Below the pieces are notes generated by a model. It searched no databases and was not told the origin of the DNA. It saw nothing but the letters and a program-made list of their open reading frames with translations. From contig JAGAQZ010000068.1 in assembly GCA_017622505.1 (NCBI GenBank), forward strand, positions 1 through 33,126: DNA of 33,126 bases, read 5' to 3'. Of this stretch, positions 1 through 33,126 are shown piece after piece (position 1 is the first letter of the stretch; every line of letters starts with the position of its first letter). Made by a program: the position numbers and the translations under genes. The stretch is from Lachnospiraceae bacterium (GTDB taxonomy: Bacteria; Bacillota; Clostridia; Lachnospirales; Lachnospiraceae).

Positions 1-801
1 AGTGGTATCTTTCGGGTAAATCCACCAAAGGTAACCATAACCTTCCTCGTGCTCCGCAAGCATTGCATTGATATATTCTTCCGAAACAATCTGCTGTCCT
101 TTATACTCTCCTTTGTTTAAAACCATTACGCCAATCTTTGCAAAATCATTCGCCGTCATAGAAAGTCCCCAGCCTGCGGTATAATTACCGCTTGGATCTT
201 TTACCCAGCCTCTGTTATTGCGGGCCTTGTAAAACTCCTCCTGGCTCTTGCGGTCATACACGTTAGCAATGGGCACTTCTTTGATGCCCAAGGGCTCAAA
301 CAGGTACTTTGTGGCAAAAGTCTTCATATCCATGCCTGTAGCCACTTTTATTATATTGGATAAAAGATGCACGCCCAAAGTCGAATAATGAAACTGTTCA
401 CCGATGGCCTGTTTTCCGCCAATCTGGGGTAAAATCGCCAGCCCCCAGTCTTCACTTGTGCACACCTTGGTCCAAGGTTCCGACTTAAATTTGTAGGGTA
501 CCGTCATCGTCAGAAAATTTTCGATGGTCACATCTCTTAATTGCTCCTGGTTTCTCTTTAACCGGTAATCCGGGAAAAAGTCCAAAACCCTCTGGTTTAC
601 GCTCTCAATATATCCTTTATCGATGGCAATTCCGATTAAAATCGCCACAATACTCTTCACAATGGAAAAGGTATGTACCGACTCCTCGCGATTTGCTCCC
701 TTAAAATATTCCTCCAGCACAATTTCACTGTTTTTGTAAACTACCAGGCCGAGAGTGTTTGCGTACTCCGCGCCGATAATCTGTCTGATTTGTTCAATCA
801 T
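1..801 (-). CDS. Serine hydrolase, class C beta-lactamase family (3' end cut by window)
   Basis: The 267 visible residues form the N-terminal part of a beta-lactamase/penicillin-binding-protein-fold hydrolase. The SxxK nucleophile motif is seen as S46-I-V-K49. A tyrosine motif follows at Y139-S-T, where many relatives have YxN. The stretches GWGLSMTANDFAKIG and GYGYLWW near the visible end are typical of this family (PF00144). The third active-site motif (KTG or HxG) would lie beyond position 1. There is no signal peptide, so the enzyme is probably cytoplasmic. Such proteins are esterases, peptidases or amidases more often than true beta-lactamases, and the substrate cannot be told. The ATG at 801 is preceded by AAAGGAG about ten bases upstream. 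No convincing promoter was seen; TTGAAA near 870 on this strand is the best candidate. Confidence 0.85.
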   Translation of the reverse strand, partial: MIEQIRQIIGAEYANTLGLVVYKNSEIVLEEYFKGANREESVHTFSIVKSIVAILIGIAIDKGYIESVNQRVLDFFPDYRLKRNQEQLRDVTIENFLTMTVPYKFKSEPWTKVCTSEDWGLAILPQIGGKQAIGEQFHYSTLGVHLLSNIIKVATGMDMKTFATKYLFEPLGIKEVPIANVYDRKSQEEFYKARNNRGWVKDPSGNYTAGWGLSMTANDFAKIGVMVLNKGEYKGQQIVSEEYINAMLAEHEEGYGYLWWIYPKDTT

Positions 802-913
802 TTTTACGCTCCTTTTATTGTGTTTTTGGACGTCCTAAAATAAAGGCTAATTTAATTAAAAATTTATTTCAATAGTTTTTTTATAAAATACTTAAAAAGT
901 TTTTTTGCATTCA

Positions 914-942
914 TTGACATCATTTTATTGTTGTGTTAATAT
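914..942 (+). promoter_or_regulatory. Promoter for the membrane protein gene at 1043
   Basis: TTGACA at 914-919 and TAATAT at 937-942 are separated by exactly 17 bases. Transcription would begin near 950 and give a leader of about 95 nt. The leader contains an 11-bp inverted repeat, listed separately. Confidence 0.65.
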
Positions 943-981
943 TAGTTCCATACTAATACTTATTAAAGGTGGGTGATTATA

Positions 982-1019
982 TTTTATCAGTAGTAATTAC
1001 TGTATATTTACTGATAAAA
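982..1019 (+). promoter_or_regulatory. Inverted repeat in leader of the 1043 gene
   Basis: TTTTATCAGTA (982-992) is perfectly complementary to TACTGATAAAA (1009-1019). The interval holds a second small palindrome, AGTAATTACT. It lies between the promoter and the ribosome binding site, so it could be a protein operator or a 5' hairpin in the mRNA. No long T run follows, so it is not an obvious terminator. Confidence 0.5.
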
Positions 1020-1042
1020 GCACTTTTATGAAAGGAACATCT

Positions 1043-2629
1043 ATGAATACAGATAAAAAAGAAAACATCGAAATCCCGGAGAATGTAACGACTACCGAAA
1101 ATGAAGAAACCGATTTCACTTTTTTCAGTTTTTTGGCTTTTGCCAATGTGACGGCAGAACTTTTTTGCATAATGTTCTTGGGCACGCTTCACCGCCTGAT
1201 GAATTTTACGGTAAAAGATTCTTCTATCGTCGACCAGCTACATGAATATATCTTCAGTCGTTTTGCTAAAGAACAAAGTATTTGCATTGCGAATGCGACC
1301 CTTTGGATTTTCGTTGCAGGCCTGGTGGCTATGATTGCATCTTTTATCTTTAATCATAAGAATCAGAAGAAGTTTGAACATCTGTCTTTGATGCTTTCAA
1401 CCGGTCTTAACTTAACCGCAGGCATTTATTATCTGCTTGCCCATTTGCTTTGGACCAACAGTGAATATACCGGAAGTATTGGCGGTTTTATCTTTTACTG
1501 TGTTTTAATTGCCATCGGCGTTGTGGGCCTTATCTGGGGACTTTTCTTCCATAAAATCAAGGAAGCGCCCTATATAAAAAAGTGGATTCCTATCACATTT
1601 ACAAGCGTTCTTGTACTTGTGACCTGCGTTTGTATTGCATATCCCTTCGTAACACTTGATTCAGAGCGCAAGGAAGTAAATGCCTTGCGTCAAACCATTG
1701 CCAACCAGCAGACAGGATACTGTGAGGAAGTCAGCTACCAAATCGGTAATTATGCTAATGGTAACGCGCTCTACCTTGACGGCAAGCTGTACCTGACCAA
1801 GCACAATCCCCAGATTGATGCCGATGAGATTCTTTCCATTGATGAAAGCGGTAATGTGGAAGTGTTCCGGACAGCACCGGAAGAAGCGAAAGATTTTTCC
1901 TCCTGTTTATACCACTACGACGGATATATCTATGCATTAGCATATTCACCGGATACAAATCAACTTCTCCGCATATCCGTCGCAGATAAAACCGCAGAAC
2001 CCCTCTTGGAAGACGAGAACTATTCCTACTTTGGCATTCGCGACAATCTCCTTCTTATCAAGAGATGGGATTTGGAAACAAGCATACAATATATCGATGC
2101 TTATGATTTATCAAAACCCGTTACCAAAGAAAACGGATATGTATATGATTATAATACCTGGCTTTCTATTCTTGACTGGCCATATTTTGTGAATTCTTAC
2201 TTATACGGAAACACTTCCTACCGTCACTATGGATCAGACAGATACCCCGGAATGTGTGTGGGCGACAACATGTATCTTAATTTATCACAGTTAGGCATTG
2301 ATGGTACGTTGTGTATTCAAACACCGGAAACAGACTTTTATGACGGTACTGCAATTGATGACAAGGTGCTGGAATTAAATATCTTCGATAATGCAATTTA
2401 TTATATCAAGTTTGGTGCGGATTACGAAGATTATGAAGTTTATATCTGTGATCTTTCCGGCGAAAAAAAGACCTTAATCGGCACAATTCCCACTGAAATT
2501 ATTTCAGACCTTTATAATTTCAGTGTGGCGGAAAATTTCGTGGTAATCTATGGAGAAGACAAAGAAACGGAAGAAAGAACCGCATATATGATGTGGTTAG
2601 ACGACGGAAGTTGTAAGAAGTTGTGGTAA
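1043..2629 (+). CDS. Membrane protein, five TM helices plus large extracytoplasmic domain
   Basis: The 528-residue protein has an acidic N-terminal tail and five hydrophobic helices at about residues 27-50, 80-103, 115-137, 145-168 and 182-203. A soluble region of roughly 320 residues follows. It has repeated beta-rich units such as NALYLDGKLYL, YDGYIYALAYS and DNAIYYIKFG, which resemble the beta-propeller-like DUF5050 kind of repeat. This part probably lies outside the membrane and may bind a ligand or the wall. The function is not recognised. The ATG at 1043 is preferred to one at 1028 because AAAGGA sits just upstream of it. No terminator separates it from the lipoprotein gene that follows on the same strand. 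Confidence 0.75.
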   Translation: MNTDKKENIEIPENVTTTENEETDFTFFSFLAFANVTAELFCIMFLGTLHRLMNFTVKDSSIVDQLHEYIFSRFAKEQSICIANATLWIFVAGLVAMIASFIFNHKNQKKFEHLSLMLSTGLNLTAGIYYLLAHLLWTNSEYTGSIGGFIFYCVLIAIGVVGLIWGLFFHKIKEAPYIKKWIPITFTSVLVLVTCVCIAYPFVTLDSERKEVNALRQTIANQQTGYCEEVSYQIGNYANGNALYLDGKLYLTKHNPQIDADEILSIDESGNVEVFRTAPEEAKDFSSCLYHYDGYIYALAYSPDTNQLLRISVADKTAEPLLEDENYSYFGIRDNLLLIKRWDLETSIQYIDAYDLSKPVTKENGYVYDYNTWLSILDWPYFVNSYLYGNTSYRHYGSDRYPGMCVGDNMYLNLSQLGIDGTLCIQTPETDFYDGTAIDDKVLELNIFDNAIYYIKFGADYEDYEVYICDLSGEKKTLIGTIPTEIISDLYNFSVAENFVVIYGEDKETEERTAYMMWLDDGSCKKLW

Positions 2630-2655
2630 TACTAATTTGTGTTACTTGTAGCAAT
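2622..2655 (+). repeat. Degenerate 34-nt direct repeat, copy 1
   Basis: The 34 bases starting TGTGGTAATACTAATTTG match 4278-4311 at 29 positions in the same orientation. This copy overlaps the stop codon of the upstream membrane protein gene. The two copies flank the lipoprotein gene and the AbiEi-like gene. Confidence 0.5.
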
Positions 2656-2739
2656 AAGCATTTTAAAATATAAACAACGATGAGGAAAAAAATGTTTAAA
2701 GACAACCTTAAAAATAGGAAAAGTGAAAGGAGAACAAAT

Positions 2740-3525
2740 ATGAAAATGTTAAAAAAGAATTTAGCGCTGATTTTGTGTTTGACGCTTGTTGGTATGTTAA
2801 GCGGATGCGGTTCCCAGGCAAAAAGCGGACCTTCCAAAGCAATTAAGGAGTATTTTGATGCTTGCAATGCAATGGATATGGAAGCAATAGATAACGCATC
2901 CATTCCCGATGGCAAAGAAGGATATTATACTTCACAGTTGTTGAGTACGGATGATTACAGTTTCTATGAGAACTGGCGATCCACTATGGGCTTTTACAGA
3001 AGCAAGCTGGATGCCGCTGATTTCATAAAATTTAATCCTGAGTTTGTAATTTTTGATGATTACTCTTACGTATCAACAGGACCGAATGGTGAGTTGTTAA
3101 ATTACGACCGTGAAGAAATAACATTGGAAGAAGCATTGCCCGACTTTTCCGTAGATTATAAGATTGAGGAAATAGAACAGTTTGATGATTGTACTGCCTA
3201 TTTAAAAAGTGGGTTAAGTTTGATTGAAATAGAGGATATGGATAAAGTCGTTGCTTTAAGCGACGGAAGTTTTCTGGATGTTCAAGATATGTATGTTGCC
3301 AAACTTAAAGTTGAATGGTCATATGGAAACAACCTGTATGGATATAACAAAAGTTGGTGGAATGATGAAGAGTTTTGCAATTTTGTGCCTGCTTCTTACG
3401 AAGATACCATAAAAGAACATGCTGATTTAGATTATATTGTTTTTGTTTACAAATATAATGATGAGTGGTATGTATGTCCGGAAAATTTAAAAGCATCTAC
3501 ATATTTGTATGCTGCTGAATTTTAA
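2740..3525 (+). CDS. Lipoprotein of unknown function
   Basis: The 261-residue protein begins with a classic lipoprotein signal: a lysine-rich start, a hydrophobic core and the lipobox LSGC with the modified cysteine at about residue 23. It would be anchored on the outer face of the membrane. The mature part is acidic and aromatic-rich and has no motif I recognise; the opening AIKEYFDACNAMDMEAI looks like the first helix of an NTF2/DUF4878-like fold, which is common in Firmicutes lipoproteins (tentative). AAAGGAGA lies eight bases before this ATG. An in-frame ATG at 2680 would add 20 charged residues before the signal peptide and is rejected. The gene may be co-transcribed with the membrane protein upstream, and a strong hairpin follows it. 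Confidence 0.75.
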   Translation: MKMLKKNLALILCLTLVGMLSGCGSQAKSGPSKAIKEYFDACNAMDMEAIDNASIPDGKEGYYTSQLLSTDDYSFYENWRSTMGFYRSKLDAADFIKFNPEFVIFDDYSYVSTGPNGELLNYDREEITLEEALPDFSVDYKIEEIEQFDDCTAYLKSGLSLIEIEDMDKVVALSDGSFLDVQDMYVAKLKVEWSYGNNLYGYNKSWWNDEEFCNFVPASYEDTIKEHADLDYIVFVYKYNDEWYVCPENLKASTYLYAAEF

Positions 3526-3554
3526 TTATACTCATAATTAAAAAAATGATATGT

Positions 3555-3592
3555 CCCTCTTTATCAGTTCATCGGTAAAGGGGGATTATATT
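3555..3592. terminator. Bidirectional terminator between convergent genes
   Basis: CCCTCTTTATC (3555-3565) pairs with GGTAAAGGGGG (3574-3584) over 11 bp, including two G-T pairs, with an 8-nt loop. A T-rich tract follows on the plus strand. It separates the lipoprotein gene from the AbiEi-like gene, which runs the other way. Confidence 0.75.
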
Positions 3593-3602
3593 TTTATATT
3601 CA

Positions 3603-4145
3603 TCAGAACACCTCCGATTGCAACACTTGCGTAATCATCTTGCTTTTCGGAAAAGATGATGCATACTCCTGGATTGCTTCTATATCCAAATCGTAAATCA
3701 GTTTGCGATAATTTCCTATAATCTCCTTGTAATAGTCGTATGGTAGTTTATTCTTATTGCGTATTACTTCAATTAAAAGACGCTCCTTGGAGTATATTTT
3801 TACCTTACTTCCCTGATACTCTTTATCTTCCATTCCCACATATACATAATCCGGCTGTTCAAAACATTGTTTCACTCTTTTATCCGTAATTTTGGAATCG
3901 TCCTTATCCGTAGACATATAATATCGGTCCGGTATTACTTCTGTCAGTCCTTGCATGTATAAGGCTGTATTCATTGTTAAGACTGCTTTCGGATATTTCA
4001 TTGTAATAATTTCCAATTCCGATACATATTTCTCTGTGGAATAAACGCCCTTTTCTATTTTATAAAGTTTCTCATCTGCAATTTGCTTTTTTATCTGATA
4101 GTCGGATTGATATTTTTTAATACATTCTTCATAAGACAATAACAT
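3603..4145 (-). CDS. AbiEi-like antitoxin / transcriptional regulator, solitary
   Basis: The 180-residue protein opens with IKKQIADEKLYKIEKGVYST at residues 18-37. This matches the wing-like region of the type IV antitoxin AbiEi family, where a helix is followed by a glycine and the end of a winged-helix wing. The next segment (AVLTMNTALYMQGLTEVIPDRYY) fits the rest of that domain. AbiEi proteins repress their own promoter and neutralise the nucleotidyltransferase toxin AbiEii. No AbiEii gene is adjacent here, so this is either an orphan antitoxin or a regulator of another process. AAAGGAGG lies eight bases before the ATG. A 7-bp inverted repeat in its leader is a candidate operator. Confidence 0.65.
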   Translation of the reverse strand: MLLSYEECIKKYQSDYQIKKQIADEKLYKIEKGVYSTEKYVSELEIITMKYPKAVLTMNTALYMQGLTEVIPDRYYMSTDKDDSKITDKRVKQCFEQPDYVYVGMEDKEYQGSKVKIYSKERLLIEVIRNKNKLPYDYYKEIIGNYRKLIYDLDIEAIQEYASSFPKSKMITQVLQSEVF

Positions 4146-4168
4146 AAAAAATCCTCCTTTTAGGTTTT

Positions 4169-4197
4169 TATCCGATTTTTTTATTTTTTTTCGGATA
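4169..4197 (-). promoter_or_regulatory. Candidate operator of the AbiEi-like gene
   Basis: TATCCGA (4169-4175) and TCGGATA (4191-4197) are inverted, with 15 A/T bases between them. They lie just downstream of the predicted start of transcription and upstream of the ribosome binding site. AbiEi antitoxins are known to bind inverted repeats in their own promoter regions, so autoregulation is a reasonable inference. Confidence 0.4.
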
Positions 4198-4206
4198 TTT
4201 GCTTTA

Positions 4207-4234
4207 ATTTTAGCAAAATACTATTTTTTGTCAA
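4207..4234 (-). promoter_or_regulatory. Promoter of the AbiEi-like gene
   Basis: On the minus strand, TTGACA (4234-4229) and TAAAAT (4212-4207) are separated by 16 bases. The leader would be about 55 nt long. Confidence 0.5.
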
Positions 4235-4277
4235 TATTTATATTTTTCTTTATAAAAATTGATTTAGACACTCTTTA

Positions 4278-4311
4278 TGTGGTAATGTTAATTTGCATTG
4301 CTTGTAGCAAT
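4278..4311 (+). repeat. Degenerate 34-nt direct repeat, copy 2
   Basis: It matches 2622-2655 at 29 of 34 positions in the same orientation. It lies in otherwise gene-free sequence between the AbiEi-like gene and the end of the niaR operon. It contains the small dyad TTGCTTGTAGCAA. Confidence 0.5.
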
Positions 4312-4336
4312 TTGGTCTATTACTAGTAACTACAAA

Positions 4337-4364
4337 CAAAAAAGCTATCAACTCGATAGCTTTT
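4337..4364 (-). terminator. Terminator of the nadB-nadC-niaR operon
   Basis: On the minus strand, AAAGCTATC, a 5-nt loop and GATAGCTTT form a 9-bp stem followed by a T tract. It lies just after the last gene of the operon (4370-4783). Confidence 0.8.
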
Positions 4365-4369
4365 GAATA

Positions 4370-4783
4370 TTACTTATACCAGTTATAAAATAACTCTATT
4401 TTTTCCGGTTCATTTTCACTTCCAATACAGCTTATATTTCCTGTATTGTCTACACGATACGTTACGCTATATGCTTTCTCTGGTGCGGAATAACCCTCGT
4501 GATCAAAAAACTCCCAGTAAAGTGTCACCTCTCCCGATGATACAGCCTCGAAACACCAATATGTACGATTGGTTCCGTAGTTACATTTTGTTTCTGCAAG
4601 AATTCCTTCCTCACTCATATCGTAACTCCAGTGTTCGCACCCGCATTCGCTTTTATATTGGCTGATTCTTAACGTTTTATCAGATAAAAATATCCAAAGA
4701 ATTGTAGCAAGTGTCGCCACAAGCAATAAAGCGCCAATTATCCCTACAATTAGTTTTTTTCTGCAATTCTTTTTAGCTTTCAT
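4370..4783 (-). CDS. Small membrane-anchored protein, last gene of the NAD operon
   Basis: The 137-residue protein has a strongly basic start (MKAKKNCRKK) followed by a single hydrophobic helix at about residues 11-33. The remaining 100 or so residues are exported, with several cysteines (CGC, TKC, YWC, ISC) and many aromatic residues. I do not recognise the family. It starts nine bases after the niaR stop codon, with AGGA as a modest ribosome binding site. A clear terminator follows, so it appears co-transcribed with nadB, nadC and niaR. Whether it has any part in NAD metabolism is unknown; it may simply be a lineage-specific hitchhiker. Confidence 0.65.
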   Translation of the reverse strand: MKAKKNCRKKLIVGIIGALLLVATLATILWIFLSDKTLRISQYKSECGCEHWSYDMSEEGILAETKCNYGTNRTYWCFEAVSSGEVTLYWEFFDHEGYSAPEKAYSVTYRVDNTGNISCIGSENEPEKIELFYNWYK

Positions 4784-4792
4784 CTTAAATTC

Positions 4793-5329
4793 CTACTGTA
4801 CACCCTTCGGCTCATACTCCTGAAGCGGCGCCAAAAATCCGTTTTCTTTTAAGTTCTTCTCTATCAAATCCAAGGTTTCCTCGCTGTCCGCAAGAATGGT
4901 ATGGTAATGATAGCCCGAAGTCACATTCTTAAGAAGGCTGGACTTGCCCGACGCGATATCGTCCAAGAACTGTTGCACATTCAAACGGGACTTAATGCCC
5001 ATCTCGCCGCGAACCAGGCCATAGACCTTATGGTAGACAAAGACATCATCTACAATTCCGCCCAGGTCTACAATCAGATTCAGCTCTTTCTCAACCTCTT
5101 CGTCTGTATGCTGTACCTTAAAAACCCTTTTGCAGACGTCCTGCTTATCGATGACATAGCCTCTTGCAAGAGAAGCTACGGGCACACCGGTAGCACGGAT
5201 AATGGCAATATCCTGCACAATCACCTGTCTGCTCACGTCAAATTGCTCAGCAAGACGGGAAGCGGAAACAGGGCTTACGGATTTTTTAAGACAGTCTACT
5301 ATTTCCTTTCTTCTTGTTTCTGCGTTCAT
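4793..5329 (-). CDS. niaR: NiaR, niacin-responsive repressor of NAD synthesis
   Basis: The 178-residue protein has an N-terminal winged helix-turn-helix (VSASRLAEQFDVSRQVIVQD at about residues 21-40). A C-terminal 3H domain follows, named after its conserved histidines, seen here as H74, H100, H141 and H143. In Bacillus and Clostridia this protein (also YrxA) represses NAD synthesis and niacin uptake genes, with nicotinic acid as co-repressor. Its place downstream of nadB-nadC, and the inverted repeat across the nadB/nadA promoters, fit that role and imply autoregulation. GAGGAAC lies just before the ATG. A 109-bp gap separates it from nadC; two small hairpins but no terminator were seen there. 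Confidence 0.92.
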   Translation of the reverse strand: MNAETRRKEIVDCLKKSVSPVSASRLAEQFDVSRQVIVQDIAIIRATGVPVASLARGYVIDKQDVCKRVFKVQHTDEEVEKELNLIVDLGGIVDDVFVYHKVYGLVRGEMGIKSRLNVQQFLDDIASGKSSLLKNVTSGYHYHTILADSEETLDLIEKNLKENGFLAPLQEYEPKGVQ

Positions 5330-5438
5330 AGTTCCTCATTTCCAAGCGATTATTTCGCTCTTTTCTCCAATTACACCTACTTTCTGCACGGAAATTCATA
5401 TGTTTCCGGCAGACCAAATTTACTTTTACCTACTCTTC

Positions 5439-6293
5439 TTACACCGCATGCAAATTCTTCAAAGACAAATCAAGAATCGGTGAAGAGTGAGTCAAAGCAC
5501 CGCTGGATACGTAATCAACGCCCAAACCTTTTAATCTTGCGATATTTTCTGCGGTTACGTTACCGGAAACTTCCACTTCTGCTCTGTGGTCGATGTAGTC
5601 AATGGCTTCTTTTAACTGCTCAGTAGACATATTATCAAGCATGATAATGTGCGCGCCTGCCTCCACAGCTTCTTTTACCTGGTCGAAGGTCTCCACTTCC
5701 ACTTCGATTTTGCGAACGAAGGGCGCATATGCCTTCGCCATAGCTACGGCTTCTTTGACACCGCCTGCTGCCCCGATGTGGTTGTCCTTCAAAAGCACAC
5801 CGTCGGATAAGTTGTATCTGTGGTTGTTACCGCCACCCACGCGTACGGAATATTTTTCAAAAATACGGTTGTTAGGGGTTGTTTTACGGGTATCAAGAAG
5901 TTTGATGCCTGTGCCTTCCAACATTTTAACCATTTTAGATGTGTAAGTTGCCACACCGCTCATTCTCTGCAAGTAGTTAAGTGCAGTTCTCTCACCTGAT
6001 AAAAGAACTCGAATATCACCGCGGATTTTGCCGATTAACTGGCCCTTGGTAATTGCTTCGCCGTCTTCCACGTATAATTCCACTTCTGTTTTCTCATCTA
6101 AAAGTGTGAATACGCGGGAAAATACCTGCACGCCACAAAGGATACCGTCTTCCTTACAGATTAAGTCTACTTCACCCATTGTTGCAGTCTGCATAACGCT
6201 GTTGGTGGATACGTCTTCGCTGGTGATATCCTCCTCTAACGCGCTCATAATTAAGGGATCTACTTTCAATTTCATGGTTGCCTGATCAAACAT
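5439..6293 (-). CDS. nadC: Nicotinate-nucleotide diphosphorylase (carboxylating), NadC
   Basis: NadC joins quinolinate to phosphoribosyl pyrophosphate and releases CO2 to give nicotinate mononucleotide. The 284-residue length is normal. Family motifs visible are ERTALNYLQRMSG (101-113), the substrate-binding TRKTTP (135-140), GGGNNHRYNLSDGVLLKDNH (153-172), the acidic strand EVEVET (197-202) and IIMLDNM (217-222). It starts two bases after the nadB stop codon. Its AGGAGG ribosome binding site is formed by the last two arginine codons of nadB, so the two genes are probably translationally coupled. A later in-frame ATG (MKLK) has no such site. Confidence 0.96.
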   Translation of the reverse strand: MFDQATMKLKVDPLIMSALEEDITSEDVSTNSVMQTATMGEVDLICKEDGILCGVQVFSRVFTLLDEKTEVELYVEDGEAITKGQLIGKIRGDIRVLLSGERTALNYLQRMSGVATYTSKMVKMLEGTGIKLLDTRKTTPNNRIFEKYSVRVGGGNNHRYNLSDGVLLKDNHIGAAGGVKEAVAMAKAYAPFVRKIEVEVETFDQVKEAVEAGAHIIMLDNMSTEQLKEAIDYIDHRAEVEVSGNVTAENIARLKGLGVDYVSSGALTHSSPILDLSLKNLHAV

Positions 6294-6295
6294 TC

Positions 6296-7747
6296 TTAAT
6301 TCCTCCTGTTAATTTCATCTAAAACGAGTTGGTGGTTCTCTTCATTCCACTTCTCGATGTCTTCGTATTTACTGTAATCAGGGGTCTGATAAGTCAATTC
6401 CCTGGTTACCACAATCTGGCCTTCTTTATTGGTCTTGGTTTTTACCTTGGTTTCCATATTGCTTTCAAAATCCTCGTCCATATCCAAAGGCTCGTATTTT
6501 ATAAGGTCTAAGGCTGCCACTTTGCCGAATACGAGACTCTCTAAAAGAGAGTTGCTGGCAAGACGGTTTTTACCATGGACACCGTTGCAGGCGGTCTCGC
6601 CGATGGCGTAGAGACGCTCCATGGAAGTCTGGCTGTTCTTATCCACCTTCACGCCACCCATAAAATAGTGCTGGGCGGGTACTACAGGAATACATTCCTC
6701 TGTGGCATCGTAGCCGTGATCCTTACAATACTCTAAAATATTAGGGAAGTGGGAAATCAGCTCGTCTCTTGGAATGGTGCGCATATCTTCCCACACGTGC
6801 TCCGTACCGTCCTTGGCCATCTGCTCGCGAATTGCCGCAGTCAGCTTGTCTCTCGGAATCAGCTCATTTACAAAGCGCTCCATATTTTTATTATATAATT
6901 TAGCACCCTCGCCTCTGACAGACTCGGAAATCAAGAAGCTTCGGTCACTGATGTCTTCACTGTAAAAGGTAGTAGGGTGAATCTGTACATAATCTACGTC
7001 TCTTGTGGCGATACCGTGTCTTAAAGCAAGGGCAACACCGTCGCCGGTCAAATGGCGGTAGTTGGTAGAGTAGCGATATAAGCCGCCTACGCCACCGGTT
7101 GCAAGTACGGTAACATCCGCATAAATGGCATCCAAGCTACCGTCTTCCTTGCGAATCACAACACCAAAGCACTCGCCGGTTTTATGACGAAGGAATTCCT
7201 TCGCTGCTGCTTTAGCCGCTAAAGTTCCTTCCGGGAATCTCTTGGCGCGCTCGTCCACGCCGGCCTCGCCGTCAAGGGCAAGTAAGTCCACCATAGTGGT
7301 ATGCTCCATAATCTCCACATTGTCAAGTTCTTTTACCCTTGCATAAAGTGTGCTGGTAATTTCCTCACCGGTAATATCCTTATGATGCAGAATTCGATGC
7401 TTCCCGTGACCGCCCTCGCGGGTGTATTTCAACTCACCGTCTTGGGTTCGGCAGAAACGCACACCGTAATCCAGCAAATCATTGATAGTATCCCTGGAAT
7501 GGGAAATCATAATTTCCACGCTCTCGCGGGTATTCTCGTAATGGCCCGCCTTCAGCGTATCTTCCATAAAAGGCTCAAAATCGTTTTCATCATGCTGAAC
7601 GCAGATACCGCCCTGGGCAAGATAAGAGTCGCACTCCTCCACTTTGGCCTTGGTAAGCATAATAATTTTCTTGTCGCGGGGAAGGTTTAATGCACAATAC
7701 AGACCTGCGCACCCGGTTCCCACGATTAAAACATCACATTTTCTCAT
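6296..7747 (-). CDS. nadB: L-aspartate oxidase, NadB
   Basis: NadB oxidises L-aspartate to iminoaspartate with FAD, the first step of de novo NAD synthesis. The 483 residues begin with the dinucleotide-binding strand VLIVGTGCAGLYCAL (GxGxxG at residues 10-15). Then come SYLAQGGI at 41-48, the flavin-site HPTTF, the arginine-bearing SVRGEGAKLYN, and the C-terminal RLASNSLLESLVFG, all typical of the succinate dehydrogenase/aspartate oxidase flavoprotein family. The ATG at 7747 is chosen because GGAGG lies eight bases upstream. A GTG at 7762 would place that site inside the gene. The leader of about 100 nt carries a hairpin and part of a repeat found again at 27663-27688. Confidence 0.95.
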   Translation of the reverse strand: MRKCDVLIVGTGCAGLYCALNLPRDKKIIMLTKAKVEECDSYLAQGGICVQHDENDFEPFMEDTLKAGHYENTRESVEIMISHSRDTINDLLDYGVRFCRTQDGELKYTREGGHGKHRILHHKDITGEEITSTLYARVKELDNVEIMEHTTMVDLLALDGEAGVDERAKRFPEGTLAAKAAAKEFLRHKTGECFGVVIRKEDGSLDAIYADVTVLATGGVGGLYRYSTNYRHLTGDGVALALRHGIATRDVDYVQIHPTTFYSEDISDRSFLISESVRGEGAKLYNKNMERFVNELIPRDKLTAAIREQMAKDGTEHVWEDMRTIPRDELISHFPNILEYCKDHGYDATEECIPVVPAQHYFMGGVKVDKNSQTSMERLYAIGETACNGVHGKNRLASNSLLESLVFGKVAALDLIKYEPLDMDEDFESNMETKVKTKTNKEGQIVVTRELTYQTPDYSKYEDIEKWNEENHQLVLDEINRRN

Positions 7748-7780
7748 ATGTGTGTCCTCCACCTGATTCTGTCGAAAAAT

Positions 7781-7827
7781 GGTAACTATTCAGAACACCA
7801 TTCGCAATATATCAGACCTTGTCTGAT
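7781..7827 (-). repeat. Partial copy of the 27533-27690 element in the nadB leader
   Basis: On the minus strand, a perfect hairpin (ATCAGAC / GTCTGAT, 7811-7827, 3-nt loop) is followed by a 26-nt tail at 7806-7781. The tail begins TTGCGAATGG and ends GAATAGTTAC. The same 26 bases occur exactly at 27663-27688, again behind a 3-nt-loop hairpin of different sequence. The left half of that element is absent here. Confidence 0.75.
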
Positions 7828-7854
7828 GTAAAAGCGTTCCTATGCTTCGTGGTT

Positions 7855-7883
7855 ATCATAACACGTGACAAGACACCTGTCAA
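7855..7883 (-). promoter_or_regulatory. nadB-nadC-niaR promoter
   Basis: On the minus strand, TTGACA (7883-7878) and TATGAT (7860-7855) are 17 bases apart. The -35 box sits in the centre of the probable NiaR operator. Confidence 0.75.
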
Positions 7884-7897
7884 CATATGTCTTGACA
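7866..7897. promoter_or_regulatory. Probable NiaR operator shared by nadB and nadA
   Basis: TGACAAGACA (7866-7875) and TGTCTTGACA (7888-7897) are inverted repeats with one mismatch in ten. The 12 bases between hold a second, imperfect dyad half (CCTGTCAA). The -35 boxes of both divergent promoters are embedded in the 7866-7897 stretch, so one bound repressor would block both. Assignment to NiaR rests on context: niaR is in the same operon. Confidence 0.7.
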
Positions 7898-7920
7898 CAT
7901 TTGTATATACACCTTATAAT
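7892..7920 (+). promoter_or_regulatory. nadA promoter
   Basis: TTGACA (7892-7897) and TATAAT (7915-7920), a consensus pair, are exactly 17 bases apart. The leader is about 25 nt, too short for a riboswitch, consistent with control by a repressor. Confidence 0.85.
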
Positions 7921-7951
7921 TAGCTTAATATCACGCAGAACGGAGAACACA

Positions 7952-8869
7952 ATGTTTAATACGAAAGATTTGCAGGACGCAATTATTCAGTTAAAGAAGG
8001 AAAAGGACGTGTGCATATTAGCCCACGCCTATCAGACCCAGGACATTCTGGAAGTGGCGGATTTTATCGGGGATTCCTTCGGCTTAAGCCAGCAGGCCCA
8101 GAATGCTCCCCAGAAGACACTTTTGATGTGTGGCGTTCGTTTTATGGCAGAGACCGCCAAAATTTTATCCCCGGATAAAAAAGTTATTCTCTCGCACCCC
8201 GACGCAGGCTGCCCTATGGCAGAACAGCTCACCTTGGAAGAGTTAAAAGAAATCAAGGCGCAGTACCCGAAGGCTGCGGTAGTTGCCTACATCAACACTA
8301 CTTCCGAATTAAAAACCGAGTGCGATGTCTGCGTAACCTCTGCTTCCGCTTTAAATATTGTGAAAAATCTTCCAAACGAAGAGATTCTTTTTATACCGGA
8401 TTGCAACTTAGGCTCCTGGATTGAGAAACAGGTTCCCGAGAAGAAGTTCCACTTCATCAAGGGTGGTTGCCCCGTACATATGCGTATCACTCCCGAAGAT
8501 GTTGCCAAGGCGAAAGCGGCACATCCGAACGCACCGCTTCTAGTTCATCCGGAGTGTAAAAAAGAAGTTACGGCCCTTGCGGATTACGCCGGAAGTACTA
8601 CAGGCATTATGAAGTTTGCCGCAAACAGCGATGCCAAGGAATTCATCATCGGCACCGATAACAGCATTGTTCAGCATTTGCAGTTTGAACATCCGGACAA
8701 GAAGTTTTATGCCCTGTCCAAAAATTGCATTTGCAACGATATGCGATTAACCACCTTAAAAGATGTGTACAATTGTATCGCCGGAGACGCCGGTGAAGAA
8801 ATTGTATTAAGTGATGATGTAAGAGAAAAAGCGAAGAAATGCATTGATGCGATGCTTGAGATGTCGTAG
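7952..8869 (+). CDS. nadA: Quinolinate synthase, NadA
   Basis: NadA condenses iminoaspartate with dihydroxyacetone phosphate to quinolinate, using a [4Fe-4S] cluster held by three cysteines. Probable ligands are C87 (DAGCPMAE), C173 (GGCPVHMR) and C261 (CNDM); the spacing fits the short 300-residue NadA type. Also seen are ILAHAYQ near residue 22, HPEC at 199-202 and GSTTGI at 214-219. The ATG at 7952 follows CGGAGA by nine bases. Upstream in-frame codons fall within the promoter. Unlike the common nadABC order, nadA is transcribed away from nadBC, and it ends at a strong terminator. Confidence 0.96.
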   Translation: MFNTKDLQDAIIQLKKEKDVCILAHAYQTQDILEVADFIGDSFGLSQQAQNAPQKTLLMCGVRFMAETAKILSPDKKVILSHPDAGCPMAEQLTLEELKEIKAQYPKAAVVAYINTTSELKTECDVCVTSASALNIVKNLPNEEILFIPDCNLGSWIEKQVPEKKFHFIKGGCPVHMRITPEDVAKAKAAHPNAPLLVHPECKKEVTALADYAGSTTGIMKFAANSDAKEFIIGTDNSIVQHLQFEHPDKKFYALSKNCICNDMRLTTLKDVYNCIAGDAGEEIVLSDDVREKAKKCIDAMLEMS

Positions 8870-8896
8870 AGAATAATTTGATCACTATAATAAATC

Positions 8897-8936
8897 AACG
8901 CCCATGTGATTATTATCACGCGGGCGTTATTTTTTC
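8897..8936 (+). terminator. nadA terminator
   Basis: AACGCCC (8897-8903) pairs with GGGCGTT (8922-8928), and an inner GTGAT/ATCAC stem extends the hairpin. TATTTTTT follows. It lies between nadA and a convergent lipoprotein gene. Confidence 0.85.
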
Positions 8937-8982
8937 ATACTATTAGAATATCTGACAGTCTCAATTTACAATAACATATCGC

Positions 8983-9792
8983 TTAATTTTGATTTAATAA
9001 TGTTTCCATAGCTGTATTAATTGCTTCCTCAGTATGTCCATCAGAAAGTATTAATTCTCTTTCTTCTGGAGATATTTCTGCTACAATGTTTAAAGTGCAT
9101 TCGAATGTTTCAGATGAATTTGCTACATCATACACAGTAATAACAATCGTGTGACTTCCATAGTCTAAGGCAGGAATCGTAGTCATAGCAGGAAACTCTT
9201 CATCTAATTCATAAGATATTCCATCTATTGACAGGCCGGATACATGTGCGAACGAATTATCGTCTATGCCAAAGAATTCGATAAAAGTTGAAGGTCTAAA
9301 AAATCTAGGCTGACCAGGAAGATTCTCAGGTGCCATTATTTCTTCTAAATATAACGAACTAGAGTATGCGCTATGTGATTGTATAGTGTAGTATGTATAT
9401 TCTGTTCGCGCAATAGTAGGCGGTGTAGTATCTGTATACAAAATTGTCATAGTAAGTTGTTCACCACTGTCTTTGGTAAAGGTAGCCATACCATTTTCGC
9501 CTTGCTGTAAGGAATACGTACTAATTTCCTCATATTCACAAGTAATACCTTCATAATCCTTCGCAATAACATACTCTGAAATATCGTCACTCAAAGGAGT
9601 ACCATATTCAATGGTAATACTTTCTTCCCTTAATTCAAAATGATCTTCCGAAAGAAATGCAGATTCCAAAGCATTTCCTTGCGTAGCAGAGACCGCTTCC
9701 GACGCTTCTTCAGAAGATTCAGAGTTTCCACATCCTATTAGGCTAACTACGCTTACAATGGTTAAAAACAAATAAAGTATTTTCTTTTTCAT
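8983..9792 (-). CDS. Lipoprotein with bacterial Ig-like folds
   Basis: The 269-residue protein has a lipoprotein signal peptide with lipobox LIGC (cysteine 21). A Ser/Glu-rich spacer of about 25 residues follows, then beta-rich sequence. DTTPPTI near residue 120 is the usual junction before a bacterial Ig-like or HYR domain. GSHTIVITVYDVANSSETF near residue 230 is the typical closing strand pattern of such domains. It is probably displayed on the cell surface; the ligand is unknown. AAGGGGAG precedes the ATG at 9792, whereas an upstream in-frame ATG lacks a site and would hide the signal peptide. The divergent RHH gene starts 107 bases away, so the two share an upstream region. Confidence 0.75.
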   Translation of the reverse strand: MKKKILYLFLTIVSVVSLIGCGNSESSEEASEAVSATQGNALESAFLSEDHFELREESITIEYGTPLSDDISEYVIAKDYEGITCEYEEISTYSLQQGENGMATFTKDSGEQLTMTILYTDTTPPTIARTEYTYYTIQSHSAYSSSLYLEEIMAPENLPGQPRFFRPSTFIEFFGIDDNSFAHVSGLSIDGISYELDEEFPAMTTIPALDYGSHTIVITVYDVANSSETFECTLNIVAEISPEERELILSDGHTEEAINTAMETLLNQN

Positions 9793-9899
9793 TTTATTCT
9801 CCCCTTTGTTGTTATTTTTTATAACATAAAACATAACATATTTTTATAATCTTTTCAACATTAATATATATGTTAAAGAATTATATTAAAGGGGTTTTT

Positions 9900-10097
9900 A
9901 TGAGTAAAAGCGATGAATTAATTATAAAAGCAAAGAAATTCAAAGGGAATGATGGATATAAAACATTCTCGATTCGAATTAAGGAAGAAGTTGTAGATAA
10001 TATTGATTCCATTTCTTCTCAAACAGGACGAAGTCGAAATGAATTAATCGGTATTTTTCTGGAATATGCAATCAATCATTGTAAAATCGAAGAATAA
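9900..10097 (+). CDS. Ribbon-helix-helix DNA-binding protein
   Basis: The 65-residue protein has the ribbon-helix-helix plan of CopG/Arc/MetJ regulators. Strand KTFSIRI (21-27) would form the DNA-reading ribbon. A helix at about 28-41 is followed by the turn TGRSRNE and a second helix to about residue 60. AAAGGGG lies six bases before the ATG at 9900; an ATG at 9870 lacks a site. Such proteins are often antitoxins or small repressors. No toxin-like gene follows: a terminator comes directly after it. It may regulate itself or the divergent lipoprotein gene. Confidence 0.75.
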   Translation: MSKSDELIIKAKKFKGNDGYKTFSIRIKEEVVDNIDSISSQTGRSRNELIGIFLEYAINHCKIEE

Positions 10098-10099
10098 AT

Positions 10100-10140
10100 A
10101 AAGCAGGATTCACAACATATGTGAACCCTGCTTTTATTTT
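10100..10140 (+). terminator. Terminator after the RHH gene
   Basis: AAAGCAGG and CCTGCTTT, with inner TTCAC/GTGAA pairing, form a hairpin followed by TATTTTA. Confidence 0.8.
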
Positions 10141-10204
10141 ATCTATTCTAAATATAAGCACCGCGACATTCTAATCTACGGCCCGGCTTTTTCTGCTAGC
10201 TTCT

Positions 10205-12166
10205 CTATTCCGAAGCTTCTGTACACCTTACCCACATAGCCGGCCTGATTCCACCTGTCGCTACCGTGGAATGTCTGCCCTCGTAGTCAATGTCTCCTTC
10301 TGCATCTACCACCACGGTTTTCTTCGCATCCGCACCCATATTACGAAGCCACCACCAGGTATTGTTGTCACGCTGGGCATGATTATAGCCGTCATTGATA
10401 TCCACGTTGGCACCATCTCTTGCCGCCGCCTGGGTCGCCTGGACATAACGGTCTTCCTCATTGGGGAAATACTGTTCCACCTCTTCCGCCGATAAAAGGA
10501 ACACATAGTCCTGAACCGTTCGTCCGCCCGCAGTTCCGTATTCCTCATTGTCAGAAGTGAAAACATCCGTCTCAATCAACAATTCTTTCTCGTAGTTATT
10601 GATATACTCTTCATAAAAGACTCCATTCAGCATTTCCCGGAGACTACAATTTGCCCAGCTCGTTTCCTCATAAACATCGTGGAATTCGCCCGGTGACAAA
10701 ACCGAAACACTGATTAACAACAGCTTATCGTCCTGTCTGTCCAATACATACCAAAAAATTCGCTCGTCACCGCTTTTTACATAATCGGTGTTCATCGTGC
10801 CAAGGGGGATAATGTCACCCACTTCAGCGTCGGCAAGCAGCTCAACCTCTTCCTTGTAATAAACTCCCGGCTGAATCAGCATTACGTACAATTCGCTGAT
10901 GATAAATCCGCAGAGAATCACTAACACAATGCTTCCCACGATTGCAAGCTCGCGCATACGCTTCTTCTTTTTCTGAAGCTCGAGTTTTTTATCTAAAGAC
11001 AGCTCTTCCTCCTGAATTTTCTTCCGGTCCATTGTTACAAGGCGAATTAACAATCTATGAATCAGGTGCAAGGGAATTGCCACGCCTATGGACAGAAGAA
11101 TTACCCAGATAAAAAGGGCAAGGCTGTCGCGCTCGTACTCGTAAGTTAAGAATACTTTAAACAGTTCGTGGATAATGTAAATTTCAAGGCTGATTTTACC
11201 AAGAAGCACAAGAAGGATATTTTTTACCCGCACCTTCATACCGATAAGAAGCAACATAAGAAGCCACGTTGCACAGGCGATGGTTTGCGCCAACAGCGTA
11301 ATTGCCTTGGCGCCGTAACCGGGGTGTCCCTCCCACTCCTGATAATAGCCAAACGTGCGAAGCACAATTTCTTCCAATCCAAAAGTCACAAGAAACGCCA
11401 CTATTGATACCGGCAACAGCCACTTATAGTGTTTCTTTAAGAAAGCAAGCACCTTGTCGTAGTACTTCGCCATAAACAATCCCGCCAGGAAGAAAATCGT
11501 GGTATTGTACCACCATTCGCCCATAAACCAAAGTCCGCCGTCCTTGCTTTGATCGTGTCCAAGCAACAGACTCACCGTAATCATCAGAACAACGATGATA
11601 CTCATAGCACCCAGGGCTTTTCCGGGCTTCTTTATAAACCGGTGCGTAAAATAAAACGCCAGATAGAGAATCAGAATCTCCACCAGAAACCAGGTATTCG
11701 TGTTGACCAGGCGGAATCCGAAAAGACACACCAGAGATTCAATCACACTGTTTACACTTCCGAAATACATCTCCACCAAAACCAGGTAAATCGCATTGGA
11801 AATGATAAAAGGAATCAGCACCGCCGGAATTCTTTTACGAAGAAAGGTCTTCAAGTAGTCGGGCTTGCTTTTGAGACTCTGCATCAAACCGAATCCCGAA
11901 CAGAAGAAGAAAATCGTGGTAAAAAGAATCCCCATGGAACTAAAAATCGTGATAGGCCCATGCCATTCATTTCCGTAATTGGTTATGTACTGGGATAAAT
12001 GGTGGAAAATAATCCCTATGGCCGCAAGCCCCTGAAGGATTTTACTTTGTTCCAAAGAAAGAAAATCCTCGTGAATGCTTCCTTTGGGGGCAATTTTAAT
12101 TTGTACCAGCATGATAATGAACACAATCGCCGGGAAAATGCATAATAATAAATACTCTATATTCAT
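10205..12166 (-). CDS. Acyltransferase family 3 membrane protein with C-terminal DUF6273-like domain
   Basis: The 653-residue protein joins two modules. Residues 1 to about 385 form the multi-helix acyltransferase-3 membrane domain, with the conserved histidine pair in GIIFHHLSQY (H55, H56), FFFCSGFGLM, and a late KISLEIYIIHELF segment. This family moves acyl groups onto sugars or wall polymers. After a basic, coiled linker and one more helix (about 408-430) comes an extracytoplasmic domain of about 220 residues. Its signature FWYVLDR...SWANCSLREMLN...DYVFLLS...WWWLRNMG...GGIRPAMWV matches DUF6273. The ATG at 12166 follows GAAAGG; one at 12184 has no site. The domain probably senses or binds the surface substrate; that is inference. 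Confidence 0.8.
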   Translation of the reverse strand: MNIEYLLLCIFPAIVFIIMLVQIKIAPKGSIHEDFLSLEQSKILQGLAAIGIIFHHLSQYITNYGNEWHGPITIFSSMGILFTTIFFFCSGFGLMQSLKSKPDYLKTFLRKRIPAVLIPFIISNAIYLVLVEMYFGSVNSVIESLVCLFGFRLVNTNTWFLVEILILYLAFYFTHRFIKKPGKALGAMSIIVVLMITVSLLLGHDQSKDGGLWFMGEWWYNTTIFFLAGLFMAKYYDKVLAFLKKHYKWLLPVSIVAFLVTFGLEEIVLRTFGYYQEWEGHPGYGAKAITLLAQTIACATWLLMLLLIGMKVRVKNILLVLLGKISLEIYIIHELFKVFLTYEYERDSLALFIWVILLSIGVAIPLHLIHRLLIRLVTMDRKKIQEEELSLDKKLELQKKKKRMRELAIVGSIVLVILCGFIISELYVMLIQPGVYYKEEVELLADAEVGDIIPLGTMNTDYVKSGDERIFWYVLDRQDDKLLLISVSVLSPGEFHDVYEETSWANCSLREMLNGVFYEEYINNYEKELLIETDVFTSDNEEYGTAGGRTVQDYVFLLSAEEVEQYFPNEEDRYVQATQAAARDGANVDINDGYNHAQRDNNTWWWLRNMGADAKKTVVVDAEGDIDYEGRHSTVATGGIRPAMWVRCTEASE

Positions 12167-12195
12167 GTTCCGTACCTTTCGCATGCGGTTTTAAA

Positions 12196-12248
12196 CAGAC
12201 TGCTACTTCTGTCGTTACGTAACACGTCGCGTCTGCTTGTTTACTCTA
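12196..12248 (-). promoter_or_regulatory. Palindromic leader sequence of the acyltransferase gene
   Basis: A hairpin can form from CAGAC and GTCTG arms, and its loop carries the perfect 10-bp palindrome GTTACGTAAC at 12215-12224. It lies 30 to 80 bases upstream of the ATG at 12166. It may be an operator or a structured leader; no known riboswitch class was recognised. Confidence 0.3.
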
Positions 12249-12342
12249 TGAAATTATCATACTATGAGTCTAGTTCAAACACTATCTCTTTTTTACGTTT
12301 TTTTATAACAATCTTCCCTATGCCCGATACATACGCTCAACG

Positions 12343-13068
12343 CTATTCTTCCTGCACCGCCCTGCCCTGCCTTTTCTCCATCTTCTTCCAGCTGATATAG
12401 CCGTACAAGTCATTTACAAGAAAAGAGATAAAACAAACCACCATCGAAATGTAACGAACGTCTTCCGTCGCCGCCAAAACCCAAAGCACAATCAAAACCA
12501 CATCATTCATACCATAAATCAAGGCAAAATAAGGACTTCTGCGGAATATCAGATACGCCGCCGCAAAACTTGTGGCAACCGAAATGGTGCTCGGCACCAA
12601 ATTCGCCGTCTTGAAGTACTCTAGTATAAAATAAAACACCGCCGTTACCACAGCCGTAAGCAGGCACATCAAAATCGATTCTTTTATGGTGATGTAATTT
12701 ACTTTTACTTCGGACCGATTCTTTTCGTACGGATTTCGCAACCAGGAAATGAGCGAAAAAACCGCCATTGGCAAGGTCATTCCAAGGTAGGTAATCATTT
12801 CGCCGTAATAGGCAAAGCCGTAAGATATGATTCCGTATAAAATGCTGAAAAGAATCATCAGCACCTGCCCTACAGGATTTCCCTTGGCACAGAAGATCAA
12901 CGACGTTACGCCGATGATTGATGCAATCAGTGTCATATAGTTGCTTCGGTCAAATAGCAAAAAAGACAGAAAAATCAGTATGACCGATCCGCTCCAAAGG
13001 GCGATCTCCTGCTTTTTAAAATAAGAGGACTTTTTATTATTCTTTTGTGATTTCGTTGTAGGATTCAT
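12343..13068 (-). CDS. pnuC: PnuC family nicotinamide riboside / vitamin transporter
   Basis: The 241-residue protein has a lysine-rich cytoplasmic start and about seven hydrophobic helices. Family features include GVTSLIFCAKGNPVGQ, the repeated short SYGFAYYGEM segment, and the C-terminal LVNDLYGYISWKKM, all typical of PnuC. These carriers take up nicotinamide riboside (PnuC) or, in sub-families, thiamine or riboflavin, by facilitated diffusion with metabolic trapping. The nearby NAD genes favour a nicotinamide precursor but do not prove it. AAGGAGA lies eight bases before the ATG at 13068; an ATG at 13092 would place that site inside the gene. A structured leader of about 125 nt precedes it. 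Confidence 0.85.
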   Translation of the reverse strand: MNPTTKSQKNNKKSSYFKKQEIALWSGSVILIFLSFLLFDRSNYMTLIASIIGVTSLIFCAKGNPVGQVLMILFSILYGIISYGFAYYGEMITYLGMTLPMAVFSLISWLRNPYEKNRSEVKVNYITIKESILMCLLTAVVTAVFYFILEYFKTANLVPSTISVATSFAAAYLIFRRSPYFALIYGMNDVVLIVLWVLAATEDVRYISMVVCFISFLVNDLYGYISWKKMEKRQGRAVQEE

Positions 13069-13092
13069 TGTGATATTCTCCTTTGGGTCCAT

Positions 13093-13217
13093 TGGTTATG
13101 GGAATGTTATTCTCTGCCTTATCATAAAAGGCATCCGCAAGTATATCTTCTAAGACCTAACGATATACCTACGAATGCCTCTGCATTCTCTACCCGGTGG
13201 CAGGATGTGTGTTCTTT
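13093..13217 (-). promoter_or_regulatory. Structured leader RNA of pnuC, candidate riboswitch
   Basis: An 18-bp stem (13179-13162 with 13147-13130; 5' arm GGCATTCGTAGGTATATC on the minus strand) pairs completely if three G-U pairs are allowed, with a 14-nt loop. Its 5' arm can instead close a 6-bp hairpin GAATGC/GCATTC (13188-13173), and its 3' arm competes with GCCTT/AAGGC. A motif GGyAGAGAAT occurs twice (13194-13185 and 13118-13109), each followed by a small GAAT..ATTC hairpin. Mutually exclusive structures upstream of a vitamin transporter suggest ligand control. TPP and FMN riboswitch cores were looked for and not found. Confidence 0.55.
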
Positions 13218-13223
13218 TGTTTA

Positions 13224-13252
13224 ATTATATTATGAATTTATTCATTTTTCAA
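13224..13252 (-). promoter_or_regulatory. pnuC promoter
   Basis: On the minus strand, TTGAAA (13252-13247) and TATAAT (13229-13224) are 17 bases apart. The spacer holds a perfect dyad ATGAAT-AA-ATTCAT that could bind a regulator. Confidence 0.7.
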
Positions 13253-13268
13253 TTTAATATCTTATCAC

Positions 13269-13296
13269 TCTTTGCATTATAATTTTTATGCAAAGA
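13269..13296. repeat. 9-bp inverted repeat between the pnuC and toxin-antitoxin promoters
   Basis: TCTTTGCAT (13269-13277) and ATGCAAAGA (13288-13296) are perfectly inverted around ten A/T bases. No gene reads through it in a way that would make it a terminator. Role unknown. Confidence 0.4.
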
Positions 13297-13370
13297 TTTT
13301 ATCTTTACCTTATGGAAAAATTATCATAAAATTTTCTTCATTTTTATTAGCTTTTTTTTTAATAAATGTG

Positions 13371-13376
13371 TATAAT
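13371..13376 (+). promoter_or_regulatory. -10 box of the type III toxin-antitoxin locus
   Basis: A consensus TATAAT lies ten bases before the first hairpin of the antitoxin RNA. The -35 region is only weakly recognisable (TTAGCT, 18-base spacing). Confidence 0.5.
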
Positions 13377-13382
13377 ATAAGT

Positions 13383-13542
13383 AAGAAGACTTGATGTCTT
13401 CTTTTACGAGACGTATTTCAGGAACGTCTGGCTAAAAATAACCTGACAATATTGCGAGGGGTTTCTCGATGTCACCCGGCTCAATATAAAATCGAAAAAT
13501 AGTTTACTAAAGATAGGAAGCAGAAATGCTTCCTATTTTTTT
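13383..13542 (+). ncRNA. Type III antitoxin RNA: two pseudoknot repeats
   Basis: The RNA opens with an 8-bp hairpin (AAGAAGAC/GTCTTCTT, 13383-13403). Two repeats with a 48-nt period follow. In repeat 1, AGACGT (13409-13414) pairs with ACGTCT (13424-13429), while TCAGG in its loop (13418-13422) pairs with CCTGA (13442-13446). In repeat 2, GGGT (13459-13462) pairs with ACCC (13474-13477), while TCGAT in its loop (13466-13470) pairs with ATCGA (13491-13495). Both long loops begin GGCT and are A-rich. This H-type pseudoknot plan is that of known type III antitoxins (ToxI, CptI). A competing CGAG/CTCG hairpin exists in repeat 2. A terminator ends the RNA just before the toxin gene. Confidence 0.8.
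13513..13542 (+). terminator. Terminator between antitoxin repeats and toxin gene
   Basis: ATAGGAAGC (13513-13521) pairs perfectly with GCTTCCTAT (13528-13536), 6-nt loop, followed by seven T. A leaky terminator at this exact place is the hallmark of type III systems: it keeps antitoxin RNA in excess over toxin mRNA. Confidence 0.85.
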
Positions 13543-13554
13543 ATAGGAGGACAA

Positions 13555-14073
13555 ATGGATAATATACAATTCTGTTATATTATTGAACAATATTACATAG
13601 ATCACCCAGATTTGATAAAAATTCTTGATGTGGACGATGTAACAAAACATAACACCAGAACTCATTTATGCTTAACCATAAAATATAAAAATAACAATAT
13701 ACTTATTCCCTTAAGAAAAAATCTAGGCCCCGCAAAAAGAAAATTCGGAACGGTCGGTTATCCTGTCCCTAGTGCCAGTAAACCAGAAGCAGGTTTAGAT
13801 TACAGATACATAATGATAATAAATGATACAAATTATTTGCGATTTGATATTCCCAGAATCAGTAATAAACAAATCTCTATCATCAAGGATAACTATACAA
13901 CAATAGAAAAAGAAGCCATTGACTACATAAATTCTTATACTCGCGTTGCAAATAAAGGACGTATTAATCTAAATGCACGTTTTCGAGAATCAAGTCTGAT
14001 TAACTTCCACAATGAATTAGAAATTAAATATGCGGGACAACCTAAGGCCTTACCATCAAGTCAAAAAAAGTAA
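13555..14073 (+). CDS. Type III toxin-antitoxin endoribonuclease (CptN/TenpN-like)
   Basis: The 172-residue protein shows the core of the ToxN/CptN/TenpN endoribonuclease group: HLCLTIKYKNNNILIPLRKN (37-56), then PSASKPEAGLDYRYIMIIND (72-91). In relatives these segments carry the strands and the active-site loop of a compact RNase that cuts A-rich mRNA and its own antitoxin RNA. Two upstream pseudoknot repeats and a terminator complete the system. AGGAGG lies four bases before the ATG. The gene is clearly more A+T-rich than its neighbours and abuts tRNA-Ser, which suggests horizontal acquisition. Exact placement in CptN or TenpN needs a profile search; CptIN was first described in Clostridia, which fits. 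Confidence 0.8.
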   Translation: MDNIQFCYIIEQYYIDHPDLIKILDVDDVTKHNTRTHLCLTIKYKNNNILIPLRKNLGPAKRKFGTVGYPVPSASKPEAGLDYRYIMIINDTNYLRFDIPRISNKQISIIKDNYTTIEKEAIDYINSYTRVANKGRINLNARFRESSLINFHNELEIKYAGQPKALPSSQKK

Positions 14074-14079
14074 ATATTA

Positions 14080-14110
14080 AAAAAGCGAAAGTCCTCTCGA
14101 ACTTTCGCTT
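14080..14110. terminator. Shared terminator of tRNA-Ser and the toxin gene
   Basis: AAGCGAAAGT (14083-14092) pairs with ACTTTCGCTT (14101-14110) over ten bases. On the minus strand six T follow at once, so it mainly serves tRNA-Ser, but it also closes the toxin transcript. Confidence 0.8.
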
Positions 14111-14118
14111 AATCTTCA

Positions 14119-14206
14119 CGGAGAAAGAGGGATTTGAACCCTCGCGCCGGTTGCCCGACCTACACCCTTAGCAGGGGCGCCTCTTCAGCCTCTTGAGTAT
14201 TTCTCC
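14119..14206 (-). tRNA. tRNA-Ser(GCU)
   Basis: The 88-nt sequence has the acceptor stem GGAGAAA/TTTCTCC with discriminator G, a long variable arm, the T arm GAGGGTTCAAATCCCTC, and anticodon loop CTGCTAA giving anticodon GCU (reads AGC/AGU). The 3' CCA is not encoded. A type III toxin-antitoxin locus lies directly beyond its 3' end. Confidence 0.95.
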
Positions 14207-14271
14207 TTAGCCTGAAACTACCTTACCAATATGTGTATGTTTCAAATAGCACGCCTTCCGACGCAAATGTT

Positions 14272-14300
14272 ATTATACAAGGTGGGGTGGCGTTTGTCAA
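14272..14300 (-). promoter_or_regulatory. tRNA-Ser promoter
   Basis: On the minus strand, consensus TTGACA (14300-14295) and TATAAT (14277-14272) are exactly 17 bases apart, about 65 bases before the mature tRNA. The rest of 14207-14403 shows no gene. Confidence 0.85.
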
Positions 14301-14403
14301 CTGTTTTTATTATATGCATCTTCTATCTGAAAATACCTGCTTAAACATATTCAAGCAACGACACCCTGCCTTATTATACTTTAGAATTAACTCCGACTTG
14401 TTA

Positions 14404-15054
14404 TTACCGTCTTCTGAGTCCTGAAATCACACCCCATAAAACAGTTGCCAAGCCTATTGCCATAATACCGCCTGCACCCAGTATTCCCTTTTTGGTTTCT
14501 TTTGTATCACAATTAATGATCATATAGGGACAAATATATTCTTTGGCTTCCTGCTCGCTAATGTTCCACATATAAGAAATATATTTCACAAGGCTCTCGT
14601 ACTCGGCCTCCTTCATCTTTCGAAGGTATCCGTCCACTTTGATGGTAGGTCTGGGGAAATCTACTTCGCCGGTATAATCATTCCACCATTTCATACTGTT
14701 TTGTACTGCAGCATCATAACTCTCAAATCCGTCTGCTGCTTTGACCATAACGCCCATATATTCTTCAATGTAAACTCCCTCTTCAGTAAATACCAAATTC
14801 GGAACCAAATAAGCGCGGGCTGCTACTTCGCCGGTCTTGTTGTTGTATCGATGGTAAAAGAAGGTTTCAATATAATCTAACTCTGTAGTAATATGTGTCC
14901 CATTTTCTAATACCGACCAGTCCGTAGTCTCGTAAATATTCACTGCCGTATTATTAATATATATCAGTTCTTTTACACCGGCTACAGCCAGACAAATACC
15001 CAATATCAGTGCAGCAGCACCAACAATCGTTAATTTATTGAATATTTTTAACAT
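14404..15054 (-). CDS. Two-helix membrane protein of unknown function
   Basis: The 216-residue protein has one hydrophobic helix at about residues 9-30 and another at about 193-212, ending in GLRRR. Between them lies an acidic, aromatic-rich domain of some 160 residues that would face outwards. It contains VDGYLRKMKEAEYESLVKY and a late CPYMIINC. I do not recognise the family; it is not an enzyme I can name. AGGAGA lies six bases before the ATG. It follows metF by 35 bases on the same strand, so co-transcription is possible, though a functional link is not evident. Confidence 0.65.
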   Translation of the reverse strand: MLKIFNKLTIVGAAALILGICLAVAGVKELIYINNTAVNIYETTDWSVLENGTHITTELDYIETFFYHRYNNKTGEVAARAYLVPNLVFTEEGVYIEEYMGVMVKAADGFESYDAAVQNSMKWWNDYTGEVDFPRPTIKVDGYLRKMKEAEYESLVKYISYMWNISEQEAKEYICPYMIINCDTKETKKGILGAGGIMAIGLATVLWGVISGLRRR

Positions 15055-15089
15055 ATCTTTCTCCTTCGTGAAATCCTTGCGTACCTTTC

Positions 15090-15959
15090 TTACTGACAGG
15101 AACGCAAAGATGCCACCGCATCACTTATCTTCTTCGCAACCTCGGGCTGGTTCATGGTATACAGATGCACGCCGTCCACACCCTGGCTCATCAAATCCAC
15201 CACCTGGTCAATTGCGTAAGCAATTCCGGCATCGCGAAGTGCTTCGGGAGAGTGCTCAAAGCGGTTCATCATTTTAACAAATTTTGCAGGAAGGCTGGCA
15301 CCGCAAGTGGTAACCATACGCTCAATCTGTGCCTTGTTTACAACCGGCATAATTCCGGCCTCGATAGGCACGTTAATGCCTGCAAGACGGGCCTTTTCCT
15401 GGAATTCATAAAACATATTATTGTCAAAGAAAAGCTGGGAAACCAGATGTTTGGCACCCGCATCTACCTTTCTTTTCAAATTTAAAATATCATCTATCAT
15501 ATTATCACTTTCGGGATGTCCTTCGGGATAGCATGCGCCGGAAATATGAAAATCTCCACGTTCCTTAATATAGGTCACCAACTCGTTGGCATGCATGAAA
15601 TCCGTCTGTCTCGGCAAATCGGGCACGATATCGCCACGAAGCGCCAAGATATTCTCAATTCCGTATTCCTTGATTAATTTCAGAACTTCTTCCACCGACT
15701 CCTTGCTGGAATTTACGCAGGTTAAGTGCATCATGGAAGGAATGTTGTACTGCTCCTGAATTGCCTTACAGATATCCGCAGTCAACACACTTGCTCCGCC
15801 ACCGCCGGCACCATAAGTTACACTGATAAAATCCGGCTTACACTCCGACAACGCGCCCAACTTTGAATAAATACTGTCAATGGAACTGGTTTTCTTCGGG
15901 GGAAATACCTCAAAAGAAAACACTGTTTTTTTCTGTTCAAAAATCTCTGAAATCTTCAT
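15090..15959 (-). CDS. metF: Methylenetetrahydrofolate reductase, MetF
   Basis: MetF reduces 5,10-methylene-THF to 5-methyl-THF with FAD, supplying the methyl group for methionine. The 289-residue TIM-barrel protein has the family start FSFEVFPPKK (catalytic glutamate near E17), FISVTYGAGG, HLTCVN, ILALRGD, ISGACYPEGHPES and the late MMNRFEHSP. AAGGAG lies eight bases before the ATG at 15959; extending the frame upstream adds basic residues without a site. A terminator of the preceding glgB operon sits 70 bases upstream, so metF has its own promoter there, although no clear one is visible. No SAM riboswitch fits in that space. Confidence 0.93.
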   Translation of the reverse strand: MKISEIFEQKKTVFSFEVFPPKKTSSIDSIYSKLGALSECKPDFISVTYGAGGGGASVLTADICKAIQEQYNIPSMMHLTCVNSSKESVEEVLKLIKEYGIENILALRGDIVPDLPRQTDFMHANELVTYIKERGDFHISGACYPEGHPESDNMIDDILNLKRKVDAGAKHLVSQLFFDNNMFYEFQEKARLAGINVPIEAGIMPVVNKAQIERMVTTCGASLPAKFVKMMNRFEHSPEALRDAGIAYAIDQVVDLMSQGVDGVHLYTMNQPEVAKKISDAVASLRSCQ

Positions 15960-16020
15960 TCTTTTACTCCTTTTACAATGGATAATCCACTGCATTTCCC
16001 GTTTTTGCGATAATTTGCAA

Positions 16021-16060
16021 AAAATTCTAAACGACTGTGCCCCCGTAAGAACACAGTCGT
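16021..16060 (-). terminator. Terminator of the glgB operon
   Basis: On the minus strand ACGACTGTG and CACAGTCGT form a perfect 9-bp stem with a 12-nt loop, followed by TTAGAATTTTTT. Confidence 0.8.
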
Positions 16061-16111
16061 AATTTGTAAGTTTAAAACAATTTCTATCCGAAACTACTGA
16101 CCATTATATCC

Positions 16112-18079
16112 TTAGAATACAAACAAAGCTGCACCATAAGCCGGTAAATTGAACTCTAAGTAGTAAGGCTTGCCGTCGCATTCGCCTGCCTGCGCAGTCA
16201 AAGTTTCGGGAATTGCACCGCCGTTACCGCCGAAGCGCTTGTCATCGCTGTTAAGAAGCAATTTATATTTCTTCTTTGCAGGAACGCCGACTCTGTAGTT
16301 TTCACGACGCATCGGTGTCATATTAAGCACTACGAGAATGCGGTTCTTGTTCTCTTTGCCCTTACGATAGTAGCTGTAAATACTTCTGTCACCGTCATCT
16401 GCATTGATCCATTCAAAACCGTCCCAGCTGTTATCAATCTGATACAGAGAAGGATATTTGCGATAAATTGTCAACAATTCCTTCATATATTCCAACATAC
16501 CACGGTTCAGATGGTTCTCAAGCAGATACCAGTCAAGCTCTCTTTCTTCGCTCCACTCTCTTTCCTGGGCAAATTCCTGGCCCATGAAAAGAAGCTTCTT
16601 GCCTTCATGTGTAAACATAAAAGTATAACCTACACGAAGGTTTGCGTACTTATCTACCTGATAGCCGGGCATTTTATTTACCATAGAACACTTCAGGTGA
16701 ACCACTTCGTCATGGGACAAAGGCATAATGTAATTCTCACTTGAGTTGTAGCTCATGGCAAAGGTTAACTTATTGTGGTTGCCTTTTCTGAAATAAGGGT
16801 CAAGCTTCATATATTCACAGAAGTCATGCATCCAACCCATATTCCACTTAAAAGTAAATCCAAGGCCATCATCTTCCGGCGCACCGGTTACCTTAGGCCA
16901 TGCTGTGGATTCTTCCGCGATCATACATACGCCGGGATATGTACCGCGCACTACGGAATTCAAATGCTTGAAGAACTCAATTGCTTCAAGGTTCTGGTTT
17001 CCGCCGTACTTGTTGGCTACCCACTGGCCGTCCTGCTTACCGTAATCAAGGTAAAGCATAGATGCAACCGCGTCTACGCGAAGACCGTCAATGTGGAATT
17101 CCTTAATCCAGAACAATGCGTTTGCAATAAGGAAGTTACGCACTTCGTTTTTACCATAGTTAAAAATCTTGGTACCCCAGTCAGGATGCTCGCCTAAACG
17201 GGGATCAGGATGCTCAAATAAACAGGTTCCGTCAAATTCTGCCAAACCATGGGCATCTCTGGGGAAGTGTGCAGGTACCCAGTCAAGGATAACACCGATT
17301 TTATTCTTATGAAGAGTGTTTACCAGATACTGGAAGTCTTCCGGTGTACCGTATCTTGAAGTAGGTGCATAGTATCCGGTTACCTGATAACCCCAGGAAC
17401 CATCAAAAGGATGCTCTGCGATACCCATCAATTCCACGTGGGTATATTTCATTTCTTTCAAATATTCTACGATTCTGTCAGCAAACTCCCTGTAGTTGTA
17501 GAAGCCTTCTTCGTCCTCTCTGGGATGACGCATCCAAGAACCGATGTGGCATTCATAAATTGCCATAGGCTCTTCAAAAACATTTTTAGCGTCCCTGTCT
17601 TCCATCCAGGTCTTATCGCTCCACTTGAAGCTGTTAATGTCCGCAACCTTAGATGCATTTCCGGGTCTCATTTCCGCATGATTTCCGAAGGGATCGGCCT
17701 TGTAAAGCTTCTTGCCTTCCGGTGTGATGATGAGATACTTGTACATATCTCCGACTTTTGCTTCTTTAATAAAAGCTGCAAAAACGCCGCCTTCTCCTAC
17801 TTCACCCATAGGATTTGCGTTCTCGTCCCAACCGTTAAAAGAACCAATTACGTGAACACTTACTGCGTTCGGCGCCCATACACCGAAGTGAATGCCCGCC
17901 ACGCCGTCTTCTACGGAAGGGTGTGCGCCCAATTTCTTATAAATATCATAGTGTGTACCCTGTCCAAATAAGTAGCAGTCTGCATCTGAAATAAAAACTC
18001 TTTCCCCCTGTACAGCTGCTTTTTTTGCCTTGGTACTTTCAGCTTTGGTGACCTTTGTAGTCTTTGCCTTTTCTGCCAT
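16112..18079 (-). CDS. glgB: 1,4-alpha-glucan branching enzyme, GlgB
   Basis: GlgB cuts alpha-1,4-glucan chains and rejoins them as alpha-1,6 branches during glycogen synthesis. The 655 residues hold a CBM48-type N domain (GIHFGVWAPNAVSVHVIGSFNGW, 62-84) and the GH13 barrel. Catalytic residues fit the family spacing: nucleophile D336 (DGLRVDA), acid/base E389 (IAEEST) and D457 (LSHDEV). DWVPAHF near 266 is the first conserved GH13 region. The first 25 residues are a Lys/Ala/Thr-rich tail not needed for the fold. GGGGGAA precedes the ATG. The gene starts 16 bases after the stop of the large TPR protein gene, so both form an operon. Confidence 0.95.
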   Translation of the reverse strand: MAEKAKTTKVTKAESTKAKKAAVQGERVFISDADCYLFGQGTHYDIYKKLGAHPSVEDGVAGIHFGVWAPNAVSVHVIGSFNGWDENANPMGEVGEGGVFAAFIKEAKVGDMYKYLIITPEGKKLYKADPFGNHAEMRPGNASKVADINSFKWSDKTWMEDRDAKNVFEEPMAIYECHIGSWMRHPREDEEGFYNYREFADRIVEYLKEMKYTHVELMGIAEHPFDGSWGYQVTGYYAPTSRYGTPEDFQYLVNTLHKNKIGVILDWVPAHFPRDAHGLAEFDGTCLFEHPDPRLGEHPDWGTKIFNYGKNEVRNFLIANALFWIKEFHIDGLRVDAVASMLYLDYGKQDGQWVANKYGGNQNLEAIEFFKHLNSVVRGTYPGVCMIAEESTAWPKVTGAPEDDGLGFTFKWNMGWMHDFCEYMKLDPYFRKGNHNKLTFAMSYNSSENYIMPLSHDEVVHLKCSMVNKMPGYQVDKYANLRVGYTFMFTHEGKKLLFMGQEFAQEREWSEERELDWYLLENHLNRGMLEYMKELLTIYRKYPSLYQIDNSWDGFEWINADDGDRSIYSYYRKGKENKNRILVVLNMTPMRRENYRVGVPAKKKYKLLLNSDDKRFGGNGGAIPETLTAQAGECDGKPYYLEFNLPAYGAALFVF

Positions 18080-18095
18080 TTCGTTTCCCCCTAAA

Positions 18096-21074
18096 TTAAT
18101 CGAAATCTTTTTCTTTTAAAATAATCATATCGTTCTCATCATAACGCTTGCGCATAATGATGCTTGCCATCTTGGAAAGACCGCCCTTGTTTGCACTGTG
18201 CATTGCGTCTTCCATGATTTCTTTTACTTCCGCAATGGTTACGGTGTGGTTACCTGCCTGCATTTCAGAGATTCTCTTGTATAATGCAAGACGCCCCATA
18301 TCGTCCACACTGTAGCCTTTGTCATATACGTAACGGATACCATAAGTAACCAACATATCCACATTCATGGAAAGCACGTCAATTCTTGCATTGAAGAACT
18401 CGCTGATCACAGCGCCTCTTCCCATAAGGGTATCCATTGCACGTTTTTTATCCATAAGAATTACGATAATTCCGTTTGCTTCCTGGTTTAATTCCTGAAG
18501 CATAGCTCTCATGGTCTGGCTGTTTAACTTGCCGGCGTCTTCGATTAACAACGCGCCGTTTACAAGCTTTGCAAAAACGTTGCTCATATCTTTTTTATTA
18601 AGTTTCTCTGCGTCAATTTTGGCAACATTTCCGGAGAAGTTGTCATCACCCATACGCACATAAGATACGATAAGCTTTGCCAACTGCAGGGAAGTTTCCT
18701 TGGAATCGGAAGTGATTACAACGTTACCTACGTACGCGGCCAAGGTAATTTTTTCCAATGTATCCAGAATCTGCGCCTTCATTTTCTTGGAATATAAGAA
18801 CGGCTTGAATAAATCTTTTTCTTCATCCGTCAAATCTTTATGCTCTGCCATTTCCTGATCTTCTTCGGATACAACATCCTCCTGATCCTGCATATTGTAT
18901 TCTTCCACAGGTACTTCCTCCTGAATTTCTTCGATACCGTCCACTTCCTTCCAAATTCCTCCGGGAATTGCAGCTGTAACCGAACCGTAGAAATTACCTT
19001 CTATACTTGGTGTCATTTCTTCTGCCGGAACTTCGACTTCTGTTTCTTCAATGATATCTTCTGCTGTATTTTCAATAACCTCTGCAGGCTCTTCCGTTAC
19101 TTCTTCCGCAATGTAAGCCGCTTCTTCTGTTGCCACATCTGCAACATCTTCTGCTACAGCTTCTGCTGTCGCTACAACAGCCGTTGCTTCTGCTGCTACT
19201 GCGGCACTTTCAATATCCGCTACTACAGACTCTGCAATAATCACGGTATCCATAGCTCCTGCTGTTGTAGAAAGCTCGCCTGTAAACTGTGAAACAATTG
19301 TCTGGTCTAAAACACCGGTTTCATCCAAAGCACCCGCTACAACCGTAGCTTCCACTTCCGGAATTTCCTCTGCTGCACTTTCAATCAATTCCTCAGTTAA
19401 TTCTTCAATAATCGGTGCTGCTTCCATCTCTACTGCAACACTTTCTTCTACAATCGGTTCTGCCACTTCTTCAACAGGCACAACCGCTTCATCAGCACCC
19501 GGCATAATAACCTGCTTTGCGTGGTTTTCTAAGCCCTTCATAACGGTTGCACTTGCGGAACCGTTCATAGCATCCAAAACAGAAGGATCTTCCAATGATG
19601 CTAAAATACCTGTCTTGGAATCCATATCAAATTGGGTAAAAATCTGTCCCGTCTGTTGAAGCACATTCTGACGCACATCTTCCTGCATCTTCTGCTCGCG
19701 TTCTTTTTTAAGTTTCTCCCAATCTGCCAAAATATCCTCAATATTTAGCTGTCCGGTAATCTGCTTCTCCACTACCTTCTCCTGCGGAAGGTTTGCTAAG
19801 CTGATCTGTCCGTCCATTTCCTGGGCAAATAATCGTTCGTACGCCCCCGTATTGCCTGTAACAGGCGCCATTCTCTGCGTATTTGATATAAAAGACTGCT
19901 GCCCCGGAATTTCTTCCGCCACAGTTTCACCTTCTTCAGCAAAATGAATTTCCTGTACGTCTCTGGTATGTACACGTGCTGTATCGCTGCTTACAACAGG
20001 TGCCGCAGGAACCGCACCAACTACTGCGCCTACAGGAATCTCCTGTGTACCTTCATCCAAATCCTCTATCAGCTGTCCCATAGACTGAGGCGGTTCCACG
20101 CCCACATAATCCTGGGCAAAGCTTTCCTTGAAAGCCTCCATCTCCGGTGTGGCTTCCGCCGCACTCTGAGGAGTAGGAATCTGATATCTCATATCTGCCG
20201 TCTGATCCGCAAAGAATACTTCCTGCGCATCGGCCGGAATAGTATTATGATATACCTTCTGGTCCTCACGATTTTCGCCTACAGGCTGAACCGGCTTAGG
20301 TTCATCATCAATGTATTCCTTTAAGTTCTCCGCAAGCTCAGCCTGAAGATTCATCGTGTTAAACTTGCTCATATCGATGGTTTTAACACGAAAATCATCG
20401 TCCAAATCCATCTCGCCTGTATTACGTTCTTTTGCCGCCTGAGCCGCAATCTGAATTTTCTCTTCATTACGTCTGTCGTACTTCTCCTGCTGAGAAGGAG
20501 TTAAGGGTTCATGAAGCATCTTAAGTTCCATTGCCTTAACCACATAGGGACCTTCTCCGAACCATAAAATCAGCTCGTCACACTCTTCCACACACTTGGT
20601 TGCAAAACCGGCGCGGTGATAGAGATATGCAAGCTCGTATTCCCATTCTTCAAGTCTGTCTTTCTTTTTTAACTCTTCCAGTAATTCGATTCTTTCTTCA
20701 AAACCTACATTCTGTGCTTCATAAATGCGGTAACGAAGGATATATACTCCGGGATCTCTGGGTGCGAGACTTGCGTATTCCTTAAAATATTCAATCGCCT
20801 CAACAATATCTCCGGTTTCAATGCAGATTTCACACAACGAATAAACAACATTTCTGTTGCTTGGATTACGATCGTATGCAAATTCGAGGATTCGGTAGCA
20901 ATCATCGAATCTTTTATTTATTTTGTACAACTCAGCGATTTTAGCCAAAGTTGTAGCGCTTTTCACACGTTTCCAGTCAATGGTATCCGCCAGACGAACC
21001 GCATCCGCGTACTTCTGATTCTCCATTAACTTGTCAATTTCTTCAGAGCGAAGTTTAAATTCATACTTATCCAA
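18096..21074 (-). CDS. TPR protein with acidic linker and degenerate AAA+-like C-terminal domain
   Basis: The 992-residue protein has three parts. Residues 1 to about 200 are TPR-like helical pairs. About 210-740 is acidic, Ala/Val/Glu-rich low-complexity sequence. The last 238 residues look like an AAA+ ATPase: VGNVVITSDSKETSLQLAKLI stands where Walker A should be, GALLIEDAGKL resembles Walker B, GIIVILMD sensor 1, FFNARIDV an arginine-finger segment, then a helical lid. GxxxxGK[ST] is absent, so nucleotide binding is doubtful. A TTG at 21074 is the preferred start: GAGGTGG lies six bases upstream, whereas a GTG at 21083 overlaps that site. Its operon with glgB suggests a role in glycogen metabolism, possibly as a scaffold. 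Confidence 0.75.
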   Translation of the reverse strand: MDKYEFKLRSEEIDKLMENQKYADAVRLADTIDWKRVKSATTLAKIAELYKINKRFDDCYRILEFAYDRNPSNRNVVYSLCEICIETGDIVEAIEYFKEYASLAPRDPGVYILRYRIYEAQNVGFEERIELLEELKKKDRLEEWEYELAYLYHRAGFATKCVEECDELILWFGEGPYVVKAMELKMLHEPLTPSQQEKYDRRNEEKIQIAAQAAKERNTGEMDLDDDFRVKTIDMSKFNTMNLQAELAENLKEYIDDEPKPVQPVGENREDQKVYHNTIPADAQEVFFADQTADMRYQIPTPQSAAEATPEMEAFKESFAQDYVGVEPPQSMGQLIEDLDEGTQEIPVGAVVGAVPAAPVVSSDTARVHTRDVQEIHFAEEGETVAEEIPGQQSFISNTQRMAPVTGNTGAYERLFAQEMDGQISLANLPQEKVVEKQITGQLNIEDILADWEKLKKEREQKMQEDVRQNVLQQTGQIFTQFDMDSKTGILASLEDPSVLDAMNGSASATVMKGLENHAKQVIMPGADEAVVPVEEVAEPIVEESVAVEMEAAPIIEELTEELIESAAEEIPEVEATVVAGALDETGVLDQTIVSQFTGELSTTAGAMDTVIIAESVVADIESAAVAAEATAVVATAEAVAEDVADVATEEAAYIAEEVTEEPAEVIENTAEDIIEETEVEVPAEEMTPSIEGNFYGSVTAAIPGGIWKEVDGIEEIQEEVPVEEYNMQDQEDVVSEEDQEMAEHKDLTDEEKDLFKPFLYSKKMKAQILDTLEKITLAAYVGNVVITSDSKETSLQLAKLIVSYVRMGDDNFSGNVAKIDAEKLNKKDMSNVFAKLVNGALLIEDAGKLNSQTMRAMLQELNQEANGIIVILMDKKRAMDTLMGRGAVISEFFNARIDVLSMNVDMLVTYGIRYVYDKGYSVDDMGRLALYKRISEMQAGNHTVTIAEVKEIMEDAMHSANKGGLSKMASIIMRKRYDENDMIILKEKDFD

Positions 21075-21137
21075 AGTATCCACCTCTTACAGTCGCAAAT
21101 TATATATGCACATTATTAACCCATATTACTATGCTTA

Positions 21138-21166
21138 AGTTTACCACACGCGTAATACAATGTCAA
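21138..21166 (-). promoter_or_regulatory. Promoter of the TPR protein-glgB operon
   Basis: On the minus strand TTGACA (21166-21161) and TAAACT (21143-21138) are 17 bases apart, just after the upstream terminator. Confidence 0.75.
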
Positions 21167-21177
21167 AAAGAGAATGT

Positions 21178-21218
21178 GAAAAAAGGGTTAAAAACATTGG
21201 TAAATGTTCTCAACCCTT
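21178..21218 (-). terminator. Terminator of the aldolase gene
   Basis: AAGGGTT (21183-21189) pairs with AACCCTT (21212-21218), with an inner ACATT/AATGT stem. On the minus strand a T6 tract follows. Confidence 0.8.
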
Positions 21219-21252
21219 ACGTTTATTATACGTATGTTTCTTTTATACGTTT

Positions 21253-22230
21253 TTACTCCATATGATCTAACAGTTCCTGATAAAATCTTGAGTAGTCGGT
21301 TCTCCCTTCACCCATAAACTTAATGGCTGCGGAAGGATGTGAATTCATAATCCCCGTTAAAAGGTAGGGGATATCGTATCCCCATAAACTCCCCTTTTCG
21401 ATTTCCTCCTTGATGTAGGTCTGTACGAAATCCATAATCGGTACAAGATTGTAGCGGGGATTACGTAAGAAGGATAAAAGGGATTCCATATAGCAGTTGC
21501 CTGCGCCACGGCCCATACCGCTTACGGTGGCATCCGCAAGGCTGGCACCGATACTTAAGGCTTCGATGGTGTTTGCGTATGCAAGCTGCTGGTTATTATG
21601 AGTGTGCACACCAATCTTCTTATTGTGCTTGGTTGCAATCTCCATATATTTATGTGTTAAACGACGAATCTGTTCCGGATAAAAAGCACCAAAGCTGTCT
21701 ACTAAGTAGATGTAATCAACGTCACATTCCGCAAGGATTTCAAGACCGTTATCAAGTTCTTCTTCGCGAACCTTAGAAATGGCCATGATGTTAACGGAAG
21801 TCTCATAACCTTTGTCATGGGCATCCTGAATCATTTCGATTGCCGCAGGAATCTGATGAATGTAGGTTGCGGTACGAACCAAATCGATAACACTGTCTTT
21901 TTTAGCAATGATATCATTCTTGTAATCGGTTCTTCCCACATCGGTCATAACCGAAATCTTCATATCAAAATCGTTGGTACCTACAACAGCACGGATATCT
22001 TCTTCCTCACAGAATTTCCACTTGCCGTAATCTTCCTTCTTAAAAATATCCTTCGATGCCTTATAACCGAATTCCATGTAATCGACACCGGCTTTTATGT
22101 TGGCGCGATACAATGCTTTCACGAATTCGTCTGAGAATCCGAAGTTGTTAACCAGACCGCCGTCACGAAGCGTACAGTCCACTACCTTAATGTCAGGTCT
22201 AAAAGAAATTAAATTACCTTTGTTCTGCAT
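21253..22230 (-). CDS. DRE-TIM aldolase / HMGL-like protein
   Basis: The 325-residue protein starts with the DRE-TIM metallolyase signature VVDCTLRDGG (16-25), where R22 and D23 are expected to be catalytic or metal-binding. It carries the metal-binding IGVHTHNNQQLAYAN near residue 205 and GMGRGAGN near 240. These match the 4-hydroxy-2-oxovalerate aldolase / HMG-CoA lyase superfamily. The acetaldehyde dehydrogenase partner (DmpF) usual for catabolic aldolases is absent, so it is not the classical meta-cleavage enzyme. Its substrate is unknown. It is monocistronic, with its own promoter and terminator. AGAAGGG precedes the ATG. Confidence 0.8.
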   Translation of the reverse strand: MQNKGNLISFRPDIKVVDCTLRDGGLVNNFGFSDEFVKALYRANIKAGVDYMEFGYKASKDIFKKEDYGKWKFCEEEDIRAVVGTNDFDMKISVMTDVGRTDYKNDIIAKKDSVIDLVRTATYIHQIPAAIEMIQDAHDKGYETSVNIMAISKVREEELDNGLEILAECDVDYIYLVDSFGAFYPEQIRRLTHKYMEIATKHNKKIGVHTHNNQQLAYANTIEALSIGASLADATVSGMGRGAGNCYMESLLSFLRNPRYNLVPIMDFVQTYIKEEIEKGSLWGYDIPYLLTGIMNSHPSAAIKFMGEGRTDYSRFYQELLDHME

Positions 22231-22339
22231 TTTTTCGCCCTTCTTTCTTATTTTCTTTCTAAAATGTGTGTGTCGGGAGATTCATTATTCTCTTTCGGCA
22301 CTTTAAAGCGTAACACTTCAACGCGTTAAACTGTTATAA

Positions 22340-22368
22340 AGAATACTCCTTTTATACGGGGATGTCAA
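22340..22368 (-). promoter_or_regulatory. Promoter of the aldolase gene
   Basis: On the minus strand TTGACA (22368-22363) and TATTCT (22345-22340) are 17 bases apart. The leader is about 105 nt; no known regulatory RNA was recognised in it. Confidence 0.7.
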
Positions 22369-22403
22369 GGGGTATTTTACATTATTTTAAACTTTAAAAA
22401 ACA

Positions 22404-22553
22404 GCAGGTCCGCATCATAATATATTTCATTCGACGGGTGTTTGTCTTCGTCGGCATTTGGATTGCGTTCTTTGCAATCCTATGTGCCGTTACGTTAAGA
22501 CAACCCAGCGAAAGCGTCCCGAAGAATATATATATATTATGATGCGGACCTGC
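22404..22553 (+). ncRNA. Structured element, copy A (downstream of rsmA)
   Basis: A perfect 22-bp stem (22404-22425 with 22532-22553) encloses a branched core. In the core, CGGG/CCCG, TTGTCTT/AAGACAA and CGGCA/TGCCG pair in succession and end in a 7-bp hairpin GGATTGC/GCAATCC with loop GTTCTTT (22460-22480). A GCGAAAGC tetraloop sequence lies at 22508-22515. The core 22436-22517 aligns with the reverse complement of copy B at about 62 of 83 positions. On the minus strand the outer stem ends in TGTTTTTT, so it may also act as the rsmA terminator. The plus strand is given as sense only because it carries a GNRA loop. Confidence 0.6.
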
Positions 22554-22559
22554 GTCCTT

Positions 22560-23417
22560 TTATTTCAACAAATCACTTAATCTCGCAAACTCTTCCAGCG
22601 TAAAAGTCTCACCTCTTACACTTTCCGACTTACCCATAGCTTCCAGCGCTTCCAAAACCTGATCTTTCGACACATTTAAGTCTGCAGCGTGAGTCAAACC
22701 GTTCACCAAAGTTTTACGACGCTGCTGGAAGGATGCCCGGATAATTCGGAACATAAAAGCTTCGTCCTCTACAGTAACAGGGGGCTTATCATAAACTTTT
22801 AAGCGGATAACCGCGCTTGCCACATTGGGCTTAGGAATGAAACAGTTTGGCGATACAATCGTTACCACTTCCGCCTTGCAATAGTAAGCTACCGCAAGAG
22901 AAAGAGCACCGTAATCCTTGGTTCCGGGGCCTACCTGCATACGCTCCGCCACTTCCTTTTGCACCATAATGGTAATGCTGTCCAAAGGGACATGACTTTC
23001 AAGCAAGCCCATTACAATGGGCGTCGTGATATAGTAGGGAAGATTTGCCACTACCTTGATGGGGCGGTTGTTGTTGCGCTCCTCCACCAATTTGGCAATA
23101 TCCACTTTTAAAACGTCGTCATTGATTACGGTCACATTATCGTACTCTGATAAAGTATCTGCCAAAATCGGTATCAGCGCCTTGTCAATTTCCACGGCGA
23201 TGACTTCTCGGGCGCGCTCCGCCAAATACTGGGTCATGGTTCCGATACCGGGACCGATTTCCAGTACGCAATCATCTTTGGTAATCTCTGCGCTGTCTAT
23301 GATTTTCTCTAAAATATGGGTATCAATTAAGAAGTTCTGTCCGAATTTCTTCTGAAAATGAAACCCGTGTTTATTCAGTACCGCGGCTGTATTGCCTGGA
23401 TTTCCTAAATATGCCAT
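22560..23417 (-). CDS. rsmA: 16S rRNA dimethyladenosine transferase, RsmA (KsgA)
   Basis: RsmA dimethylates two adjacent adenines near the 3' end of 16S rRNA with SAM during small-subunit assembly. The 285-residue protein has the family start FQKKFGQNFL (21-30), the SAM-binding VLEIGPGIGTMT (51-62), AVEIDKAL, the catalytic NLPYYIT, PKPNVASAVI, and the C-terminal RRKTLVNGL. GAGG lies seven bases before the ATG at 23417; a start at 23471 would cover structured element B and adds residues foreign to the family. In many Firmicutes rnmV lies between tatD and rsmA; here that gap holds element B instead. Confidence 0.95.
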   Translation of the reverse strand: MAYLGNPGNTAAVLNKHGFHFQKKFGQNFLIDTHILEKIIDSAEITKDDCVLEIGPGIGTMTQYLAERAREVIAVEIDKALIPILADTLSEYDNVTVINDDVLKVDIAKLVEERNNNRPIKVVANLPYYITTPIVMGLLESHVPLDSITIMVQKEVAERMQVGPGTKDYGALSLAVAYYCKAEVVTIVSPNCFIPKPNVASAVIRLKVYDKPPVTVEDEAFMFRIIRASFQQRRKTLVNGLTHAADLNVSKDQVLEALEAMGKSESVRGETFTLEEFARLSDLLK

Positions 23418-23438
23418 AAAAATTCCTCGCTCGTGAAT

Positions 23439-23580
23439 CCCTGACGGATATAACAAATTCAACGTGGGCACGCTCTCGCTGGATTGTCACACGTAACGGT
23501 ACATAAGGTTCTAAAAAACAGAACCTAAGTACCGACGGTGTCAAACCACCCACTTAAGAATTTGTTATATCCTTACAGGG
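23439..23580 (-). ncRNA. Structured element, copy B (upstream of rsmA)
   Basis: The outer stem combines GGATATAACAAATTC/GAATTTGTTATATCC (23446-23460 with 23558-23572, 15 bp) with CCCTG/CAGGG (23439-23443 with 23576-23580). Inside are GTGGG/CCCAC, a TTG-T-CAC/GTG-T-CAA helix, CGGTAC/GTACCG and a 7-bp hairpin AGGTTCT/AGAACCT (23506-23526), whose loop on the minus strand is GTTTTTT. A GCGAGAGC tetraloop sequence is present on the minus strand. The order of helices and unpaired bases matches copy A, while most helix bases differ and still pair. It ends about 15 bases before the rsmA ribosome binding site. Confidence 0.6.
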
Positions 23581-23728
23581 AAATTTACTGTTTTGGATCT
23601 ATAAAGTTACTTACCCTTATTACTTTCTTGGCTATATGCAGCAGAATTCTCGCAATACAGCCTTTTGATATTTTGGGTTTGCTTGTGATACTGTTGTTTC
23701 TGTATTTAAGATGTGGAAATATGTTTCT
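23581..23728. other. Gene-free spacer between element B and tatD
   Basis: A/T-rich sequence with stop codons in all frames long enough to judge. No gene, promoter, terminator or repeat was recognised. Together with element B it fills the 311 bases between tatD and rsmA. Confidence 0.5.
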
Positions 23729-24496
23729 CTATTTGTTAAGAAACAACCGCATCGCGTTATCGTAAGTCACGCGCTCGACTTCGTCCGTTGTTACGCCCTT
23801 GATTTCTGCGATTTTCTCTACTACATAAGGCAGGTATAGCGACGAATTGCGCTTGCCCCTGTAAGGTACCGGTGTAAGGTACGGACAATCCGTCTCCAAC
23901 AAAACATGCTCCAGCGGAATTTCTTCCACAACCTCTACCAGCTTCTTTGCATTTTTATAAGTACAGACACCGCCCACACCGATATAGAAGCCCATCTTCA
24001 CCACTTCTCTGGCTATTTCCGGCGAATAAGAGAAGCAATGCATCACGCCCTTATAATTTCCGTCGTCATGTTCGTGCAGAATATCCAAAGTATCCTTAGC
24101 CGCTTCCCTGGAATGTATAATAATGGGCAAATCCACTTCCTTGGCCAATTCAATCTGACGTTTAAACCACTTTTTCTGGATTTCGCGGTCCGGCTCGTCC
24201 CAATAATAATCAAGGCCGATTTCGCCGATGGCAACTACCTTTTCATCTGCTGCCAACTCTTTTAACCTGTCCATATCCTTGTCTGTCAGGGGCAACGTAT
24301 CAGAAGGATGCACACCCACCGCCGCATAGATAAAGGGATACTTCTTCGCAAGTTCGTAGGTCCGCTCCGTAGACTCCATGCTGGCGCCTACATTGATTAC
24401 ATACTCTATTCGATTTTCCTGCAAGCTTTCAACCAGGCTCTCCCTGTCCTCATCAAAAGCATCATCATCGTAATGTGCATGACTTTCGAAAATCAT
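23729..24496 (-). CDS. tatD: TatD family metal-dependent DNase
   Basis: The 255-residue TIM-barrel hydrolase has the metal-binding start ESHAHYDD (H6, H8), AAVGVHPSD, the glutamate-bearing AIGEIGLDYYW, PIIIHSREA, GVMHCFS and the late LLETDCPYLTP. TatD proteins are Mg-dependent 3'-5' exonucleases or endonucleases linked to DNA repair and quality control. The ATG at 24496 is chosen because GGAG lies seven bases upstream; the upstream start adds four residues without a site. A TATAAT at 24543-24538 (minus strand) is the likely -10 box, with a weak -35. It lies upstream of rsmA on the same strand, as in many Firmicutes. Confidence 0.93.
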   Translation of the reverse strand: MIFESHAHYDDDAFDEDRESLVESLQENRIEYVINVGASMESTERTYELAKKYPFIYAAVGVHPSDTLPLTDKDMDRLKELAADEKVVAIGEIGLDYYWDEPDREIQKKWFKRQIELAKEVDLPIIIHSREAAKDTLDILHEHDDGNYKGVMHCFSYSPEIAREVVKMGFYIGVGGVCTYKNAKKLVEVVEEIPLEHVLLETDCPYLTPVPYRGKRNSSLYLPYVVEKIAEIKGVTTDEVERVTYDNAMRLFLNK

Positions 24497-24713
24497 TGTG
24501 CGCTCCAATCCTACCTGTTATTTCTCTGTCTTTATAAATTATAGCAACTTATCCTTCATTTAACCATCTTTATTTATAGAACATACACCCTTAAAATGCA
24601 AGTTTTCCACAGCTTTTCCCGATAAAACAACCATAAAAATACTCCCTGAACCCTTTATTTATGCCTAATTCACAACTTTTTTGCAAAAAATTTAAAAAAT
24701 TTTAAAAAAATGC

Positions 24714-24742
24714 TTGCAAAGTTAAAAATCCTATACTATAAT
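24714..24742 (+). promoter_or_regulatory. tRNA-Lys promoter
   Basis: TTGCAA (24714-24719) and TATAAT (24737-24742) are 17 bases apart, 42 bases before the mature tRNA. Confidence 0.75.
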
Positions 24743-24784
24743 CAACAATGCACGTGGCGAAAACACGTCGACATAATATTGGAT

Positions 24785-24857
24785 GCGCGATTAGCTCAGT
24801 TGGTAGAGCACCTGACTCTTAATCAGGGTGTCCAGGGTTCGAGCCCCTGATCGCGCA
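24785..24857 (+). tRNA. tRNA-Lys(CUU)
   Basis: The 73-nt cloverleaf has acceptor stem GCGCGAT/ATCGCGC with discriminator A, D arm AGCTCAGTTGGTAGAGC, anticodon loop CTCTTAA giving CUU (reads AAG), and T arm CAGGGTTCGAGCCCCTG. CCA is not encoded. Confidence 0.96.
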
Positions 24858-24859
24858 CT

Positions 24860-24907
24860 AAAGCACTGGTTTTGCGGACATAAGAGCCGTGGGGTTGGTG
24901 CTTTTTT
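24860..24907 (+). terminator. tRNA-Lys terminator
   Basis: AAAGCACTGGTTTTGCGG (24860-24877) pairs with CCGTGGGGTTGGTGCTTT (24887-24904) along all 18 positions, with many G-T pairs in the middle and a 9-nt loop. A T6 tract follows. Confidence 0.85.
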
Positions 24908-24908
24908 C

Positions 24909-24937
24909 TTGCTTAAAACTACAGAATGTGCTATATT
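24909..24937 (+). promoter_or_regulatory. Promoter of the four-gene membrane protein array
   Basis: TTGCTT (24909-24914) and TATATT (24932-24937) are 17 bases apart, starting directly after the tRNA terminator. Confidence 0.5.
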
Positions 24938-24984
24938 ATCTTTTAATTAAAATTTCATATTTTACTAAGGAAAGGAGTTTCTGT

Positions 24985-25626
24985 ATGGAACCTCTTTATA
25001 ATCAACAAATCAGTCAGGATTTAGATAGTTTGGAAGGAATTCTCGGTTATATCCTTGGATTGGGGACTCTGGTTTTTACGGGTGCTTCCGTAGCCTTTAC
25101 GGTAATTGCATCGATTCTTAGCCTTTTAATAACCGTAGCTTACTACCTCTTACAGTCCGTTCCTCTTTTTATTATGGCGCGCAAGGCAGGCTTTAAGCAC
25201 GCATGGATGGCGTTCTTCCCCTATACCAACGACTTTTTAACCTTTATGTTGCCTATCCGCGAATTTAATCTTTTTAACTGGATTAAAACCAACCGTCGCG
25301 ACATTATGGCCTTAGTTTACATCGGTTTGTCAATTGCCGGATTTTGGGCAATGGGAATTCTTGCCGGTCTTACAGTAGGCGTACCTGTAATTGGTCCTTT
25401 GCTTTCTACCTTTGGCGGAACGATTGTAATTGTTGCCATCAACTTGTGGAAGTGGCGTATGTACTACGACTTATTAATGACCTTCGGACAAAAAAGCAAT
25501 GCCCTTTGGGTATCCATTGTTTCATTGTTTATTCCCTGGTTATTTATGATCTTTACCTTATTCTCCTGCAAGAATCCGCCCGAGTACGGCGCAGGAAATT
25601 ACTATAAGTATCGTAATCAGGATTAA
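24985..25626 (+). CDS. Paralogous membrane protein 1 of 4
   Basis: The 213-residue protein has about four hydrophobic helices and is the first of four tandem paralogues. Shared blocks are P-x-F-I-MARKAGFKHAWMAFFP, then LPIREFNLFNWIKTNRR, then WKWRMYYDLLMTFG and a C-terminal NPPEYG. The MAxKAG..W...P pattern resembles the DUF5684 type of small membrane protein, but the REFN..NW block goes beyond it. Function unknown. AAAGGAG lies nine bases before the ATG. This copy and copy 4 are the most divergent: both have WKWR where copies 2 and 3 have MWRxNYD, and both lack the EHAMWASIV block in its full form. Confidence 0.75.
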   Translation: MEPLYNQQISQDLDSLEGILGYILGLGTLVFTGASVAFTVIASILSLLITVAYYLLQSVPLFIMARKAGFKHAWMAFFPYTNDFLTFMLPIREFNLFNWIKTNRRDIMALVYIGLSIAGFWAMGILAGLTVGVPVIGPLLSTFGGTIVIVAINLWKWRMYYDLLMTFGQKSNALWVSIVSLFIPWLFMIFTLFSCKNPPEYGAGNYYKYRNQD

Positions 25627-25694
25627 TACGGCAACTGCATCGTTATAAAAAATTTTATAAAATATGTTTGTTTTAAAAGAAAGGAGTATTTGTT

Positions 25695-26267
25695 ATGTCT
25701 TCTGAAGCTGAAGCACTTGCGGAGTTTCTTGTAGTTTTATTCCCTTTTATGACAATGGGAATGTTTGTTTTGATTTTTGCATTTTCCCTTTTGTTATTTA
25801 TTGCCTTGTACATTGTATTCAGCATTCCTTACTACAAAATGGCCAAAAAGGCAGGCTTGCCGAATCCCTGGCTTGTTTTTGTGCCTTTGGGATGCTACTA
25901 TATTTACTTAAATCTTCCCCGCAGGGAATTTAACATTTTTAACTGGATTAAGACCAACGACCGTATGAAGGTGTTCTGGTGGTATTTAATCGGTTATGGC
26001 GGATATATTGCAATTTCTATGATTTTAAGTATTTTCTGTATGATTCCTTTTATACAGATTATATTTTATATGATTTTTTCTCTTGTTTCTATGGTATTCT
26101 ACGCTGCGCTTTACATTTTTATGTGGCGTATCAACTACGATATTTTAATGACCTACGGTATGCAGGAACATGCTATGTGGGCATCTATTGTAAGTTGCTT
26201 CGTACCTATTGTTATGGTAGTATTCTCGTTCATGATTATGAATAATGAACCGGACTACACAGTATAA
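25695..26267 (+). CDS. Paralogous membrane protein 2 of 4
   Basis: The 190-residue protein follows copy 1 by 68 bases. It carries YYKMAKKAGLPNPWLVFVP, LPRREFNIFNWIKTNDR, FMWRINYDILMTYGMQEHAMWASIV and the ending NNEPDYTV. An N-terminal helix of about 35 residues precedes the first block, and two helices lie between the REFN and the MWR blocks. AAAGGAG lies before the ATG. It is closest to copy 3. The conserved charged blocks lie at helix ends, probably all on one face of the membrane. No enzyme or transporter family is recognised. Confidence 0.75.
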   Translation: MSSEAEALAEFLVVLFPFMTMGMFVLIFAFSLLLFIALYIVFSIPYYKMAKKAGLPNPWLVFVPLGCYYIYLNLPRREFNIFNWIKTNDRMKVFWWYLIGYGGYIAISMILSIFCMIPFIQIIFYMIFSLVSMVFYAALYIFMWRINYDILMTYGMQEHAMWASIVSCFVPIVMVVFSFMIMNNEPDYTV

Positions 26268-26294
26268 AAATCTTAAAATACGAAAGGATGAAAA

Positions 26295-26849
26295 ATGATG
26301 GACAGTTACTATTATGAAACAGACGCCCTGGCTACCGGCCTTGGAGTAGGATTTATGCTTCTTTTCTACGCTATTTTCTTTATCGTTTATATTGCAATCT
26401 GGATTGCAATGGAATATCCTCTCTACAGAATGGCGAAAAGACAGGGATTTACAAACGCATGGCTTGCTTATATTCCCTTTGGTAACTTTTATATTACCTT
26501 AAAATTATCTCCCAGAGAGTTTAATCTTTTTAACTGGTTTAAGTATGAGAATCGTACCAAAGCATTCTGGTTATTCTTAATTGCTACCGGTATTTATATT
26601 GTATTAATTTTTCCTATGTGTTTTATTTTCTTAATTCCGGTACTTGGCTGGTTAATTTTCTTCTTATACATTACAGCTTACCTTGCAATTTGCTACGGAA
26701 TTATGTGGAGAATGAACTACGACTTATTGATTACCTACGGTATGCCGGAACACGCTATGTGGGCATCTATCGTTAATCTCTTCTTCCCGATTCTTATGTA
26801 CGTATTCTATTACATCATTATGAACAAAGAACCGGATATGAACGCTTAA
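26295..26849 (+). CDS. Paralogous membrane protein 3 of 4
   Basis: The 184-residue protein begins 27 bases after copy 2. Blocks seen: YRMAKRQGFTNAWLAYIPFG, LSPREFNLFNWFKYENR, IMWRMNYDLLITYGMPEHAM followed by WASIV, and the ending NKEPDMNA. It is the shortest copy. GAAAGGATG precedes two adjacent ATG codons, and the first is chosen. The stretch EHAMWASIVN is nearly identical to copy 2, suggesting a recent duplication or gene conversion between these two. Confidence 0.75.
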   Translation: MMDSYYYETDALATGLGVGFMLLFYAIFFIVYIAIWIAMEYPLYRMAKRQGFTNAWLAYIPFGNFYITLKLSPREFNLFNWFKYENRTKAFWLFLIATGIYIVLIFPMCFIFLIPVLGWLIFFLYITAYLAICYGIMWRMNYDLLITYGMPEHAMWASIVNLFFPILMYVFYYIIMNKEPDMNA

Positions 26850-26873
26850 AATACCCGAAATTAAGGAGTTTCT

Positions 26874-27530
26874 ATGTTATCCTTTTTTATGATGGGGATT
26901 ATGGAAGATATTATTTATACATTTGAAGACTTATTGTATATATCAAGTTGGGAAGAGTTAATTGCTCTTCCCACTTTTGGCAAAATGGTACTGTATGGCT
27001 CCATCTTCTTAATCCTTATATTGTCTGCAATTTTTAATTTCATCTTTTATCGGATTATGCGTCCCATCGCCGTTTTCATTATGGCAAGACACGCAGGATA
27101 CCGCCACGCCTGGGTTGCTTTTGTACCCTACGGAACTTATTATCTGGAATTCGTTTTGCCGATTCGGGATTTTAATGTTTTAAACTGGGTAAAAACCGAG
27201 AAGCGTGAGAGTGTTGCCTGGATTTATATCGCCAACGACCTGCTGTTCCCTATCATAGACAGCATTCTGGGTATCATACCCCTGTTTGGTACGGTGGTGT
27301 CCTGGGCATATCAGATGTTTGTTCAAATTTGGAAGTGGCGCAGAATTTACGACCTGATGAAGACCTTCGGCTTTAAAAAGCACGCTATGGTCTGGTCGAT
27401 TCTCTCCGCCCTGTATAAACCGCTGTACGTTGTATTCCTGTTTCTTATGTGTGACAAGGAACCGGATTACGGCTGGGGCAGATTTGATTTCCCTATTATG
27501 GTTAGTTATGATGGTGAGATTATTGATTAA
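26874..27530 (+). CDS. Paralogous membrane protein 4 of 4
   Basis: The 218-residue protein begins 24 bases after copy 3, with AAGGAG six bases before the ATG. It has an added acidic N-terminal segment of about 35 residues. Then come VFIMARHAGYRHAWVAFVP, LPIRDFNVLNWVKTEKR (D for E in the REFN block), WKWRRIYDLMKTFG, KKHAMVWSI and CDKEPDYGWG. A further acidic tail follows. Its blocks are nearer to copy 1 than to copies 2 and 3, so the array may have arisen as two pairs. The 158-bp stem-loop element starts two bases after its stop codon. Confidence 0.75.
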   Translation: MLSFFMMGIMEDIIYTFEDLLYISSWEELIALPTFGKMVLYGSIFLILILSAIFNFIFYRIMRPIAVFIMARHAGYRHAWVAFVPYGTYYLEFVLPIRDFNVLNWVKTEKRESVAWIYIANDLLFPIIDSILGIIPLFGTVVSWAYQMFVQIWKWRRIYDLMKTFGFKKHAMVWSILSALYKPLYVVFLFLMCDKEPDYGWGRFDFPIMVSYDGEIID

Positions 27531-27532
27531 TT

Positions 27533-27690
27533 TTGTAACTATTCAGAGCCAAGCAAATTTAAGGAATATAGACCGAGTATGCTTGCATACAGAGGGCTAT
27601 TTACTTAAATTTATTTGGCGAAGTAACAACATGAGCAAAAGGAAAGCACCAAAGGTGCGATTTTGCGAATGGTGTTCTGAATAGTTACAA
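27533..27690. repeat. Stem-loop element with 15-bp terminal inverted repeats
   Basis: TTGTAACTATTCAGA (27533-27547) is perfectly inverted at 27676-27690. Inside are an imperfect stem AAATTTAAG..AATATAG against CTATTTACTTAAATTT, enclosing GTATGCttGCATAC, and a second hairpin GCAAAA..GCACC-aaa-GGTGC..TTTTGC. The right-hand 26 bases (27663-27688) recur exactly in the nadB leader. No open reading frame for a transposase is present, and no clear target-site duplication was seen. It could be a MITE or a structured RNA in the 3' region of the four-gene transcript. Confidence 0.7.
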
Positions 27691-27709
27691 GATTTTATAA
27701 AATAAAAAA

Positions 27710-27771
27710 AGTCGGGATTTAAGGTGCATCATTAATAATTTGGGCACCATAAAATCCCGGCTCTTTGTTTT
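27710..27771. terminator. Bidirectional terminator
   Basis: AGTCGGGATTT (27710-27720) pairs with AAATCCCGGCT (27752-27762), with an inner GGTGC/GCACC stem. T-rich tracts follow on both strands (CTTTGTTTT on plus, seven T on minus). It closes the four-gene array and the convergent gene at 27824. Confidence 0.85.
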
Positions 27772-27823
27772 CCGTTCGGCTTTGTCAAGTCATGAAAAAA
27801 AGTACATTAGAAATTAAAATATA

Positions 27824-28612
27824 TCAAGGCACAGAATCATCCGTCCAAAAATCTATGGCGATATTATTATCACCATATTTAACAGCATAGTAAGTGCCGG
27901 AGTTTTCGCCACGAACACGATAATATACGTTACCGGCACCAACATACCAATTCTCCGGAAATCTTGCATCGATCTCTTCCCGGCTTCTTCCCAGTATCCA
28001 CTTGGAATCATACAAATCGTCGTAATAAGCAAAATATGCCCTGCCGTTTGGCGTCAATTTCACACAATAGTAACTGCATTGATACCACCAGACTTCCGTA
28101 CGGTAACAAAGGACGTCGCCATCATTATAAGTGGGCTCCCCGTATATCCTTACAATCCCATCATAATCCTGAAACAGAATGGCGGGATTCAGCAAAGGGT
28201 ACTTGGGCGGAAATCCCAGGAAGAAAATAATCAATACTGTATAAATCGGCACCCACACGGCACTTGCTACAATAATGGGTGCTTTCTTCTTTCTGACGAT
28301 TCCGGTAGAAATAAGAACAATCGGCATTACCAGCGTTAAATGGGCCACAATCAGAAATATAGCAAGCCAGACTCCGATATACAGAAGAATACCGTACATA
28401 AAAAGGTCCGTAAATAAATCTCCGGAAGCACCCAAAAATATGGCAAATCCAACCACAGCTATGCCAAGCCCTATAAACAATCCGGCTGTCACGGCATTTA
28501 GAACTGTTGTATGGGTTTTAGTCTCTTCCGTTGTATAAAATTGCAGCGCTATAAACCTTATTGCAATCAGCAATATCAAAACAATAATCAGCACTGTAAA
28601 AAAGATTTTCAT
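27824..28612 (-). CDS. Membrane protein, four helices plus C-terminal soluble domain
   Basis: The 262-residue protein has four hydrophobic helices in its first 135 residues. A soluble tail of about 125 residues follows, rich in Tyr and Trp. Within the tail, ILGRSREEIDARFPENW is like the opening of BamE/SmpA-type small domains (G-x-S/T-x-E-E-I), only a loose resemblance. Function unknown. GGGAG precedes the ATG. It follows the YwaF-like gene by 27 bases, so both are likely co-transcribed. Confidence 0.65.
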   Translation of the reverse strand: MKIFFTVLIIVLILLIAIRFIALQFYTTEETKTHTTVLNAVTAGLFIGLGIAVVGFAIFLGASGDLFTDLFMYGILLYIGVWLAIFLIVAHLTLVMPIVLISTGIVRKKKAPIIVASAVWVPIYTVLIIFFLGFPPKYPLLNPAILFQDYDGIVRIYGEPTYNDGDVLCYRTEVWWYQCSYYCVKLTPNGRAYFAYYDDLYDSKWILGRSREEIDARFPENWYVGAGNVYYRVRGENSGTYYAVKYGDNNIAIDFWTDDSVP

Positions 28613-28639
28613 ATTTTTTCTCCCGTAAAAACCTTTACG

Positions 28640-29401
28640 TCAGGCACACTTCTTATCTTCCGCCACGTTTCCCTTACGCTTCTTCACTGCCTCAAGAATA
28701 CAAACCGGCGTATACATAAGAATCATAATCAGCGGCAGAAGCACCGCAATACCAATCAAATGGTTCCCAAACATTTGCTCAAAAATATACAGCGGATTGC
28801 CGGGGTATGCATTCATAAGAAACATAAAATTCGTATCCAGCCACAGGTTAATGCCGTATACCGGCACCGCCAGACACACAAGCACCAATAAGGCCTTGGG
28901 CAGTTCCTTCAGTTTCGGCTTAATGTCACCACCCAGCGTCACTACAATCGGATACGCCGCCAGCAGAATATGTACCGTAAAACTATGAATATGCATGCCG
29001 TTCAGTGCCGGCAATTTGACCCAGCTAGGGAAAATAAGCCCCAGAAGTGCTGCCGGAATGGCAATGGCATACAAATAATTATCCAGTGCCTTAAAAGGCT
29101 TAATTGCGTGCAGGCTTATCATAAAAATATTAATGCTGCACAAATGAAAAGGCAGGTACTTAGGCGTGTATAAATCCGTAGCGAAAAGAAACGCCATTTT
29201 AAAAAGTTCATCTGCCACAATCAGCCCCGCAAGAACGTAGCGGAATATCTTCCTTTTCTTATCGGGCAGTTTCCTGTAAACACAAGTACAAACCGTTGTA
29301 AAAATCACGAAAGCCACCAGCCAGGATATGTGGATAACATCAAAGTGTTTAAAACCCACACCGCTTTCTATGGTTTCTACCGTTTCCCAGAAGTAATTCA
29401 T
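28640..29401 (-). CDS. YwaF / TIGR02206 family integral membrane protein
   Basis: The 253-residue protein has six or seven hydrophobic helices. Features of the YwaF (TIGR02206) family include FDVIHISW near residue 22, the PFHLCSINIFM segment near 85-95 and GNPLYIFEQMFGNHLIG near 205. Members are widespread in Firmicutes and uncharacterised. GGAGA lies nine bases before the ATG at 29401; a longer frame to 29467 would translate through the terminator hairpin of the ABC operon and is rejected. Confidence 0.75.
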   Translation of the reverse strand: MNYFWETVETIESGVGFKHFDVIHISWLVAFVIFTTVCTCVYRKLPDKKRKIFRYVLAGLIVADELFKMAFLFATDLYTPKYLPFHLCSINIFMISLHAIKPFKALDNYLYAIAIPAALLGLIFPSWVKLPALNGMHIHSFTVHILLAAYPIVVTLGGDIKPKLKELPKALLVLVCLAVPVYGINLWLDTNFMFLMNAYPGNPLYIFEQMFGNHLIGIAVLLPLIMILMYTPVCILEAVKKRKGNVAEDKKCA

Positions 29402-29425
29402 TTTGATTTTCTCCGTTCCCTTGTC

Positions 29426-29464
29426 ATTATAAAAGGTGTAGAATGTTTGAACACATTCTACACC
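29426..29464 (-). terminator. Terminator of the ABC exporter operon
   Basis: GGTGTAGAATGT (29435-29446) pairs perfectly with ACATTCTACACC (29453-29464), 6-nt loop; TTTTATAAT follows on the minus strand. The TATAAT could double as the -10 box of the next gene, but no good -35 is seen. Confidence 0.8.
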
Positions 29465-29505
29465 CATATAAACGTAATTGTCCAGCCGGTCTTTTCACCC
29501 TGATT

Positions 29506-31341
29506 CTAGCTCGCCTGCTCAAACTGGCTGTTATACAATTCTGAATAAAATCCACCCTGCGCCATCAGCTCGTCGTGGTTACCACTTTCGATTACATCGC
29601 CGTCCTTCATAACGAGAATCAGATCCGCGTTACGAATGGTGGATAAACGGTGGGCGATTACGAAGGACGTTCTGCCCTTAGTCAGGCGGTCCATGGCCTC
29701 CTGAATCAACACTTCCGTTCTGGTATCAACAGAACTTGTTGCCTCGTCTAAAATAAGCATGGGCGCATTCTCTACCATGGCTCTTGCAATGGTCATAAGC
29801 TGCTTCTGTCCCGCAGACAAATTCACCTTATCGTTTAGAATCGTATCATACCCTTTTGGCAACGTACGGATAAAATGATAAATGCCTGCTGCCTTACAAA
29901 CCTTATCAAGCATCTCATCTGTAATGCCTTCCTTGCCGTAGACAATATTATCGCGGATGGTTCCCTCAAACAACCAGGTATCCTGAAGTACCATACCGAA
30001 CAAATCGTGGATATTTTCGCGGGTCAGCTCGGAAACCGGCGTGCCGTCAATGCTGATGGAACCGCTGTTTACCTCATAAAAGCGCATCAGCAAGTTTACC
30101 ATGGTGGTTTTACCCGCACCGGTAGGTCCAACAATGGCAATCTTCTGGCCGGGCTTAATTTTTACAGAGAAATCTTTGATAATAATCTTCTCTGGGTCAT
30201 AGCCGAATTTTACGTGATCAAATTCAATTTCGCCCCTAACTTCCTCGCCTTTAAGCACCTTCGTTTTATGGCTTTCATCCTCCATAGGCGCAACTTCCAG
30301 GAACTCGAAAATTCGCTCGGACGCTGCTGCCGTAGACTGCATACTGTTCATAGACTGGGCAATCTGGGACAAGGGCTGAGTAAAAAGTCGCACATACATA
30401 GTAAAAGCCACAATAACGGGGAAATCAATTTTACCCATCATAACAAGCACCGCACCGGTTACACAGACTACCACGTATCCTAAGTTACCCACAAAACCCA
30501 TAAAAGGCTGCATAAGGCCGGATAAAAACTGGGCCTTAAAAGCACTGGTGCAAAGCTTTGCGTTAATTTCTTCAAACTCTTCCTTGGCCTTACGCTCGCC
30601 GTTGTAGGCTTTTAACACGTTGTGGCCGGCGTAGACTTCTTCCACGTGGCCGTTAATCATACCAAGGTATTTCTGCTGTCCCACAAAGTATTTCTGGGAC
30701 TTGCCAAGAATCAAACTCATAAAAGCAAAACCGATCAAAGACGAAAGAATCGCCGCAATGGTCATTGTCACATCAGTAACCAACATCATAACGATGGAAC
30801 CGATTAACATAGTAACCGCCATAACCAGCTGAGTAATGCTCTGGCCCAAGCTATGGCCGATGGTATCCACGTCATTAGTCACGCGGCTTAGCACATCACC
30901 GTAGGTAGTGGAGTCAAAGTACTTCAGCGGCATAATGTTAATCTTCTCGGAAATGTCCTTACGAATCTTTTTGGACATTCTTTGGGTCATAACCGCCATC
31001 ACAAGGCTCTGCAGATACTGGAACACAGCGCTGATACCGTAAATAATAATCAGAAGAACCGCTACATCTTTTACCGCTTCCATATCAATTCCGGTAAGGA
31101 TGCCTGCCTCAATAACCGCCGTCAAATCCTTAATGACATCCGGCCCAACCACCGCCAAAATACTGCTGATAAAAGACAGTACCAATGACAATATCATAAA
31201 AGGTAAAAACTTCTTTAAGTATTTAAATAATTTGATAAAAGTACCCTTAAAATCCTTGGGTTTCTCTACAATTCGTCCGGCACCGGGACCACGTTTCTTT
31301 CCGTTGTTTGCGGAACCCATTTCATATTCTTTATTTGCCAT
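29506..31341 (-). CDS. Heterodimeric ABC exporter, subunit B (permease-ATPase)
   Basis: The 611-residue half-transporter has a six-helix membrane domain in its first 340 or so residues and a C-terminal ATPase domain. Walker A is GPTGAGKTT (around residue 405), Walker B is MLILDEATSS with the catalytic glutamate, and the H-loop is IAHRLSTI. The signature reads NLSAGQKQ, with Ala in place of the first Gly of LSGGQ. It starts by a TAATG overlap with the preceding subunit gene, so the two are translationally coupled. Such pairs export lipids, peptides or drugs; the substrate cannot be inferred. The first 30 residues are a charged, Gly-rich tail. Confidence 0.92.
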   Translation of the reverse strand: MANKEYEMGSANNGKKRGPGAGRIVEKPKDFKGTFIKLFKYLKKFLPFMILSLVLSFISSILAVVGPDVIKDLTAVIEAGILTGIDMEAVKDVAVLLIIIYGISAVFQYLQSLVMAVMTQRMSKKIRKDISEKINIMPLKYFDSTTYGDVLSRVTNDVDTIGHSLGQSITQLVMAVTMLIGSIVMMLVTDVTMTIAAILSSLIGFAFMSLILGKSQKYFVGQQKYLGMINGHVEEVYAGHNVLKAYNGERKAKEEFEEINAKLCTSAFKAQFLSGLMQPFMGFVGNLGYVVVCVTGAVLVMMGKIDFPVIVAFTMYVRLFTQPLSQIAQSMNSMQSTAAASERIFEFLEVAPMEDESHKTKVLKGEEVRGEIEFDHVKFGYDPEKIIIKDFSVKIKPGQKIAIVGPTGAGKTTMVNLLMRFYEVNSGSISIDGTPVSELTRENIHDLFGMVLQDTWLFEGTIRDNIVYGKEGITDEMLDKVCKAAGIYHFIRTLPKGYDTILNDKVNLSAGQKQLMTIARAMVENAPMLILDEATSSVDTRTEVLIQEAMDRLTKGRTSFVIAHRLSTIRNADLILVMKDGDVIESGNHDELMAQGGFYSELYNSQFEQAS

Positions 31342-33126
31342 TATGCCAATTCCTCCTTTGAAAGCTGAGAATAGGCAATCTGCTGATAAACCTCACAGGT
31401 CTGCATCAGCTCCTTGTGGGTGCCTAAGCCCACGATTTTACCGTCGTCCAAGACCACGATTTGGTCAGCATCCAGAATCGTACCGATACGCTGGGCTACC
31501 AAAAGGGTGATGGCATTTCCGGTCACCTTGGCCAATTCGCCGCGCAATACACGGTCGGTTTTATAATCCAGTGCCGAGAAAGAATCATCGAAAATATAAA
31601 TGTCCGGCTTTCGGCAAATCGCTCTGGCGATGGACAGACGCTGTTTCTGGCCACCGGAAAAGTTAGTACCGCCCTGGGCTACATCGGCATCCAATTTTTT
31701 ATCCAGTTTGGACACGAAATCTTCCGCCTGGGCAATGCGAAGTGCCTCCCAAATCTCTTCATCCGTATATTCTTCCTGCTTACCGTTTTCACCGTAAGCA
31801 ATGTTGGAACGGATACTTCCGCCAAACAATACCGCGCGCTGGGGCACGAGACCGATTTTATTGCGAAGGGCCTCCTGGGTGTAGTCGCGAACGTCCACAC
31901 CGTCTACAAGAATACGGCCTTCCGTCACATCATAGAAACGGGGCACCAAATTAATCAAGGTAGACTTACCGCTACCCGTAGAACCGATAAAAGCCACGGT
32001 TTCGCCGGATTTCGCCGTAAAAGAAATATTTTCAAGCACCGCATCCGATGCGTCGGGATAACGGAAAGACACGTTCTCGAAGATGACTTCGTGGGTGCCG
32101 TCCTGCAGTGCATTTTGAACCGCTTCTTTTTTATCTGTATTATTTTTGTCTTCTGCCGTTGCACCGGTCTCTCCGGCACCTACAACCGCACCGTCCACAA
32201 CCTTGGTCTTGGTATCAAGCACTTCTTTAATACGTTTCGCAGATACGCTGGCTCTCGGCAGAATGATGAAAATCATGGTAAGCATCATAAAAGACATTAC
32301 CACCTGCATTGCATAAGAAGAAAAGACAACCATATCCGAGAATACAACGATTTTATCCGCAACGGGTTCCGAGATGGCATCCAGAAAACTCATTTCGCCG
32401 GAAAATACGGCTTCAGCCACATTCGTAGGCATAGGTGCTATATTAATCAGATATGCGCCAATCCAATATACCGCCAGGGACAATCCATTCATAATAATGG
32501 ACATTCCCGGTCCCAAAACAGCCATGGCACGCTGGGTAAACAAATGGGTTTTCATTAATTCGTCATTGGCTTCTTCGAACTTCTTCTCCTGGAAATCCTC
32601 CGCATTGTATGCACGCACTACGCGGATACCGGTAAGATTCTCACGGGTAACACGGTTTAAGTTATCCGTTAAAGTCTGGATAATCTTAAACTTGGGAAGC
32701 ACAATGATAATCAGGGAAACAATCATAATCATAAGGAGTAATACGGCAATTGCGGTACTTACCGTCCACTGCCAACTTTTACCGTAGATTTTACTGATGG
32801 CCATAGTCGCCATAATAATGGCACGAAACATAATGGCGGTACCCATTACCAGAAACATCTGCACATGCATAATATCGTTGGTGGAACGGGTAATAAGGCT
32901 GGCGGTTGAAAAACCGTTAATTTCCTCCATGGAGAAACCGGTGACCTTATCATACACCTGGCTACGCAATCTCATAGAGAAACCGGTCGCTACCTTGGCA
33001 CAAAAAAAGCCTACAAGAACCGATGCAATCAGACCACCGAAAGAGCACAGAAGCATCATACCGCCGGCGATCCAAATGTAAGTCATATCACCGCCCGGCG
33101 TAATCACCGTCGCAGTAATGGCATTC
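31341..33126 (-). CDS. Heterodimeric ABC exporter, subunit A (5' end beyond window)
   Basis: The 594 visible residues lack the start codon and probably the first 50-70 residues including helix 1; the frame is open to the window edge. The ATPase domain has Walker A GSTGSGKST, a canonical signature NFSGGQKQR, and Walker B IYIFDDSFSALD, where Asp replaces the catalytic Glu. That substitution marks the degenerate site of heterodimeric exporters such as TM287/288 or BmrCD. The linker before the ATPase domain is long and charged (GAGETGATAEDKNNTDKK). It is transcribed before subunit B, with overlapping stop and start. A GTG at 33107 is not the true start because it lies within the membrane domain. 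Confidence 0.92.
   Translation of the reverse strand, partial: NAITATVITPGGDMTYIWIAGGMMLLCSFGGLIASVLVGFFCAKVATGFSMRLRSQVYDKVTGFSMEEINGFSTASLITRSTNDIMHVQMFLVMGTAIMFRAIIMATMAISKIYGKSWQWTVSTAIAVLLLMIMIVSLIIIVLPKFKIIQTLTDNLNRVTRENLTGIRVVRAYNAEDFQEKKFEEANDELMKTHLFTQRAMAVLGPGMSIIMNGLSLAVYWIGAYLINIAPMPTNVAEAVFSGEMSFLDAISEPVADKIVVFSDMVVFSSYAMQVVMSFMMLTMIFIILPRASVSAKRIKEVLDTKTKVVDGAVVGAGETGATAEDKNNTDKKEAVQNALQDGTHEVIFENVSFRYPDASDAVLENISFTAKSGETVAFIGSTGSGKSTLINLVPRFYDVTEGRILVDGVDVRDYTQEALRNKIGLVPQRAVLFGGSIRSNIAYGENGKQEEYTDEEIWEALRIAQAEDFVSKLDKKLDADVAQGGTNFSGGQKQRLSIARAICRKPDIYIFDDSFSALDYKTDRVLRGELAKVTGNAITLLVAQRIGTILDADQIVVLDDGKIVGLGTHKELMQTCEVYQQIAYSQLSKEELA

What the first reader, a model, noticed from the sequence alone, without database searches (positions are those of the whole stretch)
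13371..14110. Complete type III toxin-antitoxin locus beside tRNA-Ser
Seen: a TATAAT box, a 5' hairpin, two 48-nt RNA repeats, a strong terminator, AGGAGG and a 172-residue ORF with IPLRKN and GLDY motifs. Known: this order (repeats, leaky terminator, RNase gene) defines type III systems, and CptIN was described in Clostridia. Inferred: the locus was gained by transfer, as it is A+T-rich and abuts the 3' end of tRNA-Ser. Only a few type III families are known, so a divergent member matters, not least as a possible phage-defence system.
Basis: partly seen in the sequence, partly recalled or inferred. Interest (0 to 1): 0.85.

Follow-up and report, generated by a model that had tools for sequence, protein, structure and literature searches.

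The report
Two-pseudoknot TenpIN toxin-antitoxin locus
A gut bacterium carries, beside a tRNA gene, a small horizontally acquired module that appears to encode an RNA-cutting toxin and the RNA that restrains it; the restraining RNA is made of two knotted units with different sequences rather than simple repeats, which may matter for how such modules assemble and persist.

Summary
In detail: promoter box, 5' hairpin, two units 48 nt apart, terminator, AGGAGG, 172-aa ORF, tRNA-Ser. The ORF matches the TenpIN family (NCBIfam NF047358, E 9.5e-19, 68 bits, below the curated 90), not CptIN. The "repeats" are only about half identical and two repeat finders miss them, yet each can fold as the same kind of H-type pseudoknot with different stems: loop stem TCAGG/CCTGA in unit 1, TCGAT/ATCGA in unit 2. 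Relatives show compensatory changes. In a clade of eight loci (window included) each unit is conserved as itself (seven loci compared: 89% and 92% identity, 49% between units). The locus is an insertion: a same-genus genome has the empty site. Four clade relatives lie on predicted phage contigs, one apparently inside a group I intron, one beside Kiwa-like genes. Structure prediction was off, so the fold rests on profile comparison. Toxicity, processing and phage defence are inferred. Verdict: a real, divergent TenpIN locus with an unusual two-unit antitoxin.

The parts
13371..13376 (+). -10 box TATAAT of the operon promoter
   Evidence: sequence; TGTGTATAATATAAGTA matched with few changes in 6 of 8 clade loci in alignment A6, weaker in L084 and L085; not listed by the promoter scan
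13383..13403 (+). 5' leader hairpin
   Evidence: a hairpin folds here in 8 of 8 clade loci although the letters differ
13403..13450 (+). antitoxin unit 1 (R1): pseudoknot, S1 13409-13414/13424-13429 (AGACGT/ACGTCT), S2 13418-13422/13442-13446 (TCAGG/CCTGA)
13451..13498 (+). antitoxin unit 2 (R2): pseudoknot, S1 13459-13462/13474-13477 (GGGT/ACCC), S2 13466-13470/13491-13495 (TCGAT/ATCGA)
13509..13542 (+). intrinsic terminator between antitoxin and toxin
   Evidence: arms 93% complementary; fold (and 6 of 6 clade loci folded); conserved in A6; not listed by the pattern scan
13545..13550 (+). ribosome binding site AGGAGG
   Evidence: sequence
13555..14073 (+). TenpN-type toxin, 172 aa
   Evidence: NCBIfam NF047358 E 9.5e-19; purifying selection; 37-protein alignment
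14083..14110 (-). terminator of tRNA-Ser, downstream of the toxin
   Evidence: a 23-bp copy of window 14079-14101 lies left of the locus in L001/L034
14119..14206 (-). tRNA-Ser (GCT), neighbour and integration hotspot
13234..14072 (.). stretch absent from the homologous site of same-genus genome G401 (insertion)
   Evidence: G401 matches window 12368-13233 and 14073-14313, with 23 bp between the two in G401

Best explanation
A horizontally acquired type III toxin-antitoxin locus of the TenpIN family. SHOWN by sequence: one promoter box, a leader hairpin, two pseudoknot-forming antitoxin units, a terminator and a TenpN-like ORF, kept together in relatives. INFERRED: most transcripts stop at the terminator and give antitoxin RNA; read-through makes toxin. 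The toxin, an endoribonuclease, cuts the precursor at the unit junctions and is held inactive by the released pseudoknots. With exactly two conserved, non-identical units, the likely product is a small closed complex holding one R1 and one R2 (by analogy with the 2:2 CptIN ring, but asymmetric). When transcription stops, for instance on phage infection, antitoxin decays first and the freed toxin cuts RNA, halting growth and phage (abortive infection).
For: NF047358 E 9.5e-19 for P0001; 7 of 7 members of A3 match it. Gene order and RNA conserved in 8 clade loci. S2 on a MAFFT alignment of 27 units (25 distinct rows): 93.6% of 125 cells pair, at most 44.0% when slid by 1-3 columns; 25 cells changed on both sides against 7.2 +/- 2.5 shuffled. 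TenpN profile A4 against ToxN alignment A7: probability 86.7%, E 4.3e-6, aligning RPY...IPxR with the ToxN R-Y...PLSS region. 2 of 29 A4 members match Pfam ToxN (best 6.6e-4) and 2 match PADLOC AbiQ (best 3.5e-4). R35, P52 and R54 invariant in 37 of 37 proteins. Purifying selection. Empty site. Relatives on predicted phage contigs. PMC5377504 (passages read): Photorhabdus TenpIN aborts phage PhiM1.
Against: P0001 scores below the TenpIN curated cut-off (68 against 90) and hits nothing in Pfam or PADLOC. The subclade profile A3 alone barely matches ToxN (probability 6.6). The PDB profile search gave ToxN only at E 0.46, third in rank. The position aligned with ToxN Ser53 is Lys here (Ser/Thr in 29 of 37 TenpN-like proteins). 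No ordinary tandem repeat. In one search one measure (further pair types: 5 observed, 6.3 shuffled) does not favour the structure, and another (pairs changed on both sides, 4) was reached by 30 of 500 shuffles; the units in that alignment were cut out by me around the stems. The PhiM1 paper also reports two other phages not inhibited by Photorhabdus TenpIN.
Confidence: 0.85

Rival explanations
1. Same TenpIN locus, but the two units are interchangeable: they drifted apart under a structural constraint only, and the toxin reads just shape and tails. No asymmetric complex, no division of labour.
For: Units with different S2 stems recur across the family: 11 of the 33 loci with a detected pair (44 surveyed); at least 5 changes of the label forced on the tree. 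In 7 further loci S1 alone differs. A single CptI repeat is fully antitoxic (PMC4627078, passages read).
Against: In the window clade each unit is conserved as itself (7 loci: R1-R1 0.89, R2-R2 0.92, between 0.49) although dS exceeds 2 between the window and L019, L031 and L084. S2 is the same in R1 of 8 of 8 loci and in R2 of 7 of 8; the eighth, L086, changed both strands.
Confidence: 0.45
2. The units diverged because identical direct repeats are lost by slippage or recombination; non-identity is selected to keep the array, and hence the host, safe.
For: Longest run shared by the two units in 7 clade loci is 5-8 nt, against 9-25 in five sister loci; unit divergence arose repeatedly.
Against: Other TenpIN loci keep two near-identical units (for example L004, L007, L012, L064), and some seem to have one (L003, L062, by eye).
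Confidence: 0.3
3. The locus is a decayed, inactive remnant in this genome.
For: Sits alone beside a tRNA, with no integrase among the ten neighbouring ORFs searched; 2 of 31 same-genus genomes hold the clade.
Against: Intact ORF, dN/dS about 0.14 against L001, intact pairing in both units and an intact terminator.
Confidence: 0.06
4. The upstream RNA is a cis-regulatory leader (riboswitch or attenuator) of a gene that is not a toxin.
For: No RNA family matches it at gathering score, so no known antitoxin model supports it either.
Against: Homology to an annotated TenpIN toxin family and the same two-unit architecture in unrelated contexts.
Confidence: 0.04

Closest known systems
TenpIN family (type III toxin-antitoxin; NCBIfam NF047358; type system of Photorhabdus luminescens)
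   Same: Toxin homology over residues 25-155; operon order; pseudoknot units upstream of a terminator; R35, P52, R54
   Different: Below the curated cut-off; about six extra residues at 25-31 and about three near 60-62 against most TenpN in alignment A2; Lys at position 55; two units only about half identical
CptIN (Eubacterium rectale; PDB 4RMO per PMC4627078)
   Same: Type III order; about 45-48 nt units; weakly related toxin N-terminus (TenpN profile against L030, probability 66.3)
   Different: Toxin is not CptN (NF047359 not listed for P0001 up to E 10; it scores 175.8 bits on the CptN control L030); antitoxin sequence unlike by eye; the two units of L030 are identical by eye
ToxIN / AbiQ (PF13958)
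   Same: Distant profile relation of the toxins; same order
   Different: No PF13958 match for P0001; invariant Arg where ToxN has Thr52 (inferred mapping); units longer than the 34-36 nt of ToxI and antiQ (PMC5086642)

Membership tests
TenpIN | toxin groups with TenpN by sequence | tested here: met
   NF047358 E 9.5e-19, the only NCBIfam family listed; but 68 bits is under the curated 90, so a divergent member
TenpIN | toxin gene preceded by an intrinsic terminator, preceded by antitoxin units (criteria in PMC5086642, named sections read) | tested here: met
   13509-13542 and two units
TenpIN | tandem array of sequence repeats | tested here: inconclusive
   not detectable as repeats; met as structural repeats with compensatory changes
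TenpIN | antitoxin units form pseudoknots | tested here: met
   predicted from pairing, not probed
TenpIN | toxin is an endoribonuclease with the ToxN/Kid fold | tested here: inconclusive
   profile comparison 86.7% for the wider family, 6.6% for the subclade; PDB E 0.46; fold prediction unavailable
TenpIN | toxicity neutralised by the RNA in trans; processing to unit size | not testable with these tools
   needs bench work
CptIN | toxin matches CptN | tested here: not met
   NF047359 not listed for P0001 at E up to 10; control L030 scores 175.8 bits
ToxIN | toxin matches PF13958 | tested here: not met
   0 Pfam families for P0001 at E up to 10 (HMMER's filters drop most matches above about 0.1)

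The most novel reading that the evidence does not exclude
An antitoxin with two specialised, non-interchangeable pseudoknots: one toxin complex needs one R1 and one R2, making an asymmetric type III ring. The clade spreads as a bare module of about 0.7 kb carried by phages (in one case as cargo of a group I intron) and dropped at tRNA attachment sites, with an active site in which the usual Ser/Thr is Lys.
Probability: 0.25. Interest if true: 0.75.

Novelty: new variant of a known kind. Interest (0 to 1): 0.52.

Why it matters
The review read here says repeat length and sequence are usually quite conserved within toxin groups (PMC5086642, the paper's section 7). A clade whose two units differ in both stems yet are each conserved separately makes a clear question testable: does a type III toxin need two kinds of RNA partner, or only a shape? 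It also shows that tandem-repeat searches, used to find or verify type III loci in two papers seen here (PMC8860590; PMC12804078; passages), would miss this array. My PDB profile search found no solved TenpN, so this compact two-unit system is a reasonable structural target.

Tried and rejected
Rejected: CptIN membership. Rejected: a phage origin from record MT835727.1 (L031), which is labelled a bacteriophage but whose ORFs read by eye as chromosomal genes (PyrK, PyrD, Hsp33 and cold-shock-like; names recalled). No useful result: Rfam on the window beyond two tRNAs and on 13200-13600 (nothing near gathering score); PADLOC for P0001; ungapped and tandem repeat finders; viral contigs with P0001 alone; PDB with P0001. 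I looked for the group I intron signature (both P7 strands) in 13 of the 17 viral loci and found both in none, one strand in two. L083 resembles L084 in its flanks, but Rfam gave no intron there at E up to 0.5.

Rows dropped: from tree and survey, distant homologues L022, L023, L025, L026, L028, L076, CptN control L030, broken or partial ORFs L011, L020, L021, L024, L027, L029, L054, L066, L067, the viral loci L116-L132, and repeat fetches of loci already held. L072 fell out of the tree only. L034 is the same locus as L001. L078 and L081 were not examined. L031 was left out of alignment A5 because its units equal those of L019.

Full report
CHECK. The ORF is under purifying selection: against the 90% relative L001, dN 0.054 and dS 0.375, with 30 of 46 base changes in the first 160 codons at third positions. 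The locus (13311-14073) has 30.7% G+C in a window of 41.6%, in the lowest 1.4% of equal-length stretches. The two RNA units lie 48 nt apart (GAG to GAG) but are about half identical; the repeat finder and Tandem Repeats Finder list nothing. They are nevertheless related: alignment score reached by 0 of 2000 shuffles, and two pseudoknots as good by 0 of 1000 dinucleotide shuffles of 13401-13503, with size limits set after seeing the units.

FAMILY. P0001 matches one NCBIfam model, TenpIN NF047358 (E 9.5e-19, 68 bits, cut-off 90), one PHROG of unknown function (2.9e-13), and no Pfam or PADLOC model. All 7 members of the close alignment A3 match TenpIN. The CptN model finds a CptIN control (L030, 175.8 bits) whose repeat matches by eye the CptI primer printed in PMC4627078 (passages read), but is not listed for P0001. 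The TenpIN model matches 28 of 397 same-family genomes at E 0.001 or better (one of the 28, L030, is CptIN), over cut-off in 14; the family is Lachnospiraceae by the record title of L001. Searches with close alignments hit 16 of 391 genomes of the class (A1), 16 of 392 of the order (A3) and 2 of 398 of the phylum (A3), the window's own included each time. In the genus 3 of 31 genomes match P0001: the window's, G410 at 90%, and G402 at 27%, whose locus L035 looks like ordinary TenpIN. Plasmid records: 13 matches, all under 60% identity.

TOXIN. In an alignment of 37 TenpN-like proteins R35, P52 and R54 never vary. Profile comparison with 14 ToxN proteins gives probability 86.7% (E 4.3e-6) and aligns these with the ToxN active-site region. 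Published ToxN active-site residues are Tyr29, Lys33, Thr52, Ser53 and Lys55 (PMC5086642, the paper's section 4), with Ala49-Pro50-Leu51 before them (PMC8860590, passages). On that mapping, which is inference, TenpN-like proteins have an invariant Arg in place of Thr52, and position 55 (Ser53 equivalent) is Ser/Thr in 29 of 37, Lys in the window clade, Asn in L017, L052 and L053, and His in L060. The close clade alone compares poorly with ToxN (6.6%), and the PDB search gave ToxN only at E 0.46.

ANTITOXIN. Each unit has GAG, stem S1, a loop, the S1 partner, GGCT plus an A-rich stretch, then a strand pairing with the loop (S2): an H-type pseudoknot. Unit 1: S1 AGACGT/ACGTCT, S2 TCAGG/CCTGA. 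Unit 2: S1 GGGT/ACCC, S2 TCGAT/ATCGA. A MAFFT alignment, blind to structure, of 27 units from 14 loci that I had cut out around the stems (A5) gives S2 pairing in 93.6% of 125 cells, at most 44.0% when slid, and 25 cells changed on both sides against 7.2 +/- 2.5 in shuffles. Against: pairs changed on both sides (4) were reached by 30 of 500 shuffles, and further pair types (5) fell below the shuffled mean (6.3). S1 has two registers, six pairs in unit 1 and four in unit 2, so S1 in the unit-2 register scores lower (83.0% of cells). L086 unit 2 has TTGCT/AGCAA, a double change keeping the helix.

TWO UNITS, EACH CONSERVED. Eight loci (window, L001, L019, L031, L083-L086) form a clade supported 100/99 in a 43-protein tree. 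In seven of them (L031 has the same units as L019) unit 1 against unit 1 averages 0.89 identity (minimum 0.76), unit 2 against unit 2 0.92 (0.80), and unit 1 against unit 2 0.49 (maximum 0.58); within one locus the two units share no run longer than 8 nt. Six sister loci have within-locus identity 0.74-0.91. dS between window and L019, L031 and L084 exceeds 2, could not be computed for L083 and L086, and was not computed for L085. I infer that each unit is under its own constraint. In a survey of 44 TenpIN-like loci a unit pair was detected in 33; S2 differs in 13, of which L032 and L053 differ only in stem length, leaving 11; S1 alone differs in 7 more. The survey required 50% identity and reported no pair for L084-L086, L013 and L071, which by eye also carry differing S2 stems. 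The different-S2 label (16 proteins, five of them labelled by eye) needs 7 changes on the tree, at least 5 forced; it is also clustered (0 of 500 shuffles as low).

TRANSFER. In same-genus genome G401 the flanks of the locus (window 12368-13233 and 14073-14313) lie 23 bp apart: the empty site. In G404 a tyrosine integrase (PF00589, 2.1e-18) ends beside the same tRNA-Ser 3' end, and a second copy of window 14074-14140 lies about 7 kb away, so this tRNA is an integration hotspot. In L001/L034 a 23-bp copy of the tRNA terminator lies directly left of the locus. Within the part of the window printed (11500-16500), L019, L031, L083 and L086 match only the module itself, from 13311-13355 to 14007-14016.

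PHAGE LINK. Viral contigs gave four clade members. In L083 the piece before the module matches a tape-measure PHROG (phrog_4211, 6.2e-15) and an HNH/homing endonuclease lies nearby (phrog_559, 7.4e-39); the long ORF after it looks tape-measure-like by eye but gave no PHROG match. In L084 the piece before gave no PHROG match, the piece after matches phage structural and tail proteins (phrog_215, 2.6e-25; phrog_341, 1.8e-16); that the two are one interrupted tape-measure gene is my reading by eye. In L084 Rfam finds both halves of a group I intron around the module: 2243-2575 (18.9 bits, E 0.051) and 3386-3594 (33.1 bits, E 2.9e-6), both below gathering (50), holding the two P7 strands. L086 lies next to KwaA-like (1.9e-15) and KwaB-like (2.3e-6) genes and an NsnB-like ATPase (7.8e-74). 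Carriage by mobile elements and in a defence neighbourhood fits, but does not show, phage defence. PMC5377504 (passages) reports that Photorhabdus TenpIN aborts PhiM1 but not two other phages tested.

MECHANISM. Shown: architecture, homology, pairing, conservation, insertion. Inferred: terminator read-through ratio, RNase activity, processing at unit junctions, inhibition by bound pseudoknots, release on antitoxin decay. Exactly two conserved units suggest a 2:2 complex as in CptIN (PMC4627078, passages), here possibly with one of each unit. Rivals are interchangeable units, and divergence selected against repeat loss.

LITERATURE LIMITS. Paper searches of the open PMC library showed, among the titles and abstract starts listed (searches list only part of what they found), none on unlike antitoxin units or intron-borne type III loci. 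The founding classification paper (Blower 2012, recalled) did not appear in these listings and was not read, and most subscription papers are not held. I make no claim of first report.

Noticed in passing
L084 2243-3594 (IMGVR_UViG_2854395284_000001): A TenpIN module of the window clade appears to be cargo of a group I intron, between two ORF pieces that read by eye as one phage tail gene; both intron halves match RF00028 below gathering and both P7 strands are present.
   Followed up: partly
L083 544-6477 (IMGVR_UViG_3300031555_001472): TenpIN beside a tape-measure piece (phrog_4211) and a homing endonuclease; intron-like letters near 1940-2250 by eye but no Rfam match at E up to 0.5.
   Followed up: partly
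L086 571-6061 (IMGVR_UViG_2531839014_000003): TenpIN beside KwaA/KwaB-like genes and an NsnB-like ATPase: a small defence island on a predicted viral contig.
   Followed up: partly
window 13119-13203: A short element 93-96% identical in G404, G410 and G401 (6 of 31 same-genus genomes match some of it), more conserved than the NMN transporter gene beside it (76% in G401); no Rfam family above gathering. In L001 it is present while that gene gave no match. Possible unknown RNA.
   Followed up: partly
G000:C93:1956-2453 (L092): The window's own genome also holds a ToxN-family protein (PF13958, 150.4 bits) preceded by what looks by eye like a single short RNA unit.
   Followed up: no
L022, L023, L025, L026 upstream regions: Distant TenpN homologues (L022: 49.8 bits) share a quite different upstream RNA, with unlike blocks rather than repeats by eye; perhaps a separate type III group.
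   Followed up: no
L003, L062 upstream regions: TenpIN loci that by eye have only one antitoxin unit, against the usual tandem-array criterion.
   Followed up: no
L031 (MT835727.1): A record labelled Bacteriophage sp. reads by eye as bacterial chromosome, and about 1.96 kb of it matches L019, on a 2.5-Mb contig of G341, at 97%.
   Followed up: yes
L118, L120, L122, L125 (viral contigs): Further TenpIN-like loci whose two units seem by eye to have different S2 stems.
   Followed up: no
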